In this document: piece after piece, positions 1 to 64,000 of the stretch | How positions within the stretch are numbered: the stretch's first letter is position 1 | Layout of the letters: each line of letters begins with the position of its first letter | Assembly (NCBI RefSeq): GCF_041206865.1 | Contig: NZ_JBGEDP010000001.1 | Span: 2,852,001-2,916,000 of the forward strand | Direction of reading: 5' to 3' | DNA: 64,000 nucleotides | Origin: Mycobacterium sp. HUMS_12744610 | GTDB lineage: Bacteria; Actinomycetota; Actinomycetes; Mycobacteriales; Mycobacteriaceae | Program-made: the position numbers and the translations under genes | The notes under the pieces: generated by a model | What the model was told of the DNA's origin: nothing | Database searches by the model: none | The model's input: the letters and a program-made list of their open reading frames with translations, nothing else

Positions 1-505
1 TGCCCTCGGTGAACAGCAGGACCGTCACGCCCTTGTTGCCGTCCGGGGAATCGCCGGACAGTGTCGTTCCGCCCGTGCCGATGTTGGCCGGGCGTGACGT
101 CGGGTTCTTCACGACGTCGCCCTGCGCGCCTTTTGCCGCGTTCAGCGCGGCCGTTGCGGCGGCGGGATCGGGGTACACCTGGATGGTGTCCTTGATCTGG
201 TGACTGCCGTCTTCATCGCGGAATGTCACGGCCACGCCCGGTTTGCCGTTCGGGTTGTCCGTCGGGGGGCCGCCGGTGAAGGTCACGGGGGCGTTGATGT
301 CCGTCGCCTGGATCAGCAGGCCGGAGTAGTGGCCCGGCTGTGCCGCGGCCGTCGAGGCCGGTGCCGGACCACTGGTGCCCGGGGCCGAGGTGGCAGACCC
401 TGGTTTCGGGTTCGACGACGTCGAATGGCTGCCACAGGCGTTCAGCGCGACCGTCAGCGCCGTCGCCGCGGCCACGCCCGCCAGAACCGCCGGAGAAAAC
501 CTCAC
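1..505 (-). CDS. Putative secreted lipoprotein (3' end outside window)
   Basis: On the minus strand a GTG at 505 opens a frame that runs off the window with no stop. It starts with a signal peptide (MRFSP, then a hydrophobic Ala/Val/Leu stretch) that ends in LNAC at about residues 23-26. This is a lipobox-like site, although Asn at -2 is unusual. A Ser/Pro/Thr/Ala-rich linker follows, typical of mycobacterial lipoproteins, then a folded region with a repeated GxxVTF-type pattern. It should be exported by Sec, lipidated at the Cys and anchored on the outer face of the membrane. The general layout resembles the Lpq/Lpr lipoproteins, but I cannot assign a subfamily. The GTG is the only start that keeps the whole signal peptide, because the frame is closed by a TGA just upstream. 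Confidence 0.75.
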   Translation of the reverse strand, partial: MRFSPAVLAGVAAATALTVALNACGSHSTSSNPKPGSATSAPGTSGPAPASTAAAQPGHYSGLLIQATDINAPVTFTGGPPTDNPNGKPGVAVTFRDEDGSHQIKDTIQVYPDPAAATAALNAAKGAQGDVVKNPTSRPANIGTGGTTLSGDSPDGNKGVTVLLFTEG

Positions 506-633
506 CGCACGCGCCCCTTCCCGGCTCCGTCCCGGGCCGCCTCAGGCGAGGCAAGCCGACTCGAATGCCGAATCGGACAGTACATCGCCGGCAAATCGGG
601 CGTACCGGAAAGGGGCGGTGTGGCAGCGGCGTG

Positions 634-1443
634 CTACTCCAACTGGTCGCGGAGGCAGCGCAGCGTGTTGGCGAGGATGCGCGACACCTGCATCTGCGAG
701 ACGCCTATCCGTTCGGCGATCTGGCTCTGGGTCATCGATTCGAAGAACCGCATGTGCAGGACCTCGCGTTCGCGGCGGGGTAGCGCGCTGACGAGGGCGC
801 GGACCGCTTCCCTGTTGGTGATGTGGTCGATCTGAGGATCGACGCCACCGACCGCGTCGGCCACCAGCCGGGGCTTGCCCGAACCGTCGGCGCCGATGGG
901 CGCGTCCAGGGACTCGAGCCGATAGGCGTCACCCGCGACGAGGCACTCGACGATCTCCTCATGGGGGACTTCCAGAACCTGCGCGAGCTCGCCGGCTGTG
1001 GGCGCCCGACCCAGCTTCTGCGCCAAATCTCCTGTAGTTCTGCTGATTTGGACGTGCAGCTCGCGCAACCGCCGAGGGACACGCATGCCCCAGCTGTAGT
1101 CGCGGAAATAGCGACGGACCTCACCCATCATGGTGGGGACCGCAAACCCGATGAAGCTGGGCCCTTTTTCGGGGTCGAAACGGTTGATGGCGTTCATCAG
1201 GCCCAGGCGTGCGACCTGCGTCAAGTCGTCGAGACCTTCGCCGCGACGTCCGAAGTGGCTGGCCACGTGGTCGGCCAGCGGCAGGCAGCGGGCCACGATG
1301 CGTTCGCGTTGGTGTTGGTACTCGTGCGATTCGGCTGGCATCTGGCGCAGCGCGACGAACATCTCGATGACGTCGTCATAAGAGTCGTCCGGTTGTGATG
1401 TGGTCGAGCTAGAGGGGCGGGGCGGGGCCAGGACGTCGGTCAT
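634..1443 (-). CDS. RNA polymerase sigma factor, SigF/SigB family
   Basis: This 269-residue protein has the layout of the SigB/SigF/SigG group: region 2 (CLPLADHVASHF, then DDLTQVARLGLMNAINRFD and GFAVPTMMGEVRRYFRD), region 3 (RELHVQISRTTGDLAQKLGRAPTAGELA) and a C-terminal region 4 helix-turn-helix (MRFFESMTQSQIAERIGVSQMQVSRIL). It should direct RNA polymerase to stress or envelope promoters. Length and motifs match mycobacterial SigF (about 261 residues). The start at 1443 (MTDVLAPP) gives the usual short N-terminus; the open frame continues upstream, but those residues look non-coding. No anti-sigma gene of the RsbW/UsfX type is visible beside it, unlike canonical sigF, so I call it a SigF-type paralog. 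It is transcribed toward the lipoprotein gene, with about 130 bp between them. Confidence 0.9.
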   Translation of the reverse strand: MTDVLAPPRPSSSTTSQPDDSYDDVIEMFVALRQMPAESHEYQHQRERIVARCLPLADHVASHFGRRGEGLDDLTQVARLGLMNAINRFDPEKGPSFIGFAVPTMMGEVRRYFRDYSWGMRVPRRLRELHVQISRTTGDLAQKLGRAPTAGELAQVLEVPHEEIVECLVAGDAYRLESLDAPIGADGSGKPRLVADAVGGVDPQIDHITNREAVRALVSALPRREREVLHMRFFESMTQSQIAERIGVSQMQVSRILANTLRCLRDQLE

Positions 1444-2160
1444 CGGCTGGAGAACCCCCACCGTCGGACTCGACACGTGCACGGAACAGTTTGCATCGTT
1501 GCTCTTCCTCTGCGTCGTGTGCAGCGGGACGGCAAGGCATGTGGATGCCCGAGGCGCCTCCCGCGGCACCCGTATCCGTGTGGATATTGGCCGCAGCGCG
1601 CACGGTGCTAACGGGGGCGGTGGCAGTTGACTTATCGACGTATGCCACGGAAACCCAGCAGCCGAGCGGCTGACTGGCCGCTTTGAGCTAAACGGCGACC
1701 TGTCCAGAACGGACTCACTGGCGACTATACGCGACATCGCTCCAACCCGCGACGGGTACGCGAAATCTGGCTTGCGAGAAGGGTTCTACCGCCGTTCGCG
1801 TGCGATCCGGCCCTTAGCCACAAACGATCGCACGCCCGGCGGCGGGCGTGGCGCAACGCGGGGAATCCCTTGGTGGCTCGTCGTATTGGGCCGCGGAGGG
1901 CCAGGGGTCCGACGCCATCACCGCTTTGCCCGCGGCGGTTCGTGGTACACCCGTTGGTTCATGTGCTGTTCACCTGGCGGAAACCTCGCCGGGTGCAGGC
2001 GTCCCGCTCGGCCCGGTTGGGGCACGTCGGCGCACCGGCGCGGTACGGTTCCGGTGATGTCGAACACGCGCGCCCGACCATCGTTTTGCGAGCCCACTCG
2101 GAAGGTCCTGCCGGGCGAAGCCTTCCGGCAGGTAATGCGGCGCTGGGAAGGTCCGGCGCG
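1444..2160. other. Intergenic region without a recognisable gene
   Basis: About 720 bp separate the divergent sigma-factor and SDR genes. The frames here have no domain signature or convincing codon pattern. The stretch presumably holds the promoters of both genes. I could not find a clear SigF-type (GGTTT with GGGTA) promoter. Confidence 0.5.
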
Positions 2161-3039
2161 ATGAGCGAGGATTTGCTGGCCGGTCGGGGTGCGGTAGTGT
2201 CCGGCGGCAGCCGGGGGATCGGACGCGCGGTTGCCGAACTGCTGTGCTCTCTCGGTGCCGGCGTGGTCGTCAACGGGCGTGACGCGGCCGCCGTGGACGA
2301 GACCGTCGCAGCGCTGAGATCTTCGGGCGGACGGGCGACCGCGGTCGTCGGCGCCGTCGACGACGAGCGGATCGCCGGTGCTGTCGTCGATCAATGCATC
2401 GGCGCGTTCGGCAGGCTGGATGTCCTGGTCAACTGCGCCGGGGTTGCCGAGCCCCCGGGGTCATCGATCCTGAACATCTCGCCGGCGCAGTTCGACCACC
2501 TGATCGGTGCGCACCTCGGCACGGCGTTCCACACCTGCCGGGCCGCCGCCCGCGTCATGGCCCCCCAGGGGCGCGGTTCGATCGTCAACACCAGCTCGGT
2601 GGCGTTTCTCGGCGATTACGGCGGCACCGGGTACCCCGCCGGCAAGGGCGCCGTCAACGCACTGACGATGGCCGTCGCCGCCGAGCTCAAAGCCTATGGC
2701 GTGCGGGCCAACGTGGTGTGCCCCGGTGCGCGGACCCGGTTGTCCACCGGGGCCGAGTACGAACAACACATCGCGGACCTGCATCGTCGGGGGCTGCTCG
2801 ACGAGGTGAAAATGCGGGCATCGCTGGACAGCGCCCCCGCCGAGTTCGTCGCCCCGCTCTACGCCTACCTCGCGAGCGACCTGGCGCGCGAGGTGACCGG
2901 TCAGATATTCGTCGCCGCAGGAGGATTCGTCGGCAGGTTCGATCGTCCGACGCCGCGGGTGCTGGGCTACCGCGATCACCACGAGGCCGGGCCGTGGTCG
3001 ATACCGGACCTGCACGAGATGATCGTCACCGGGTCATGA
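2161..3039 (+). CDS. Short-chain dehydrogenase/reductase (SDR)
   Basis: The 292-residue product is a classical SDR. The nucleotide-binding GGSRGIG is at residues 15-21, the NAG-equivalent region reads LVNCAGVAEPPG, and the catalytic residues are Ser145 and Tyr158-x3-Lys162 (YPAGK). It should oxidise or reduce a hydroxyl/keto substrate with NAD(P)H in the cytosol; the substrate cannot be told from sequence. The C-terminus runs about 40 residues past the usual fold and ends with a Trp-Ser-Ile-Pro-Asp segment. The ATG at 2161 (MSEDLLAGRG) places the Rossmann motif at the usual distance from the N-terminus, though the frame is open further upstream. Its last six bases overlap the stop region of the convergent membrane-protein gene. 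Confidence 0.88.
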   Translation: MSEDLLAGRGAVVSGGSRGIGRAVAELLCSLGAGVVVNGRDAAAVDETVAALRSSGGRATAVVGAVDDERIAGAVVDQCIGAFGRLDVLVNCAGVAEPPGSSILNISPAQFDHLIGAHLGTAFHTCRAAARVMAPQGRGSIVNTSSVAFLGDYGGTGYPAGKGAVNALTMAVAAELKAYGVRANVVCPGARTRLSTGAEYEQHIADLHRRGLLDEVKMRASLDSAPAEFVAPLYAYLASDLAREVTGQIFVAAGGFVGRFDRPTPRVLGYRDHHEAGPWSIPDLHEMIVTGS

Positions 3040-3492
3040 ACCCGCCCGGCGATGCTTGGGCGTCAGCGAATTCACGGCACGCAGCAGGCCGCGCAGCGCG
3101 TAGGCAGCAGTCACCAGCGACAGCAGGATCAACAGCACGAACATCGGGAGCCAGTTGCTGCGGCTGTGGTTGACCTCGCACCAGATGACGGTGAACAGCA
3201 CCACACAGGCCAGCAGCACGATGTCGCGCCAATTGCCTTGATAAGACAGGGCGGCCTGACGCAACGCGCGACTTCGGTCGGAGCCGTCGATCAGGTCGTC
3301 GATGCGTGCGTCGATCGTGCGCTGCAACTCCGCTCGCCTGGCGGTGGCGTCCGGCGGCAGGCGGTCCAGCAGGTCCATGTCCTGCTTGATCAGGGCCCGG
3401 TAGTCGGGGCCACGGAATTGCCCGGCCACGATGGCGAGCATCGCGCCACCGAACACCGGTGCACTGTTCAGCGCCAACTGCGGACCCACCAA
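3034..3492 (-). CDS. Small two-helix membrane protein, function unknown
   Basis: The 152-residue product has a charged central region (about residues 28-88, rich in Asp, Arg and Leu, probably helical) followed by two strong membrane segments at about 90-106 and 114-133. A weak hydrophobic stretch is near the N-terminus (about 15-24). I do not recognise the family. It overlaps the stop codon of the convergent SDR gene by a few bases, so the two genes share a termination zone. Codon use is normal for the genome, which supports a real gene. Confidence 0.7.
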   Translation of the reverse strand: MVGPQLALNSAPVFGGAMLAIVAGQFRGPDYRALIKQDMDLLDRLPPDATARRAELQRTIDARIDDLIDGSDRSRALRQAALSYQGNWRDIVLLACVVLFTVIWCEVNHSRSNWLPMFVLLILLSLVTAAYALRGLLRAVNSLTPKHRRAGS

Positions 3493-3589
3493 GTCTGCTC
3501 CTTCATCCGTCGACGCCGGCCGTCCGAAGCGGCCCGCCGGGCAACACAGTCGCGAAAGTGTATGGCCATGTCCCGGTTCGCCGATCGGG

Positions 3590-4261
3590 TCAGGACGCCG
3601 CCGGGGGGCGCCGACGCCCGGGGGACGGCTCCGGCAAGCGCAGGGTGTCCATCGCTCTGACCAGTTGCGGATAGGCGATCGCGGGCCCGATCCAGCGGGT
3701 GAGGTAGCGGCGCAGTTCGGGGCCGCTGCGCGGTGGCCGTCCCGGGTCGGCGAGAAACGAATGCAGGACCCTAAGGCAGAACTCGTTCAGTTCGTCCAAC
3801 GCTGCTTCGTCGAACCCGACACTCTCCCAATCGATTTCGAAGCGGTGCAGCATGGAGCGGGCGAAAGCCAGGGCGGTGTCCGACACGATCGACACTTTCT
3901 GGCCGCCGCGGTGGCGCTGATTGAGCACGAATTCGACCTGCTTGTCGGAGGCCAGCTGTTCGACCGCGAAGGCGATCCCCTCCGTCACCGCCACCACCGG
4001 GTCGGTGACACCCGCCAGGTGGGCCGCCGAGCGGTCCAGGAACCCGTCGGCCGAGCGCATCGCCGATGCCACCAGCAGCGCCTGCGTGCCGGGGAAGTAC
4101 CGGTAGACGGTCTGCCGTGTCACCCCGAGGACGCGGGCCACGTCGGCGATGCGCATCGCCGAGCCGCGCTCCTCGATGATCGCGTCGGCGGCATCCAGGA
4201 TGCGCTCGATGGCCTCCTCGTCGGAGGCGGGCGTGTTCCCCGCCCAACCGTGGCTGCGCAT
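3590..4261 (-). CDS. TetR-family transcriptional regulator
   Basis: The 223-residue protein has an N-terminal TetR DNA-binding domain: ILDAADAIIEERGSAMRIADV, then the recognition-helix region GVTRQTVYRYFPGTQALL at about residues 47-66. A variable ligand-binding helical domain follows. The Pro/Arg-rich C-terminal tail (PSPGRRRPPAAS) is probably disordered. It is transcribed away from the amidohydrolase gene at 4504, with 242 bp between them, the arrangement usual for a TetR repressor controlling its divergent neighbour. The ligand is unknown. Confidence 0.88.
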   Translation of the reverse strand: MRSHGWAGNTPASDEEAIERILDAADAIIEERGSAMRIADVARVLGVTRQTVYRYFPGTQALLVASAMRSADGFLDRSAAHLAGVTDPVVAVTEGIAFAVEQLASDKQVEFVLNQRHRGGQKVSIVSDTALAFARSMLHRFEIDWESVGFDEAALDELNEFCLRVLHSFLADPGRPPRSGPELRRYLTRWIGPAIAYPQLVRAMDTLRLPEPSPGRRRPPAAS

Positions 4262-4393
4262 GCTCAGCGAACGGTCGTCCGGCGTCCGGTCGTCCCCACA
4301 CGCGGATCATAGCGTCCGAGCACGGAGTTCGGCCCCGCTCGGCAGGGCGGGCGGTGCTGCGCAGCCCGAGCCGTCTCGGTAGACATCGCAGAC

Positions 4394-4414
4394 CGTGTGT
4401 ATGATCACCGCACG
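4394..4414 (+). promoter_or_regulatory. Candidate promoter/operator for the amidohydrolase gene
   Basis: A TATGAT -10 hexamer (4400-4405) lies inside a loose inverted repeat (CGTG at 4394-4397, CACG at 4411-4414). It sits about 100 bp upstream of the ATG at 4504 and in the space between the divergent TetR gene and its likely target. No clear -35 is visible. This is an inference from position and symmetry only. Confidence 0.3.
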
Positions 4415-4503
4415 TCTGGAGGCGGAATCGCGAGCGACGCGCACGCCCGGCGCGAGTCGGTGCCGCACGGTATCCGGCCCGGCGCCGGCAGGGAGGCCGA
4501 ACA

Positions 4504-6279
4504 ATGCAGTACGACACCGTGATCCTCAACGGCCGCTGGTTCGACGGAACGGGCGCTCCGTCGGCCCCGCGCAACATCGGTGTGCGCGACGGCCGCGTCG
4601 CCACGATCACCGCCGCACCGATCGAGGCGCCGGGCGCCGACGTCATCGATGCGACGGGCCAGTGGGTGATTCCGGGCATGATCGACATCCACACCCATTA
4701 CGACATCGAAACCCTCTGCGAGCCAGGGCTTTCCGAATCGCTGCGGCACGGTGTGACGACGGTGATGCTCGGTTCGTGCTCGTTGTCCACGGTGTACCTG
4801 AACAACGTCGACGCCGGCGACATCTTCGGCCGCGTGGAGGCGATCCCCCGGCGCTACGTGATCGAGCACCTGGACCGGGCGCGCACCTGGAGCGATCCCG
4901 GCCAGTATGTGGCCGCGCTCGAGCAACTGAACCTGGGCCCCAACGTCGCCGCCTTCATCGGTCACTCCGACATGAGGGCGGCGACCATGGGGCTGGACCG
5001 CGCGACCCGCAAGGACGTGCGGCCCTCGCCGGCGGAATTGGCGCGGATGGAGTCGATGCTCGAGGAGGCGCTCGACGAAGGATTCGTCGGGATGTCCTCG
5101 CAGCAACTGCTGTTCGACAAACTCGACGGGGAGCTCTGCCGCTCACGCACGCTGCCGTCGACCTATGCCACCCCGCGCGAGTTGCGCCGCCTGAACGCCA
5201 TTCTCCGGCGGCGCGACAAGATCCTGCAGTCCGGGCCCGACATCAAGAATCCCCTGTCGGTGCTGTCGCAACTGGTGACGTCGCTGGGAATCGGTCGTCC
5301 CCGGTTGAAGACCAGCCTGCTCTCGGCCGCGGACATCAAGGCCATCCCGCCCGTCATCCACGTCATGGACCGGCTCGGTAGGCTCGTCAACGCCCTGGGC
5401 GGTGACTTTCGCTGGCAGCATCTGCCGGTGCCGTTCGAGGTCTACGCCGACGGAATCTCGTTGGTGGTCTTCGAGGAGTTCGGCTCCGGTGCCGCGGCTC
5501 TGCACCTGCAGGACGAGGTCGAGCGCAACGAGTTGATGCGCGACGAGGAATATCGCCGCTGGTTCCGCAGGGACTACGGGCAGAAATTCGGGCCCAGGGT
5601 GTGGCATCGCGACTTCTTCGACGCCGAGATCGTGGCCTGCCCCGACCGGTCGGTGATCGGGAAGTCCTTCGGGCAGGTGGGACTCGACCGCGGGGGGCTG
5701 CACCCGGTCGACGCCTTCCTCGACCTGGTGGTCGAGCACGGCGAAAGTCTGCGCTGGCGCACCACCATCTCCAATCACCGGCCCGAACTGCTCCGCACGC
5801 TGGCGCAGAGCCCGGCCGTGCAGATGGGTTTCTCCGATGCCGGCGCACACCTGCGCAACATGGCTTTCTACAACTCCGGCCTGCGCTTGCTGCGGCACGC
5901 GCACGACGCCGAGAAGAACGGCAGACCGTTCCTGTCGATGGAGCGCGCCGTGCACCGGCTCACCGGCGAACTCGGGCTGTGGTACGGGATCGATGCGGGC
6001 ACGCTGCGCGAAGGCGACCGGGCCGACATCGTCGTGCTCGACCCGGACAAGCTCGACGATTCCCTCGACAGCTACGCCGAACACCCGGTGCAGTCCTACG
6101 GCGGGCTGTCGCGGATGGTCAACCGCAACGACGACACGGTCAGCGCGGTGCTGGTGTCGGGACAGCTCGCGTTCGGCGGGGGCTTCGGCGGGGGCAACGC
6201 CTCTCTCGCGCTGGGCAATCGGAAGCTCGGGCGCTTCCTGCGGGCCGGACGGGCGTCCCGGAAGCTGACCGCGGCTTAG
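4504..6279 (+). CDS. Amidohydrolase, N-acyl-D-amino-acid deacylase family
   Basis: The 591-residue metal-dependent hydrolase has the usual beta-sandwich start (YDTVILNGRWFDGTG), the first metal motif IDIHTHYD (His63, His65), HGVTTVMLGSCS, a GHSDMR segment near residue 155, and the late barrel motif FSDAGAHLRN. The C-terminus returns to the sandwich with GTLREGDRADIVVLDPDKLDD. This pattern is typical of D-aminoacylase and N-acyl-D-Glu/Asp deacylases, which hydrolyse N-acyl bonds in the cytosol. At 591 residues it is longer than the roughly 480-residue D-aminoacylases and closer to larger actinobacterial homologs, so the substrate is uncertain. The stop codon is the first TAG of a 12-bp tandem repeat. 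A TetR repressor gene is divergent. Confidence 0.85.
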   Translation: MQYDTVILNGRWFDGTGAPSAPRNIGVRDGRVATITAAPIEAPGADVIDATGQWVIPGMIDIHTHYDIETLCEPGLSESLRHGVTTVMLGSCSLSTVYLNNVDAGDIFGRVEAIPRRYVIEHLDRARTWSDPGQYVAALEQLNLGPNVAAFIGHSDMRAATMGLDRATRKDVRPSPAELARMESMLEEALDEGFVGMSSQQLLFDKLDGELCRSRTLPSTYATPRELRRLNAILRRRDKILQSGPDIKNPLSVLSQLVTSLGIGRPRLKTSLLSAADIKAIPPVIHVMDRLGRLVNALGGDFRWQHLPVPFEVYADGISLVVFEEFGSGAAALHLQDEVERNELMRDEEYRRWFRRDYGQKFGPRVWHRDFFDAEIVACPDRSVIGKSFGQVGLDRGGLHPVDAFLDLVVEHGESLRWRTTISNHRPELLRTLAQSPAVQMGFSDAGAHLRNMAFYNSGLRLLRHAHDAEKNGRPFLSMERAVHRLTGELGLWYGIDAGTLREGDRADIVVLDPDKLDDSLDSYAEHPVQSYGGLSRMVNRNDDTVSAVLVSGQLAFGGGFGGGNASLALGNRKLGRFLRAGRASRKLTAA

Positions 6280-6372
6280 CCCTCTATCTAGCCCTCTATC
6301 TAGCCCTCTATCTAGCCCTCTATCTAGCCCTCTATCTAGCCCTCTATCTAGCCCTCTATCCAGCCGCCTATC
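6277..6372. repeat. 12-bp tandem repeat between convergent genes
   Basis: Seven perfect copies of TAGCCCTCTATC occupy 6277-6360, followed by a degenerate eighth copy (CAGCCGCCTATC). The unit length is a multiple of three, so the TAG of every unit is in frame with the amidohydrolase gene, whose stop is the first unit's TAG. The convergent TetR gene ends inside the degenerate eighth unit. The unit has no useful self-complementarity, so it is not an obvious terminator. A VNTR-type locus is the simplest reading. Confidence 0.95.
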
Positions 6373-6955
6373 CGGCCGCGGGCTCTCCCAGGATGAGCTC
6401 GACGGCCCGGTCGAGTTGCCCCGCGATCTCCTGATACGTGACGAAGCGAGCCGTCATGAGCGCTCCGGCGAACGTCATTTGCAGCGTGGATTTCACCGCG
6501 CGGGGCCAGCCGGGGCCCAACGCCGCCGCGATCCGCCTGGACACCTCCTCGCCGATCTGTTCGCGAAGGGGCGTCACCGCCGGGTCGTCGGCCATCAGCG
6601 CCGCTCCGCAGGCGACGGTCAACTCGGGCTCGTCGGCGACCGCCACGGCCATGTCCCGCAGGGTGGCGCTGACACGGGTCCGGGTCGCGTCGTTGACGTC
6701 GGTGTGTAGCGGCAGGTCGCATAGGAAACGCAGGTAGACCGCGGCCACCAGGGCGCTTTTCGACGGAAAGTAGGTGTAGGCGCTGGCCGGCGAGACCCCG
6801 GCCCGGGTCGCGACCGCGCGCATCGTCAGGTTCGCGTACGACGATTCGCGCAGTTCCTCCATTCCGGCGTCGAGCACCTTGCGGATGGTCTGCCCGGGAC
6901 GGCGATCGGAGCGGCGTGCTGCTCCGGCTCTCGGAGAAGCCGCTGCCGTGGACAC
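6368..6955 (-). CDS. TetR-family transcriptional regulator
   Basis: From the GTG at 6955 the product has 195 residues. The helix-turn-helix domain reads IRKVLDAGMEELRESSYANLTMRAVATRAGVSPASAYTYFPSKSALVAAVY, a textbook TetR N-terminus with a recognition helix around residues 50-65. The C-terminal domain has a conserved acidic/Leu pattern and ends GEPAAG. The frame stays open upstream, but that part overlaps the divergent methyltransferase gene, so I chose the GTG. A short palindrome (TGGAC-N4-GTCCA, 6949-6962) lies over this start and could be an autoregulatory operator. The gene ends in the tandem repeat shared with the amidohydrolase gene. Confidence 0.85.
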   Translation of the reverse strand: MSTAAASPRAGAARRSDRRPGQTIRKVLDAGMEELRESSYANLTMRAVATRAGVSPASAYTYFPSKSALVAAVYLRFLCDLPLHTDVNDATRTRVSATLRDMAVAVADEPELTVACGAALMADDPAVTPLREQIGEEVSRRIAAALGPGWPRAVKSTLQMTFAGALMTARFVTYQEIAGQLDRAVELILGEPAAG

Positions 6956-7019
6956 CGGTCCAGTGTAGGAACGGCGTGCGCGCAACCGTCGGCATTCGCT
7001 CGGCCGGGCCCTGGGTAGG

Positions 7020-7574
7020 GTGACGCACGTGGTCGAGGGTGACCGGCTGCGCTGGGACAAGCGGTATGCCAGCCTCGGGCCCCCCGCGGTGGGCGCGGTG
7101 GCGGTCCCCGGTGTCTTCGCGGCTTGCGAAGACGTTTTCCCGACCACGGGACGCGCCCTCGAGCTGGCCTGCGGGCAGGGCCTCGGCAGCGTCTGGCTGG
7201 CCCGGCGGGGGCTCGATGTCGTGGGGCTGGACATCTCGCCGGTCGCCACCGGTCACGCCCGGTACCTGGCCCGCCGCTGCGGGGTCGGCGACCGTTGCCG
7301 CTTCGACGTCGCCGACTTCGACGACGGCCTGCCGGCCGGTCCGCCGGTCGAGGTCATCCTCTGCCACAAGTTTCGCGACCGCCGCCTCGACCGGGCGATC
7401 GTCGAGCGCCTGGCGCCAGGAGGGCTGCTGGCCGTCGCCGTGCTCAGCGAAGTCGGGCGGGGGCCCGGGCCGTTCCGTGCGGCGGCCGGCGAACTGCCGG
7501 TCGCGTTCGCCGGTCTCCGCGTTCTCGCCGCCGGTGAAGGGGATGGTTGCGCCTGGCTGCTGGCACGCGCGTGA
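7020..7574 (+). CDS. Class I SAM-dependent methyltransferase
   Basis: The 184-residue protein carries the SAM-binding core of class I methyltransferases: motif I ALELACGQGLGSVWLARRG at about residues 45-63, the acidic residue in VVGLDIS after strand 2, and FDVADFDDG before motif IV. The small size and the WDKRYAS start resemble TehB/thiopurine-type methyltransferases. The substrate is unknown, though TehB-like enzymes act on small nucleophiles or oxyanions. The GTG start at 7020 follows a GGTAGG-like ribosome site. It is divergent from a TetR gene that may control it. Thirteen bases after its stop lies the end of a PPE pseudogene. Confidence 0.82.
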   Translation: MTHVVEGDRLRWDKRYASLGPPAVGAVAVPGVFAACEDVFPTTGRALELACGQGLGSVWLARRGLDVVGLDISPVATGHARYLARRCGVGDRCRFDVADFDDGLPAGPPVEVILCHKFRDRRLDRAIVERLAPGGLLAVAVLSEVGRGPGPFRAAAGELPVAFAGLRVLAAGEGDGCAWLLARA

Positions 7575-7587
7575 GGACCGGGGGACG

Positions 7588-8333
7588 CTAGCCGGCGAAG
7601 GACGGCCGCGCCATCACGTTGGGGCGGAGACCGTACTTGGGTCCGGCACCACCGGAGGCGCCGTGACCCATGCCCACTGGCGGGATGCCGCCGAGCAGGT
7701 TTCCGGACTCTGCGGCCGCCGCCTCGGGGTTGGGCGTGAGGCTGCCGACGAGGTGGGCCGGGGTATGGGCCAAAGGTGCGGTGGCCGCCGTCTAGGCGAC
7801 CGGCACCGAGAGCTTGCCGCAGAGGGAGCCGGCGCCGCCCATGGTGGCCGACGCCGCGTGGGCGGCGACGCCGCCACCGCCGAGCAAACCGCCGATCCCC
7901 CCAGGCCGGGCAAGGCCCTGCCGGCATTAGCGGCGACCGGCGCCGCCGTGCCACCTATCCACCCCAGCGTCTTGGATATCTGAACGCCGAAGTTCCCCCA
8001 TGTCGACACTGCAGAAGGGCAGCCCCTCGGTGTTGTAGAAGAAGCTGGCTTAGGGGGCGTATCCGTTGAGGAAGGTTCCGAGGTTGGTGGGCAGCATGGT
8101 CTGCCCGGTCAACAGGAACCACACCTTGGTCAGCGGGGGGAACGACGAGGTGGTCGACGCCGCGGAGCTGGGCGAGGCGAGGCTCTGCAGCTGGCTTGGC
8201 AACGACGAGATGAATTCAACTCCGCGGCCAGCCCGTTCCACGCCGAGGCCGCCGCCATCAGCGACGACGAACCCGGACCCGAATACATCCGCGCGGAGTT
8301 GATCTCCGGCGGAATGGCACCAAAATCAATCAC
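7588..8333 (-). pseudogene. Decayed PPE gene (PPE26-type), internally deleted
   Basis: On the minus strand a GTG at 8333 begins [20 protein letters not shown], identical at the protein level to the start of the intact PPE at 37422, and the ribosome site and spacing (AGGAGGTCAAAGGTG) match too. After about 40 codons the sequence jumps to the equivalent of the late central region ([14 protein letters not shown]), so most of the N-terminal PPE domain is missing. Further stops and frameshifts precede a C-terminus ending [12 protein letters not shown]. No functional product is expected. It is the last gene of a minus-strand PPE-PE-PPE copy interrupted by insertion sequences. Confidence 0.9.
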
Positions 8334-8345
8334 CTTTGACCTCCT

Positions 8346-8349
8346 CTAG
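8346..8349. repeat. CTAG target-site duplication, left copy
   Basis: CTAG precedes the left end of the insertion at 8350 and recurs at 11793-11796 after the right end. Removing the insertion plus one CTAG rejoins the end of the PE remnant to the PPE ribosome site, giving the same junction as the intact pair near 37409 (there CTAA instead of CTAG). Confidence 0.85.
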
Positions 8350-8471
8350 GACGGCGCTGATGTAGTGACCTCCAGCAGGGCGGTGTTTTGCGTCTGACTT
8401 CGCGATAGAGATCGGTGTGTCGATCAGACGACATCCGACGGGTTCTCCGAGCTCTCTTGGAGGATCTGATC

Positions 8472-8816
8472 ATGTCCGAAGCAAACTCTGGTGGCGACCG
8501 CTCGCACCGTCGCCCGAAGCGGTTCTTGAGCCCGTCGCAGAAGTACGAGATATGGCTGCAGCTGGTACGCCAGGAGGTGACGATCGCCGAGGCCGCCGCC
8601 AACCATCAGGTGGATCGCACGACGATCATGCGCATCCGCACGATCGCCAAGGAAGGTGCGCTGGCCGCGCTGGCGGCAGCCAAGCCAGGCGCGGCGGCCC
8701 GCCAACGCGACTACGAACTCGATGCCGCCAAGGCCGAGAACGCGCGGCTGTCCGAGGCACTCAAGGAGATGGCCGTGCGGCTGACGTTGGTCGAGGGAAA
8801 AGGGCGCTGGGGCTAA
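8472..8816 (+). CDS. IS3-family transposase OrfA
   Basis: The 114-residue protein has a helix-turn-helix (FLSPSQKYEIWLQLVRQEVTIAEAAANHQVDRTTIMRIR) followed by a predicted coiled coil (YELDAAKAENARLSEALKEMAVRLTLVEGK), the normal OrfA design for DNA recognition and multimerisation. The ATG at 8472 is the best start. The frame ends with TAA at 8814-8816. An A-AAA-G motif at 8798-8802, just before the stop, is the IS3-type slippery site that would send ribosomes into the -1 frame and produce the OrfAB transposase. Confidence 0.88.
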   Translation: MSEANSGGDRSHRRPKRFLSPSQKYEIWLQLVRQEVTIAEAAANHQVDRTTIMRIRTIAKEGALAALAAAKPGAAARQRDYELDAAKAENARLSEALKEMAVRLTLVEGKGRWG

Positions 8817-9892
8817 GTGGCCGAGTCCCACACCGTGTCGACGTGGCCACCAAGACGGCGCTGTTGGGCTTGCTCGACCAGGCGGTCGATGAAGGTTGGA
8901 CACTGCGCCAGGCATGCCATGCGTTGGAGCTCGGCGAGCTGCGGGCACATCGCTGGATCGCTCGCCGAGCGATCGGCCAGCTGGTCGACAAGATCCCTGG
9001 TGGGTCGCCCATGCATGGGCTGCTCGACGAAGAAGTCAGCGAGATCTTGGCGTTGTTCGACCAGTGGGGCGAGACCGACCGCTCGCACCGCAAGCTTGCT
9101 CACCGCGGCTCTTATCTGGGCCGGGTATGGGTGTCACCGTCGAGTGTTCGTCGGGTCCTGTTCTTGGCGGACAAGCACTTTCGACCACTTCCCAAGCCTG
9201 GACGTTCTCAACGCAAGCCCTTCCCGGATTGGGTGGACTACAAGCCGAACTCGATCTGGATTTACGATACGACGCACTTCACCAGGGCGGGGATGGCAGT
9301 GTTGATCATTCAGGATTTGGTCTCGCGCAAGTGGATCACCGAGGTCGTCTCCGCTGAGGAAACCTCCACCCAGGTCGAGATCGGGTTCACCGACGCGCTC
9401 GACATCGAGGGACTCCTGCAGGCCGTTGAGCGACGCGCCGACGGCCTGGTCGATATCGGCATCGACGACCAGGCCCGGCCGATCCTGCTCGCGGTGTCCG
9501 ATAACGGTCCCCAGATGACGTCGGGCTCGACGCGGGAGTTCATGGCCATGTCTGCGATCGCCCAGCACTTCGGACGCCCCGGAACGCCGACCGATCAAGC
9601 CTGGATCGAGAGTTTCAACGGGCACCTCAAGGCCGAGTTCCCGCACCTGCTCGCGATCGAGGACCCCGCCACCCTGCGCGCCGAACTTGCCGTCACCCGC
9701 CAATTCTGGAACGGAGTCCGGTTGCACGCCGGCATCGGCTATGTCACGCCCAACGACGAACACGAAGGACGAGGGGAGGCCATCCGCAAAGCACGCCAAG
9801 CCGGGCTCGAATCCGCCCGCAACCGCCGACTTGCCTGGCACCGCCAGCAAAGGCACACTCAACCCATACAGGATCCCGACGATGTTGTCTGA
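8801..9892 (+). CDS. IS3-family transposase OrfB (DDE integrase), read by -1 frameshift
   Basis: This frame is -1 relative to OrfA. It begins at the A-AAA-G slippery site and ends with TGA at 9892. It holds an rve integrase core: WIYDTTHFTRAGMAVLIIQDLVSRKWI gives the first Asp, AVSDNGPQMTS the second, and GTPTDQAWIESFNGHLKAEFP the catalytic Glu, the DD(35)E arrangement expected for IS3. Upstream is an HTH_21-type region (HGLLDEEVSEILALFDQWG). The frame is intact, so the transposase looks functional. A separate start for OrfB alone is not obvious; the fusion is the likely active form. Confidence 0.88.
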   Translation, partial: RALGLSGRVPHRVDVATKTALLGLLDQAVDEGWTLRQACHALELGELRAHRWIARRAIGQLVDKIPGGSPMHGLLDEEVSEILALFDQWGETDRSHRKLAHRGSYLGRVWVSPSSVRRVLFLADKHFRPLPKPGRSQRKPFPDWVDYKPNSIWIYDTTHFTRAGMAVLIIQDLVSRKWITEVVSAEETSTQVEIGFTDALDIEGLLQAVERRADGLVDIGIDDQARPILLAVSDNGPQMTSGSTREFMAMSAIAQHFGRPGTPTDQAWIESFNGHLKAEFPHLLAIEDPATLRAELAVTRQFWNGVRLHAGIGYVTPNDEHEGRGEAIRKARQAGLESARNRRLAWHRQQRHTQPIQDPDDVV

Positions 9893-10002
9893 TCAAACGC
9901 GAATGTCTATCGCAAAGTCAGAAACACCTCAGCGGGGATTTCGCGGTATCGGGGTCTCGACGGCTGGGAGGGGCTTGCGGGCTGATATTAATGGGATCGT
10001 AG

Positions 10003-10030
10003 GTGGCCTGGTGGCCTGGTGGCCTGGTGG
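10003..10030. repeat. 9-bp tandem repeat inside the IS1182-type element
   Basis: GTGGCCTGG is repeated three times just beyond the end of the IS1182-type transposase gene, in its non-coding end. Nothing suggests a role beyond local slippage. Confidence 0.8.
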
Positions 10031-10036
10031 TCCCGA

Positions 10037-11761
10037 TCAGGCGATGGCCCAGCCCCCGGCCGCTGAATGCAGGCCCAGGCTGGCCAATCGGGCGAGGTTG
10101 ATCGCGCCGGCTCGGGCGAGGATGTCGGTCAGGATGCGTTGTTGTCCGCGGCAGCGAGCCTTGCGACCACCCCAGGGGCGCCGGGTGAAGTGACTGATCT
10201 TGCGTTCCACAACCGGCCGATACGTTCGGTAATCGGTCTGCCAGGCCGGGTCGCGTTGGCGGGCCTTGGCCAGCTGTAGGGCGGCCTCATGGGCATGGAT
10301 GGTGATCACCCGTCCACGGCGGGCTTTGGTGCATTGCGCCCGCAGCGGACACGACCCACACAATGCCCCGAAGCGAGCGACCTGCTGACGCCGCCCGGTG
10401 CTGATGGCCACAGTGTGCTCGGCCGGGCAGGTGACGGTGCCCGCAGTCAGGTCGATACCGAACTGGTCTTTGGAATAGCCGTTGGCGTTGCGCACCGGGG
10501 GCACTTTGGCGCGCATGTCATGGCCACGTTGGGTCTGCTCATCGAGGGTGGCCCCATCAGCGTAAGCCGAATCGCCATACACCTCAAAGACATTGGGCTC
10601 CGACTCGTTTCGCACATGCTCACCGTGATCGGTGATCGTTTCATCGGCATCGGCATCGGCATCGGCATCGGTGGCGGCATCGGTGGCGGCGGAATCGGGT
10701 GCAGCACTCGTGGTGTCGGTGACCGGGTTGCCCAGCAGCTCGTCGATGACCTCACGGTCGGCGGCGTTGGCCGCGGTGACGGCCACCGCGGTGATCAGCT
10801 CGTCATCGGGATCGATACCCAAATGGGACTTGTAGCCATCGAAGGTCCGCGCCCGCGACTTATGCCCATGGCGGGCCTCGGTATCAACGGTGGAGATCAG
10901 CCGATCCCGGGCCACCCGCCTCGCGATGCGAAACACCCCGTCGTCGCCGGCCTCGACGTCCTGGCCGGCCACCAGCGCCAGCAACTCGACCGCCTCACCG
11001 AGTGCCCCGTCAAGCTGGCGGCCATCGCAGGCCTCCAGTGCTGCCTTGGCGTCGCGCACCAGCGCATCGACCAAGGCTTCACGCGCCGTGGGATCGTCCC
11101 AGTCACACGGTGGTTTTCCCAGGCTGGCGTAGTCATCGTCGCGGGTCAGCACGGTGCGCACCGCACCGGCCACCTCCGGATCGGCCCGATCGGCCACCGC
11201 CAGTAGTTTGCGGATCGCGGCCCGCAGCTGGATCACCGTGTCCTGGGTGGCCACCGCATCCAACAGCGGAGTGGAATCGAGCACCCGGCGCCGTCCCCGC
11301 AACAACCCCGCCGCCCGCGCCGTGGTGTTGACGTCCTCGAACAACCGCCGTGGCCGATCCGATGCGCGTAGCCGGTTGCGCATCCCGACCAGCACCGTGG
11401 GATGAAACGCCTCCGCATCCACGGTCAACCCGGCGGCCGCTTTCCAGCGCAGGTCAAAGGCCAGCCGGTCGCAGGCCTCCCGATCCGAAAGCCCCTCGTA
11501 GGCCTGCAGCAGCATCACCGCGGCCATCACCCGCGCCGGCACCGTTGGCCGACCCAACGCCGAACGCTTGAACACATCAGCGAAATAATCGTCGTCGAAC
11601 AGTGCACCGCCGTGGTCGGCCAGCAGCCGATAGATGCTGCCCGCCGGCAGCTGATCGCCGACAAGCAGCATCACGTCATCGAACCGGCCCTGCCGATTTT
11701 CCCGTCCCAAAGCCACGCATCTGATCCTCGCCGCCCATCCATGCGAAACCCGCTCAGCCAC
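10037..11761 (-). CDS. IS1182-family transposase
   Basis: The 574-residue protein has the DUF772 N-terminal domain (ALFDDDYFADVFKRSALGRPTVPARVMAAVMLLQ...LSDREACDRLAFDLRWKAAAGL), a catalytic core with DSTPLLD and GDSAYADG, and a Cys cluster (CGSCPLRAQC) near residue 475, as is usual in IS1182 transposases. The late RxxxERKISHFTRRPWGGRKARCRG carries the final catalytic Glu region. A low-complexity Asp-Ala repeat near residue 370 is encoded by tandem ATCGGC hexamers (about 10640-10690). No stop or frameshift is seen, so the enzyme may be active. It is transcribed in the same direction as the disrupted PE/PPE genes. Confidence 0.9.
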   Translation of the reverse strand: MAERVSHGWAARIRCVALGRENRQGRFDDVMLLVGDQLPAGSIYRLLADHGGALFDDDYFADVFKRSALGRPTVPARVMAAVMLLQAYEGLSDREACDRLAFDLRWKAAAGLTVDAEAFHPTVLVGMRNRLRASDRPRRLFEDVNTTARAAGLLRGRRRVLDSTPLLDAVATQDTVIQLRAAIRKLLAVADRADPEVAGAVRTVLTRDDDYASLGKPPCDWDDPTAREALVDALVRDAKAALEACDGRQLDGALGEAVELLALVAGQDVEAGDDGVFRIARRVARDRLISTVDTEARHGHKSRARTFDGYKSHLGIDPDDELITAVAVTAANAADREVIDELLGNPVTDTTSAAPDSAATDAATDADADADADETITDHGEHVRNESEPNVFEVYGDSAYADGATLDEQTQRGHDMRAKVPPVRNANGYSKDQFGIDLTAGTVTCPAEHTVAISTGRRQQVARFGALCGSCPLRAQCTKARRGRVITIHAHEAALQLAKARQRDPAWQTDYRTYRPVVERKISHFTRRPWGGRKARCRGQQRILTDILARAGAINLARLASLGLHSAAGGWAIA

Positions 11762-11792
11762 GCCGAAAGTCAGCGACTAAAACAGCACCGTC

Positions 11793-11848
11793 CTAGCCGG
11801 TCGCGGCCGTGTTGGCCGCCCCGAACTCACGCCCGAAGTGGTTGCGGT
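11793..11848 (-). pseudogene. PE gene remnant (PE18-type)
   Basis: Only fragments of a PE gene remain. On the minus strand an AGGAG ribosome site (11849-11853) leads into a piece matching the codons around NTLGMSSG of the PE at 37110, then GAANTAATG and a TAG stop. Two internal deletions have removed most of the gene, including its start. The TAG overlaps the CTAG target duplication of the insertion. The intergenic sequence upstream (GAAAGCTGTTG) also resembles the sequence before the intact PE. Confidence 0.78.
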
Positions 11849-11906
11849 CTCCTGTGAACCCCCTTGGAGTCCAACAGCTTTCCGGGGCCCCGTCGCTTTC
11901 ATGGCG

Positions 11907-13161
11907 TCATCCCGCAGACTGGGGCCGCAGGACCACGCTGTGGCGCGGCCCGTACCGATAACCGAATCCGGGCCCCTGCTTGGCATGGCCACCCGCGGGC
12001 ATCCCAGTGAGCAGACCGTGGACTCCCGGGTTCGGGCCGACACCGGAAACATTGGGGCTCACGGGGGAGTCGGCGCCCGACAGGACCGCGACCACAGTGC
12101 CCGCCCCCTCAGGTGGGCCGGCCCAGGCCGCCTGTACGGACAGCACACCCACCTTGCCGGCCTGGCTCACGCTCGCCGAGAGCCCCGGACCGGCGTGGCC
12201 GAGGTCGGCCGCCGAGGCCGCCGCCAGTACCGGTCCGTTCAGCCCCAGGCCGGAAAATTGCGGGGTGGGATACCACGCCCCACCCGCGCCGGCCGTCGAG
12301 CCGCCGGGACCGAAGGTCAGCTGCTGTCCGATCGACCACGCGAAGTTGCCGACGCCCACCCTGAAGTAGGCCTGCGGGGTCTGCTTGATGACGGTGTTGC
12401 AGTTCGGCGGTGTCAGGCCGAGCCAGTTGTTGGTCGGCGTCGGTATCCACTGCCGCAACCAGCCGGGTAGCGCCGATGTGGGAGATGTCGACGCCGCCGA
12501 CGACGAAAGCGGTTGCAGCGCTTCGGGAGCCGCGACGAGCGACGCGAGCTGCGGCACTGTGTCGGCGGCGTTTCCGGCCGGGCTGGCGGCGGTTTGCGCG
12601 ACCGCCACGGCCTGCCGGCTGCCGGCGTCCGTGGCCGCCGTGTTCGGAGGCGACCGGAACAGCGTCACGAGGGCGGCGCTCGCCGACGCGGCGGCATAAC
12701 CGTACATGGCGGCCGCATCCTGCGCCCACATCTCCAGGTACTGCGCCTCGGTCGCCGCGATCGCCGCGGCGTTCTGCCCGAAGAAGTTGGTCGCGATCAG
12801 TGCCGCCAGCTGAACCCCGTTGGCCGCGATCGCCGGTGGGGGTACCGTCATCGCGAATGCCGTGTCGAAAGTGGCCGCGGCGCCCCGGGCCTGACGGACG
12901 GCCTGCTCCGCCTGGGTGGCCACCACTCCCAGCCAGTTCGCGTATGGCAGCACCGCTGACACCATCGATGCCGACACGGGGCTCACCCATGACCTACCCG
13001 TCAGCTCCCGAAACCACCGATCCGTAGCCGTTGGCGGCCGTGGCGAGTTCGGCGGCCAGCACGTCCCATTCGGTCGCGGCGACCATCATCGATTCCGATC
13101 CCGGCCCCGCGTACCTGCGACCGGAATTGATCTCGGGCGGCAGTCCACCGAAGTCCAGCAC
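11907..13161 (-). pseudogene. Frameshifted PPE gene (PPE25-type, PPE-SVP group)
   Basis: A GTG at 13161 begins [20 protein letters not shown] and runs 55 codons to a premature stop at 12994. One extra base in the CCC run at 13007-13009 (GGG on the coding strand) explains this: without it the frame reads [20 protein letters not shown] and continues to 11907 as a full 417-residue PPE. The rest has [33 protein letters not shown], a WYPTPQFSGLGLNG segment shared with the PPE at 35787, and a degenerate SVP motif (GVLSVQAAW). A recent frameshift or a sequencing error are both possible, but its neighbours are clearly decayed. Confidence 0.88.
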
Positions 13162-13505
13162 CGCATCCCCTCTCACACAACCGCGACCGCTTGCGCGGGC
13201 CCGGTCACGTCCCGGCACCGTGGTGTTCGGCGAACCGCCGGCGGGGGAGGGACGGCAGGCGGGTGCCGAAGGCGCCCCGGCCGGCGAACCGCGTCTGCGG
13301 CGGGGCTCCGCGCGGTCACAGGGAGCGGTGCGAACCGTTCGGCGGCCACGCGACAGAGCCCAATGTCGCACGTGACGCGGGCTTACCGACCCGGCGAGTG
13401 GAGCGATTCATCCCTGTCGTCAGCGACTGTGCCGCGCCGCGCCTACCTAGACTTAACGGCACATTAGCAAACTATTCGCTTGCCGCGGTTCGGCGGCGGC
13501 GCGCA

Positions 13506-14307
<802 letters not shown>

Positions 14308-14389
14308 CGCGCGGGAGCGACATCGATCCAGGCAAGACAAACGGCCCAGGCAACAGCATGGACCCCGAGCGACAAAGGACGGAGTCGTT

Positions 14390-14812
14390 ATGGACATCGC
14401 AATCGCGACACCTCTGCACACCTCCTTCGACGACGCGGTCGCGCGGACGCGCGCCGCGCTGGCGGAGCAGGGATTCGGGGTGCTGACCGAAATCGACGTG
14501 AAGGCCACGCTGAAGGCAAAACTCGGCGAGGACATGGAGGACTACCTGATCCTGGGTGCCTGCAACCCGCCACTGGCGCACCGCGCCGTGTCGGCGCACC
14601 GCCAGATCGGGTTGCTGCTGCCGTGCAACGTCGTCGTGCGTACCGACCCCGACCGGGACGGTACGGTGCTCGTCGAGGCCATGAACCCCGCCCTCATGGT
14701 GGAGTTCACCGGGGAGCCGGAGCTGCGGCCCGTCGCCGAGGAGGTCACTGGCAAGCTGCAAGCGGTGATCGACTCCTTGAAGAGCAGCGCATCGGTGACC
14801 GCCGCCGAATAG
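14390..14812 (+). CDS. DUF302 family protein
   Basis: The 140-residue protein is a DUF302 domain almost end to end: FDDAVARTRAALAEQGFGVLTEIDVKATLKAKLG, DYLILGACNPPLAHRAVSAHRQIGLLLPCNVVVR and the late VEAMNPALMV. The family is small, cytosolic and of unknown biochemistry, and is often found beside CsoR/CstR repressors, thioredoxins and sulfur-handling genes, as here. Two Cys (in GACNPP and LLPCNV) are conserved features of the family core. It follows the repressor gene by 82 bp, probably in one transcript. Confidence 0.88.
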   Translation: MDIAIATPLHTSFDDAVARTRAALAEQGFGVLTEIDVKATLKAKLGEDMEDYLILGACNPPLAHRAVSAHRQIGLLLPCNVVVRTDPDRDGTVLVEAMNPALMVEFTGEPELRPVAEEVTGKLQAVIDSLKSSASVTAAE

Positions 14813-14818
14813 GGACAT

Positions 14819-14834
14819 ATACCCGCGGGGGTAT
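14819..14834. promoter_or_regulatory. CsoR/CstR-type operator 3 with leaderless promoter
   Basis: ATACCC-GCGG-GGGTAT, extended by one T/A pair on each side, ends three bases before the ATG at 14838. Its right arm overlaps TATAGGAT, a -10-like sequence whose start point would fall at or next to the ATG at 14847. This suggests a leaderless mRNA for the AhpD-like gene under direct control of the repressor. Confidence 0.7.
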
Positions 14835-14846
14835 AGGATGAGAGCC

Positions 14847-15206
14847 ATGTCAGACCAGCAGCATCACCACAAAGTCCTCGAGGACCTCCTGCCTCAGCAT
14901 CGCGAACTCCGCCAGCAGATCCCCGAGGTCTACAAGGGCTTCGCGGCCCTGTCCGGGGCAGCGTTCAACGAGGGCGCACTGAGCCGTAAGGTCAAAGAGC
15001 TGATCGCGATGGCAATCGGCGTCGTCGAGGGATGCGATGGATGCATCGCATCGCATGCCCAGGCGGCCGCCCGTGCCGGCGCCACACCGGAGGAAGCCGC
15101 CGAGGCGATCGGTGTCACCTTCCTCATGCACGGTGGGCCCGCCACCATCTACGGCGCTCGGGCCTACAGCGCGTTCTGCGAATTCGCCGACGCCAAAACG
15201 TCCTAG
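14847..15206 (+). CDS. Carboxymuconolactone decarboxylase / AhpD-like protein
   Basis: The 119-residue protein has the CMD-family core VKELIAMAIGVVEGCDGCIASHAQAAARAGATPEEAAEAIGV. Glu51, Cys63, Cys66 and His70 match the AhpD-type peroxidase relay (CxxC plus His). It should act in the cytosol as a thiol peroxidase or disulfide reductase partner. The ATG at 14847 fits a leaderless transcript from the -10 inside operator 3; an ATG at 14838 is in frame and possible. With the thioredoxin, DUF302 and CstR-like genes it forms a compact thiol-stress regulon. Confidence 0.87.
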   Translation: MSDQQHHHKVLEDLLPQHRELRQQIPEVYKGFAALSGAAFNEGALSRKVKELIAMAIGVVEGCDGCIASHAQAAARAGATPEEAAEAIGVTFLMHGGPATIYGARAYSAFCEFADAKTS

Positions 15207-15329
15207 ACGCGCCGGCGGTCGTCTCTTTCCGACGACGAATGGCACGACCTTGAGGGACCAAAGTCATGGCGTGCCGTCGAACTGCTGACCTTTGCGTCCG
15301 CCAGTCGTAGCTTGGTGCCCGGAGCACCT

Positions 15330-16694
15330 ATGACTGCCTTCATGCGAAACAGCGACGCCTTCACCTGGGCGATGGAAAGTGACCCGCGGCTGAGGTCGAC
15401 GGTGGTAACCGTCCTGCTGCTGGACCGATCCCCGGACTGGCAGGAGGTGCGTGACCGCTTCGATCTGATGACCCGCAAGCTGCCCATGTTCCGGCAGCGC
15501 GTGGTGGCATCGCCGCGGCCCGCTCCGCCCCGGTGGGAATACGACCCGAACTTCGACCTCGACTACCACATGCGGCGGGTCGCGGTGCCGTCCGGCGGCA
15601 CGTTCGACGACGTGCTCGAAATGGCCCGGCTGGCCGACATGCAGGATTTCGATCGCGCCCGGGCGCTCTGGGAGACGACCCTGGTCGAGGGCCTCGACGA
15701 CGGTGGCGCGGCATTGATCTGCAAGTTCCACCACGCGCTCACCGACGGAATCGGCGGCATCCAGATCGCGATGCACCTGTTCAACCTGTCCGCAGACCTG
15801 TATGCGCGTGAACCCATGCCGCCCGAACCGGCGGCGCCGGGGCCGTCGCTGCTGGACCGCTACCGCGACACCTTCCGGTACGACGCCGGCGTGCTCGGCA
15901 GCGCCGTGGCGGGCGCGGTGACGTGGGCTCCGCGGCTGATCTACGACAGTGTCCGCCGGCCCGTCACGACGATTCGATCGACTGCCTCCACCGCGGCATC
16001 GGTGTACCGGACCATCCGGCCGATCAGCCAGACCGGGTCACCGCTGGTGACCGACCGCGGGTTGAACCGCCGCCTGGGGGTGCACGAAGTCCCGAAGCCC
16101 CTGTTGCGGGAAGCGGCGCACCGATGCGGCGGGGCGCTCAACGACGCGTTCGTCGCCGGGGTGGCCGGGGGATTGCGGCGATACCACGACAAGCACGGTG
16201 TCACGGTGGGAGACCTGCACCTGACGATGCCGGTCAGCCTGCGGACGGCGTCGGACGACATCGGGGGAAACCGGATCACGCTGATGCGATTCGACGTGCC
16301 CGTCGGCGAGACCGACCCGGCAGCGCGGATCAGGGCCATACATCTGCGCAGCGGCGCGGTGCGGGACGAGCGCTCCCTGCCCTACACGCAGGCGATCGCC
16401 GGAGCGCTCAACCTCATGCCGCGGTGGTACATCGGTTCGATTCTGCGCCACGTCGATTTCCTGGCCAGCGACGTACCCGGGGTGCCGGTACCGGTTTTCC
16501 TCGGGGGTGCGAAGGTCCGCACGCAATACGCGTTCGGCCCGACGATCGGCTCGTCGGTCAACGTCACGTTGCTCACCTACATCGACACCTGCACCCTGGG
16601 CATCAACGTCGACATCGCAGCGATACCCGATTACGACGTCTTCCACGACGCGGTCGTGGCCGGATTCGACGAATTGCTCGCGATCGCCGACTGA
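15330..16694 (+). CDS. Wax ester synthase/diacylglycerol acyltransferase (WS/DGAT)
   Basis: The 454-residue acyltransferase has the WES family layout: an N-terminal MTAFMRNSDAFTWAMES, the catalytic HHxxxDG motif KFHHALTDGIGG (His134-His135, Asp139), and the C-terminal domain with GVPVPVFLGGAKV, FGPTIGSSVNVTLLTYIDTCTLGINVD. It would transfer acyl groups from acyl-CoA to diacylglycerol or alcohols, making storage triacylglycerol or wax esters at the membrane. Mycobacteria carry many tgs-type paralogs, and I cannot say which this is. I chose the ATG at 15330 (MTAFMRNSD) over a GTG six codons upstream because family members begin near this motif. Confidence 0.9.
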   Translation: MTAFMRNSDAFTWAMESDPRLRSTVVTVLLLDRSPDWQEVRDRFDLMTRKLPMFRQRVVASPRPAPPRWEYDPNFDLDYHMRRVAVPSGGTFDDVLEMARLADMQDFDRARALWETTLVEGLDDGGAALICKFHHALTDGIGGIQIAMHLFNLSADLYAREPMPPEPAAPGPSLLDRYRDTFRYDAGVLGSAVAGAVTWAPRLIYDSVRRPVTTIRSTASTAASVYRTIRPISQTGSPLVTDRGLNRRLGVHEVPKPLLREAAHRCGGALNDAFVAGVAGGLRRYHDKHGVTVGDLHLTMPVSLRTASDDIGGNRITLMRFDVPVGETDPAARIRAIHLRSGAVRDERSLPYTQAIAGALNLMPRWYIGSILRHVDFLASDVPGVPVPVFLGGAKVRTQYAFGPTIGSSVNVTLLTYIDTCTLGINVDIAAIPDYDVFHDAVVAGFDELLAIAD

Positions 16695-16798
16695 GCGGTT
16701 CCAGACCGTTCCCGTCGAAACCAGCCGGTCCCGAAACGGTTACGGGCACATACCGATGGCGCCGGAAATCTGGCGCAATCAAGCGCGATGAGCAAATC

Positions 16799-16870
16799 AT
16801 GGCTAAGTGCGTCAAAGGGGATCACTGTTGCGAAACGCGCGCGTGCACGACCGCGCGCACCGCTGTGTGA
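16799..16870 (+). CDS. Possible Cys-rich micropeptide
   Basis: An ATG at 16799 opens 23 codons with Cys at positions 4, 10, 11 and 16 and several Lys/Arg. It stops 41 bp before the ANTAR gene. The ribosome site is weak (GATGAG). I list it because four Cys in 23 codons is unusual and short polycysteine ORFs occur in mycobacteria. It could equally be chance. Confidence 0.3.
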   Translation: MAKCVKGDHCCETRACTTARTAV

Positions 16871-16911
16871 ACAGCGGATCGGGCTGGGGGACAACGGGAG
16901 GTAACCACAAC

Positions 16912-17199
16912 ATGATGGCGAACTGGATACCCGCCCAGACATCGTATGGCCCGCATTCCGGGCGCATCCTCGACACCGCGCGGGGCATTCTGATCGGACT
17001 CCGTCGGTGCCGGTCCGACGTCGCCTTCGACGAATTACACAGCGCGGCACACCGGCACCGGGTGCCGGTATTCGCACTGGCGTGGGCGCTGGTCCACCTC
17101 GCCGGTGGCGGCGAGAAGACGTCCAGCTTCATGGATGCGCAAAGCGCGGCCCGCCAGGAGTGGGGGCAGTTGTTCGCGGTCGCCGCGGCGATCCCCTGA
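16912..17199 (+). CDS. ANTAR-domain protein
   Basis: The 95-residue product consists of little more than an ANTAR RNA-binding module: [55 protein letters not shown] domains bind paired hexaloop hairpins in nascent RNA and block termination. Here no GAF or receiver domain is attached, so sensing must come from a partner or be absent. A GGGAGGT ribosome site lies 10 bp before the ATG at 16912. The following region is pseudogene-rich, so its original partner gene may be lost. Confidence 0.75.
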
Positions 17200-17649
17200 G
17201 TGGGGGTGCAGACGTTGGCACGGCCGAGCTTCGAGGGGTACCGCGGCCGTCGCCAACTCCCCACCGGATGATGCTCACCGAACACGCGACACAGCCCTTG
17301 CGGGCGGGCCCTCCGTGCGTACGAGGCGCGTACATGATCACGGCGACGCCGGCCAGACACACCAGGGCCCCGGCTACGTCCCACCGGTCGCGCCGAAAGC
17401 CGTCGACGGCCATGCCCCAAACGAGCGAGCCAACAACGAATCAAAGCGCGCACCGCGGAAAAGCTGACCGCGATCTCCGGCACCGCCTCGGCCGACTTAC
17501 CCGGCCCGTCGCGCCAGGTGCTCGACCAGACCGGGTTCCTGCGCCGTTTCGTATTGCGCGCAGCGCCGAAAACCCGGGGTAGTCGCAACTTGGACACCGT
17601 GTCGGGGTTTCGCGGATTCCGGCTGCTACACCCGAACGGCGTCGAATGA
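17200..17649. pseudogene. Gene-remnant region: UPF0060 membrane-protein fragment and an unidentified 3' fragment
   Basis: On the minus strand 17440-17321 encodes [20 protein letters not shown] followed by [20 protein letters not shown], which is the C-terminal half of a UPF0060 (YnfA-type) small membrane protein; the N-terminal half is missing. Directly next to it, on the plus strand, 17440-17649 is an open frame ending HPNGVE and TGA that looks like the 3' end of a lost gene I cannot identify. The abrupt join at about 17440 suggests a deletion scar. Confidence 0.65.
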
Positions 17650-17683
17650 GTGCTGCGGTGTTCTCAGTCCGGTCGCCCGGAGT

Positions 17684-18403
17684 TCACAGACGGACGTTCA
17701 GCGGGTCCAGATCGACGCCTCGGACGACGCAAAACACCGCTCGTAACGCGGTGACGATGAGCTGTTCCTTGAGCAGGAAGCGCTCGGTGGGTGCCGGCAC
17801 CGAGATCGCGATCACGGTGTCGCTTGGGGCGCGTCCGGCAATGGCGGGCGCCGAGATTCCCGGGGTGTGTTCGCCGCGGTCGAAAGCGATGCCGGTCCGC
17901 CGGCTCGGCGATCTCCCGGCGGAGACCTACGCCGACCTCCGGGTCCAGCCGCGAGGGGGCGGTTTCGACGTCCGCGTCGTCGAGGGTCGCCAGCGCCGCT
18001 TTCCCGTTGGCGGTCGACTCCAACGGGAACCGCATGCCGATCGCCGAAACCACCCGGAGCCGGTGCGCGGGCTCGATCTGGTCGATGAAGCGCATGCGCT
18101 GGCCGGCCAGCATCGACAGGTCGACGGTCTCGCCGTCGGTCGCGCGTGCCACCTTCTCGAAGGTGGGGCGGAACACGACCGAGAGTTGGGCACCGTCGGC
18201 CCTGCCGAAACCCAGGAGGCGCTAGCCCGGGGAGAAACGGGGCCGTGGGCGTCGACGCCCGCCAACCCGACTTCGACCAGGCCGACCATCAATCGGCGAA
18301 TCGTCGACTTGGCCAGTCCGAGTCGCTCGCCGAGATCGATCAGACGCAGCCGTCCGGGTTCTGCGGCAATTTCGTCCAGCGCGGCGGCGGCACGGCGTAA
18401 CAC
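17684..18403 (-). pseudogene. IclR-family regulator pseudogene
   Basis: Three minus-strand frames together make an IclR protein. The HTH part is VLRRAAAALDEIAAEPGRLR... with KSTIRRLMVGLVEVGL (from 18403). The start of the effector domain is LSVVFRPTFEKVARATDGETVDLSMLAGQRMRFIDQIEP, and the end is APAIAGRAPSDTVIAISVPAPTERFLLKEQLI to the TGA at 17684. Frame changes occur near 18225 and 17900. No in-frame ATG or GTG restores the usual N-terminus. It is probably the former regulator of the adjacent P450, itself also a pseudogene. Confidence 0.82.
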
Positions 18404-18519
18404 CTGGATGCCCTCATCGCGACCAGTTGTCGAACTTTCCCCCGCGTGCGTCGCGGGTCCACTGTAGTGATCCGTCTAACGGATTCCTAAGACCGTAATT
18501 ACGGATCGAGGAACCAGCG

Positions 18520-19390
18520 ATGGGCGGACTTCCGGCGGGGCCGCACTTCTATCGCGGCGACGACAGGTACGAGGATGCACGTCGTGGCGCCGTGTGGCAG
18601 TTCTATGCCGTGTGCGGCTGGGATGCGGTCTACGAGGCGATCGGGCGCCCCGAGGATTTCTCCTCCAACCTGACCGCGACCATGACTTAAACGGCCGACG
18701 GTGGCATCGAACTCCTCGCGATGGACCCACTCGGCGGGCCGACCCACGTGCTGGCCACCGCCGACGACCCGGCCCACGCGGTGCACCGCAAGCTGCAGGC
18801 GCGCCACCTGGCCGCCAGGCGGAAGCACACCATGGAGCGGTTCGCCGCCGAGACCGCGGACCGCTTGTGGAGCGACGGCCTGCGCGGCGGGCGCATCGAA
18901 TGGATGGACGCGATGGCCAACCGCCTCCCGATGAGCAGCGCGGCGTGGATGTTGGCCCAGCGGCCCGACATCCAGCAGCGGGTGCGCGAAAAACCGTAAT
19001 TGGTACCGGCATTCATCGAGGAGACGCTGCGCTACGAACCGCCGTTCCGGGGCCATTACCGGCACGTGCGCAACCACACCTCGCTCGTCGGCGTCGACCT
19101 GCCCGCCGACTCGCACCTGCTGCTGTGGTGGGGCGCGGCCAATCGCGACCCGGCGCGCTTCGAGATGCCCGGTGAATTCCGCCTTGATCGCGGAGATATC
19201 AAGGGCCACATCAGCTTTGGCAAAGGGCGCGCACTTCTGCGTGGGTGCGGCGCTGGCGCGCCTGGAGGCGCGGGTCGTACTGCGGCTACTGCTGGATCGG
19301 ACCTCGGCCACCGAGGCGGTCGACGTCGGCCGCTGGTTGCCGAGCATCCTGGTGCGCCGCCTGGAGCGCCTCGAACTGGCTGTCTCTTGA
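18520..19390 (+). pseudogene. Cytochrome P450 pseudogene
   Basis: The frame from the ATG at 18520 reads as the N-terminal part of a P450 (GGLPAGPHFYRGDDRYEDA), hits an in-frame TAA at 18688, continues with a typical LATADDPAHAVHRKLQARHL, and then lacks about 90 codons covering the I-helix. A second in-frame TAA (18997-18999) replaces what should be GAA before LVPAFIEETLRYEPP (the ExxR helix). A one-base insertion near 19226 shifts the heme-binding part (GAHFCVGAALARLEARVV) into another frame. It is not functional. The Cys ligand is still recognisable. Confidence 0.9.
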
Positions 19391-19392
19391 GC

Positions 19393-19848
19393 TCAGGGCG
19401 GTGACGGCGGCTTGGCCGTGGCGGCCGGCCCCACCACGACGAACGCCTCGACCGCCGTAGCCTGCTCGAAACCGGCGATTTCGACGCGCCACTCGTAGAT
19501 GCCGGGCTCCAGCGGGATTCCCGCCGGGATGTTCAGGGTGAGGGGCATCCGAACCGAGGTGCCGTGGATCGCCCCCGGGGGGCGACCCGCCTCCGCCGAG
19601 GCCTCGAAGCAGATCCGCTGCGGCCCGTTCGGGCCCGGCACCGAAACCGGGTCACCGTCGGTCGTCAGCAGTTGGCACGTCAGCTTGTGCTGCTTGTTGG
19701 TCTCATTCCAGTCGATGTCCAGAAACAGGACCAAAGCGATGGCGGGCGTGGGCGTTTGGCACTGTCGCCAGCCCAATCCGAGGGCATTGACCTTGCCCGA
19801 CTGCGCGTCGGCCTGTGCCGCGTCCGCGAGGAACAGGCTGATTCTCAT
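19393..19848 (-). CDS. DUF6941-type conserved hypothetical protein
   Basis: The 151-residue protein starts MRISLFLADAAQADAQSGKVNALGLGWRQC, a pattern I associate with the DUF6941 family of actinobacterial proteins. It continues as a beta-rich domain with a conserved NIPAGIPLEPGIYEWRVEI near the end. There is no signal peptide or membrane helix. The Pro/Ala-rich tail is short. Function is unknown; the fold looks like an immunoglobulin-like sandwich. It converges on the P450 pseudogene with a two-base gap. The family assignment is from memory and moderate. Confidence 0.7.
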   Translation of the reverse strand: MRISLFLADAAQADAQSGKVNALGLGWRQCQTPTPAIALVLFLDIDWNETNKQHKLTCQLLTTDGDPVSVPGPNGPQRICFEASAEAGRPPGAIHGTSVRMPLTLNIPAGIPLEPGIYEWRVEIAGFEQATAVEAFVVVGPAATAKPPSPP

Positions 19849-20207
19849 GCGGTCGTTCGTCCGGTTGACACCATGTACTGCCCTGCCATCGCTGCCGCCC
19901 CCACGAAATTTTGTTCTGCTGTTAAAGACTGGATGATACGCCGTTCCCCGGAACGGGACCGCGGCCGTGGGGCCGGCGGACCGGATGGTGTGCGCGGTTT
20001 GTCCGGCCGGTGGCAGCCGGCGCCGGCCCGCCAGCTGCGGCCAGCCGTCGGGCCCCTCGGCGGCCGCCGGCCGCGACGATCGACGGATTCGAGACGCCCG
20101 GCTGTGGTGTCGTTCACAGGTCAGCGCGGGGCGAGAGCGTCATCGCTTGCGGCGACGCGACCGGATCAGCGGACGTTCCGGCAGGCGACGTGAGACGGTA
20201 TAAGCCT
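19849..20207. other. Intergenic region, nothing recognised
   Basis: About 360 bp between the divergent DUF6941-type gene and the gene at 20208. Frames here are very GC-rich and lack any motif. It presumably contains the promoters of both genes. Confidence 0.4.
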
Positions 20208-20765
20208 ATGCAGAACCACGATTATGTCACCTACGAAGAATTCGGCCGCAGATTCTTCGAGTACGCCGTCACCCCCGAGCGGGTCGCGGCCGCATTGGCC
20301 GACATCGCGGGAAACGAGTTCGCCATGGAGCCGGTCGCCCAGGGCCCCGGCGGGATCGCCAAGGTCAGCGCGAACGTCAAGATCCACGACCCCCGGGTGA
20401 CGCGCCGTCTCGGCGACAGCATCACGTTCGTCATCCACATCCCGCTGTCGATCGATCTGCTCCTCGACCTGCGGCTCGACAAGCAGCGGTTCGTCGTCTC
20501 CGGTGACATCGCGCTGCGGGCGACGGCGCGGGCGGCCGAGCCGCTGCTGCTGATCGTCGACGTCGCCAAGCCGCGGCCCTCCGACATCACGGTCAACGTG
20601 TCGTCGAAGTCCCTGCGCGGCGAGGTGCTGCGCATCCTGGCCGGCGTCGACGGCGAGATCCGGCGCTTCATCGCCCAGTACGTCGCCGACGAGATCGACG
20701 CGCCCCAGTCGCAATCCGCGCAGATCATCGACGTGGCCCAGCAGTTGAACGAGGTGTGGCCGTAG
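20208..20765 (+). CDS. Conserved hypothetical protein, lipid-binding-like
   Basis: The 185-residue protein starts MQNHDYVTYEEFGRRFFEYAVTPERVAAAL and has a central beta-rich stretch (FVIHIPLSIDLLLDLRLDKQRFVVSGDIALRATARAAEPLLLIVDVAKP) and a helical end (EVLRILAGVDGEIRRFIAQYVADEID). There is no signal peptide. The alternating hydrophobic strands suggest a ligand-binding sandwich; I recognise no named family. It lies 79 bp upstream of an SRPBCC gene in the same direction and may be cotranscribed with it. Confidence 0.75.
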   Translation: MQNHDYVTYEEFGRRFFEYAVTPERVAAALADIAGNEFAMEPVAQGPGGIAKVSANVKIHDPRVTRRLGDSITFVIHIPLSIDLLLDLRLDKQRFVVSGDIALRATARAAEPLLLIVDVAKPRPSDITVNVSSKSLRGEVLRILAGVDGEIRRFIAQYVADEIDAPQSQSAQIIDVAQQLNEVWP

Positions 20766-20844
20766 GCACCGCACCTCAGGCGTAGGCGCGCGGACATCCG
20801 GGTATGCGTACCCGAGAGCCAGCCGACGTGGAGGAGCGACCAAC

Positions 20845-21273
20845 TTGGCACGAGTGGACGTATCGATGGCCTCGGATGTGGAACCGACGACCGCCTGGAA
20901 GCTCGCGTCGGATCTGCGCCGCTTCGACGAATGGATGACAATCTTCGGCGGATGGCGCGGCCCGGTGCCGTCGACGGTCGAGAAGGGCACCCAGGTGTCC
21001 TCGTGCGTCAAGGTCAAGGGGTTCCGTAACGTCGTCCACTGGAAGGTGACCCGCTACGACGAGCCGACATCTATTGAGCTGCAAGGGAATGGCCGCGGCG
21101 GGATCCGGATCGGGGTGACCATGCACGTCGCCCCCAACCACCCGGGAACGGAGTTCCACCTGACCGCCGATCTCAGCGGCGGCCTGCTGAGCGGGCCGAT
21201 CGGCGGTCTCGTCGCGCGGGTGATCCGGTCCGACGTCCGCAAGTCGGTGGACAACCTCGCGTCGTTGCAGTGA
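20845..21273 (+). CDS. SRPBCC-family protein (START-like)
   Basis: The 142-residue protein has the START/Bet v1-like pattern: VDVSMASDVEPTTAWKLASDLRRFDEWM, a central SSCVKVKGFRNVVHWKVTRYDEP and a C-terminal helix SDVRKSVDNLASLQ. It resembles the mycobacterial SRPBCC proteins around Rv0910, which bind hydrophobic ligands in a cavity. The start is TTG at 20845 after a GAGGAG ribosome site; no ATG or GTG gives a better N-terminus. Its 3' end overlaps the convergent membrane-protein frame by 101 bp. Confidence 0.82.
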   Translation: MARVDVSMASDVEPTTAWKLASDLRRFDEWMTIFGGWRGPVPSTVEKGTQVSSCVKVKGFRNVVHWKVTRYDEPTSIELQGNGRGGIRIGVTMHVAPNHPGTEFHLTADLSGGLLSGPIGGLVARVIRSDVRKSVDNLASLQ

Positions 21274-21571
21274 TTCCGGCGCGACGCTGCCGGTGAGTGA
21301 TCGGCCAGTCGCGCTCGGCTTGGCGAATCCGCCTGCGGTCCATGGCAAGCCAGGCCAGCCCGGCGCCGAAGGCCAGCAGGCCGACGCTCGCGGCATACAC
21401 CCCGGCGCGGGCCTGGCCCAGGGCGAAAGTCGCCACGCACACCAGCAGCGCCAGCGCCGCCGCCGCGACCACGACGTGGCCGGGCGTTCGCTGGCCGTCG
21501 GGGATCGGCGGGTTCGTGTTCCGGCGGGTGGCCCGATCGTCGTCGATAAGGCCGCGCGCATCGCGTGCCAT
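21173..21571 (-). CDS. Small two-helix membrane protein
   Basis: The 132-residue frame begins MARDARGLIDDDRATRRNTN and has two membrane segments at about residues 32-50 and 57-75, followed by a basic region (MDRRRIRQAERDWPITHRQRR). The part up to about residue 95 looks coding and resembles UsfY-type small mycobacterial membrane proteins. The last 35 residues are Arg/Gly-rich and lie antisense to the SRPBCC gene, so a frameshift near 21290 may have removed the original stop. Confidence 0.6.
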   Translation of the reverse strand: MARDARGLIDDDRATRRNTNPPIPDGQRTPGHVVVAAAALALLVCVATFALGQARAGVYAASVGLLAFGAGLAWLAMDRRRIRQAERDWPITHRQRRAGITATTRGCPPTCGRRTGSPARRDRRSARSAGRR

Positions 21572-21671
21572 GAGCGCCTCCTTTGTTAGCCCTTGCGGCC
21601 GCCTGCGCGGGCGACGCGGATCTGACCTAGGAGCTACCCGAAAAGGCTTTCGAACAAACGGGTTCGACGTG

Positions 21672-22142
21672 TCAGCCCGGATCGCGGGGCAGCAGCCGGC
21701 GGACGGCCCGCGTCTCGATGGCGTTGATGGTCAGGGCCCGGCGGCTGAACCGCCAGCCCGCGTCGGTCAGCGTGTATTCGTCGTCGTAGCGCAGGTGCCA
21801 GGCCACGTCGGTCACCTCATCACCGCGCCGATTCCAGTGATGCGCGACGCAGGCGATGCGTCCCCGCGCGAACCCGGGGCGCGAAAACTCTTCGTAGACC
21901 TCGCCGACGATCGCGTGCTCGGTCCGCGCCACGGCCGCCACCGCGGACACCGCCGCCAGGATGGCCGGATGACCCCGATGTACGTGGACCGGCGCCAGCG
22001 AAGCCGGCGGATCGGGCACCGACAACTCGCCCGAGGCGGTGAAAAGTCCTGCCGCGGCCTCGAACCGACGGTCGTCGACGCCGGCCGCATACCGGTGCAC
22101 CAGGTCGCCGAGGGCCAGCCGGTCGTCCACCGAGAGTGTCAT
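21672..22142 (-). CDS. SnoaL-like (NTF2-fold) protein
   Basis: The 156-residue protein fits the NTF2/SnoaL-like pattern: DDRLALGDLVHRYAAGVDDRRFEAAAGLFTASGEL, then HRGHPAILAAV, and later VAWHLRYDDEYTLTDAGWRFSRRAL. Such proteins are small cone-shaped enzymes or binding proteins (dehydratases, isomerases, cyclases). The His/Asp pair in the first helix matches the usual active-site region. Its ATG at 22142 lies 16 bp after the stop of the upstream LLM oxidoreductase gene, so the two form an operon. The substrate is unknown. Confidence 0.85.
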   Translation of the reverse strand: MTLSVDDRLALGDLVHRYAAGVDDRRFEAAAGLFTASGELSVPDPPASLAPVHVHRGHPAILAAVSAVAAVARTEHAIVGEVYEEFSRPGFARGRIACVAHHWNRRGDEVTDVAWHLRYDDEYTLTDAGWRFSRRALTINAIETRAVRRLLPRDPG

Positions 22143-22158
22143 CGCGGCCGCCCCCGGC

Positions 22159-23040
22159 TCACGGCGCCAGCGACAGCCGCTGCGCGCAGGCCGACACCAT
22201 GTCCTTGGCCTGCTCGATGTCGGTGGTCGGCGGCATCGCCAGGACGATGCGGTCTGCGCCCTGATCGGCCAGGGCACCGGCGCGCTCGGCGTCGATCTTG
22301 GTGACCAGGTGGCCGAGGGAGATTTCCAGGGCCGCCGGGTCCCGGCCGGCCGCTGACGCCTCGTCGCGCATCGCCGCAAGCAGCGAGGCGAGTTCCGCGC
22401 CGCCCACGCCGAGCGGCTGGAAGCCGTCGCCGAGCCGTCCCGCGCGGCGCGCGGCCGCCCGGCTGTGACCGCCGATGTGCACGGGAAGCCGCTGGCCGGC
22501 TACAGGTTTGGGGTAGCACATGACGTCGTCGAAGTCGAAGAACTCCCCGTGGAACGAAGCCCCGCGGGGCTGGTCGGCCCACAGCGTCCGCAGGACCGCC
22601 AGCTGCTCGTCGGCGCGCCGCCCCCGGTTGTCGAACTGCGCGCCGCAGGCCTCCAGCTCTTCTTTGAGCCAGCCCACCCCCACGCAGAGCCGCAGCCTCC
22701 CACCCGACAGCGCGTCGACGGTCGCAGCCCTTTTGGCCAGCACCACCGGATGGTGGTTGGGCAGCACCAAGACGCCGGTGGCCAGCCCCAGCCGGCTGGT
22801 GTGGCCGGCCAGAAACGCCAGCAGATCGAGCGGGTCGGGAATGGGGCAGTCGGCCGCCAGCCCGACGCGTCCGGAACTGTCGTAGGGATAGACGCTCTCG
22901 TAGCGGGTGACCAGGACGGTGTGCTCGACGACCACGATCGACTCGAACCCGCAAAGCTCGAGGTGCTGCGCGAAACTCGCCATCCAGACCGGGTCCGCGG
23001 TGACACCGTCGGCGACCGGCGCCACGACCGAAACCTTCAT
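22159..23040 (-). CDS. LLM-class F420-dependent oxidoreductase
   Basis: The 293-residue luciferase-like monooxygenase-fold protein has HLELCGFESIVVVEHTV, LGLATGVLVLPNHHPVVLAKRAATVDALSGGRLRLCVGVGW and HIGGHSRAAARRAGRLGDGF, the standard segments of actinobacterial LLM F420-dependent enzymes. It would use reduced F420 (or FMN) in the cytosol on an unidentified substrate. The SnoaL-like gene follows at once, and malQ lies 24 bp upstream in the same direction, so a three-gene transcript malQ-LLM-SnoaL is likely. Confidence 0.88.
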   Translation of the reverse strand: MKVSVVAPVADGVTADPVWMASFAQHLELCGFESIVVVEHTVLVTRYESVYPYDSSGRVGLAADCPIPDPLDLLAFLAGHTSRLGLATGVLVLPNHHPVVLAKRAATVDALSGGRLRLCVGVGWLKEELEACGAQFDNRGRRADEQLAVLRTLWADQPRGASFHGEFFDFDDVMCYPKPVAGQRLPVHIGGHSRAAARRAGRLGDGFQPLGVGGAELASLLAAMRDEASAAGRDPAALEISLGHLVTKIDAERAGALADQGADRIVLAMPPTTDIEQAKDMVSACAQRLSLAP

Positions 23041-23064
23041 GGGCCTTGAAACTACAGGTAGCCC

Positions 23065-25218
23065 CTATTCGACGGCGGCCGGCGCGATCGCGGCGCGGAC
23101 CGCCTCCGCCAGGGCCGCCGCGCGGCGGTCGGTGAACACGTCCTCGAGCATCAGCTGTCGGCCGCCCGGCCCGGTAAGCGGGACCCGCCAGTTGGGATAT
23201 TCGTCGGTGGTTCCCGGCTGATTCTGGGTGCGGCGGTCGCCGACGGCGTCGGTCAGCGCCACCCCCAACAGTCGAGACGGCGTGCGGCCCAGATACCGGT
23301 AGAGGGCGACGACGACCTGCTCGGGGTCGTCCTCGCCGTCGGCGAGCAGGCCGACGCGGCGCAGTTCGGCCAGCCAGGCCGCCAGCTCCGCCCGGTCCGC
23401 CTCGAGTTCGTCGGCCACGGGCCGGGTCAGCAGGCCGAGGGATTCGCGCAGCCGGACGTGGTCGCCGGCCAGGTATCCGGCGGTGGGCGGCAGATCGTGG
23501 GTGGTGACCGACGCCAGGCAGTACTCCCGCCAGCGCTCGGCCGGCAGCGGGCCGCCGTTGCCGTCGCGGTCCAGCTCGAACCAGAGGATCGAGGTCCCCA
23601 GCAGGCCGCGCAACAAGAGGTAGTCGCGCACCCACGGCTCGACGGTGCCGAGGTCTTCGCCGACCACCAGCGCCCCGGCGCGGTGCGCCTCCAGAGCGAC
23701 GATCCCGACCATCGCCTCGTGGTCGTAGCGCACGTAGGTGCCTTCGGTGGGCGGGGCGCCGGCGGGGATCCACCACAGCCGGAACAACCCGATAACGTGA
23801 TCGATGCGCACACCGCCGGCATGCCGTAACACCGCCCGGATCAGCGCGCGGAACGGCCGGTACTCCTGCTGTTCCAGCCGGTCCGGTCGCCACGGCGGCT
23901 GAGACCAGTCCTGGCCGAGCTGGTTGAACTCGTCCGGCGGCGCACCTGCGGTCACGCTGGGCGCCAGCGCGTCCTGCAGGGCCCACGCGTCGGCGCCGGC
24001 GGGATGCACGCCGACGGCCAGGTCGTGCATGACACCCAGCGCCATCCCGGCGCGCACCGCTTGCGACTGCGCCGCGGCGAGCTGCTCGTCGAGCTGCCAC
24101 TGCATCCAGCGGTGGAAATCGACGGTGTCCGGGTGCTTCGCGGCGAACCGGGCGACGCCCGCGGCACCCGGGTGCCGCAGGGAGTCCGGCCAGTGATGCC
24201 AGTCGGCGCCGAACTTCTCGGCCAGCGCGCACCACGTGGCGAAGTCGTCGAGCGCGCGGCCTTCCCGCTCCCGGAAGGCCGCGTAGGCCAGCTCACGGCC
24301 CGCCGATCGCGGGACCCGGTGCACCAGTTCGAGCGCAGCCCGCTTGGCGGCCCACGCCCGGTCCCGGTCGATGGCATCGACGCGAGCGGCCCGCCGCTGG
24401 ACGTCGGACCGCAGCTGTCGCACCCGGCCGCGCTTGCTCAGCTCGGCGAACTCGGGGATCGCCTCGACGCGGAGGTAGATCGGGTTGACGAAACGCCGCG
24501 ATGTCGGCAGGTAGGGCGACGGTTCCATCCGGCCCGCCGGGCCCGAGAGCTGAGCCGCGTGCAGCGGATTGACGAGCACGTAGTCGGCCCCGTGGCGGCA
24601 CGCCGACCACACCGCCAGGTCCGTCAGGTCGGTGAGGTCCCCGACGCCCCACGACTGGCGCGATCGCACGCTGTAGAGCTGGGTGGCTAGACCCCAGACC
24701 CGGCGGGCGCCGAGCCGTTCGGGCAAGCCGAGCCAGTCCGGCGTCACGATGAGCGCAGTGCTGTCCTCGGTGTCCCCGGACCGCAAATGCAGCCGGTGGT
24801 AGCCCAGCGGCAGGTCCCCCGGCACCACGAAACTGGCCTCGCCGACCCAACGGCCGTCCAGGTCGAACGGCGGGGTGAAGTTGTCGACCTGCCAGATCCC
24901 GCCGCGCACGGTGCCGTCTTCGAGGCGCAACCACACCTCGGCCGGATCGCCGTGGGTCACGTGCACCCAGAACCGGATCTGCTCGCCGCTGCGCCCGACG
25001 AGGGTCGCCGGCAAAGGCCGCGCCCAGTACGACCGCAGGCGCTCGGCCAAGGCGACGTTGCGCTCCCGCTCGGTGCCGGCGGGAACGCCGAACGCGGCCA
25101 GCACCGCGACCAGCGTGCTCGCGGGAACCGGCACCTGCCGCCCGGTCCAGTCCCGATACTCGGTGGCGATGCCGAAACGCCGGGCCAACTCGGCCAGGGA
25201 CGGCGCATGCTCAGTCAT
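23065..25218 (-). CDS. malQ: 4-alpha-glucanotransferase (amylomaltase)
   Basis: The 717-residue GH77 enzyme has LATQLYSVRSRQSWGVGDLTDL, YLPTSRRFVNPIYLRVE, GVRIDHVIGLFRLWWIPAGAPPTEGTYVRYDHEAM (nucleophile Asp region) and VVGEDLGTVEPWVRDYL (acid/base Glu), then TTHDLPPTAGYLAGDH. It moves glucan chains between maltodextrins in glycogen and trehalose-linked metabolism in the cytosol. An extended N-terminal beta-domain (about residues 1-200) is normal for actinobacterial MalQ. I chose the ATG at 25218 (MTEHAPSLAELARRFGI). malQ stands immediately before eccB5 in M. tuberculosis too (Rv1781c), which anchors the synteny. Confidence 0.93.
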   Translation of the reverse strand: MTEHAPSLAELARRFGIATEYRDWTGRQVPVPASTLVAVLAAFGVPAGTERERNVALAERLRSYWARPLPATLVGRSGEQIRFWVHVTHGDPAEVWLRLEDGTVRGGIWQVDNFTPPFDLDGRWVGEASFVVPGDLPLGYHRLHLRSGDTEDSTALIVTPDWLGLPERLGARRVWGLATQLYSVRSRQSWGVGDLTDLTDLAVWSACRHGADYVLVNPLHAAQLSGPAGRMEPSPYLPTSRRFVNPIYLRVEAIPEFAELSKRGRVRQLRSDVQRRAARVDAIDRDRAWAAKRAALELVHRVPRSAGRELAYAAFREREGRALDDFATWCALAEKFGADWHHWPDSLRHPGAAGVARFAAKHPDTVDFHRWMQWQLDEQLAAAQSQAVRAGMALGVMHDLAVGVHPAGADAWALQDALAPSVTAGAPPDEFNQLGQDWSQPPWRPDRLEQQEYRPFRALIRAVLRHAGGVRIDHVIGLFRLWWIPAGAPPTEGTYVRYDHEAMVGIVALEAHRAGALVVGEDLGTVEPWVRDYLLLRGLLGTSILWFELDRDGNGGPLPAERWREYCLASVTTHDLPPTAGYLAGDHVRLRESLGLLTRPVADELEADRAELAAWLAELRRVGLLADGEDDPEQVVVALYRYLGRTPSRLLGVALTDAVGDRRTQNQPGTTDEYPNWRVPLTGPGGRQLMLEDVFTDRRAAALAEAVRAAIAPAAVE

Positions 25219-25607
25219 GCCGCCCATCCTTCCCTGGGGACGGGCCCGCCGCAGCCGCGCCCGCGGCCTTCCGCTGCTCAGCGCCGTGTCCGCCGGATGT
25301 CGGCGCTCGACAGGACGAGTTGGCAATCCGCAGCTACCATGCCCTCAGGAGATTCGAAATTCCGACCGGGGATCGATGGGGGAACGGAAAGTGCCGGTTT
25401 GGTGATGCACGCCAGTGCCGGCACCGTGCGCGCACCCGGCCCCGGCAGCGCGGCCGGAATCCTTTCTCGAGCGGGTAGTAGTAGTAGAGGTGAGCTCGCA
25501 CAACGCAGCGTGGCGACGTCCGTGCGGGTGGCTTACGGTTACCGATGGGATTCGCGCGTGGGTGTCGCGGGTCTCCAGGCGTTTCAACAGACCGGATGGT
25601 GAATTAA
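25219..25607. other. Divergent promoter region of malQ and the ESX-5 operon
   Basis: About 390 bp with no gene. It must hold the promoters of malQ and of eccB5-eccC5. I see no convincing -10/-35 pair or operator. Confidence 0.45.
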
Positions 25608-27137
25608 GTGGCGGAAGAGAGTCGCGGGCAGCGGGGGTCGGGATACGGCCTCGGACTGTCGACGCGGACGCAGGTGACGGGCTATCAGTTCCTCGCTCGT
25701 CGGACCGCGATGGCGCTGACCCGGTGGCGGGTCCGCATGGAGATCGAGCCCGGCCGGCGGCAGAACCTGGCCGTGGTGGCGTCGGTCTCCGCGGCACTGG
25801 TGATCTGCCTGGGCGCGCTGCTGTATTCCTTCCTCAGCCCGTCCGGTCAGATCAACGAGTCGCCGATCATCGCCGACCGCGACTCCGGCGCACTGTACGT
25901 GCGGGTGGGCGACCGGTTGTATCCGGCGCTGAACCTGGCGTCGGCCCGGCTGATCACCGGCCGGCCCGACAACCCGCACCTGGTCCGGTCCAGCCAGATC
26001 GCCAGCCTGCCGCGCGGGCCGCTGGTCGGAATTCCCGGTGCACCGTCGAACTTCGCGCCCCAGACCCCGACCAAGTCGTCGTGGCTGGTCTGCGACACCG
26101 TGGGCACCGCGGGCGTGATGGGCTCCGGGCTCGGCTCCCCGTCGGGCGTGACGGTGACCGTCATCGACGGCAACCCCGACCTCAGCGGCCACCGGCGGGT
26201 GCTGACCGGGTCGGACGCGGCGGTCCTGAGCTACGGCGGGGACGCCTGGGTGATCCGCGAGGGGCGGCGCTCGCGCATCGACGCGACCAACCGGTCGGTG
26301 CTCTTGCCGCTCGGTTTGACGCCCGAGCAGGTCAGCGCTGCCAAGCCGATGAGCCGCGCCCTGTTCGACGCGCTGCCGGTGGGACCCGAACTGACGGTGC
26401 CCGACGTCAAGGACGCCGGTAGCCCGGCGTCCTTCCCCGGGGCGCCAGGCCCGGTGGGCACCGTGATCGTCACCCCCCAGATCAGCGGCCCGCAGCAGTA
26501 CTCGCTGGTGTTGTCCGACGGCGTGCAGACGCTGCCGCCGCTGGTGGCCCAGATCCTGCAGAACTCCGGACCGGGTAACACCAGGCCGGTCACCGTGGAA
26601 CCGTCGGCGCTGGCGAAGATGCCGGTGGTCAAGAAGCTGGACCTGTCGTCCTACCCGGACAACCCGTTGAACGTGATGGACATCCGGGAGAACCCCGCCA
26701 CCTGCTGGTGGTGGGAGAAGACCTCCGGCGAGAACCGCGCCCGCGTCCAGGTCATCTCCGGGTCGACGATCCCGGTCGCGTCCAGCGACACGAACAAGGT
26801 CGTGTCGCTGGTGAAGGCCGACACGACAGGCCGGCAGGCCGACCAGGTCTACTTCGGCCCCGACCACGCCAACTTCGTCGCCGTCACCGGCAACGACCCC
26901 GGCGCGAAGACGACGGAGTCGCTGTGGTGGCTAACCGACGCGGGCGCCCGGTTCGGGGTGGACGACACCCGCGACGTGCGCGAGGCGCTCGGGCTGAAGA
27001 CCGCACCGAGCCTGGCACCCTGGGTGGCGCTGCGGCTGCTGCCACAAGGTCCGACCCTGTCGCGGGCGGACGCGCTGGTAGAGCACGACACCCTACCGAT
27101 GGACATGTCCCCTGCAGAGTTGGTGGTACCCAAGTGA
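25608..27137 (+). CDS. eccB5: ESX-5 secretion system protein EccB5
   Basis: The 509-residue product is the EccB core component of the type VII membrane complex. A short cytosolic N-terminus (TRTQVTGYQFLARRTAMALTRW) is followed by one membrane helix (about residues 53-76) and a large periplasmic domain of repeated beta motifs. Two Cys (VCDTVG and ATCWWW) form the conserved EccB disulfide. It has ATPase-related structural roles in the channel. The GTG start at 25608 gives the family N-terminus. Its TGA overlaps the GTG of eccC5 (GTGA), indicating translational coupling. Confidence 0.96.
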   Translation: MAEESRGQRGSGYGLGLSTRTQVTGYQFLARRTAMALTRWRVRMEIEPGRRQNLAVVASVSAALVICLGALLYSFLSPSGQINESPIIADRDSGALYVRVGDRLYPALNLASARLITGRPDNPHLVRSSQIASLPRGPLVGIPGAPSNFAPQTPTKSSWLVCDTVGTAGVMGSGLGSPSGVTVTVIDGNPDLSGHRRVLTGSDAAVLSYGGDAWVIREGRRSRIDATNRSVLLPLGLTPEQVSAAKPMSRALFDALPVGPELTVPDVKDAGSPASFPGAPGPVGTVIVTPQISGPQQYSLVLSDGVQTLPPLVAQILQNSGPGNTRPVTVEPSALAKMPVVKKLDLSSYPDNPLNVMDIRENPATCWWWEKTSGENRARVQVISGSTIPVASSDTNKVVSLVKADTTGRQADQVYFGPDHANFVAVTGNDPGAKTTESLWWLTDAGARFGVDDTRDVREALGLKTAPSLAPWVALRLLPQGPTLSRADALVEHDTLPMDMSPAELVVPK

Positions 27138-30100
27138 AACGCGGATTTGCACGGCCGACCCCGGAGAAGCCTCCGGTCATCAAGCCCGAGAACATCGTCC
27201 TCCCGACGCCGCTGAGCATTCCGCCGCCGGAGGGCAAGCCCTGGTACATGATCGTGATCGGCGTCGTCGTGATCGGCCTCCTGGGCGGCATGGTGGCCAT
27301 GACCTTCGCCAGCGGGTCCCACGTGTTCGGCGGCGTCGGCTCGATCTTCCCGATCTTCATGGTCGGCGGGATGATGATGATGATGTTCGGCGGCCGGATG
27401 GGCGGCCAGCAGCAGATGAGCCGGCCGAAGCTGGACGCGATGCGCGCGCAGTTCATGCTGATGCTGGACATGCTGCGCGAGACCGCCCACGAGTCGGCCG
27501 ACAGCATGGACGCCAACTACCGGTGGTTCCACCCGGCGCCCGACACGCTCTCGGCCGCCGTCGGCTCGCCGCGGATGTGGGAGCGCAAGCCCGACGGCAA
27601 GGACCTCAACTTCGGTGTCGTCCGGGTCGGCGTGGGCATGACGCGTCCCGAGGTGACCTGGGGTGAGCCCCAGAACATGCCGACCGACATCGAGCTCGAA
27701 CCGGTGACCGGTAAGGCGCTGCAGGAGTTCGGGCGCTACCAGAGCGTCGTCTACAACCTGCCCAAGATGATCTCGCTGCTGGTCGAGCCGTGGTACGCGC
27801 TGAACGGGGAGCGCGAGCAGGTGCTGGGACTGATGCGGGCGATCATCTGCCAGCTTGCCTTCTCGCACGGCCCCGACCACGTCCAGATGATCGTGGTCAG
27901 CTCCGACCTCGACGAGTGGGACTGGGTGAAGTGGCTGCCCCACTTCGGCGACCCCCGGCGTCACGACGCGGCGGGCAACGCACGGATGGTGTACGGCTCG
28001 GTACGCGAGTTCGCCGCCGAGCAGGCCGAGCTGTTCGCCGGTCGCGGCTCGTTCACGCCCCGGCACGCCAGCTCCTCGGCGCAGACGCCGACGCCGCACA
28101 CCGTGATCATCGCCGACGCCGCAGATCCCCAGTGGGAGTTCGTGATCAGCGCCGAGGGCATCGACGGGGTCACCTTCTTCGACCTGACCGGGTCCTCCAT
28201 GTGGACCTCGGTCCCCGAGCGGATCCTCAGCTTCGATCACACGGGCATCATCGAGGCGCTGCCCCGCGACCGCGACACCTGGATGGTGATCGACGAGAAG
28301 CCGTGGTTCTTCGCGCTCACCGACCACTTCAGCCTCGAGGAGGCCGAGGAGTTCGCACAGAAGCTGGCGCGCTGGCGGCTCGCCGAGGCCTACGAGGAGA
28401 TCGGCCAGCGCGTCGCCCACATCGGCGCCCGCGACATCCTGTCCTACTACGGCATCGACGACCCGGCCGACATCGACTTCCACGCGCTGTGGGGCAGCCG
28501 CTCCGACCACATGGGCCGGTCGCGGCTGCGCGCGCCGTTCGGCAATCGCTCCGACAACGGCGAACTGCTGTTCCTCGACATGAAGTCGCTGGACGAAGGC
28601 GGCGACGGCCCGCACGGCGTCATGTCCGGCACGACGGGTTCGGGTAAGTCGACCCTGGTGCGGACCGTGATCGAGTCGCTGATGCTCAGCCACCCGCCGG
28701 AGGAACTGCAGTTCGTGCTGGCCGACCTCAAGGGTGGATCGGCGGTCAAGCCGTTCGCCGGAGTGCCGCACGTGTCGCGCATCATCACCGACCTGGAAGA
28801 GGACCAGGCGCTGATGGAGCGCTTCCTGGACGCGCTGTGGGGCGAGATCGCGCGCCGCAAGGCGATCTGCGACAGCGCCGGCGTCGACGATGCCAAGGAG
28901 TACAACTCGGTGCGCCTCCGGATGCGCGCCCGCGGCCAGGACATGCCGCCGCTGCCGATGCTCGTGGTCGTCATCGACGAGTTCTACGAGTGGTTCCGCA
29001 TCATGCCGACCGCGGTCGACGTCCTCGACTCGATCGGCCGCCAGGGCCGTGCCTACTGGATCCACCTGATGATGGCCTCGCAGACCATCGAGAGCCGGGC
29101 CGAAAAACTCATGGAGAACATGGGTTACCGCCTGGTGCTGAAGGCCCGCACCGCGGGCGCGGCCCAGGCGGCCGGTGTGCCCAACGCGGTGAACCTGCCC
29201 GCCCAGGCCGGCCTGGGTTACTTCCGCCGCAGCCTCGAGGACATCGTCCGGTTCCAGGCGGAGTTCCTGTGGCGCGACTTCGTTCCGCGCGGGGTCACGA
29301 TCGACGGCGACGAAGCGCCCGCGCTGGTGCACAGCATCGACTACGTGCGCCCGCAGCTGTTCACCAACGCCTTCACCCCGCTCGAGGTCAGCGTCGGGGG
29401 ACCGGACCAGGTCGCGATCCCGACCAACGGCGAATCGGCCGAGCCGCCGCTGCCCGTCGAGGCCGAAGACGAGGACGAAGAGGGCATCCGGGTACCCAAG
29501 GTCGGTACGGTGATCATCGACCAGTTGCGCAAGATCCCGTTCGAGCCCTACCGGCTGTGGCAGCCGCCGCTAAACCAGCCCGTCGCCATTGACGACTTGG
29601 TGAACCGGTTCCTCGGGCACCCGTGGCAACAGGACTACGGAACGGCGCGCGACCTGGTCTTCCCGATCGGGATCATCGACCGCCCGTTCAAGCACGACCA
29701 GCCGCCGTGGACGGTCGACACCTCGGGCCCCGGCTCCAACGTCCTGATCCTGGGCGCAGGCGGTTCGGGTAAGACGACCGCGCTGCAGACGCTGATCTGC
29801 TCGGCCGCGCTGACCCACACCCCCGAGCAGGTCCAGTTCTACTGCCTGGCCTACAGCAGCACCGCGTTGACCACGGTCGCGCAGCTGCCCCACGTGGGTG
29901 AGGTGGTCGGTCCCACGGACCCCTACGGCGTGCGCCGCACCGTGGCCGAGCTGCTGGCGCTGGTGCGGGACCGCAAGCGCACCTTCCTCGAATACGGAAT
30001 CGCCTCGATGGAGGTGTTCCGGCGCCGCAAGTTCGGTGGCGCCTCGGGCCCCGTGCCCGACGTGTTCGGCGACGTCTACCTGGTGATCGACAACTACCGG

Positions 30101-31294
30101 GCGCTCGCCGAGGAGAACGAGGTCCTCATCGAACAGGTCAACCTGATCATCAACCAGGGCCCTTCGTTCGGTGTGCACGTGATCGTCACCGCCGACCGCG
30201 AGTCGGAATTGCGCCCGCCGGTGCGCAGCGGCTTCGGTTCGCGCGTCGAGTTGCGGCTGGCCGCGGTGGAGGACGCCAAGCTGGTGCGTTCCCGGTTCGC
30301 CAAGGACGTGCCGGTCAAGCCGGGCCGCGGCATGGTCGCCGTGAACTACGTCCGCCTCGACGCCGACCCGCAGTCGGGTCTGCACACCCTGGTCGCCCGG
30401 CCCGCGCTGGCCAGCACACCCGACAACACCTTCGAGTCCGACAGCATCGTCGAAGCGGTCAGCAGGCTGACCAGCGGCCAGGCCCCGCCGGTGCGCCGGT
30501 TGCCGGCCACGTTCGGCGTGCAGCAGGTGCGGGAGCTGGCCGCGCGGGACACCCGCCAGGGTGTCGGCGCCGGCGGCATCGCCTGGGCGATCTCGGAGCT
30601 GGACCTCAACCCGGTCTACCTCAACTTCGGCGAGAACTCGCACCTGATGGTGACGGGACGGCGCGAATGCGGGAAGACCACCACGCTGGCCACCATCATG
30701 GCCGAGATCGGGCGGCTGTACGCCCCGGGCGCCAGCAGCGCGCCGGCCACGTCGCAACGTTCGGCCCAAGTGTGGCTGGTCGACCCGCGCCGTCAACTGC
30801 TGACCGCGCTGGGTTCGGAGTACGTGGAGAAGTTCGCCTACAATCTCGACGGCGTCCAGGCGATGATGGCCGAGCTGGCGGCGGTCCTGGCCGGCCGCGA
30901 GCCACCGCCCGGGCTGTCGGCCGAGGAGCTGCTCTCGCGGTCGTGGTGGAGCGGCCCGGAGATCTTCCTGATCGTCGATGACATCCAGCAGCTCCCGACG
31001 GGATTCGACTCGCCGCTGCACAAGGCCGTCCCGTGGGTGACCAGGGCCGCCGACGTGGGCCTGCACGTGATCGTCACCCGCTCCTTCGGTGGCTGGTCCT
31101 CGGCGGGCAGCGACCCGATGCTGCGGGCGCTGCACCAGGCCAACGCGCCGCTGCTGGTGATGGACGCCGACCCTGACGAGGGCTTCATCCGCGGCAAGAT
31201 GAAGGGCGGCCCCCTGCCCCGTGGCCGTGGCCTGTTGATGGCCGAGGACACCGGTGTGTTCGTGCAGGTGGCGGCGACCGAGATGCGCAAGTAG
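27134..31294 (+). CDS. eccC5: ESX-5 FtsK/SpoIIIE-type ATPase EccC5
   Basis: The 1386-residue protein is the motor of ESX-5. Two membrane helices lie near residues 35-80, followed by a DUF region and three P-loop domains: GTTGSGKST from residue 499, GAGGSGKTT from 874 and GRRECGKTT from 1175. The matching Walker B segments are MLVVVIDEFYEW, VYLVIDNYRA and IFLIVDDIQQL. The first domain is the catalytic one, and the last two bind the C-terminal signals of Esx and PE/PPE substrates. It is one continuous frame close to the length of M. tuberculosis EccC5. It starts with GTG inside the eccB5 stop codon and ends at a hairpin shared with the convergent P450 gene. Confidence 0.97.
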   Translation: MKRGFARPTPEKPPVIKPENIVLPTPLSIPPPEGKPWYMIVIGVVVIGLLGGMVAMTFASGSHVFGGVGSIFPIFMVGGMMMMMFGGRMGGQQQMSRPKLDAMRAQFMLMLDMLRETAHESADSMDANYRWFHPAPDTLSAAVGSPRMWERKPDGKDLNFGVVRVGVGMTRPEVTWGEPQNMPTDIELEPVTGKALQEFGRYQSVVYNLPKMISLLVEPWYALNGEREQVLGLMRAIICQLAFSHGPDHVQMIVVSSDLDEWDWVKWLPHFGDPRRHDAAGNARMVYGSVREFAAEQAELFAGRGSFTPRHASSSAQTPTPHTVIIADAADPQWEFVISAEGIDGVTFFDLTGSSMWTSVPERILSFDHTGIIEALPRDRDTWMVIDEKPWFFALTDHFSLEEAEEFAQKLARWRLAEAYEEIGQRVAHIGARDILSYYGIDDPADIDFHALWGSRSDHMGRSRLRAPFGNRSDNGELLFLDMKSLDEGGDGPHGVMSGTTGSGKSTLVRTVIESLMLSHPPEELQFVLADLKGGSAVKPFAGVPHVSRIITDLEEDQALMERFLDALWGEIARRKAICDSAGVDDAKEYNSVRLRMRARGQDMPPLPMLVVVIDEFYEWFRIMPTAVDVLDSIGRQGRAYWIHLMMASQTIESRAEKLMENMGYRLVLKARTAGAAQAAGVPNAVNLPAQAGLGYFRRSLEDIVRFQAEFLWRDFVPRGVTIDGDEAPALVHSIDYVRPQLFTNAFTPLEVSVGGPDQVAIPTNGESAEPPLPVEAEDEDEEGIRVPKVGTVIIDQLRKIPFEPYRLWQPPLNQPVAIDDLVNRFLGHPWQQDYGTARDLVFPIGIIDRPFKHDQPPWTVDTSGPGSNVLILGAGGSGKTTALQTLICSAALTHTPEQVQFYCLAYSSTALTTVAQLPHVGEVVGPTDPYGVRRTVAELLALVRDRKRTFLEYGIASMEVFRRRKFGGASGPVPDVFGDVYLVIDNYRALAEENEVLIEQVNLIINQGPSFGVHVIVTADRESELRPPVRSGFGSRVELRLAAVEDAKLVRSRFAKDVPVKPGRGMVAVNYVRLDADPQSGLHTLVARPALASTPDNTFESDSIVEAVSRLTSGQAPPVRRLPATFGVQQVRELAARDTRQGVGAGGIAWAISELDLNPVYLNFGENSHLMVTGRRECGKTTTLATIMAEIGRLYAPGASSAPATSQRSAQVWLVDPRRQLLTALGSEYVEKFAYNLDGVQAMMAELAAVLAGREPPPGLSAEELLSRSWWSGPEIFLIVDDIQQLPTGFDSPLHKAVPWVTRAADVGLHVIVTRSFGGWSSAGSDPMLRALHQANAPLLVMDADPDEGFIRGKMKGGPLPRGRGLLMAEDTGVFVQVAATEMRK

Positions 31295-31310
31295 CGAGTT
31301 CGCGATCGTT

Positions 31311-35065
<3,755 letters not shown>

Positions 35066-35085
35066 CTAACCTACCTAGCGAGTAG

Positions 35086-35328
<243 letters not shown>

Positions 35329-35786
35329 CGGCCCTATCCACTCAGTCAACAGGCGAGCAAACGGCAAATGAACGGTTGTTGACTTCGGGTGAACAGTGGT
35401 CGGCAGGTAATGAACAGTTGGCGTCTCCGGTCGGTGTCCCGCTTATAACGGGTTAATGTCTTTGGCGAGCGACAGGTCAGCCCAAAAGCGAGCTGTCGCT
35501 CGGTTGCTGACTGTGGGGGTGTCCAAGCAGGATGTGCGCGTCGGTCGTGACCGGGCTCACGGGAATCCCGTTGAGGGATCACTAGTCCGGCGCACCAAAA
35601 CAACACGCCAACTTGTTGGGTCCGCCCCTCGACTGGATTTGCTGGCTGTGCACACAGACCTCAAGACTCCACCGGCTCAGCGGCCCGGAAGTGGCGAATG
35701 TGACGAGGCCGTGACCGCGGTCTCCGCTAGGTCTTGTTCGAACGTCGGGGTCGCCTGGCGACCACGGCCCAATAAGGGAGGGCACG
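35329..35786. other. Intergenic regulatory region upstream of the PPE25-type gene
   Basis: About 460 bp without a gene between the ferredoxin and PPE genes. It contains the repeat array at 35369-35418, annotated separately. The rest shows no clear signal. Confidence 0.5.
35369..35418 (-). promoter_or_regulatory. RegX3/PHO-box-like repeat array
   Basis: TGAACGGT (35369), TGAACAGT (35390) and TGAACAGT (35411) are spaced exactly 21 bp apart, two helical turns. On the minus strand they read GTTCATT, GTTCACC and GTTCATT, matching the PHO-box unit GTTCACC bound by PhoB-family regulators. Weaker units (GCCGACC, GTCAACA) fall midway at about 11 bp. A similar array precedes the PE19-type gene. Confidence 0.55.
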
Positions 35787-37034
35787 GTGTTTGACTTCGG
35801 GGCGCTACCGCCCGAAATCAATTCCGGTCGCATGTACACGGGTCCTGGATCGGCGCCCATGATGGCCGCCGCGTCGGCTTGGGACGGAGTGGCGGCCGAG
35901 CTGAGCACGGCCGCCACCGGTTACGGTTCGGCGATCACGGAATTGACCAGTGGACCATGGGTGGGGCCGGCGTCGGCCTCGATGTTGTCCGCCGTTGCGC
36001 CATATGTGAGTTGGCTCAGCGCGGCCGCCGGTCAGGCCGAGGAGACCGCCAATCAGGCCCGGGCGGCCGCGGGCGCGTACGAGACAGCGTTCGCGATGAC
36101 GGTGCCGCCGCCGGTGATCGCGGCGAACCGCGCATTGCTGCTGATGTTGATCGCGACCAATTTCTTCGGGCAGAACACCCCGGCGATCGCGGCCACCGAA
36201 GCGCAGTACATGGAGATGTGGGCGCAGGACGCTGCGGCGATGTACGGCTACCTCGGGTCGTCGCTGACCGCCTCGCAGCTGGTGCCGTTCAACTCCCCGC
36301 CTAAGACCACCACCCCGAACGCCGGTGCCGACCAGGCCTTGGCGGTGGCCCAGGCCGTCGCCACCCCGGCCGGCAACACGGCGCAGAGCACCGCGACCAC
36401 CACCCCGCAGCTGGTGCCGGCGGCGCTGACGCCGCACGCGATCTCGGCGGCCACCGCGCTGCCCCAGCCGCTGCAACAGCTGCAGACCATGCTCACGACG
36501 GCCACTACGAACCCGGCTGCGCTGCCGTGGCCGCTGAACCAGATCCCCACCCCGTGGAACACCTCCGGGATCAATCAGGCCACCTACTACACGTGGTTCC
36601 ACAACTTGCTGCAGGTGTACAACGGCTACGGCACGAGCTATCACGGGTACCAGGAGGGACAGCAGTTGGTGTTCGGTGCCGGTACCACGGCCGGCGCGGG
36701 CGGTTACTGGTACCCGACACCGCAGTTCGCGCAGTTGGGCCTCGGCGCCCACAGCATCTCGGCGGTGTCGGCCAGCACGGGCGGGGCCGGCCGGATCGGG
36801 GGCCTGTCCGTGCCGTCGGGGTGGGCCACGCCGGCCACACCGGCGACGGAGGTCAGCTCCATCGTCAAGGGCGTGGAGGGCACCCCAATCCACGCGGCGG
36901 CGAACAACGCACCCGCCAACGCCATCCTCCGCGGCATGCCGCTGGGCACGGGGAGCCGGCGGGCGGCCTCCGGGTACGTCAACAAGTACGGGTTCCGCTA
37001 CAGCGTGGTGGTGCGGCCGCCTTCGGCCGGATAG
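35787..37034 (+). CDS. PPE family protein, PPE25-type (PPE-SVP)
   Basis: The 415-residue ESX-5 substrate starts [26 protein letters not shown], the PPE signature, with WVGPASASM (WxG turn) near residue 58 and the conserved [34 protein letters not shown]. The C-terminal half carries the SVP motif (GGLSVPSGW) and ends VVVRPPSAG. It would pair with a PE partner, be chaperoned by EspG5 and be exported to the cell surface. The GTG start follows a GGGAGGG ribosome site. PPE25 sits at this place in M. tuberculosis. A decayed relative lies at 11907-13161. Confidence 0.93.
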
Positions 37035-37109
37035 GCCCGGACAAGACCATGAACAGAAGACTGAAACTCACAAGCTGTTGAGTGCGCAGGTTTTTGGAAA
37101 GGAGATCGC

Positions 37110-37409
37110 ATGTCGTTCGTGACTACGCAGCCGGAGGCGCTGGCGGCGGCGGCGGGGACGTTGCAGGGGATCGGCTCGACGCTGAGCGCCCAGAATGCCG
37201 CGGCGGCGGCCCCCACGACGGGGGTGGTGCCCGCGGCGGCCGACGAGGTGTCGGCGTTGACCGCGGCGCAGTTCGCCGCGCATGCGCAGATGTATCAGGC
37301 CGTGAGCGCTCAGGCGCAAGCGATTCATGAGATGTTCGTCAACACCTTGGGCATGAGCTCGGGGTCCTACGCGGCGACCGAGGCGGCCAACGCGGCCGCG
37401 ACCGGCTAA
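37110..37409 (+). CDS. PE family protein, PE18-type
   Basis: The 99-residue protein is a bare PE domain: SFVTTQPEALAAAAGTLQ with the Pro-Glu motif, two long helices, and the C-terminal export signal SYAATEAANAA (YxxxE). It differs at only six positions from the PE at 39960. It should dimerise with the adjacent PPE proteins for ESX-5 export. A GGAAAGGAG ribosome site precedes the ATG. The next gene, a PPE, starts 13 bp after its stop. Confidence 0.94.
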   Translation: MSFVTTQPEALAAAAGTLQGIGSTLSAQNAAAAAPTTGVVPAAADEVSALTAAQFAAHAQMYQAVSAQAQAIHEMFVNTLGMSSGSYAATEAANAAATG

Positions 37410-37421
37410 AGGAGGTCAAAG

Positions 37422-38675
37422 GTGATTGATTTTGGTGCCATTCCGCCGGAGATCAACTCCGCGCGGATGTATTCGGGTCCGGGTTCGTCGTCGCTGATGG
37501 CGGCGGCCTCGGCGTGGAACGGGCTGGCCGCGGAGTTGAACTCCACGGCGCTGGGCTACGACAAGGTGGTCACCGCCCTGAGCAGCGAGGAGTGGCTGGG
37601 GCCGGCCTCGACTGCGATGGCTCAGGCCGTCCAGCCCTATGTGGCGTGGATGAGCACCACCGCGGCCCAGGCCGAGCAGGCCGCGGCCCAGGCGCGGGCG
37701 GCCGCGGCGGCCTACGAGAGCGCGCTGGCGGCCACGGTGCCCCCGCCTCTGGTGGCGGCCAACCGCACCGAGACGGCCCAGGCGATCGCGACCAACGTGC
37801 TGGGGCAAAACACCGGCATCATCGCCCAGCTGGAGGCCCAGTACGCCCAGATGTGGGCCCAGGACGCCACCGCGATGTACACCTATGCGGCCCAGTCCTC
37901 GACGGCGACCAAGGTGACGCCCTACAAGAACGCACCGGCCATCGCCAACCCCGCGGCCCAAAGCCTGCAGACCGCCGCCACCACCAGCGCGGGGGGTGGG
38001 CCGGCCACCAACAACCTGCAGAACATCATCTCGTCGCTGCCGAGCACGTTGCAGGGCCTCGCTAGCCCGAGTGGGACCTCCAACCTGGTGACTCAGTTCC
38101 AGAACGCCAACCCCTTACTCCAAGAGCTGTGGTTCGTCATCAGCGGTCAGAGCGTGCTGCCCAACAACATCGGGACGCTCGTCACCGGCTACAACAGTTA
38201 CTCGGCCCTCTGGTACAACACGGAAGGTCTGCCCTACTTCTCCGTTGGTATGGGTAACTTCGGTGTTCAGATCGCCAAGACCACGGGTGCGCTGGGCGGT
38301 GTCGCGCCCGCGGCCGCCGGTGCCGCAAAGGCCCTGCCCGGCCTCGGCGGGCTGGGCGGCCTGCTCGGTGGTGGCGGCGGCGTCGCCGCGCACGCGGCGT
38401 CGGCAACGGCGTCCATGGGCAACGCGGCCTCCATCGGCGGCAAGCTCGCGGTGCCGGTGTCCTGGTCGGGGGCCACCGCGCCGCTGGCACACGCCCCTGC
38501 CCAGCTGGTCAGCACCGTCAGCGCCGCCCCCGAGGCCGCAGCCGGTGCCGGCGGGTCCGGCAACCTGCTCGGCGGCATGCCGCTGGCCGGTGCCGGCGCC
38601 GGCAGCGGGGTCGGGTCCGGGCCGCGGTACGGGTTCCGGCCCGTCGTCATGGCGCGCCCGCCCTTCGCCGGGTAA
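37422..38675 (+). CDS. PPE family protein, PPE26-type (PPE-SVP)
   Basis: The 417-residue protein begins with GTG and reads [25 protein letters not shown]. It has WLGPASTAM, the NVLGQNTGIIAQLEAQYAQMWAQDATAMYTYA helix region, and a C-terminal domain with GGKLAVPVSW in place of SVP. It ends RPVVMARPPFAG. It is probably the partner of the PE 13 bp upstream and is exported through ESX-5. A 21-bp-stem hairpin closes the unit. The pseudogene at 7588-8333 and the remnant at 39124-39472 are relatives of the same type. Confidence 0.93.
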   Translation: MIDFGAIPPEINSARMYSGPGSSSLMAAASAWNGLAAELNSTALGYDKVVTALSSEEWLGPASTAMAQAVQPYVAWMSTTAAQAEQAAAQARAAAAAYESALAATVPPPLVAANRTETAQAIATNVLGQNTGIIAQLEAQYAQMWAQDATAMYTYAAQSSTATKVTPYKNAPAIANPAAQSLQTAATTSAGGGPATNNLQNIISSLPSTLQGLASPSGTSNLVTQFQNANPLLQELWFVISGQSVLPNNIGTLVTGYNSYSALWYNTEGLPYFSVGMGNFGVQIAKTTGALGGVAPAAAGAAKALPGLGGLGGLLGGGGGVAAHAASATASMGNAASIGGKLAVPVSWSGATAPLAHAPAQLVSTVSAAPEAAAGAGGSGNLLGGMPLAGAGAGSGVGSGPRYGFRPVVMARPPFAG

Positions 38676-38687
38676 CGATCGATCGAC

Positions 38688-38737
38688 CCGACGGGTGCCG
38701 TGCCGACGCTCAGCGCCGTCGGCACGGCACCCGTCGG
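38688..38737 (+). terminator. Strong hairpin after the PPE26-type gene
   Basis: A perfect 21-bp stem (38688-38708 with 38717-38737) with the eight-base loop CTCAGCGC begins 13 bp after the stop codon. It lacks a T-tract but is by far the strongest hairpin I noticed in the window. It should end the PPE-PE-PPE transcript. Confidence 0.85.
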
Positions 38738-39123
38738 CGTGTCGGCGCAGGTGTTATCCGCGGCCGGACTTTTACCCCGTCGCGCACCCGGCGAGCGCAC
38801 CGAACCGTCCGAGCGAGGTGCGCCGGCAGATAGGCGTCGGCGCAGCCCAGGGCGTGCAGAGGGCTCCGGTCATGGCATCCCCCGCCCGTGACCGCCGCCA
38901 ACCGGGCGATGTCCGCGACGCTGAAAGCCCCCGCCGGTATCCGCACGTCACGCCGGTCCGCTACGCCGAGATGTGAGCCCGTGATGCCGCGGCGGTGTAG
39001 CCTACGCCGGACCGACGGCGAGCGCGTCGTCGGTGACCGCGTTCACCGCGGGCGGGGAAAGCCCGGCGGGCTCGGGCAGAGCGCGATGCACGATGTGATC
39101 GGCTAGATCACGGCTTCCCCACG

Positions 39124-39472
39124 AGCCAACAACATCGAGGGGCCGCCCTGTTCCGGAGTCGGGACGAGCAACTCCTTCGTCTCCTTGGTCCAGGTAGCCA
39201 AGGGTCTGGGGGCCGTCGGCGGCGCCGCCGCGCCCGTCACCCCCGGCTCGGCGGGGGCCGTACCGGTCGGCGGGCTCTCGGTTCTGTCCCTCTGGAGCGA
39301 CGCCGCGCCCGCGCCTCGCCCCCCGTGGAGCCCCTGACGGTCAGCGACACAGGGAGGCGCCCGATCCGGGACCGGCCAGCTGTTCGGCGGTGTGCCGCTG
39401 AGCGCGCCCGGGGTGGGGCCGCGCAGCGGGTTCCGCCCCACCGTCATGGCGCGGTCGCCGTTTGCCGGCTAG
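39124..39472 (+). pseudogene. PPE remnant at the PPE27 position
   Basis: The segment starts with a match to the LPNNIG codons of the PPE at 37422. It continues in one frame as SFVSLVQVAKGLGAVGGAAA and GGLSVLSLW (a damaged SVP motif), shifts frame, and ends GVPLSAPGVGPRSGFRPTVMARSPFAG with a TAG. The N-terminal PPE domain is gone. M. tuberculosis has PPE27 here, so this is probably its decayed counterpart. Confidence 0.8.
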
Positions 39473-39833
39473 CCCTTCGTGTCCGGTCCGGGCGCGGGAG
39501 CGGCTCCGAAACGAAAGGCCCGGTGATCGGACGCAGCCGCGCCCGGCAAGAGTTGCTGGCCGGTTACGGCCCCGCTGGGCCAGGCGGTCGATCGACCGCT
39601 GTTGACGTGCATCGGCCATGCTGGACAGCGGCGGTGGGGGTGCCCTCGCAGGCCCTCGCAGGCCCTTGCCGGGCCGCCGGGCCGCGCGATCGGACACCGG
39701 ATTTGTACCAGCTCATCCGCCGTCCGGGGGGACCGCGGCCCGTCTACCTGCAGTCCCGCAAACGCACGATTGCTGTGACTGTGTTGTGAGACCCCCCGAG
39801 CCGGGGCGGCCGCTGTTACCCTGACGTTACCGA

Positions 39834-39871
39834 AGGTGAATTCGTCGTGCCGTTTCGTGAACAGTTGCGAA
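39834..39871 (-). promoter_or_regulatory. RegX3/PHO-box-like repeats upstream of the PE19-type gene
   Basis: GGTGAAT (39834-39840) and CGTGAAC (39855-39861) are 21 bp apart, and a third unit TGCGAAC (39865-39871) follows 10 bp later. In M. tuberculosis RegX3 is known to act between ppe27 and pe19, the same interval. Assignment is by motif and position. Confidence 0.6.
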
Positions 39872-39959
39872 CACCGGACGCCGAAGGCAACTTGGGGCTA
39901 CGTAGTCATCTACTCTCATGCGAGAGCGATTGCTGGAAATTAATCGAGGAGGGAACAGT

Positions 39960-40259
39960 ATGTCGTTCGTGACCACACAGCCGGAAGCTCTGGCTGCGGC
40001 GGCCGGGAACCTGCAGGGCATCGGCGCCACCATGAGCGCTCAGAACGCCGCGGCCGCGGCGCCCACGACTGGGGTGGTGCCCGCCGCCGCCGACGAGGTT
40101 TCGGCGCTGACGGCGGCCCAGTTCGCTGCGCACGCGCAGATGTACCAGGCGGTGAGCGCCCAGGCGCAGGCCATTCACGAAATGTTCGTGAACACGCTGT
40201 CGATGAGCTCCGGCTCGTACGCGGCTACCGAGGCCGCCAACGCCGTCGCCGCCGGCTGA
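39960..40259 (+). CDS. PE family protein, PE19-type
   Basis: The 99-residue PE protein is nearly identical to the one at 37110 (differences at six positions, such as GNLQGIGATM). The two-helix PE domain and SYAATE export signal are intact. The ATG at 39960 follows GAGGAGGGAAC. PE19 in M. tuberculosis is phosphate-regulated and affects envelope permeability. The upstream GTTCAC-like repeats suggest the same here. It heads the PE-esxM-esxN group. Confidence 0.94.
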   Translation: MSFVTTQPEALAAAAGNLQGIGATMSAQNAAAAAPTTGVVPAAADEVSALTAAQFAAHAQMYQAVSAQAQAIHEMFVNTLSMSSGSYAATEAANAVAAG

Positions 40260-40543
40260 CCGGATCGGCGATTCGGGGGGTCGGGATCATCGGCGCGTGC
40301 GCCGGTGCCCGTTCAACCGCCCAGCAGAAGCGAGCGAGGCGTCAACCCAAACGTCGTGGTTCGGGTTTGACTTCGTTCAACCGTGGTACAACGCCCGGAC
40401 AGCCATCGGCTGCCGGGAAGGGGGGGACATAACTCTCGTCGGTGCGGTTTGGCGGTTCGTAAGCGCTTCACCGTCCGTCCGCCGTCGATCATGTCGACAA
40501 TTCGCTGAATCAGATCATCAGGACAACAAAGGAGAGAGGCAAC
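40260..40543. other. Leader region of esxM-esxN
   Basis: A 284-bp gap between the PE19-type gene and esxM with no coding signal. A GGAGAG ribosome site precedes the esxM ATG. It presumably contains an esxM promoter. Confidence 0.4.
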
Positions 40544-40840
40544 ATGCCAACACGTTTTATGACCGACCCGCACGAGATGCGTGCGATGGCGGGCCGCTTC
40601 GAGGTCCACGCCCAGACCGTCGAGGACGAGGCCCGCAAGATGTGGGCGTCGTCGATGAACATCGCCGGTGCGGGCTGGAGCGGCCAGGCGCAGGCCACCT
40701 CGTACGACACGATGGGCCAGATGAATCAGGCGTTCCGAAACATCGTCAACATGCTGCACGGGGTGCGCGACGGGCTGATCCGCGACGCCAACAACTACGA
40801 GCAGCAAGAACAGGCTTCGCAGCAGATCCTGGGCAGCTAG
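40544..40840 (+). CDS. esxM: WXG100 protein EsxM
   Basis: The 98-residue WXG100 protein starts [34 protein letters not shown]. It has the WSG turn ([11 protein letters not shown]) between two helices and the C-terminal NNYEQQEQ (YxxxE) signal. It forms a heterodimer with EsxN and is secreted by ESX-5. Its sequence belongs to the QILSS/Mtb9.9-type family usual for ESX-5 Esx pairs. esxN follows after 50 bp. Confidence 0.96.
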
Positions 40841-40890
40841 CGCCAAAAGGCGAGGCTGCGTACCATTCCAGACGTTAGGAGAACACCGTC

Positions 40891-41175
40891 ATGTCAATCA
40901 ATTACCAATTCGGCGATGTGGACGCTCACGGCGCCACCATTCGCGCCCAGGCTGCATCGCTCGAGGCCGAACACCAGGCCATCGTCCGTGATGTGCTGGC
41001 CGCTGGTGATTTCTGGGGCGGTTCGGGTTCGGTGGCCTGCCAGGAGTTCATCACCCAGTTGGGTCGTAACTTCCAGGTGATCTACGAGCAGGCCAACGCC
41101 CACGGCCAGAAGGTGCAGACGGCCGGCAGCAACATGGCCAGCACTGACAGCGCCGTTGGGTCCAGCTGGGCCTAA
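40891..41175 (+). CDS. esxN: WXG100 protein EsxN
   Basis: The 94-residue EsxN-type protein starts MSINYQFGDVDAHGATIRAQAASLEAEHQAIVRDV, has the FWGGSGS turn and a second helix ending VGSSWA. It pairs with EsxM for ESX-5 export. The GTTAGGAGAACACC sequence upstream is a strong ribosome site. A 14-bp hairpin follows the stop, which would limit read-through from the abundant esxMN message into espG5. Confidence 0.96.
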   Translation: MSINYQFGDVDAHGATIRAQAASLEAEHQAIVRDVLAAGDFWGGSGSVACQEFITQLGRNFQVIYEQANAHGQKVQTAGSNMASTDSAVGSSWA

Positions 41176-41189
41176 CCCCCAACTTCAGG

Positions 41190-41224
41190 CGCGGCAGCAC
41201 ACCACATACCGGTGTGCTGCCGCG
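41190..41224 (+). terminator. Hairpin between esxN and espG5
   Basis: A perfect 14-bp stem (41190-41203 with 41211-41224) with a seven-base loop lies 15 bp after the esxN stop and 38 bp before espG5. Lacking a T-tract, it may act as an attenuator or an mRNA-end stabiliser. Confidence 0.78.
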
Positions 41225-41262
41225 TCCTGCGGTTACCGATTAACCCGACCTTCGAGGGATAG

Positions 41263-42165
41263 ATGGACCAACAGAGCACCCGCACCGACATCACCGTCAA
41301 CGTCGATGGTTTCTGGATGCTCCAGGCTCTCCTGGACATTCGGCACGTCGCGCCGGAGTTGCGGTGCCGGCCGTTCGTATCTACCGACTCCAACGACTGG
41401 CTCAACGAACATCCCGGCATGGCGGTGATGCGCGAGCAGGGCATTGTCGAGGGCGACGAGGTGAACGAGCAGGTGGCCGCTCGCATGCGGGTGCTTGCCG
41501 CGCCGGACCTCGAGGTTGTCGCCCTGCTTTCGCGGGGCAAGCTCCTCTACGGCGTGGTCGAGGGCGAGGACCAGCCGCCCGGTTCGCGCGACATTCCCGA
41601 CAACGAGTTCCGGGTGGTGCTGGCCCGGCGGGGCCAGCACTGGGTGTCGGCAGTTAGGGTCGGCAGCGACATCACGGTCGACGACGTCGCCGTCGCCGAC
41701 AGCGCCTCGATCGCGGCGCTGGTGATGGACGGCCTGGAATCGATCCACCACGCGGAACCCGCGGCGATCAACGCGGTCAACGTGCCGCTCGAGGAGATGC
41801 TCGAGGCGACGAAGTCCTGGCAGGAGTCGGGCTTCAACGTGTTCTCCGGGGGCGATCTGCGACGCATGGGCATCAGTGCCGCCACGGTGGCCGCTTTGGG
41901 ACAGGCACTGTCCGACCCCGCCGCCGAGGTCGCGGTGTACGCCCGCCAGTACCGGGACGACGCGAAAGGCCCCAGCACCTCCGTGCTGTCGCTCAAGGAC
42001 GGGTCGGGCGGCCGGATCGCCATGTACCAGCAGGCGCGGACGGCGGGCTCGGGGGAGGCGTGGCTGGCCATCTGCCCGGCGACGCCCCAGCTCGTGCAGG
42101 TGGGCATCAAGACCGTTCTGGACACCCTGCCCTACGGCGAGTGGAAAACCCACAGCAGGGTTTGA
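41263..42165 (+). CDS. espG5: ESX-5 chaperone EspG5
   Basis: The 300-residue EspG protein starts MDQQSTRTDITVNVDGFWMLQALLDIRHVAPELRCRPF and continues in the EspG fold (NEFRVVLARRGQHWVSAVRV, late GSGEAWLAICPATPQLVQVGIKTVLDTLP). EspG5 binds the exposed tip of the PPE protein in PE-PPE pairs in the cytosol and delivers them to the ESX-5 channel. It matches Rv1794 in position and length. It lies after the esxN hairpin and is separated from eccD5 by 268 bp. Confidence 0.95.
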   Translation: MDQQSTRTDITVNVDGFWMLQALLDIRHVAPELRCRPFVSTDSNDWLNEHPGMAVMREQGIVEGDEVNEQVAARMRVLAAPDLEVVALLSRGKLLYGVVEGEDQPPGSRDIPDNEFRVVLARRGQHWVSAVRVGSDITVDDVAVADSASIAALVMDGLESIHHAEPAAINAVNVPLEEMLEATKSWQESGFNVFSGGDLRRMGISAATVAALGQALSDPAAEVAVYARQYRDDAKGPSTSVLSLKDGSGGRIAMYQQARTAGSGEAWLAICPATPQLVQVGIKTVLDTLPYGEWKTHSRV

Positions 42166-42305
42166 CGCCCGGACACGAAACACAGAGTTTACCAATGCGT
42201 TTGCGCACAACATGCGGCCAGGATGCGGACACGGCATACTTCTCTAGAATCATCAGCAAATTCCAAATGAGTGTCACCACAACTCTTAATCGCGAGGCAA
42301 GGCAG

Positions 42306-42437
42306 ATGAAATCCGAATTAGTCGAACTGCATGTGCCGGGGGGCGACGTCGCCTCCGGTGGTGCAGGGGCCGATGCCCCCGCGTGGCTGGCGACACGAGG
42401 TTACACATCAACCATTGCAGGGGGTGCAGGGCGATGA
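42306..42437 (+). CDS. Possible small coupled ORF upstream of eccD5
   Basis: An ATG at 42306 opens 43 codons that end in TGA within the ATGA of the eccD5 start. The peptide is Gly/Ala-rich with a Lys-Ser-Glu-Leu start. The ribosome site (AAGGCAG) is modest. The four-base overlap suggests coupling, but codon composition alone does not prove translation. Confidence 0.35.
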   Translation: MKSELVELHVPGGDVASGGAGADAPAWLATRGYTSTIAGGAGR

Positions 42438-43945
42438 CCGCGGTAGTTGAAGCGCCACAGGCAGACGTCGAAGGAGTCTCACAGCCTCGGGCGGTCGTGG
42501 TCGGCATCATGGCCGGTACGGGCGTGCAGATCGGCGTGTTGTTGGACGCCAACGCCCCGGTGTCGGTGATGACCGATCCGCTGTTGAAGGTCGTCAACAG
42601 CAGGCTTCGAGAGCTCGGCGAGGCCACGCTGGAGGCCACCGGGCGCGGGCGCTGGGCGCTGTGTCTGGTCGACGGCACGCCGCTGCGGGCCACCCAGTCG
42701 CTGACGGAGCAGGACGTCTACGACGGCGACCGGCTGTGGATCCGGTTCATCCAGGACACCGAGCGCCGGTCGCAAGTCATCGAACACATCTCGACGGCGG
42801 TTGCGGCGAATCTCAGCAAACGATTCGCCGCGATCGACCCGGGCACCGCGGTGCAGGTCGGCGCCTCCATGGTGGCGGCTGGCGTCGTCATCGCGTCGGC
42901 GCTGATGGGCTGGTGGCGCTGGGATCACAACTCCTGGCTGCCCACCATCTACGGCGCGCTGATCGGCGCCGTCGTCATGGCGGTCTCCGTCATGCTGCTG
43001 ATGCGGGCCAAGACGCAGGCCGAACGCCTCGTCGGCGACACCATGCTGATGAGCAGCCTCGCGCCGCTCACCGTCGCCGCGGCGGGCGCGCCTCCGGGCA
43101 GCGCGGGATCGCCGCAGGCGGTGCTGGGCTTCGGTGTGCTCACCGTCGCGGCCGCGCTCGCCCTGCGCTTCACCGGCCGTCGGCTGGGGGCCTACACCGC
43201 GCTGGTCACCATCAGCGGGGTGGCGACGGTCGTCAGCCTGGCGCGGATGGTCGCGATGATCAGCACGGTCACCATGTTCACCTGCATCGTGCTGGCGTGC
43301 GTGCTCGCCTACCACGCCGCGCCCGCCCTGTCCCGCCGGCTGGCGGGCATCCGGCTGCCCGTCTTCCCGTCGGCCACCAGCAGGTGGGTCTTCGAGGCTC
43401 GCCCCGACCTGCCCACCACGGTGGTGCGCTCCGAAGGCGGTCCTCCGGTGTTGGAAGGGCCGGCGTCGGTCCGCGATGTGGTGCTGCAGGCCGAGCGCGC
43501 GCGCTCGTTCCTGACGGGCTTGCTCGTCGGGCTGGGCGTGCTCACGGTGTTCTCGCTGACCGTGCTATCCGACCCGCGCGGGGGGCAGCGCTGGCTGCCG
43601 CTTCTGCTGACCGGTTTCGTCGCAGGTTTCCTGATGCTGCGCGGCCGCTCCTACGTCGACCGCTGGCAGTCGATCATCCTGGCCGGCACGTCCGTGGTCA
43701 TCGTCGCGGCCGTGGTGGGGAGGTACGCGATCGTGCTGCAGTCCCCGCTGGCGATCTCCATCAGCGTGGCGATTCTGGTGCTGCTCCCGGCGGCGGGCCT
43801 GACCGCGGCCGCGGTCGTGCCCAACACCATCTACAGCCCCCTGTTCCGCAAGTTCGTGGAGTGGATCGAATACCTCTGCCTGATGCCGATCTTCCCGCTG
43901 GCATTGTGGTTGATGAATGTCTATGCAGCGATCCGATACCGCTAA
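42434..43945 (+). CDS. eccD5: ESX-5 membrane channel protein EccD5
   Basis: The 503-residue protein has a cytosolic ubiquitin-like N-terminal domain (about residues 20-110, RAVVVGIMAGTGVQIGVLLDANAPVSVM) and then about eleven membrane helices to the C-terminus (for example VQVGASMVAAGVVIASALMGW and LPLLLTGFVAGFLMLRG). EccD dimers line the ESX membrane vestibule. The length equals that of M. tuberculosis EccD5. I chose the ATG at 42434 (MTAVVEAPQADVEG). Its 3' end overlaps mycP5 by 29 bp. Confidence 0.96.
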   Translation: MTAVVEAPQADVEGVSQPRAVVVGIMAGTGVQIGVLLDANAPVSVMTDPLLKVVNSRLRELGEATLEATGRGRWALCLVDGTPLRATQSLTEQDVYDGDRLWIRFIQDTERRSQVIEHISTAVAANLSKRFAAIDPGTAVQVGASMVAAGVVIASALMGWWRWDHNSWLPTIYGALIGAVVMAVSVMLLMRAKTQAERLVGDTMLMSSLAPLTVAAAGAPPGSAGSPQAVLGFGVLTVAAALALRFTGRRLGAYTALVTISGVATVVSLARMVAMISTVTMFTCIVLACVLAYHAAPALSRRLAGIRLPVFPSATSRWVFEARPDLPTTVVRSEGGPPVLEGPASVRDVVLQAERARSFLTGLLVGLGVLTVFSLTVLSDPRGGQRWLPLLLTGFVAGFLMLRGRSYVDRWQSIILAGTSVVIVAAVVGRYAIVLQSPLAISISVAILVLLPAAGLTAAAVVPNTIYSPLFRKFVEWIEYLCLMPIFPLALWLMNVYAAIRYR

Positions 43946-45737
43946 CCGCAAGGTGCGGCGCGGTCGCGCGACCCGTGCGACCGTCGCCGCGCTCCTGCTC
44001 ACCTCGGGTGCGTTGGCGGGCCTACCGCCGGCCTATGCCATCTCCCCACCGACGATCGACCCTGCCGCGGTTCCACCCGACGGTCCGCCCGGACCGCCTG
44101 CGCCGATGAAGCAGACCTCCTACTGCACCGAGGTCGGCGTGCTCCCCGGGTCCGATTTCAAGCTGCCGCCGGAGTACATGGACATGCTGAACCTGCCCGA
44201 GGCGTGGCAGTTCGGCCGCGGCGCCGGTGTGAAGGTGGCCGTGATCGACACCGGTGTCACTCCGCACCCCCGGCTTCCCCACCTGATCCCAGGCGGCGAC
44301 TACATCATGGGCGGGGACGGCTTGTCCGACTGCGACGCGCACGGCACCATCGTCGCGTCGATGATCGGGGCGGCACCGGCCAGCGGAGCGGTACCGCTGC
44401 CCGCCGCCCCCCGCAAGCCGGTCACGATTCCGACCACCGAGCCGCCGCCCAAGGCGCCGCCGCCGCAGACGGTGACGTTGTCGCCGCTGCCGCAGACGGT
44501 GACGATGGTTCCGCCCGAGCCGGGGGACGAGGGTCGGCCGCCACCGCCCGGTGCGCCTGCGCCACCTCCACCTCCCGGCGCGCCGGCTCCGGGAGCTCCC
44601 GCGCCCGGAGCGCCGTCCGGCAACCGGGGTGACGGTACGGTGACCATCCCGAGCTACTCGGGTGGCGCGCACGTGGCCAAGGTCGACAACCTGCGGGGCC
44701 CCCGTCCGCTCGAGCCGGCGCTGCCGACGCCACCCGCGTCGCCGGCGCAGACGTCCGACGCCTACAGCGGCATCGCCCCGGACGTCGACATCATCTCGAT
44801 CCGGCAGTCCAGCCAGGCGTTCGGCCTCAAGGACGCCTACACCGGCGACGAGGATCCGCAGACCCGGGCGAAGATCGACAGCGTCGAGACCATGGCGCGG
44901 GCGATCGTGCACGCCGCCGACATGGGCGCCCAGATCATCAACATCTCCGATGTGACCTGCATGAGCGCGCGCAATGTCGTCGACCAGCGCTCGCTGGGTG
45001 CCGCGGTCCGCTACGCGGCGGTCGACAAGAACGTCGTCATCGTGGCCGCCGCCGGCGACAGCAGCAAAAAGGACTGCAAGCAGAACCCGCTGTTCGACCC
45101 GTTGCAGCCCAACGATCCGCGCGACTGGAGCGCCGTGACCACCGTCGTGACGCCGTCCTGGTTCAGCGACTACGTCCTCACGGTCGGTGCGGTCAACGAA
45201 GACGGCCGTCCACTCACCCAGGGCGGTCAGGGACAGGGCTCGTCGAGCATCGCCGGTCCGTGGGTCGGGATCGCCGCGCCGGGCACCGACGTGGTCGGAC
45301 TGTCGCCACGGGACGACGGCCTGATCAACGCGATCGACGGCCCGGACAACACGCTGCTGGTGCCGAGCGGAACCAGCTTCTCGACCGCGATCGTGTCCGG
45401 GGTGGCCGCCCTGGTGCGCGCAAAATATCCCGAGCTGACGTCCCACCAGATCATCAACCGGTTGACCCGCACGGCCCGGGCGCCCGCGCGCGGCGTGGAC
45501 AACCAAGTCGGGTACGGTGTCGTTGATCCGGTGGCCGCGTTGACCTGGGACGTTCCCGAAGGCCCGGCAAAGCCGCCGCAACAGTTTTCGGCGCCGCTGA
45601 ACATACCCAAGCCGGCCCCGCATCGCGACGAGGTGCCGGTCTGGGTGGCTGCAGGGGGGTTGACCGCGGCGCTGCTGATCGGCGGCGCGGTGTTTGGAGT
45701 CACGATGTTGATGAAACGCTCGCGTAAGCAGCGATGA
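43917..45737 (+). CDS. mycP5: Mycosin-5 protease MycP5
   Basis: The 606-residue subtilisin-like protease has a signal peptide (about 1-42, ending PPAYA), the catalytic triad Asp111 (VAVIDTGV), His142 (DAHGT) and Ser487 (GTSFST), a Pro-rich insertion loop (about 155-270), and a C-terminal membrane helix ([23 protein letters not shown]). It is periplasmic and caps the ESX-5 pore. The Pro-rich loop is longer than in M. tuberculosis MycP5 (585 residues). The ATG at 43917 lies inside eccD5; a second ATG two codons on (43923) is equally plausible. Confidence 0.95.
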
Positions 45738-45750
45738 GGGCGGGACGGTA

Positions 45751-46956
45751 ATGAAGGCTCAGCGCAGGTTTGGTTTGTCGTTGTCGTGGCCACGGGTCAC
45801 CGCGGTGTTCGTGGTCGACATCGCGATCCTGATAGTGGCAAGCCACTGCCCGGATTCCTGGCAGGCCAATCACCATGTCGCGTGGTGGGTCGGCGTGGCG
45901 CTCGCCGCGCTGGTCACCCTGTTGTCGTTGATCGCCTACCAGGGGATCACGGTGATCTCGGGATTGGCCGCCTGGGTGTGGGACTGGTCCGCCGACCCGG
46001 GCACCACGCTGGCCACCGGGTGCACGCCGGCCGTCGACTACCAGCGCCGCTTCGGGCGCGACAAGGTCGGGGTGCGGGAGTACGCCGGACATCTGGTCGC
46101 GGTGATCGGGATCGACAGCGGCGAAGACGACTCGGCGGCGCGCCACCGCCACCGCTCGACCTCGGCCACGCTGCCAGTGCACGCGGTCGCCGAACAGCTG
46201 CAGCAGTTCGACATCCACCTCGACGACGTCGACATCGTCACCGTGAAGGTGCGCCGCGGGGGCAACGCGGCGGAGCTGTCGGCGCTCGATGACTGGGGTC
46301 CCGAAGAGTGGGGGCTGGTCGGCGATCGCCCGACGTCGTATGTGCGCAAGACCTGGCTGGTGCTGCGGATGGACCCACTGCGCAATGTCGCCGCGGTGGC
46401 GGCCCGCGATTCGCTGGCCTCGACGCTGGTGGCGGCGACCGAACGGATCGCACAGGATCTCGACGGGCAGAGCTGTGTGGCCAAGCCGCTGACCGCCGAG
46501 GAACTCGCCGAGGTCGACAAGGCCGTGCTGGCCGATCTGGAAGCGACCTGGAGCCGTCCTGGCTGGCGCCATCTCAAGCATTTCAAGGGCTTCGCGACCA
46601 GCTTCTGGTTGACGCCGTCGGACATCACCACCGAGTCGCTGGAAAAGCTTCTGCTCACCGACGACCCGGACATCGGTGCGACCGTGATCACGATCCGGCT
46701 CAACACCCGCAGCGGGCAGCCCCGGCTGTCGGCCTGGGTGCGCTACCACAGCGAGGGCAAGCTACCCAAGGAGCTGTCCGCGGGCCTCAACAGGCTTACC
46801 GGCCGCCAGCTGGCCGCGGTGCGCGCCAGCCTGCCAGCGCCGACGACCCGGCCCATGCTCGTCGTACCGAGCCGCGAGTTCTTCCACTACGACGACCTGG
46901 TACTGCCGGTGGGCCAGGTGCGGGAGGACGCCGAAAGCGTGCCCACGGGGCAATGA
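45751..46956 (+). CDS. eccE5: ESX-5 membrane protein EccE5
   Basis: The 401-residue protein starts [32 protein letters not shown] with two N-terminal membrane helices (about 14-30 and 44-64). A cytosolic domain follows with conserved EccE segments ([37 protein letters not shown]). EccE forms the periphery of the ESX membrane complex. The gene starts 13 bp after mycP5, and its TGA overlaps the ATG of eccA5 (ATGA), showing a tightly coupled operon. Confidence 0.95.
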
Positions 46957-48785
46957 CACGGCCGCAGACCACCGCCGAAGACGCCCGTAACGCCATGGTC
47001 GCCGGTCTATTGGCGTCCGGCATTTCCGTCAACGGGCTGCAGCCCAGCAACAATCCGCAGGTGGCGGCGCAGATGTTCACCACCGCGACCAGCCTTGACC
47101 CGTCGATGTGCGACGGTTGGCTGGCGCGGATTCTCACCGGTGATCAGAGCCTCGAGGTGCTCTCCGGCGCGTGGGCGGCGGTGCGGACGTTCGGATGGGA
47201 GACCCGCCGCCTGGGTGTCACGGATCTGCAGTTCCGTCCCGAGGTGTCCGACGGGTTGTTCCTGAAGCTCGCGGTCACCAGCGTGGAATCGCTGGCGTGC
47301 GCCTACGCCGCCGTTCTGGCCGAGGCCAAGCGCTACGAGGAGGCGGCGAAGCTGCTCGACAGCATCGAGCCGCGCCACGCCTTCGACGAGGAACTCGTCA
47401 ACTATGTGCGCGGGGTGCTGTTCTTCCGCACCGGACGCTGGCCCGACGTGCTCGCCCAATTTCCCGAAGGGAAAACCTGGCGCCACCCCGAGTTGAAGGC
47501 GGCGGGCGCGGCGATGGCGACCACCGCCCTGGCATCGCTCGGCGTGTTCGAGGAGGCTTTCCGGCGCGGGCAGGACGCCATCGAGGGCGACCGGGTGCCG
47601 GGAGCGGCCAACATCGCCCTGTACACCCAAGGCATGTGCCTGCGCCATGTCGGTCGCGAAGAGGAGGCCGTCGAGCTGCTGCGGCGGGTGTACTCGCGCG
47701 ACCCGAAGTTCACGCCGGCCCGAGAGGCGTTGGACAACCCCAACTTCCGGCTGATCCTGACCGATCCGGAAACCATAGAGGCCCGCACGGACCCGTGGGA
47801 TCCCGACAGCGCACCCACCCGGGCCCAGGCGGAGGCCGCTCGCCACGCGGAGGCGGCGGCGAAGTACCTGGCCGAAGGCGACGCCGAACTCAACGCGATG
47901 CTCGGCATGGAGCGCGCCAAGCGCGAGATCAAGCTCATCAAGTCGACGACCAAGGTCAACATGGCCCGCGCCAAAATGGGCCTGCCGGTGCCCGTGACCT
48001 CGCGACACACCTTGCTGCTGGGCCCTCCCGGGACCGGAAAGACCTCAGTGGCAAGGGCTTTCAGCAAACAACTCTGCGGGTTGACCGTGCTGCGCAAGCC
48101 GGTGGTGGTGGAAACCAGCCGTACCAAGCTGCTGGGCCGCTACATGGCCGACGCGGAGAAGAACACCGAGGAAATGCTCGAGGGCGCCTTGGGCGGCGCG
48201 GTGTTCTTCGACGAGATGCACACCCTGCACGAGAAGGGTTACTCCCAGGGCGACCCCTACGGCAACGCGATCATCAACACGCTGCTGCTGTACATGGAGA
48301 ACCACCGCGACGAGCTGGTGGTCTTCGGTGCGGGCTACGCCAAGGCGATGGAGAAGATGCTCGACGTGAATCAGGGTCTGCGGCGGCGCTTTTCGACGGT
48401 CATCGAATTCTTCAGTTACACCCCGGAGGAGTTGGTCGCGCTGACCAAACTGATGGGGAAGGAGAACGAGGACGTCATCACCGACGAAGCGGCCGCGGCG
48501 TTGCTGCCGTCGTACACAAAGTTCTACCTCGACGAGAGCTACTCCGAAGACGGGGACCTGATTCGCGGAATCGACATCCTGGGCAATGCGGGTTTCGTGC
48601 GCAATGTCGTAGAGAAGGCCCGCGATCACCGCAGCTTCCGCCTCGACGACGAGGACCTCGACGCGGTGCTATCCAGCGATCTCACCGAGTTCAGCGAGGC
48701 GCAGCTGCGCCGCTTCAAGGAGCTGACCCGCGAGGACCTCGCCGAGGGCCTCGGCGCTGCCGTGGCCGAGAAGAAGCCCGACTAG
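46953..48785 (+). CDS. eccA5: ESX-5 AAA+ ATPase EccA5
   Basis: The 610-residue cytosolic protein has an N-terminal TPR-like half (helical repeats such as [23 protein letters not shown]) and a C-terminal AAA+ domain with Walker A GPPGTGKT at 357-364, Walker [10 protein letters not shown] and the sensor region [16 protein letters not shown]. It is thought to release EspG5 from PE-PPE substrates or otherwise power early export steps. The length is the same as M. tuberculosis EccA5. It is the last gene of the ESX-5 core; no clear hairpin follows. Confidence 0.96.
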
Positions 48786-49156
48786 CTGAGGTATACCGGT
48801 CGCGCGGTCAGCTCGGTCTGTTCGGTGGGCCAACAGCGTGTGCGATCACCGGTGGCGGCAGGCCGCAACGACCTGTTCGGCTAGGCCGGCAACCTCCGGC
48901 CGGTCGACATACGCCGCGCCGTCGAGCGACCCCGCGCCCGTGGTAACCACCGCCCGGTCCAAAATTTTGACCTGTTTGCACCTGGATAAGTTGCGGTATC
49001 GAGTTCGCGGAGTGATCCTCACCTGCCGTCTCGCAGTCATGTGGGTCTGCCCTTTCCCATCGGGCACTCTTTTTCCCGCTCCGCGCTCAAAGTAGTTGAG
49101 GCACGCCGGCGCGTTGACTCTCGACACCTTGCAATGTAACAATCGTCCACGTAGGC
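48786..49156. other. Intergenic region after eccA5
   Basis: On the minus strand a short frame (48846-49142) ends KILDRAVVTTGAGSLDGAAY and then a ...AACRHR terminus, which looks like the tail of a lost gene, but its N-terminal part is not convincing. The right part is the 5' flank of the M-box and should hold the promoter for the riboswitch transcript. Confidence 0.4.
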
Positions 49157-49315
49157 ACCTCGCTAGGTGAGGCGTCCACGCGGATACAGGCCACTGACCT
49201 CGAACGTCGAAAGACGCCCAGGGTCAGGACAGCTCTTCCCGGCTTAAGGGTTGAGCCCAAGTGGCTTTCAGCTTTGGCTGAATACGCCGTGTGGTGCCAA
49301 AGCTCTGACGAGAGG
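49157..49315 (+). ncRNA. M-box (ykoK) magnesium riboswitch
   Basis: The sequence has the diagnostic M-box segments in order: CGCTAGGTGAGGC, GGATACAGGCCACTGACC, GAAAGACGCCCAGGGTCAGG, CTTAAGGG...AAGTGGCT, and TACGCCGTGTGGTGCCAAAG followed by CTCTGACGAG. These line up with the Bacillus mgtE M-box core. The P1 stem pairs CCTCG with CGAGAGG. The aptamer folds on Mg2+ and turns expression off. M. tuberculosis is reported to have an M-box before PE20 (Rv1806), and this one precedes the PE20-type gene. The expression platform is not an obvious intrinsic terminator. Confidence 0.93.
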
Positions 49316-49409
49316 GGTGCGGCTCTCGGGCTTTACGGCTCGGTCCACACTTCTGAAGTGCCCTGACGGCATCAGCGTATGCCCCGGCCGCGAGGAGGTG
49401 AGGACTGAA

Positions 49410-49484
49410 ATGAGCCCAGGCGATAGTCCGCATCCCGAGTTCGACGACCGTTTCGATCCGATCGTGGCCGCACTGAAACCCTGA
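49410..49484 (+). CDS. Leader ORF between the M-box and the PE20-type gene
   Basis: An ATG at 49410 follows a strong GAGGAGG (49392-49398) and opens 24 codons that begin MSPGDSPHPEFDDRFDP and end AALKP then TGA. Five Pro and five Asp/Glu fall in 24 residues, and Pro is the last residue before the stop. A GTG at 49398 is in frame. It is too short for a normal protein but suits a regulatory leader peptide whose translation could respond to Mg2+ and couple the riboswitch to downstream genes. Confidence 0.6.
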   Translation: MSPGDSPHPEFDDRFDPIVAALKP

Positions 49485-49663
49485 GCGAGTTCTGAATCCG
49501 GGTCACTTGCATGCTCTGACGATGACCGCCACAGATGTGCGTAGGGAATTTTCTTGCAATTCACTTGCATGTGACACCTAAGGATTGGGTAAGCTAAGTT
49601 CCCGAGTCGGGACTCCCGGGACCTCAGCAGCCCCCCGGTCGGAACGATTTTACACGTGCGATA

Positions 49664-49681
49664 GAAACGATTGTCATTTTC
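49664..49681. promoter_or_regulatory. Zur-like metalloregulator box
   Basis: GAAACGATTGTCATTTTC is an imperfect palindrome very like mycobacterial Zur (and Fur-family) sites. It is followed by TAGGCT, a possible -10. It lies 50 bp upstream of the PE20-type ATG. It would add zinc-dependent repression to the promoter feeding the PE-PPE genes. I cannot exclude another Fur-family member. Confidence 0.55.
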
Positions 49682-49730
49682 ATCTAGGCTGCCCCCGTCG
49701 GCCGCCTAGCGGCCTGTGAGGAGACTTGGA

Positions 49731-50030
49731 ATGTTGTTCGTTACCGCGCAGCCGGAATCGTTGGCCGCTGCTGCCAATCGCCTTCAGCAGATCGGTTCGA
49801 CGTTGGCTGGCGAGCACGCCGCCACCGCCCCGCCGATGACCGGGGTGGTACCTGCCGCCTCCGACATCGTGTCGATGCTGACGGCCGCCCAGTTCGCCCG
49901 GCATGCTCAGACCTTCCAGGCATTGAGCGCCCAGGCCGCCGAAATCCACGAGAATTTCGTGGCCACATTGGCGGCTAGCGCCGGGTCGTATGCCGCCACC
50001 GAAGCAGCCAACGCCGCCGCAACCCGATGA
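49731..50030 (+). CDS. PE family protein, PE20-type
   Basis: The 99-residue PE protein starts MLFVTAQPESLAAAANRLQQIGSTLAGEHAATAPPMTGVVPAASDIVS and ends with SYAATEAANAAATR (YxxxE signal). It diverges clearly from the PE18/19 copies. It stands first after the M-box, as PE20 does in M. tuberculosis, where PE20-PPE31 is linked to magnesium uptake. TGAGGAG precedes the ATG. The PPE partner begins 18 bp later. Confidence 0.92.
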   Translation: MLFVTAQPESLAAAANRLQQIGSTLAGEHAATAPPMTGVVPAASDIVSMLTAAQFARHAQTFQALSAQAAEIHENFVATLAASAGSYAATEAANAAATR

Positions 50031-50048
50031 ACAGGTAAAGGGGGACCG

Positions 50049-51224
50049 ATGCTCGACTTCGCCGCACTGCCGCCCGAAATCAATTCCGCCAAAATGTATT
50101 CCGGTCCCGGATCGGCATCGATGCTGGCAGCCGCCGGGGCGTGGAACACGATCGCCGCCGAGATGCGCTCGGCGGCAACGTCCTACAACTCGGTGATCAC
50201 GGAATTGACGAGTAACGGTTGGCTGGGCCCGTCGTCGATGTCAATGCTGTCCGCGGCCACGCCATACCTGACATGGTTGGATACGGCCGCCGCCCAAGCC
50301 GAGCAGACCGCGGCCCAAGCTTTCGCGGCCGCAACCGCTTTCGAGTCGGCGTTCGCCGCGACGGTCCCGCCGCCCGTTGTCACCGCCAATCGCGCACAGT
50401 TGGCGATGTTGGTGGCCACAAACATCTTCGGCCAGAACACCCCCGCGATCGCGGCTAACGAGGCACAGTACGCGTCCATGTGGGCCCAAGATGCCGCTGC
50501 CATGAATGGTTACGCCAGCGACTCGACGGCGGCCAGTCAATTGGCACCGCTCTCCGCTCCGTCGAAGAGCACCCAGACCTACGGGGTTGCCAAGCAATCG
50601 GCGGCGGTCGCTAAAGCGACCCAGACGACAGGTCAAACCGTGCAATCGAACCTGTCCGCGGTAACGTCGACCGCCCCCAAGGCGGCCTCCGGGGAAGACT
50701 TTCTGTCATTGCTGTCGGGGATCTTCAGTGGCGCGAACAACTCGGCCGTGGGCACGTTCATGCAAGGCAACTACTTCAGCACGATGGTCGTGAACGGGGC
50801 TTTAGCGGGTGGACCGTTCAACCCGCAATTCCTCCTTGGGACCATCGCCGGTTTCAATTTCCTGTCCGCTGCCACGCAAGGCGGCGACCTGCTACCGGGC
50901 CTCGGCGACATCGCCTCGGCGACCGCCGAGGTCTCCCCGGCGGCAGCGCTCGGCGGTGTAAGTGCCCCGATCTCAGCGGCGGTTGGCCATGCCAACCTAG
51001 TCGGTGCAGTGTCGGTGCCTCCCGGTTGGGCTTCGGCGGCAGCGATCCAGCCAGCCGACACAGCGATTCCGGCTACCGGTCTCAGTGACATCGGATCGTC
51101 CAACGGCACGGGTGGTCCGGGCGGGTTCGCCGCACCCGTCGGAGGTGCGGCGGGGCGGCGACGCCCAATCCCCAAGTACGGGTTCCGCCCCGTCGTAATT
51201 TCTCGCCCTCCGGCGGCCGGATAA
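50049..51224 (+). CDS. PPE family protein, PPE31-type (PPE-SVP)
   Basis: The 391-residue protein starts [26 protein letters not shown], has [40 protein letters not shown], and the motif GAVSVPPGW. It ends [12 protein letters not shown]. It should pair with the PE20-type protein and be secreted through ESX-5 to act as an outer-membrane pore or importer. The position right behind an M-box and Zur-like site supports a metal-uptake role (inference from the PPE31 work in M. tuberculosis). Confidence 0.92.
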
Positions 51225-51260
51225 CAGCCTTCCAAGGAAGTTCAGAAGAGGGGACAGGCC

Positions 51261-52472
51261 ATGCTAGATTTCGCAACGTTGCCGCCAGAGATCAATTCGG
51301 CCCGCATGTACTCAGGGCCGGGCTCGGCGTCGATTAGCGTCGCTGCCGCGGCCTGGAATCGCATCGCCACCGAGATGCGTTCGACCGCAGCCGCTTACAG
51401 CGCGGTAGTCACCGGGCTGACTGACGAGGCCTGGCTGGGACCTTCGTCGGGATTGATGGCGGCAGCGGCTGAACCGTATGTCGACTGGTTGGCCATCGCC
51501 GCTGCCCAAGCCGAGCAGGCCAGCGCCTCGGCCTCTGCGGCGGCGGCCGCCTTCGAAGCCGCTTTCGCAGCGACGGTACCCCCGGCGGCGATCACGGCGA
51601 ACCGCGCCCAACTGGCTAACCTGTTGGCCACCAACATGCTCGGCCAGAACGCCGCCGTAATAGCAGCGAACGAAGCTCAATACGCCGCGATGTGGGCGCA
51701 GGATGCCGCCGCGATGAATGGCTACGCCATGGCGTCGGCCGCGGCGACACAATTGGCGCCGTTGACGCCCCCCCCTTCCACCACCAACGCCAACGAGACG
51801 GCCGACCAAGCTAATGGGACCTCGGCGTCCTCCACGGCTCCGGCAGGGTCGACGTCCGGGCTCCTCGAGTGGCTGGGTATCGCGCCCAACACCAACAACT
51901 CCACGACAGGCTTGGCCGGACTGCTCAACTTTCTGGATGGAAACAACGGGTCATTCGTCGGAAGCTTCCTCAACGATGCGACGGTCGCAAACTTCTCGAA
52001 CGCCCTCACCACCAGCGGCTTGACGAATCCAACATCCGTCATCGATTCGGTGACCGCATACAGCTTTCTCTTCGCGACCCAAGGCGCCGCCTCGTTCGAT
52101 ATGTCCGACCTGGCCGCGGGGCTGGCGTTGACAGGGCCGATCGGGGTGGCCCCGGGTCTGCCGAGCCTGTCGGCCGCGGCCGTGTCGGCTCAGCTCGGGC
52201 ACGCCAGCCTGGTCGGGGCCGTATCGGTGCCCCCGGCCTGGGGTGCGAGTGGGGCGACGGTCAACCCGGTCGCAACGGCCACGAGCCGCATCGGTGCCGG
52301 GGCCTACCACAGCCTGAGCAACGCCACCCCCATGGTGATGGAAGAGACCGGACCCGTGGGCATGCCCGGGCTGCCCCTGGCAGGCATGACCGGGCCGCAC
52401 GAGGACGAGTTCAGCGCCCCGATCTACGGATTCCGCCCCCGCATCATCACGCGGCCGCCTGCAGCGGGTTGA
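51261..52472 (+). CDS. PPE family protein (PPE-SVP), PPE31/32-like
   Basis: The 403-residue protein starts [26 protein letters not shown], with [40 protein letters not shown] and GAVSVPPAW. The C-terminal end is [12 protein letters not shown]. The N-terminal domain is close to that of the preceding PPE (shared [19 protein letters not shown]), suggesting local duplication, while the middle differs. It is 36 bp after that gene and cotranscribed. An Asn/Thr-rich linker follows the PPE domain. Confidence 0.92.
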
Positions 52473-52591
52473 CCCACGACCGGTCGAGACCGCCGCCGGG
52501 CGGCAAGGGCCGGCCACAAGCAAGGAATCACCACAATCCAAGACTCACCAAAATTCAAGACACGATTGACATCGCGGACAAAGGACACGCC

Positions 52592-52933
52592 ATGACGCTC
52601 AAACTTCTCACCGCATCGGTCGGCCTCGCCACCGTTCTCGCCGCCAGCCCGCTGGCCCACGCCGATTCCGATGACGACGACCCGACGGTCTTCCTGGCCA
52701 CCCTCCGCAACGCGGGCATCGCCTACAAAAGCCCGGACCGTGCCCTCAAAGCTGCCCAGACCGTCTGCGGTCTTGCCAGTGCAGGCACCAGCGAACCCGA
52801 GATTCTCAAAGACATCCGCGAGCTCAACCCCGGATTCACCCTTGACGGTGCCGCCAAATTCACCGAAGCGGCCGCCCGGTCTTTCTGCCCCGAGCAACTC
52901 GGGGACGGCAGCGGCAACGGTAAGAAGAAGTGA
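52592..52933 (+). CDS. DUF732 secreted protein (Rv1810-like)
   Basis: The 113-residue protein has a signal peptide (MTLKLLTASVGLATVLAASP LAHA, cleaved near residue 24) and a DUF732 domain: DDDPTVFLATLRNAGIAYKSPDRALKAAQTVCGLASAG and AARSFCPEQL. The two Cys probably form a disulfide. A polyLys end (GNGKKK) is unusual. It is exported, and its function is unknown. It follows the PPE genes by 119 bp, as Rv1810 follows PPE33 in M. tuberculosis. Two similar genes lie at 57495 and 57836. Confidence 0.88.
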   Translation: MTLKLLTASVGLATVLAASPLAHADSDDDDPTVFLATLRNAGIAYKSPDRALKAAQTVCGLASAGTSEPEILKDIRELNPGFTLDGAAKFTEAAARSFCPEQLGDGSGNGKKK

Positions 52934-54477
52934 GCCTTGCGCTCTTAGGGCTTTCGGGGCTGGTCCGCGTCGCTCGGCGGCCTCTGAGTTGGACTTCTCT
53001 CGCCACTCCTGCGGATACCAGCTGTCCGGCGTGACGACGCTCGCAGACGCGGCATGCCAGTTGGTCGTGCATGCCGCAATTGGCACCGTGAACCGTTGCG
53101 GACTGAAGCTTTTTGAATGCCTTCGCTAGCGGTCGACTGCGAAGGCCGGCCCGGCCGCAGCAGGGCCAAAATGCCGGTACGATCGCGCCCACGGCGCCTG
53201 GCCCGGCAACCGGGGGCGACGGCGGTAAGCGCAACGTGCGACTCCGCCTTGCGTTCGTGGCTCGCCCGGCGGACGTCGATTCTTGGTCAGCAACGCTCGA
53301 GCGGTGCGCCTGTTTCGTACCGGCACGCGTCGTGGCCATCTTCGACCTGGACTCCACCGCTGCGCGTGGCCCTGGCCCTGACGCGACTGCGGGGCCTTCC
53401 TGATCGCGCCGACGAAGGCGGGTACCGCCTCTTAGATCCGCGGTTCGTACTGCCCGACCCGATGACCGCCGAGGCGACCATGGCAGCGATGGCACGGGGT
53501 AGTCGCTCAGTTTGCTATGTGACCGCCAGGCGCCGGCTGATGCGTTTTCTCTACCGGCGGCGCCACACGCCGTGTGGTTGATAGCTGTCCGGGACGTCGA
53601 GGCACCCTTACCGAAAATTCGGGTGAACGGCTCGGCAACGCTCCCGAGCCGCCCCGCGCATACGGGGGCACGTTGCTTCGTCTTGCTAACCTCGGCAAAC
53701 CGCGCTGATCGAGCTCACAGGAAATCTGCAGCAGCTAATCAGCGCTGCCGCAGCTATGCCCCTTTAACCTTCTTGGTGAACTCCAGGGGAGCAACGATGG
53801 AATTAACCATTAACCCGGCCCCGGCGCCGAACTGCGGAATCGTGTCCGCACGAGGCGCCGCGCTGCGGGCCGGGCACCGGGAGTTCGCCGGCCGTCGGGA
53901 TTTCGGCCATCCAGGCAACTTCCGGTCCGGCAGGCACCCGCCGGCAGATGGCTGATGCGATTCACGGGCGACTCACGAAATAATAGGCGCGCAATAAGCA
54001 CCCGCAAATACGCATAGCCGTCAGCGCACATATGTGGGCAACAGCAAATCGATACTCCGGTTGCAGTAATGATGTTCTGGTAGGCCTATAATTCATCGAG
54101 AAGTTGCAACCAGTAAATGGCGTGGCCGGTGATCTTCATGATTGTCGCCAGGTCGCGCCTGGTGCGCCGTAGATGAGCGGAACCACGAATCAGCGACGGG
54201 TTTGCCATTGGTAATCAATTGACAGATTAGACAACCTCGGTGACACACCCGCCGCTGCTCACGGTGTCTGTCGTCACCGCCAACCGCGTCGCGACACATG
54301 TTTGTAACATTGTGCTTACTCCGCTGGAACAACGCCTCAATATCGTGGCATCGCGATGAGCCCGAGGTTGCACAGATTCGCTTGGAGTAAGATCAGCAAA
54401 TCTTTGGGGACTCAGAAACCGCGTTTTTTTGGATTCCATAAAAGCTTGGACAGTTCTGGGGGCAGGGCTACGCGCGT
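52934..54477. other. Gene-poor 1.5-kb region
   Basis: No intact gene is supported. Several short plus-strand frames exist, such as 53117-53581 and 53797-53955 (the latter with an AGGGGAGC ribosome-like site and MELTINPAPAP start), but none has a known domain. The right third is relatively AT-rich for this genome and contains a CACATATGTG palindrome near 54027. I regard it as a mixture of gene debris and regulatory DNA. Confidence 0.45.
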
Positions 54478-54493
54478 CGTCATTACGATGACG
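54478..54493. promoter_or_regulatory. Palindrome upstream of the PPE32-type gene
   Basis: CGTCAT-TACG-ATGACG is a perfect 6-4-6 inverted repeat ending 28 bp before the GTG start at 54522. Its position suits an operator or a 5'-UTR hairpin. I do not recognise the binding protein. Confidence 0.4.
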
Positions 54494-54521
54494 GCCACAA
54501 ATAAGGACCGGAGGTAGACAG

Positions 54522-55781
54522 GTGATAGATTTCGGCGCGCTTCCGCCGGAGATCAACTCTGGGCGGATGTATGTCGGGCCCGGGTCGGGGCCGATGATCG
54601 CGGCGGCGGCGGCCTGGGACGACCTGGCCGCCGAACTGCAGTCGACGGCCGCGTCGTACAGCTCCACGGTCGAGGGTTTGACCGTCGGGCCGTGGACGGG
54701 TCCCTCCTCGATCGCGATGGCGGCCGCGGCCATCCCCTACGTTTCGTGGATCAGTGCCACCGGCTCCAGGGCCGAGCAGGCGGCTGCCCAGGCGAAAATC
54801 GCCGCCGCCGCCTACGAGACGGCCTTCGCCGCGACGGTCCCGCCGCCGGTGATCGTGGCCAATCGCACACTGCTCATGACTTTGATTGCGACCAACATCC
54901 TGGGGCAGAACACCCCGGCGATCGCCGCCACCGAAGCCCAGTACGCCGAGCTGTGGGCCCAGGACGCCGCCGCCATGTACGCCTACGCTGGCTCGTCGGC
55001 GGCCGCCTCGCAGCTGATCCCGTTCCTCGAGCCGCCGCGCACGACCACCGACTCGGCCAGCCCGCTGCAAGCCGCCGCCGTCAGCCAGTCCGGTACCTCG
55101 AGTGGCCTCAACGTGGGCACCCAACTGTCCCAGCTGACCAGCGCCGTGCCGAACGCCCTGCAGAGCCTGGCCTCTGGGGCGACGAGTAACGCGACGACGC
55201 CGGGACTCACGCTGCCGTCGACCCTGCCCAACGCGCTGACCAACTGGAACACCATCTTCGGCGAATTGACCGGCATCTATTCGCCCCAGGCGTGGAGCAC
55301 CATCCCCGGTGGCCCGTTCCTGTCTTTCGGGCAGGCATACGCCTGGGGTCAGAACGGGCAGGGCGCCGCCGCGTATTTGGCCGGCCCCAAAGCGATCTCC
55401 GGCGCGCTGGCGCCGCTGACCAGCGGCGCCGTCAAGCCCATGCTGAGCTCCGCCGTCGGCGGCGCGCCGGTTTCGGCGTCGATGGGCAGGGCGGCGCTGG
55501 TGGGGAGCATGTCGGTGCCGCAGGGCTGGACCGAGGCCGCGCCGGCGATCAGGACACTCGCCTCGGTGTTCCCCAACATCGCGGCCGCACCGACCGCCTC
55601 GCTGGCCCCCGAGGGCGGCGTCTTCGGCCAGATGGCCCTGTCGAGCCTGGCCGGGCGCGCCATGGCGGCCGGGGCGACGTACTCCGGAGGAGGTGCCGTG
55701 GCGACCGGCTCGCTGGGCGGCGTGATCGAAGCCGAGGCGGCCACGGCCACCATCATCGTGATCCCGGTCCTGGAGGACTGA
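54522..55781 (+). CDS. PPE family protein, PPE32-type (PPE-SVP)
   Basis: The 419-residue protein starts [26 protein letters not shown], with [40 protein letters not shown] and [17 protein letters not shown]. Unlike the others it ends with a hydrophobic [21 protein letters not shown] instead of the usual RPPxAG tail, as PPE32 does. The start is GTG after GGAGGTAGACAG. It leads a second PPE pair (with PPE33-type) and probably belongs to the metal-responsive set through mgtC. Confidence 0.9.
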
Positions 55782-55839
55782 GCGCCATGACCGACACATC
55801 CGCGACCGACAGCAGCGCGACCAGGCAAGGGGTATAGAG

Positions 55840-57024
55840 ATGTTCTACGGAGCCTTTCCACCGGAGTTCAACTCCGGGCGCATGTACGCCGGGCCGGGAG
55901 CCGAGTCCTTGGTGGCCGCGGCGGCGGCCTGGGACACCCTGGCCGCCGAACTGCAGTCCACCGTCGCCGCCTACTCGTCGGTGATCGACACGCTGAGCAG
56001 CGGGCCCTGGGTGGGACCGTCGTCGATGAGCATGGTGGCCGCGGTGACGCCGTACCTGTCCTGGATGCAGACCACCGCCACTCAGGCCGCACACACCTCC
56101 AACCAGGCCACCGCGGCGGCGGCCGCCTACGAGACGGCGTTCGCGTCGACGGTGCCGCCGGAGGAGGTCGCGGCCAACCGCACCCAGCTGGCGTCGCTGG
56201 TGGCGACCAACGTCTTCGGGCAGAACACCGCCGCGATCGCGGCCACCGAGGCCCAGTACGCCGAGATGTGGGCCCAGGATGCCCTGGCGATGGACACCTA
56301 CGTCGCGTCGGCGGAGGCGGCAACGAGCCGGCTGACCGCGTTCACCGAGGCGCCGACGACCACCAACGGCTCGGCGTCGACGACGCAGGCCGCCGCGGTC
56401 GGCGCAGCCGGCGGCACACCGGCGGCCAACGCGGCGGCGACCCTAGGCTCGATCATTCCCCCGTTCAACCCGGCGAACGGGCCGCTCGGCTACCTCGCCG
56501 GGCTCGCCACCTGGTACCACACCCTCGGAACCAACCTCCTGAACATCGTTCCGAACGGGGGCACCTGGTACGCGGGGCTGTACAACGCCGTCAAGGTTCC
56601 TGTCGGCATCACCACGACGTTCAACGACATCGGGCTGCTCATCAACTTCCCGCTGTCACAGTGGCTCAAGTTCGCCCCGCCCATCCCGTACGGGGCCCTC
56701 CCCAAGGACGCGCTGGGGGCCGGGCTCGGCGCGCTGGGCTTCGGGCGTGGCACCCTGTACAACGCGGTCAGCCCGGTGGCGGCGAGCCTGGGCCGCGGCA
56801 CCCTGGTCGGAGCGCTGACGGTGCCGCCCAGCTGGGCCTCCGCCACCCCGGCAATCCGGACGGTCGCCGCCGCGTTGACAGCCGCCGGGCCGGAGGCGGT
56901 GCCGGCGGCCGCCCTGGGCGCGGGTGGGCTGCTCGGCTCGATGTCGGTGGCGGGCATGCTCGGCAGCGCCTTCGGCGCGGGCGCCCCACCGTGGCGGGCC
57001 GTGCCGCCGTCCGCGGGCGCCTGA
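55840..57024 (+). CDS. PPE family protein, PPE33-type
   Basis: The 394-residue protein starts [25 protein letters not shown], where PPEFNSG replaces the usual PPEINSG. It has [40 protein letters not shown] and [17 protein letters not shown]. The end is [14 protein letters not shown]. It starts 58 bp after the PPE32-type stop. A 16-codon frame (55787-55837) fills that gap and may be chance. A small gene overlaps its 3' end in another frame. Confidence 0.9.
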
Positions 57025-57242
57025 CCCCCCTCAAAGAGCTCAAGGACGGCACCTCGCCGGAAAAGCTGAAGAAAGTCGTCGCCCAGATCTCGGAGAAACC
57101 CGAAAGCGTGCAGCACCACAACGTCGATCAAGAAGGCCTCGACGCGCTGCTCGAGCAACTGTCCAAAAAACCCGGCATTCACGCGGTGCACTTGTCAAAA
57201 GGCAAGCCCAAAGTCGTGCCGTCGGAAGCGCAGATGAGTTGA
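56991..57242 (+). CDS. Conserved small hypothetical protein overlapping the PPE33-type gene
   Basis: An open frame in a different phase from the PPE gives, after a short basic start, [20 protein letters not shown], a [20 protein letters not shown] segment and ...[15 protein letters not shown]. Codon use and the amphipathic helices are convincing. I do not recognise the family. The only usable start is GTG at 56991, which overlaps the PPE by 34 bp; coupling to PPE translation is likely. It has 83 residues, no signal peptide and no Cys. Confidence 0.65.
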
Positions 57243-57494
57243 GTGGCAACCGCAGTCCGGCTCGGCCCAGCGGCCGCGCAACGACCGGATCCGGGGGCGA
57301 CAAATAGCGGCACGCGAGTCGGTCCCGGCAGTTCAGGCGCGGTTCGCCGAAGGCGTAAAAGCGTGGAACCAACTGTGAGAATTGGTAGAGACAGCGGTCA
57401 ACCGAGCAACATCGGCGGTAAAGTCTCGGAAGCCGCCGCTTCAATTGAATACCGAACCGGCACAATTTCCTCGGTGCGAGGGAAAGGGTAAAAC

Positions 57495-57815
57495 ATGAAG
57501 ATGTTTGTCGCGCTGCTCGGCGCAGCGGCGGTGATCGGTTTCGCCGCGCCCGCCTATGCCGACCCGCCGGAACCGGACGGGGACGACGCGGGGTTCGTCG
57601 CCGCGTTACACCAGGCCGGCATCTCCTTCGCGACCCGCGAGGGCGCCGTCGCCGCCGGCAGGGCAGTGTGTTCCTTCCTGGACAACGGCGAGAGCGGCCT
57701 GCAAGTGGTGCACGACGTGAAGATCCACAACCCCGGGATGGACATGGAGAACGCGTCCAACTTCGCGTTGATCTCGGCGAAGTACTACTGCCCTCACCAG
57801 CTGTCCAAGGCCTGA
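57495..57815 (+). CDS. DUF732 secreted protein (Rv1810-type)
   Basis: The 106-residue protein has a signal peptide (MKMFVALLGAAAVIGFAAPAYA) and a DUF732 domain: DDAGFVAALHQAGISFATREGAVAAGRAVCSFLDNGESG and ISAKYYCPHQLSKA. The Cys pair is conserved with its neighbours. It is secreted to the envelope and its function is unknown. A second DUF732 gene starts 20 bp after its stop, so the pair arose by tandem duplication. The GGGAAAGGG sequence before the ATG is a reasonable ribosome site. Confidence 0.9.
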   Translation: MKMFVALLGAAAVIGFAAPAYADPPEPDGDDAGFVAALHQAGISFATREGAVAAGRAVCSFLDNGESGLQVVHDVKIHNPGMDMENASNFALISAKYYCPHQLSKA

Positions 57816-57835
57816 CGGAGACCGGCCACACCGGC

Positions 57836-58156
57836 ATGGGACGATTTTTGGCATTGCTCGGCACCGTCGTCGTGATCGGTTGCGCCGCACCCGCCTCCGC
57901 CGATCCCGAGGGCGCGTTCGACGACACGGGATTCCTCACGACGGTGCGCGACGCCGGACTCACCTACACCAGCCCGGATCGGGCCATCGCCTTCGGCAAG
58001 CAGGTGTGCGGCTGGATCGGCAGCGGCAAGTCCGGCTCGGCACTCGTCCGCAACCTGCAGGACGAAAATCCGGGACTGACCACCGGCCACGCCACCCTGT
58101 TCGTGGCGATCTCGGCGAAGTACTACTGTCCACAACAACTCACCGCGACGCACTAG
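57836..58156 (+). CDS. DUF732 secreted protein, tandem paralog
   Basis: The 106-residue product has the signal peptide MGRFLALLGTVVVIGCAAPASA and a DUF732 domain (FDDTGFLTTVRDAGLTYTSPDRAIAFGKQVCGWIGSGKSG, ISAKYYCPQQL). The Cys in VIGCAAPAS precedes the cleavage site and is not a standard lipobox. It is exactly the same length as the upstream paralog with about half of its residues shared. It is probably cotranscribed toward mgtC, which begins 218 bp later. Confidence 0.88.
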   Translation: MGRFLALLGTVVVIGCAAPASADPEGAFDDTGFLTTVRDAGLTYTSPDRAIAFGKQVCGWIGSGKSGSALVRNLQDENPGLTTGHATLFVAISAKYYCPQQLTATH

Positions 58157-58374
58157 CCGCGACACGACGCGTTCCGGAGAGGACGAAACAGTCAACGCGC
58201 GCATGCGGGTTACGGATTGAGCAGGCGGCGGCGCGCAGGAGTCAGGTGATTGACCGCCGCGCAACCGGGTTGGTCCGGGGTCCACCTCTCGTTCACCTGC
58301 CCGTGCTTAGCTGCCGCGGTCCAGCACCGCCCCGGCGGTGCCAGTGTCACCGCGTAGGGGAGGAATGTGCCGTC

Positions 58375-59085
58375 ATGCAGACGCTGAGCGTTGCCGATTT
58401 CGCGCTCCGGCTGGCCGTCGGGGTCGGCTGCGGTGCCCTCATCGGTCTGGAGCGGCAATGGCGGGCGCGCCGGGCCGGGCTGCGCACCAACGCGCTCGTC
58501 GCCGCCGGTGCGACCCTGTTCGTGCTCTACGCGGCCGCCACCGAGGACACCAGCGCCACCCGGGTCGCGTCCTATGTCGTGTCCGGGATCGGGTTCCTGG
58601 GCGGTGGGGTGATCCTGCGCGAGGGGGTCAACGTCCGCGGGCTCAACACCGCGGCCACCCTGTGGTGTTCGGCGGCGGTCGGTGTACTGGCCGCGTCGGG
58701 ACACCTGACCTTCACGCTGATCGCCACCGGCACCGTCCTCGCGATCCACGTGTTCGGGCGCCCGCTCGGGCGGCTGATCGATCGTGACGAGAACGTCGAA
58801 GACGACGAGGGCCTCCAGCCGTACCTGCTACAGGTGACCTGCCGCCCCAAATCGGAGACGTACGCCCGCGCCCAGGTCGTGCAGCACGCCAGCAGCAACG
58901 ACATGACGCTGCGCGGTATCCACGCCCGCCAGACCGGCGACGACGAGATCACCCTGAGCGCGCATCTGCTCATGGACGGCCACACCCCGGCCAAGCTCGA
59001 GCGGTTGGTGGCCGAGCTGTCCCTGCAGCCGGGAGTCCGCACGGTGCAGTGGTACGCGGGGGAGACCGCGCAGCAGCCGGACTGA
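58375..59085 (+). CDS. mgtC: MgtC/SapB-family membrane protein
   Basis: The 236-residue protein has the MgtC N-terminal membrane domain ([88 protein letters not shown]) and a C-terminal ACT-like cytosolic domain (about residues 150-236). MgtC is needed for growth at low Mg2+ and in macrophages, where it affects membrane energetics and phosphate homeostasis. The ATG at 58375 matches the family N-terminus. It corresponds to Rv1811. It lies 9 kb downstream of the M-box, in the same direction. Confidence 0.94.
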   Translation: MQTLSVADFALRLAVGVGCGALIGLERQWRARRAGLRTNALVAAGATLFVLYAAATEDTSATRVASYVVSGIGFLGGGVILREGVNVRGLNTAATLWCSAAVGVLAASGHLTFTLIATGTVLAIHVFGRPLGRLIDRDENVEDDEGLQPYLLQVTCRPKSETYARAQVVQHASSNDMTLRGIHARQTGDDEITLSAHLLMDGHTPAKLERLVAELSLQPGVRTVQWYAGETAQQPD

Positions 59086-59096
59086 GCACCGGCCGG

Positions 59097-60301
59097 CTAG
59101 GGGCGGCCCTGCATCTGCGGCGCGGCCGCGGCGAGCAGGGCCGCGCGCTCACCGGTCAGCGGCGGGTAGATGCGCCGGGTGTTGATGGCCCGCTTGGTGG
59201 CCTTGGCCTGCGCGCTGCGCGAGACCACCGCCCGGTCCCATCCCCGGGTGTAGACCGCGCCGGCCGGCCCGAGCTCGAGAACGGTGACGTACCAGAGGAT
59301 TCGAAGCGGCAGCATCGGCTCACCGACCAGGTCGATGATCACGTTGTAGGCGACGTAGCGCCCCATCGGCCGTCCTTGCTGGCACGACATCACCGACAAA
59401 CGTTCCCCGTCCACGCGGGCCGCCGCCACGTCAGCCGCGGCGAACACCGACTCGATCCCGGCGACGCGCAGGTAGTCGCCGACCGGCAGCCGGCCCTGCC
59501 CGTCGCGCGCCGCCGGTAGCCGCGCGGTCATTGGGCTGGCCCGCATCCCGGCGCACCACCCCAGCGTGGCCGCCTCGAGGCGCTCACCCGACGACAGCGA
59601 CACGCCTCGCTCCTCGACCGCAGTGACGCTCACCCCCAACCCGGGTCTCGATGCCGTTGTCCGACAACGCCTGCCGAATCACCGGCCGCGCCGAAGCGCC
59701 CATGTCCGAGCCAATCGCGCCGTGCTCGACGAGGACCACCCGCGGGGTGACCCGATGCGGGCCGAACAGCCCACCGAGGCTGTTCGGCAGCTCGCAGGCC
59801 ACCTCGATGCCGGTCAGGCCTGCGCCCACCATGACGACCAGCCGCCCGCGTGGGGGTCCCCGACCAGCGTTCGCAGATGGCTCGCAGCGCGACCGCACCG
59901 TCGTAGGTGTCGACGTCGAAACCGAACTCCCGCAACACGGGGATGCCGGGGCGGGCCGCCCGGCTGCCCGGGGCCAGCACCACCCGGTCATAGCGGTACG
60001 ACGCCCCGGATGCCGTGGTGAGAGCGCGGGCGCCCGGGTCGATCCCGGTGACCGCGGCGGTGACGTGCGCCAGTCCGGCGGGGTCCAGCACGTCGGCCAG
60101 CGGGATGCGGCAGGCGCTCAGGTCGGTCTCGTAGTTGCGCACCCTGATGTCGCGGAAGGGCTTGTCGCTCAGCACGGTGACGTCGACCGTGCCCGCGGGC
60201 TCGGCGAGTTCGTCGAGCCGCCGCGCGGCGTCCAGGGCCGCCCGCAGTCCGGCAAACCCGGAGCCGATCACCAGCATCGCGGTCAACGCCCGATACCTCA
60301 C
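59097..60301 (-). pseudogene. NDH-2-like FAD oxidoreductase with two frameshifts (Rv1812c-like)
   Basis: Three minus-strand frames join into one protein of about 400 residues. The first (from 60301) has the FAD motif VIGSGFAGLRAALDAARR and reaches VLREFGFDVDTYDGAVALRAICER. The second (about 59860-59645) has the NAD motif VVMVGAGLTGIEVACELPNS and ends DNGIETR. The third (to 59097) has LGWCAGMRASPMTARL, SVFAAADVA and a C-terminal hydrophobic ILWYVTVLELGP. The first shift is near 59865, the second near 59645 where one extra G in GGG explains it. Both shifts are single bases in G/C runs, so a sequencing error is possible. If repaired it would oxidise NAD(P)H at the membrane. Confidence 0.85.
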
Positions 60302-60457
60302 CGATCCGAGCCGCTCGGCGGCTCCCTTCGCGCAATCGTCTCACCACGCCGTGACGGTGGGCGCCATCCATGCGGCGCGGTGGCGCACCCGACGTCCGCG
60401 GGTCTCGCGCCGGCGCCGAGCCGACCGGATCCGCGAATTCGCCGGACGTAATAGTCT

Positions 60458-61405
60458 GTGTGGGTGAGTTCCGTTTCGGGTTTTCTGTCCGCACTCCCGC
60501 CCCCGATGCGAGATCCGGTTTTGTTTGCTATCCCATTCTTTTTGCTGCTGTTGACGCTGGAATGGACCGCGGCCCGCAAGCTGGAACGCATCGCGCCGGA
60601 CGCCGGCGGGGCGCGGCCGGGCTCCGGGGCCTACCTGAGCCGCGACTCCATGGCGAGCATCTCGATGGGCCTGGTGTCGGTCGCCACGATGGCGAGCTGG
60701 AAGACCCTGGCGCTGCTGGGCTATGCCGCGATCTACGGCTATCTGGCGCCCTGGCACCTCCCGTCGACCCGGTGGTACACCTGGGTCGTCGCGATCCTCG
60801 GTGTGGACTTGCTGTACTACGCTTACCATCGCGTCGCCCACCGGGTGCGGCTGATCTGGGCCACGCACCAGGCGCACCACTCCAGCGAATATTTCAACTT
60901 CGCCACCGCGCTACGCCAGAAATGGAACAACAGCGGCGAAATCCTGATGTGGATTCCTCTGCCGTTGTTGGGGGTTCCGCCGTGGATGGTCTTCTTTTCC
61001 TTCTCGGTGAGTCTGATCTACCAGTTCTGGATCCACACCGAGCGGATCGACAAACTGCCGCGCCCGTTCGAGTTCGTCTTCAACACGCCGTCGCATCACC
61101 GCGTGCACCACGGCATGGACAAGCTGTACCTGGACAAGAATTACGGCGGCATTCTGATCATCTGGGACCGGGTGTTCGGCAGCTTCCAGCCAGAGTCGTT
61201 CCGTCCCCATTACGGGCTAACCAAGCAGGTCGACACGTTCAACATCTGGAAGCTGCAGACGCGCGAATACGTCGCGATCGCCCGGGACTGGCGCGCCGCC
61301 GACCGGTTCCGCGACCGGCTCGGTTACGTGTTCGGACCGCCGGGCTGGGCGCCGCACGCAGCCACCCGGTCCGGGGCCGCCGCCCCGATGGTCACGACGC
61401 TGTAA
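60458..61405 (+). CDS. Sterol desaturase/fatty acid hydroxylase family protein (Erg3-type)
   Basis: The 315-residue membrane protein has several N-terminal hydrophobic helices ([14 protein letters not shown] and others) and the His-box clusters of the family: [13 protein letters not shown] and HRVHHG, which bind a di-iron centre. It would hydroxylate or desaturate a lipid. Its place and length match Rv1814 (erg3) of M. tuberculosis. Starts at GTG 60458 or GTG 60464 are both possible. The intervening Rv1813-like gene is missing here. Confidence 0.9.
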
Positions 61406-61502
61406 CGCGGGCGCCGGCCGGCGCGAAGACTCCTGCGTAACGGAAAGTAACGCCGTAGTCTCGATTCGGTCGAGATTCGGCCCCGACGGATCGGAGTCCA
61501 AG

Positions 61503-62177
61503 GTGCGCCGCCCAGCATTGCGCGCATTCGCCGCCCCCATCATCGTCGCGTCCTTCGTGCCCGCGTTGCCGTCCGCTCCGGCCAGCGCGCAGGGCACTCT
61601 GGTCTACCCGGGCATGGAGATCGTGCAGGACAACCGGCTGTGCACCCTGGGCTATGTCGACCCGACGATGCGCGTCGCGTACACGGCCGGACATTGCCGC
61701 GGCGGGGGAGCCGTCTACGACAAGGCCGGGAACGCGATCGGCCGGATGGCCACCTTCCGGGACAACACGCCCAGCGGAACGACGGTCGCCACCGACCAGA
61801 TCATCAACGACTACGAGGCGATCGTGCTGGACGACGGCGTCACGCCGAGCACCGTGCTGCCGGGCGGGCGCCCGCTGCAGTCGAATCCGGCCGTCACAGT
61901 GCAGGCGGGCCAACCGGTGTGCCACTTCGGAGTGGTCACCGGTGAGACCTGCGGGACCGTCGAGGCCGTCAACAACGGGTGGTTCACCATGTCGCACGGC
62001 GTGCAGAGCAAGAAGGGCGATTCGGGCGGACCGGTCTACCTGGCGCCCGACGGCGGGCCCGGGCAGATCGTCGGGATCTTCAACAGCATGTGGGGTGATT
62101 TCCCCGCCGCGGTGTCGTGGCGGGCGGCCTCGGACCAGGTCCGCCAGGACCTGGGCGCGACCACCAACCCGCGCTGA
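61503..62177 (+). CDS. Secreted trypsin-like serine protease (Rv1815-like)
   Basis: The 224-residue protein has a signal peptide ([29 protein letters not shown]), then a chymotrypsin-fold domain: [19 protein letters not shown] with the His, [10 protein letters not shown] with the likely Asp, and [13 protein letters not shown] with the Ser nucleophile. Cys pairs (CTLG/GHC and CHFG/ETCGT) should form disulfides. It is exported. The GTG start at 61503 is supported by the signal peptide. Its stop abuts the stop of the convergent gene with no gap (TGATCA). Confidence 0.88.
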
Positions 62178-62633
62178 TCAGCGCGAGGCATCCGGGGCCA
62201 GCGCGAAGACGGGGATCGCCGGCGCGGCGGCCCCCAACTGCTCGTCACCGGAGTCCGGCGTCAGGCCGGGGACGAAATCTTTGACCTGCCAATACCACCG
62301 GGCCAGGTACCGCCGCACGACGTCGGGCTTGGCCGCGTCGTCCAGCTCTGTGGCGGCGGCGCGCTCCCGGTGCCAACGCGGGCCCACCTCGAGGACGCCC
62401 GCCGCACGGACGTTGCGGGCCCACTGCGTTTCCCCGCGGGGTGAGACGAGGTAGTCCACGCCCTCGACGGTCAGCAGGTTGACTACCACCGTGCGCGGCT
62501 GTCCGGTCTTGCGGCCCCGCACCCGCACCGCGCGGGTCCCGGCGATGCTGACCCCCATCTCGGCCAGCCAGCGGATCGCGGCGTTGGCGGCCCGGGCGGC
62601 CCGGCTCGGCTGTTGATAGTGGGTGGTCACCAT
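62178..62633 (-). CDS. Deazaflavin (F420)-dependent nitroreductase family protein
   Basis: The 151-residue protein has the Ddn/FDOR split-beta-barrel pattern: GRKTGQPRTVVVNLLTVEGVDYLVSPRGETQWARNVRAAGVLEVG, followed by DVVRRYLARWYW. Such enzymes use F420H2 to reduce quinones or other acceptors at the membrane. The ATG at 62633 faces the TetR gene at 62741 across a 107-bp divergent promoter with a palindrome, suggesting repression by that TetR. The physiological substrate is unknown. Confidence 0.9.
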   Translation of the reverse strand: MVTTHYQQPSRAARAANAAIRWLAEMGVSIAGTRAVRVRGRKTGQPRTVVVNLLTVEGVDYLVSPRGETQWARNVRAAGVLEVGPRWHRERAAATELDDAAKPDVVRRYLARWYWQVKDFVPGLTPDSGDEQLGAAAPAIPVFALAPDASR

Positions 62634-62653
62634 GGCGTCCTCTCGACAGATCA

Positions 62654-62668
62654 GAGAGCAGGGCTCTC
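62654..62668. promoter_or_regulatory. Candidate TetR operator
   Basis: GAGAGC-AGG-GCTCTC is a perfect 6-3-6 inverted repeat between the divergent deazaflavin-reductase and TetR genes. The CTCTCGA half-site is repeated near 62640. Position makes it the best operator for the TetR protein. Confidence 0.55.
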
Positions 62669-62740
62669 GATTTGCGCCACGGTGCCACACCCGTCGCCGA
62701 AAAGCAAGAGCGGTGATCTCGGGTGTGCGACACTGGCCCC

Positions 62741-63424
62741 GTGGGGAAACGCCAGGAGTCGCGGGAACAGATCGAGGCGCAGATCGTCGAACTGGGCCGC
62801 CGCCACCTGGTGGACCGCGGCGCGGCGGGCCTGTCGCTGCGTGCGATAGCGCGCGACCTGGGCATGGTGTCCTCGGCGGTGTACCGCTACGTGGCCAGCC
62901 GTGACGAGTTGCTGACCTTGCTGCTGGTCGACGCCTATTCCGACCTGGCCGACACCGTTGACCGCGCCCGTGAAACCGGCGGCGAACTGTGGAGCGACGA
63001 CGTCGTCGCCATCGCGCGGGCCGTGCGGGGCTGGGCGATCGTCCACCCGTCCCGCTGGGCCCTGTTGTACGGCAGTCCCGTTCCCGGCTATCACGCCCCC
63101 GCCGAGCGCACCGTCGCGGTCGGGACCCGGGTTGTCGGGGCGTTCCTCGACGCCGTGTCCGCCGGGATCGCCACGGGAGACATCCGGTTAACCAATGACG
63201 TTGTGGCACAGCCGCTGTCGTCGGACTTCCAGCGGCTCCGCGAGGAATTCGGCTTTCCCGGTGACGACCGCGTGATTACCAAATGCTTTTTGCTGTGGGC
63301 GGGGGTGCTGGGCGCCATCAGCCTGGAGGTGTTCGGCCAGTACGGCTCCGACACGCTGACCGAGCCCGAGACGGTTTTCGACGCCCAGCTTCAGTTGCTG
63401 GTCGAGGTGCTGGGCCGGACCTGA
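62741..63424 (+). CDS. TetR-family regulator (Rv1816-like)
   Basis: The 227-residue protein begins VGKRQESREQIEAQIVELGRRHLVDRGAAGLSLRAIARDLGMVSSAVYRYVASRDELLTLLLVDAYSDL, a clear TetR HTH domain, followed by the TetR_C_25-like ligand domain of Rv1816 relatives (HPSRWALLYGSPVPGYHAPAERT). It is divergent from the deazaflavin-dependent reductase gene it probably represses. GTG at 62741 gives the normal N-terminus; a GTG at 62723 is in frame. The ligand is unknown, although Rv1816 binds hydrophobic molecules. Confidence 0.9.
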   Translation: MGKRQESREQIEAQIVELGRRHLVDRGAAGLSLRAIARDLGMVSSAVYRYVASRDELLTLLLVDAYSDLADTVDRARETGGELWSDDVVAIARAVRGWAIVHPSRWALLYGSPVPGYHAPAERTVAVGTRVVGAFLDAVSAGIATGDIRLTNDVVAQPLSSDFQRLREEFGFPGDDRVITKCFLLWAGVLGAISLEVFGQYGSDTLTEPETVFDAQLQLLVEVLGRT

Positions 63425-63561
63425 CCGACCCGGCGCTCGCGCTCGCCCGCGGCCGAATTAGAACGTGTTCATCGCGCGCCGGCGGAAGCGGCCCGGCCGG
63501 TCGCGGCAAATCCTCCGGCGCCCTTCCTGGCGATCGGCGCGCTGGGCTATCCTGCGAGGCG

Positions 63562-64000
63562 ATGCCCCCCTCCGTTCACGCGCCCACGCAGATCGCCTGG
63601 GTCACTCCGGACCTCGACGCCACCGAAACGGCTCTCACCGGCCTGTTAGGGGTCAGGAAATGGGTTCGCATCCCCGGCGTGCACTTTGCTCCAGACAGCT
63701 GCAGCTACCTCGGCGCGCCGGCCGATTTCGTCGCCGACATCTCCCTGAGCTACCTCGGCGACATGCAACTGGAGTTGATCTCACCGGTCCGCGGCCAGAA
63801 TATCTATAGTGACTTTCTACGTGACTCCGGACCGGGACTGCACCACATCTGCACGGAGGCCGACAGCCCCGAGCATTTCGATGCGGAGCTGGCCCGGGCC
63901 GCTGACCGCGGCGCCGTCGTCGTGCAACAGGGCGTGATGCCCGGCGGCATCCGATTCGCCTACCTGTCGGCACCGCAGGCAGGCGCGCCATTTCTGGAGA
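63562..64000 (+). CDS. VOC-superfamily protein (3' end outside window)
   Basis: The frame from the ATG at 63562 runs to the window end (146 codons seen). It starts PPSVHAPTQIAWVTPDLDAT, then has LSYLGDMQLELISPV and GPGLHHICTEADSPEHFDAEL. The paired beta-alpha-beta-beta-beta modules, the metal-site region LHHICTE and the late Glu-rich LELISP are those of glyoxalase/bleomycin-resistance/dioxygenase (VOC) proteins such as methylmalonyl-CoA epimerase. The first metal-ligand position reads Gln-Ile instead of the usual His. Substrate unknown. Confidence 0.85.
   Translation, partial: MPPSVHAPTQIAWVTPDLDATETALTGLLGVRKWVRIPGVHFAPDSCSYLGAPADFVADISLSYLGDMQLELISPVRGQNIYSDFLRDSGPGLHHICTEADSPEHFDAELARAADRGAVVVQQGVMPGGIRFAYLSAPQAGAPFLE

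What the first reader, a model, noticed from the sequence alone, without database searches (positions are those of the whole stretch)
49157..49484. M-box riboswitch followed by a Pro/Asp-rich leader peptide: a possible two-tier Mg2+ sensor for PE/PPE genes
The M-box core is clear by motif. About 95 bp after it, a GAGGAGG-led 24-codon ORF begins MSPGDSPHPEFDDRFDP and ends in a Pro codon before TGA. Acidic and Pro-rich nascent N-termini destabilise ribosomes at low Mg2+, as shown for the mgtL leader of enterobacteria, and Pro before a stop slows termination. No intrinsic terminator is visible. I infer that translation of this leader reports Mg2+ and couples, perhaps through Rho or mRNA exposure, to expression of the downstream PE/PPE genes. 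The combination of an M-box with an mgtL-like leader in one mycobacterial 5' region is the most novel regulatory layout in the window.
Basis: partly seen in the sequence, partly recalled or inferred. Interest (0 to 1): 0.8.

Follow-up and report, generated by a model that had tools for sequence, protein, structure and literature searches.

The report
Magnesium riboswitch with self-folding mini-gene
A mycobacterial magnesium-sensing RNA sits in front of a tiny gene and PE/PPE genes, a layout already published for the tuberculosis bacterium; the proposed magnesium-sensing peptide is not supported, but relatives suggest that the tiny gene's own RNA can fold back over its start signal.

Summary
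The M-box is real (RF00380, window 49152-49323, 148.6 bits), and so is the 24-codon ORF (49410-49484). The layout is not new: PMC12810186 (RNA 2026) describes the orthologous pe20 leader of M. tuberculosis, with M-box, uORF1, conserved uORF2 (Rv1805A), a translational platform and Rho-dependent termination.

The mgtL-like reading is not supported. Of 139 distinct uORF2 peptides, only the window's and its sister's have 5 acidic residues (the other 137: 1-4, median 2); 2 of 139 end in Pro, and the sister's does not. The mgtL logic also has the opposite sign to the published main model.

In relatives, codons 2-8 are conserved as peptide (pN/pS 0.06-0.24) but codons 9-end are not (0.82-1.45). That tail can pair with its own SD-AUG region: a 10-bp start-codon stem, 95.3% of cells paired in 41 leaders, stronger than in GC3-matched synonymous recodings in three groups. 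The two-sided changes fall almost wholly between two groups, so they are few events. In the window alone the stem is possible (10 of 11 pairs) but not significant. Its function is inferred.

The parts
49114..49143 (+). promoter-like site (TTGACT, 18 nt, TG-n-AACAAT)
   Evidence: consensus scan, 1 found against 0.1 in shuffles; not proof of function
49152..49323 (+). M-box riboswitch aptamer
   Evidence: RF00380, 148.6 bits
49310..49319 (+). SD1 and GTG of uORF1, within the 3' strand of the aptamer's closing stem (anti-anti-SD of the published model)
   Evidence: sequence; alignment to RF00380; role from PMC12810186
49317..49484 (+). uORF1 reading frame, here open in frame through uORF2 (55 codons)
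   Evidence: the frame is not conserved (9 of 141 leaders fused)
49337..49354 (+). candidate upstream anti-SD/anti-TIR strand
   Evidence: pairs with SD2-AUG in the predicted fold, but the fold is no better than shuffles (z -0.83)
49368..49383 (+). conserved hairpin just before SD2
   Evidence: 5 pairs, 100% of cells in 41 leaders, 2 pairs with two-sided changes
49392..49401 (+). SD2
   Evidence: sequence; its core GGAGGTGA was part of the pattern used to collect relatives, so its conservation is not an independent result
49402..49412 (+). 5' strand of the start-codon stem (GGACTGAAATG, includes the ATG of uORF2)
   Evidence: coordinates; pairing
49410..49484 (+). uORF2 (orthologue of Rv1805A by position), 24 codons
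   Evidence: leader 88% identical to that of the sister genome over its whole length
49449..49459 (+). 3' strand of the start-codon stem, inside uORF2 (CGTTTCGATCC)
   Evidence: 10 of 11 pairs in the window; conserved in relatives
49731..50030 (+). PE gene (pe20 position)
   Evidence: PF00934 E 2.7e-30
50049..51224 (+). PPE gene
   Evidence: PF00823 E 1.9e-67
51261..52472 (+). PPE gene
   Evidence: PF00823 E 1.3e-59
58411..58773 (+). MgtC domain
   Evidence: PF02308 E 2.0e-33 at G000:C1:2910411-2910773

Best explanation
This is the orthologue, in a Mycobacterium that appears close to M. helveticum, of the published pe20 M-box leader. Inferred working, after PMC12810186: with Mg2+ the aptamer closes and holds SD1, the leader then favours sequestration of SD2 and the uORF2 start, and Rho ends transcription; at low Mg2+ the leader opens, uORF2 is translated and transcription runs on into PE/PPE. 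Added here: uORF2 is not an mgtL-type sensing peptide. In relatives its second half is mainly an RNA strand that can pair back on its own SD2-AUG region, so the start site has two possible partners, one upstream (the published anti-SD) and one inside its own coding sequence. Only about codons 2-8 are held as peptide. Shown by computation: homology, conservation pattern, complementarity of the in-ORF strand kept beyond what the peptide demands. Inferred: that the stem forms in the cell, tunes initiation on uORF2 and so the Rho decision.
For: RF00380 hit. Same order M-box/uORF2/PE/PPE with mgtC further down as in PMC12810186. pN/pS of codons 2-8 is 0.16, 0.06 and 0.24 in three groups (63, 28, 20 sequences of one length each; the 24-codon window ORF is not among them) against 1.37, 0.82 and 1.45 for codons 9-end. 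Start stem: 407 of 460 cells paired in 46 leaders, 0 of 2000 partner shuffles reach this, slid registers 33-71%; stem alone 95.3%, stem plus hairpin 96.9% of 613 cells in 41 leaders, slid 33-54%, covariation score 0.367 against 0.269 (0 of 500 shuffles), two-sided A-U/G-C changes at two stem pairs; predicted 30-pair structure 94.1%, slid 31-46%. Partner shuffles within the pe20 group alone: 10 of 2000 reach. Tail pairing to the start region is stronger than in GC3-matched synonymous recodings, 0 of 60 sets as low in each of three groups; unmatched recodings 2, 0 and 0 of 60. rv1535-type: GGGACG/CGUCCC, first five pairs in 36-37 of 37. No terminator-like site.
Against: In the window itself the stem is not the predicted minimum-energy fold, and its tail pairs no better than recodings (24 of 60 GC3-matched, 15 of 60 unmatched as low). 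The two-sided changes are A-U in the pe20 group and G-C in the SRSGSG group, so they may be single events; within the SRSGSG group 586 of 2000 partner shuffles reach the observed value, and within groups own partners are hardly or not better than those of group mates by duplex energy. Number of pairs with two-sided changes (212 of 500) and further pair types (239 of 500) do not exceed shuffles. Folding all 87 leaders in one mixed alignment gave 5 pairs, no covariation, and not this stem; it appears when groups are folded apart with RIBOSUM scoring. PMC12810186 reports about 500 Miller units for an SD2-uORF2 fusion without the upstream anti-SD, so the stem cannot block initiation strongly there. 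Of four copies without an M-box, L056 and L067 have their best partner elsewhere.
Confidence: 0.6

Rival explanations
1. The published model is the whole story: only the upstream anti-SD competes with SD1 and SD2, uORF2 encodes a functional small peptide, and the in-ORF complementarity has no function.
For: PMC12810186: deletion of the anti-SD raises uORF2 expression about twofold, and there is a paralogue without M-box. The upstream segment pairs with SD2-AUG better than shuffled upstream sequence in two of three groups (0 of 60 each; third group 5 of 60). Codons 2-8 conserved as peptide. Few compensatory events for the in-ORF stem.
Against: Within groups, swapped upstream partners pair as well as own ones (60, 45 and 22 of 60 swaps as good), and between groups there is no matching either, so I find no covariation for the upstream strand; it need not show any, since SD2 hardly varies. 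The uORF2 tail is not conserved as peptide and pairs more strongly than synonymous recodings.
Confidence: 0.26
2. mgtL-like sensor: the acidic, Pro-rich nascent chain destabilises ribosomes at low Mg2+ and this reports Mg2+ to Rho.
For: Window peptide: 5 acidic and 5 Pro in 24 residues, 9 D/E/P in positions 2-17, more than any of 137 relatives. Pro 3, 7, 9 and Asp 5 recall the alternating Pro of mgtL (PMC6460261 passages).
Against: Acidic tail only in the window species and its sister among 139 peptides; final Pro absent from the sister. No acidic residue at positions 2-4, whereas the mgtL motif is EPDP with Glu2 and Asp4 (PMC11282234 passages). The sign of the mgtL mechanism is opposite to the permissive role of uORF2 in the published main model.
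Confidence: 0.06
3. uORF2 is a standalone small-protein or dual-function RNA gene that happens to have been captured behind M-boxes.
For: Of 16 loci tested by Infernal 5 gave no RF00380 hit; one of these (L131) ends about 100 bases upstream of uORF2, which leaves L054, L056, L067, L072. L056 has no same-strand ORF of 90 aa or more in a longest-first non-overlapping list for the 2.4 kb that follow. Rv0115A in PMC12810186. Length 24-26 codons in 136 of 147 ORFs.
Against: In 139 of 141 leaders with an SD1-like site by regex this lies 88-116 bases before uORF2, as behind an M-box. No phenotype for Rv1805A in the biofilm test of PMC12810186.
Confidence: 0.07

Closest known systems
pe20 M-box / Rv1805A leader of M. 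tuberculosis (PMC12810186)
   Same: M-box, SD1 at its end, poorly conserved uORF1, conserved uORF2 with strong SD2, PE/PPE genes, mgtC further down, no intrinsic terminator
   Different: uORF1 and uORF2 are one open frame here; uORF2 tail is acidic here; pairing of uORF2's tail with its own start is not mentioned in the text I read (parts 1-4 of 6; by the outline the rest is references and an author note; supplement not seen)
ykoK M-box of Bacillus subtilis (RF00380 type)
   Same: aptamer
   Different: no intrinsic terminator here; translational/Rho platform reported for the mycobacterial orthologue
mgtL/mgtA leader of enterobacteria (PMC6460261, PMC11282234, passages only)
   Same: Mg2+-responsive leader with a short Pro-containing ORF and Rho
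   Different: EPDP motif and four alternating Pro there; full translation means OFF there, ON in the model for this leader
uORF-coupled B12 riboswitches of M. tuberculosis (PMC11260477, search listing and abstract start only)
   Same: riboswitch acting with a uORF
   Different: other ligand and genes

Membership tests
M-box riboswitch (RF00380) | match of sequence and structure above the curated score | tested here: met
   148.6 bits against 44, full length
M-box riboswitch (RF00380) | Mg2+-dependent folding and regulation | not testable with these tools
   PMC12810186 cites Mg2+-dependent control in the M. tuberculosis leader
pe20-type M-box / Rv1805A leader | M-box upstream of PE/PPE genes with uORF2 (strong SD2, conserved N-terminus) | tested here: met
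pe20-type M-box / Rv1805A leader | upstream anti-SD that pairs with SD2 | tested here: inconclusive
   pairing possible; energy z -0.83; better than shuffled upstream sequence in two of three groups, no covariation
pe20-type M-box / Rv1805A leader | Rho-dependent termination in the leader | not testable with these tools
   no intrinsic terminator found; Rho shown for M. tuberculosis in PMC12810186
mgtL-type leader peptide | N-terminal acidic/Pro destabilising motif conserved in relatives | tested here: not met
   acidic tail in 2 of 139 peptides; no D/E at positions 2-4
mgtL-type leader peptide | drop-off at low Mg2+ turns the downstream gene on | not testable with these tools
   sign is opposite to the role of uORF2 in the published main model

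The most novel reading that the evidence does not exclude
The hairpin, SD2 and first two thirds of uORF2 form a second, self-contained RNA switch behind the M-box: uORF2's coding sequence holds its own start site, and the near-invariant AGUCC of codons 6-7 also pairs with SD2, crossing the start stem as a pseudoknot. It would be a two-tier regulator with RNA, not the peptide, as the second tier, and it could also work in copies without an M-box.
Probability: 0.2. Interest if true: 0.65.

Novelty: new variant of a known kind. Interest (0 to 1): 0.4.

Why it matters
The role of Rv1805A, the conserved uORF2, is left open in PMC12810186. The pattern found here gives a testable reason for part of its conservation: the tail behaves as an RNA strand complementary to the start site, and only the first codons look like peptide. 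Fusions made at the end of uORF2 would carry this strand, shorter ones would not (inference).

Tried and rejected
mgtL-like peptide: rejected on conservation and sign. uORF1 as a conserved peptide or fixed translational coupling: rejected; its frame relative to uORF2 is mixed in 141 leaders picked by regex (43 stop at the A-TGA overlapping the uORF2 start, 29 at the TGA inside SD2, 51 stop before SD2, 9 fused in frame, 9 elsewhere). Energy of the upstream anti-SD fold as evidence: rejected, z -0.83. AT-rich inverted repeat before PE as a Zur box (my recollection of such boxes): one match in the genome within 3 mismatches, itself; a search for S18 genes meant for comparison was not followed up. 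Homologue search by the 24-aa peptide in 61 genomes: outside the window only E 0.18 or worse. Hairpin inside the loop (codons 5-9): 87.3% of cells with losses, and the Asp5 wobble base is not tied to Tyr8; not claimed.

Rows dropped before counts: only leaders with the SD2 plus [Asp/Asn]-x-Pro pattern entered; of the 30 loci fetched by M-box score (L005-L034) 26 had a uORF2 and L011, L012, L026, L032 did not. At codon 6 the pattern admitted AGN, TCN, TGN, ACN, CCN, CGN. Rows at 88% identity or more were thinned from 169 to 87. One search used one ORF length per group. One search left out L001, L185, L186 (spacer length) and one gapped row; searches left out the rv1535-type and ten divergent rows (L054, L056, L058, L067, L070, L072, L092, L136, L225, L227) and added L184.

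Full report
Observation. The window's M-box is a full-length RF00380 match, 49152-49323. The short ORF at 49410-49484 is as described, with SD GAGGAGGTGA at 49392. A promoter-like site lies at 49114-49143 and no terminator-like site in 49000-49760. The next genes are PE 49731-50030 and PPE 50049-51224 and 51261-52472; upstream lies an EccA-type T7SS ATPase gene. The ORFs 54522-55781 and 55840-57024 begin like PPE proteins by eye (not scanned). An MgtC domain lies at 58411-58773. The genome is 6.4 Mb, larger than that of the tuberculosis complex (4.4 Mb, recalled). Its nearest leader, 88% identical over the whole 589 bases, is in genome G165, which has a contig of 45323 bases like NZ_VMQU01000034 of M. 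helveticum; that identification is inferred.

What is in print. One search found PMC12810186; I read parts 1-4 of 6. It treats the orthologous M. tuberculosis leader: two uORFs, a translational platform with anti-SD and anti-anti-SD, Rho-dependent termination, uORF2 named Rv1805A, a paralogue without M-box (Rv0115A), no known function. The word mgtL does not occur in it. A search for two of mgtL, Mycobacterium and Mbox gave 25 papers, of which the 15 listed do not join mgtL with a mycobacterial M-box in title or abstract start. Of 19 papers with Rv0115A, Rv1805A or Rv1535 only PMC12810186 holds Rv1805A. So the layout is known; the mgtL analogy I did not find in print.

Family of uORF2. M-boxes are in 99 of 198 genomes of the genus sampled; an SD2-uORF2 pattern in 72 of 198. 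Peptides fall into three main groups: rv1535-type MSSxDSPxR..., SRSGSG-type MSPGDSPYPKSVLSRSGSGI..., and pe20-type MSPGDSPYPRSTTISFRSDPGA.... The window and its sister have EFDDRFDP/EFDDHFDP where the others have the Ser/Arg-rich stretch. Among 139 distinct peptides these two alone have 5 acidic residues; the other 137 range 1-4 with median 2 and median net charge +1; 2 of 139 end in Pro. That removes the conservation on which an mgtL-like role would rest. A sign argument adds to it: full translation of mgtL keeps its Rho terminator in force (PMC11282234 passages), while uORF2 translation is the permissive state in the main model of PMC12810186; the paper also offers a model in which uORF2 is not decisive.

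Coding or RNA. Codons 2-8 show pN/pS of 0.16 (63 sequences), 0.06 (28) and 0.24 (20); codons 9 to the end 1.37, 0.82 and 1.45. Shifted frames of codons 2-8 give pN above pS in all six cases. For the tail, 4 of 6 shifted frames have a lower pN/pS than the true frame. Third positions are fixed where amino acids vary, for example codons 11-15, 17 and 18 of the pe20 group. Position 6 is Ser in 144 of 147 distinct ORFs and then AGT every time; Ser2 is AGT in 140 of 144. AGT is 10 of 195 Ser codons in six window ORFs.

The stem. The SD-AUG spacer with the start codon is complementary to a strand in about codons 13-17: pe20-type GAGCGAAAUG with CAUUUCGUUC, SRSGSG-type GGGCGAGAUG with a GUCUUGUCCC stretch, rv1535-type GGGACG with CGUCCC (not reaching the AUG), window GGACUGAAAUG with CGUUUCGAUCC (10 of 11). 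On 46 non-rv1535 leaders 407 of 460 cells are standard pairs; partner shuffles average 85.1% and none of 2000 reaches 88.5%; slid registers give 33-71%. On 41 leaders the stem alone has 95.3% and stem plus upstream hairpin 96.9%, slid 33-54%, 42 cells with two-sided changes against 17.2 in shuffles, covariation score above all 500 shuffles. A predicted extension that also takes in SD2 and the GGCC before it brings the whole to 94.1%. I first saw the stem by eye in these sequences, so the slid control favours it to some extent. The synonymous control does not depend on a register: tails (codons 10-22) bind the start region more strongly than GC3-matched recodings in all three groups (0 of 60 sets as low in each); with unmatched recodings 2, 0 and 0 of 60 sets were as low.

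How much covariation. One search splits the 41 leaders: pair 47-106 is A-U in 24 of 26 pe20-type and G-C in 14 of 15 SRSGSG-type; pair 53-101 is A-U in 19 of 26 and G-C in 10 of 15. So the two-sided changes are mostly one difference between two groups. Within the pe20 group 10 of 2000 partner shuffles reach the observed pairing (mean 92.9%, observed 94.6%); within the SRSGSG group 586 of 2000. Duplex energies say the same: own partners are hardly or not better than those of group mates. The support is therefore complementarity kept in three groups, two between-group compensations and the synonymous control, not many independent events.

Results against. The tool's fold of the mixed 87-row alignment did not give this stem. 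In the window the minimum-energy fold is another one, in which GGACU of the spacer pairs with AGUCC of codons 6-7, and the window's tail alone is not better than synonymous recodings (24 of 60 and 15 of 60 as low). Of four copies without an M-box (no RF00380 hit in the locus) L072 and L054 have the best partner near the usual place, L056 and L067 elsewhere. The published SD2-uORF2 fusion is well expressed, so the stem is at most a tuning element in that assay.

Mechanism. Most likely the leader works as published. The in-ORF strand gives the start site a second partner that exists only after RNA polymerase has passed about codon 17; a ribosome that has initiated would open it. This could delay initiation on uORF2 and so set the time in which Rho can act. 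That last step is inference. The AGT constancy is unexplained; pairing of SD2 with AGUCC was predicted once, on columns that hardly vary, and cannot be tested by covariation; that it would cross the start stem as a pseudoknot is my inference.

Novelty. The finding as given is an orthologue of a published system. The self-pairing uORF2 is not in the text I read of that paper, and a search that required six terms gave two papers, neither about it by title or abstract start. I call it a new variant of a known kind, with moderate interest.

Noticed in passing
window 49317-49484: uORF1 and uORF2 form one open frame of 55 codons in this species; of 141 leaders compared 9, this one included, are fused in frame.
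   Followed up: yes
uORF2 codons 2 and 6 (window 49413-49415, 49425-49427): Ser6 is AGT in 144 of 144 ORFs with Ser there, Ser2 AGT in 140 of 144, though AGT is a rare Ser codon in window genes. The window itself has AGC at codon 2. Cause unknown.
   Followed up: partly
window 49660-49684: AT-rich imperfect inverted repeat between uORF2 and PE, nearly all of it identical in the sister genome and similar in L185; no other copy of its core within 3 mismatches in the genome.
   Followed up: partly
L058 (Nocardia seriolae contig of 3863 bases), L054 (Actinomycetes MAG): uORF2-like element in records not named Mycobacterium; L058 has a partial M-box at its contig edge. PMC12810186 calls the peptide specific for mycobacteria. 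Contamination not excluded.
   Followed up: no
L056, L067, L072: uORF2 element with no RF00380 hit in the locus; L056 has no same-strand ORF of 90 aa or more after it for 2.4 kb in a longest-first non-overlapping list.
   Followed up: partly
L003 (G000:C1:5863416-5863611): third M-box of this genome; the uORF2 pattern has only two matches in the genome, neither near it.
   Followed up: no

What the first reader, a model, noticed from the sequence alone, without database searches (positions are those of the whole stretch)
49157..49484. M-box riboswitch followed by a Pro/Asp-rich leader peptide: a possible two-tier Mg2+ sensor for PE/PPE genes
The M-box core is clear by motif. About 95 bp after it, a GAGGAGG-led 24-codon ORF begins MSPGDSPHPEFDDRFDP and ends in a Pro codon before TGA. 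Acidic and Pro-rich nascent N-termini destabilise ribosomes at low Mg2+, as shown for the mgtL leader of enterobacteria, and Pro before a stop slows termination. No intrinsic terminator is visible. I infer that translation of this leader reports Mg2+ and couples, perhaps through Rho or mRNA exposure, to expression of the downstream PE/PPE genes. The combination of an M-box with an mgtL-like leader in one mycobacterial 5' region is the most novel regulatory layout in the window.
Basis: partly seen in the sequence, partly recalled or inferred. Interest (0 to 1): 0.8.

Follow-up and report, generated by a model that had tools for sequence, protein, structure and literature searches.

The report
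Known mycobacterial M-box leader, drifted peptide
This is the mycobacterial form of a magnesium-sensing RNA switch followed by a tiny upstream gene, a layout already published for Mycobacterium tuberculosis; the acidic, proline-rich tail that suggested a second magnesium sensor was seen only in this lineage, while the family shows conserved RNA pairing inside the tiny gene that may matter more than its peptide.

Summary
RF00380 scores 148.6 bits at 49152-49323; a GAGGAGG-led 24-codon ORF, 49410-49484, ends in Pro-TGA; no intrinsic terminator was found. The layout is in print: PMC12810186 (RNA, 2026) describes the pe20 M-box, uORF1, conserved uORF2 (Rv1805A), a translational platform and Rho termination in M. 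tuberculosis.

The mgtL-like reading is not supported. Of 84 uORF2 loci only this one ends in Pro; this locus and M. helveticum are the most acidic, because a frame-shifting indel replaced the family's Ser/Arg-rich tail.

New, as far as searched: in pe20/Mn-type leaders a segment inside uORF2 pairs with its own ribosome-binding site and start codon: 96.4% of cells against 42-52% slid; RNAalifold agrees; 15 further loci average 9.0 of 10 pairs. Against: shuffled columns still give 93.6%, native ORFs fold no more stably than recoded ones, the rv1535-type lacks it, and in this window it is predicted not to form; an upstream anti-SD helix is favoured.

The parts
49114..49143 (+). promoter-like site (TTGACT-18-AACAAT, TG before the second hexamer); predicted start of transcription just upstream of the aptamer
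   Evidence: consensus scan, 1 found, shuffles mean 0.3; both hexamers unchanged in M. helveticum
49152..49323 (+). M-box (Mg2+) riboswitch aptamer, RF00380
   Evidence: 148.6 bits, full-length match
49314..49319 (+). 3' strand of aptamer helix P1 (GGGGTG), which is also part of SD1 and holds the GTG start of uORF1
   Evidence: aligned as the closing helix; coordinates
49317..49484 (+). uORF1 frame from GTG; in this genome open and in frame through uORF2 (55 codons plus stop)
   Evidence: in-frame fusion in 7 of the 80 loci (of 84) in which a GTG was found
49340..49354 (+). upstream anti-TIR (TCGGTCCACACTTCT), pairs with SD2 and spacer 49394-49408
   Evidence: part of the minimum-energy and centroid fold; duplex -20.8 kcal/mol, z -1.83 against shuffled linkers; probability 0.68 in leader context
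49368..49383 (+). small hairpin just upstream of SD2, covarying in the family (GGCAT/ATGCC here, GACAC/GTGTC in others)
   Evidence: 237 of 240 pair cells in 48 loci; slid controls 39-183 of 240
49392..49412 (+). translation initiation region of uORF2: SD2 GAGGAGG, spacer and ATG
   Evidence: conserved in the family
49410..49484 (+). uORF2, 24 codons, homologue of the uORF2/Rv1805A family; second half in a shifted frame relative to the family
49449..49459 (+). in-ORF segment complementary to the uORF2 start region; this helix is conserved in pe20/Mn-type relatives but predicted not to form here
49731..50030 (+). PE gene (PE20-like)
   Evidence: Pfam PE
50049..51224 (+). PPE gene (PPE31-like)
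   Evidence: Pfam PPE
51261..52472 (+). PPE gene (PPE32-like)
   Evidence: Pfam PPE
58375..59085 (+). ORF that reads like MgtC, downstream in the same direction; name from recall, no family scan run
   Evidence: ORF and coordinates

Best explanation
This is a pe20-type M-box leader in a Mycobacterium near M. helveticum. With Mg2+ bound, helix P1 of the aptamer closes and holds the end-of-aptamer strand (SD1). The upstream anti-TIR (49340-49354) is then free to pair with SD2 and the spacer of uORF2 (49394-49408), so uORF2 is not translated and Rho stops transcription in the leader. With little Mg2+ the SD1 strand is free to compete for the anti-TIR, uORF2 is translated and the PE20-PPE operon is read. 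Shown here: the aptamer, the ORFs, the anti-TIR helix as the predicted minimum-energy fold, and homology to the published system. Inferred from the M. tuberculosis experiments in PMC12810186: the Mg2+ response, Rho and translation. uORF2 is not an mgtL-like sensor; in this lineage its second half is a drifted, frame-shifted tail.
For: RF00380 at 148.6 bits. The published M. tuberculosis system has the same order of parts, with Rho dependence, lacZ fusions and a translational platform (PMC12810186). The window's 112-nt linker folds with the anti-TIR paired to SD2 as the minimum-energy and centroid structure, -48.4 kcal/mol, z -1.52, 11 of 200 shuffles at least as good. The window's anti-TIR:TIR duplex is -20.8 kcal/mol, z -1.83. 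The uORF2 family model R1 is found in 72 of 148 genomes, and all 72 are among the 76 of 148 with an M-box (the two tables compared by eye). PE, PPE and an MgtC-like ORF lie downstream.
Against: My folding did not reproduce the switch: mean SD2 unpaired probability is 0.169 with P1 free, forced or forbidden. In the window the SD1:linker duplex, which should free uORF2, is weak (-11.4 kcal/mol, z +1.43). Across 82 family loci the upstream anti-TIR:TIR duplex is no stronger than with shuffled linkers (mean z -0.12; 18 of 82 below -1). Own TIRs are not favoured over other loci's TIRs in the whole set (1672 and 437 of 2000 permutations reach it), and only weakly in the pe20-type group (325 and 304 of 5000). 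I saw no expression data for this species. In M. tuberculosis the main termination site is upstream of uORF2, so the link between uORF2 translation and termination is open.
Confidence: 0.8

Rival explanations
1. Family-level rival: the main lock on uORF2 is not the upstream anti-TIR but a helix formed by the uORF2 start region (SD2 to AUG) with a segment inside uORF2. The conserved second half of uORF2 would then be an RNA element as much as a peptide.
For: 10-pair register test: mean 9.35 (17 pe20-type) and 9.61 (31 Mn-type) at the right register, at most 5.74 at the other registers from -4 to +4. 96.4% of 478 cells paired against 42.1-52.3% when slid; 19 cells changed on both sides against 7.4 in shuffles; covariation 0.307 against 0.256, 0 of 500 shuffles. 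RNAalifold finds it unprompted. 15 further non-rv1535-type loci average 9.0 of 10. Synonymous recoding gives 7.03 against 9.54 observed in 46 loci. Predicted with probability above 0.5 in 38 of 48 loci, the upstream helix in 3 of 48. Third codon positions are fixed, including the rare Arg codon CGA, 70 of 70.
Against: Whole-ORF folds are less stable than recoded ones (mean z +1.50; 4 of 46 negative). Column make-up alone gives 93.6% paired cells in shuffles; only 2 of 10 pairs have both-side changes, the shuffle mean is 2.0, pair types are 12 against 12.2, and the version slid by +1 has 4 such pairs. Register +5 (and -5 in the Mn group) also scores 7.0-7.6. The rv1535-type scores only 7.06 of 10 (36 loci). 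In the window itself the helix has probability 0.00. The loci are related, so counts are not independent.
Confidence: 0.45
2. uORF2 makes a small protein with a job of its own (Rv1805A hypothesis of PMC12810186).
For: Start codon and Asp-Ser-Pro recur with synonymous variation (Asp GAT 64/GAC 20; Pro four codons; but the collecting pattern required DSP). By eye, length changes keep the frame in 46 of the 48 loci of alignment A2, all but the window and M. helveticum. Copies without an M-box occur: 9 of 20 examined loci plus L157, besides the published Rv0115A.
Against: In the window lineage half of the peptide is replaced by another frame. Loci found without the pattern break Asp-Ser-Pro: DRP, DGP, DSS, DCP, DYP, GSP. 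The published biofilm test found no visible effect.
Confidence: 0.35
3. One reading: uORF2 is an mgtL-like leader whose acidic, Pro-rich nascent chain senses low Mg2+ and acts through Rho.
For: The N-terminus MSP[GSD]DSPxP of many pe20/Mn-type loci has Pro 3, 7, 9 and Asp. Acidic codons in the mgtQ ORF of Salmonella are reported to destabilise ribosomes (passages of PMC8092293).
Against: Pro before stop in 1 of 84 loci; acidic tail in 2 of 84, the two lowest net charges, arising by a frame shift. No EPDP-like motif was seen by eye in the 84 peptides. Polarity is opposite to mgtL, and the main M. tuberculosis termination site is upstream of the ORF.
Confidence: 0.07

Closest known systems
pe20 M-box - uORF1 - uORF2 (Rv1805A) leader of M. 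tuberculosis (PMC12810186)
   Same: M-box, SD1 at the aptamer end, anti-SD between, conserved SD2, short uORF2, then PE20-PPE genes and mgtC
   Different: here uORF1 reads in frame into uORF2 (the paper treats them as separate ORFs), and the second half of the peptide is in a shifted frame relative to the family; the M. tuberculosis letters themselves were not compared by name
mgtL leader peptide of enterobacteria (passages of PMC11282234)
   Same: short leader ORF in the 5' region of a Mg2+-regulated gene, Rho involved
   Different: no conserved acidic/Pro motif like EPDP; opposite logic (full mgtL translation favours termination); a riboswitch is the sensor here
mgtQ small ORF of Salmonella (passages of PMC8092293)
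   Same: a small ORF overlapping RNA stems that hide a ribosome-binding site; there a conserved Pro codon matters through base pairing, not through the residue
   Different: mgtQ frees the site of the next gene, mgtB; here the pairing is to the ORF's own start, and release of a downstream gene is untested
Bacillus subtilis ykoK M-box
   Same: the aptamer family
   Different: ykoK uses an intrinsic terminator (as stated); none was found here

Membership tests
M-box riboswitch (RF00380) | match above the gathering score over the full model | tested here: met
   148.6 against 44 bits, positions 1-169
M-box riboswitch (RF00380) | Mg2+-dependent change of the RNA | not testable with these tools
   needs probing; constrained folding showed no switch
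pe20-type M-box / Rv1805A leader | M-box, conserved SD2 and uORF2 upstream of PE-PPE genes | tested here: met
pe20-type M-box / Rv1805A leader | conserved N-terminus of uORF2 with Pro 7 | tested here: met
   MSPGDSP, Pro at position 7
pe20-type M-box / Rv1805A leader | family second half of the peptide | tested here: not met
   shifted frame in the window and M. helveticum; the published account stresses the N-terminus, so this is a family trait of my alignment rather than a published criterion
pe20-type M-box / Rv1805A leader | anti-SD able to pair with SD2 or SD1 | tested here: inconclusive
   SD2 pairing strong in the window; SD1 pairing weak (z +1.43); weak family-wide
pe20-type M-box / Rv1805A leader | Rho-dependent termination in the leader | not testable with these tools
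   shown for M. tuberculosis only
mgtL-like leader peptide | conserved acidic/Pro destabilising motif near the start | tested here: not met
   no EPDP-like motif seen by eye in 84 peptides; acidic tail in 2 of 84 loci
   present in the window but in 1 of 84 loci only, so not conserved
mgtL-like leader peptide | ribosome drop-off at low Mg2+ | not testable with these tools
   needs ribosome profiling or in vitro translation

The most novel reading that the evidence does not exclude
Across pe20- and Mn-type mycobacterial M-box leaders, the small ORF carries inside its own codons a covarying segment that pairs with its Shine-Dalgarno sequence, spacer and start codon. The 'conserved peptide' of this leader would then be largely a conserved RNA lock that adds a third partner to the published two-way switch, and the lineage of this window has lost both the lock and the reading frame while keeping a strong upstream anti-SD.
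Probability: 0.4. Interest if true: 0.55.

Novelty: new member of a known kind. Interest (0 to 1): 0.38.

Why it matters
The published report reads conservation of uORF2 as conservation of a peptide of unknown function. If part of that conservation is RNA pairing with the start region, the search for a peptide partner may be misdirected, and the lacZ results need a third pairing partner. The window's lineage is a natural test: half of the peptide changed frame while the leader stayed.

Tried and rejected
Upstream anti-TIR as a family-wide covarying helix: shuffled linkers and swapped TIRs gave no general support. Switching by constrained folding: no difference between states. Conserved structure between uORF2 and PE: z -0.26, nothing. 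The Zur-box-like sequence at 49664-49682 (motif from recall): no second copy within 3 mismatches in the genome. uORF1 as a conserved peptide: of 84 loci the stop ends at -7 in 18, +4 in 20, -6 in 2, further upstream in 33, fused in 7, and no GTG was found in 4, so neither frame nor sequence is conserved. rv1535-type loci: the in-ORF helix is not supported (7.06 of 10), and RNAalifold gives another fold. Plasmid records: 12 with a match, none covering 80% of the query; the best places cover about half of it, at the aptamer.

Biases: the 84-locus set was collected with a pattern that requires the codons of Asp-Ser-Pro, so that invariance is built in; loci found otherwise break it. The place list was cut, and only part of the M-boxes was fetched. 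The split between pe20- and Mn-type was made by me by hand from the peptides. The 20 loci were chosen because no listed M-box lay beside them; 11 of 20 had one. Codon controls use codon counts of four window genes. Two of the 48 A2 loci (window and M. helveticum) were left out; 82 of 84 loci gave a linker; the two rv1535-type loci among the 17 further loci were left out of its mean.

Full report
What is there. The window holds a full M-box aptamer at 49152-49323 (148.6 bits), preceded by a promoter-like site at 49114-49143. At its 3' end the strand of helix P1 also forms an SD with a GTG (49317). After a linker come SD2 (GAGGAGG, 49392) and a 24-codon ORF, 49410-49484. PE, PPE, PPE and a DUF732 protein follow; further downstream lie another PPE, a PPE-like ORF and an ORF that reads like MgtC (the last two named from recall).

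It is already described. PMC12810186 (RNA 2026; I read the abstract, text parts 1 to 3 of 6 and the Discussion, and searched its main text; its supplement was not seen) reports for M. tuberculosis the same order: M-box, SD1/uORF1, anti-SD, SD2/uORF2, PE20. It shows Rho-dependent premature termination and a translational platform with lacZ fusions, names uORF2 Rv1805A, and finds a homologue, Rv0115A, outside an M-box context. The words mgtL, hairpin, synonymous and covariation do not occur in its main text. My paper searches (listings seen) showed no other paper that treats this leader's uORF2 as a Mg2+ sensor or as an RNA lock; most subscription papers are not held.

The family. An RF00380 search found an M-box in 76 of 148 genomes of the genus, and three in this genome. 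A uORF2 pattern hit 51 of 148 genomes; the reversed-pattern control hit none of the 148. From fetched loci I collected 84 distinct uORF2s: 17 pe20-type, 31 Mn-type and 36 rv1535-type, by my own grouping, after the classes in the paper. A model of the SD2-uORF2 part (R1) matched 72 of 148 genomes, all of which also have an M-box (tables compared by eye).

Test of the mgtL idea. The tail of the family is Ser/Arg-rich (..TISFRSDPG..SVLSRSGSG..SVSSRSGLR). The window and M. helveticum read HPEFDD[RH]FDPIVAA instead. They have 5 acidic residues each, the most of the 84, and the lowest net charges, -3 and -5; the window alone ends in Pro. The DNA alignment with the next closest locus, L005, shows a frame-shifting indel in the middle of the ORF with the flanking letters largely conserved, and the neighbouring frame of the window reads the family-like STTVSIRS. 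The features that suggested mgtL are thus confined to one lineage in this sample. What remains is a Pro- and Asp-bearing N-terminus, MSP[GSD]DSP, in many pe20/Mn-type loci. mgtL works with EPDP near the start, and its full translation keeps the Rho site open (passages), the opposite of what a translated, Rho-protecting ORF would do.

Window-specific RNA structure. The 112 nt from SD1 to the uORF2 start fold with 49340-49354 paired to SD2 and spacer, and this helix has probability 0.68 in the leader context. That fits the published model. My constrained folding did not show switching, SD1 pairing is weak in the window, and family-wide tests of the upstream helix were weak. A small hairpin just before SD2 covaries well (237 of 240 cells; slid 39-183).

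A helix inside the ORF. Codon tables showed fixed third positions: Arg CGA 70 of 70, although CGA is 3 of 67 Arg codons in four window genes; Ser TCC 74 of 74 and 63 of 63; Ser TCG 47 of 47. This pointed to RNA. In pe20/Mn-types, ten bases near the start of the family's second half pair with the uORF2 start region through the AUG: mean 9.35 and 9.61 of 10 pairs. On alignment A2 (48 loci) 96.4% of cells pair against 42-52% when slid, and two pairs change on both sides (GC/AU/GU). RNAalifold returns the same helix plus three SD2 pairs. Fifteen further non-rv1535-type loci, not used before, average 9.0. Predicted probability exceeds 0.5 in 38 of 48 loci, against 3 of 48 for the upstream helix. 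Synonymous recoding lowers the count to 7.03 from 9.54, with at most 5% of recodings reaching the native count in 28 of 46 loci.

Against it. The whole-ORF fold is not stronger than recoded ORFs (mean z +1.50), so the ORF is not selected for stable folding overall. Shuffled columns still pair in 93.6% of cells; the number of pairs with both-side changes equals the shuffle mean (2.0) and is lower than in the version slid by +1 (4), although cells with such changes exceed the shuffles (19 against 7.4). Register +5 also scores 7.5-7.6, and register -5 scores 7.0 in Mn-types. The rv1535-type does not fit. In the window the complement is kept (9 of 10 in the count) but the helix is predicted at 0.00. 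Relatedness among the loci inflates counts. I therefore give it 0.4-0.45.

Copies without an M-box. Of 20 R1 matches chosen because no M-box was listed nearby, 11 do have one and 9 do not, also at a relaxed threshold; L157 lacks one as well. Some of these lie upstream of PE-, PPE- or Esx-like ORFs (L157, L242, L256; these names are from recall). This extends the published Rv0115A case and fits either an independent peptide or an independent RNA element.

Verdict. A new member, in another species, of a published leader, with a drifted peptide. The mgtL-like claim is not supported. The open point worth testing is whether the conserved uORF2 is an RNA lock.

Noticed in passing
49664-49682: AT-rich, roughly palindromic GAAACGATTGTCATTTTCA between uORF2 and PE20, unchanged in M. 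helveticum; resembles a Zur box from recall. No second copy within 3 mismatches in the genome.
   Followed up: partly
49554-49599: A block (TTGCAATTCACTTGCAT...GGGTAAGCTAAGT) between uORF2 and PE20 that is largely shared with M. helveticum; may be a second promoter for PE20.
   Followed up: no
L157 1219-1315; L242, L243, L244, L245, L246, L251, L255, L256, L257: uORF2-like elements without a detectable M-box, some upstream of PE-, PPE- or Esx-like ORFs.
   Followed up: partly
49317-49484: uORF1 and uORF2 form one open frame here; in 38 of 84 loci uORF1 stops in SD2 or overlaps the uORF2 start (AUGA), which would allow coupled translation.
   Followed up: partly
L087 1211-1320 (-): A TPP riboswitch (RF00059, 61.1 bits) lies on the other strand close to an M-box.
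   Followed up: no
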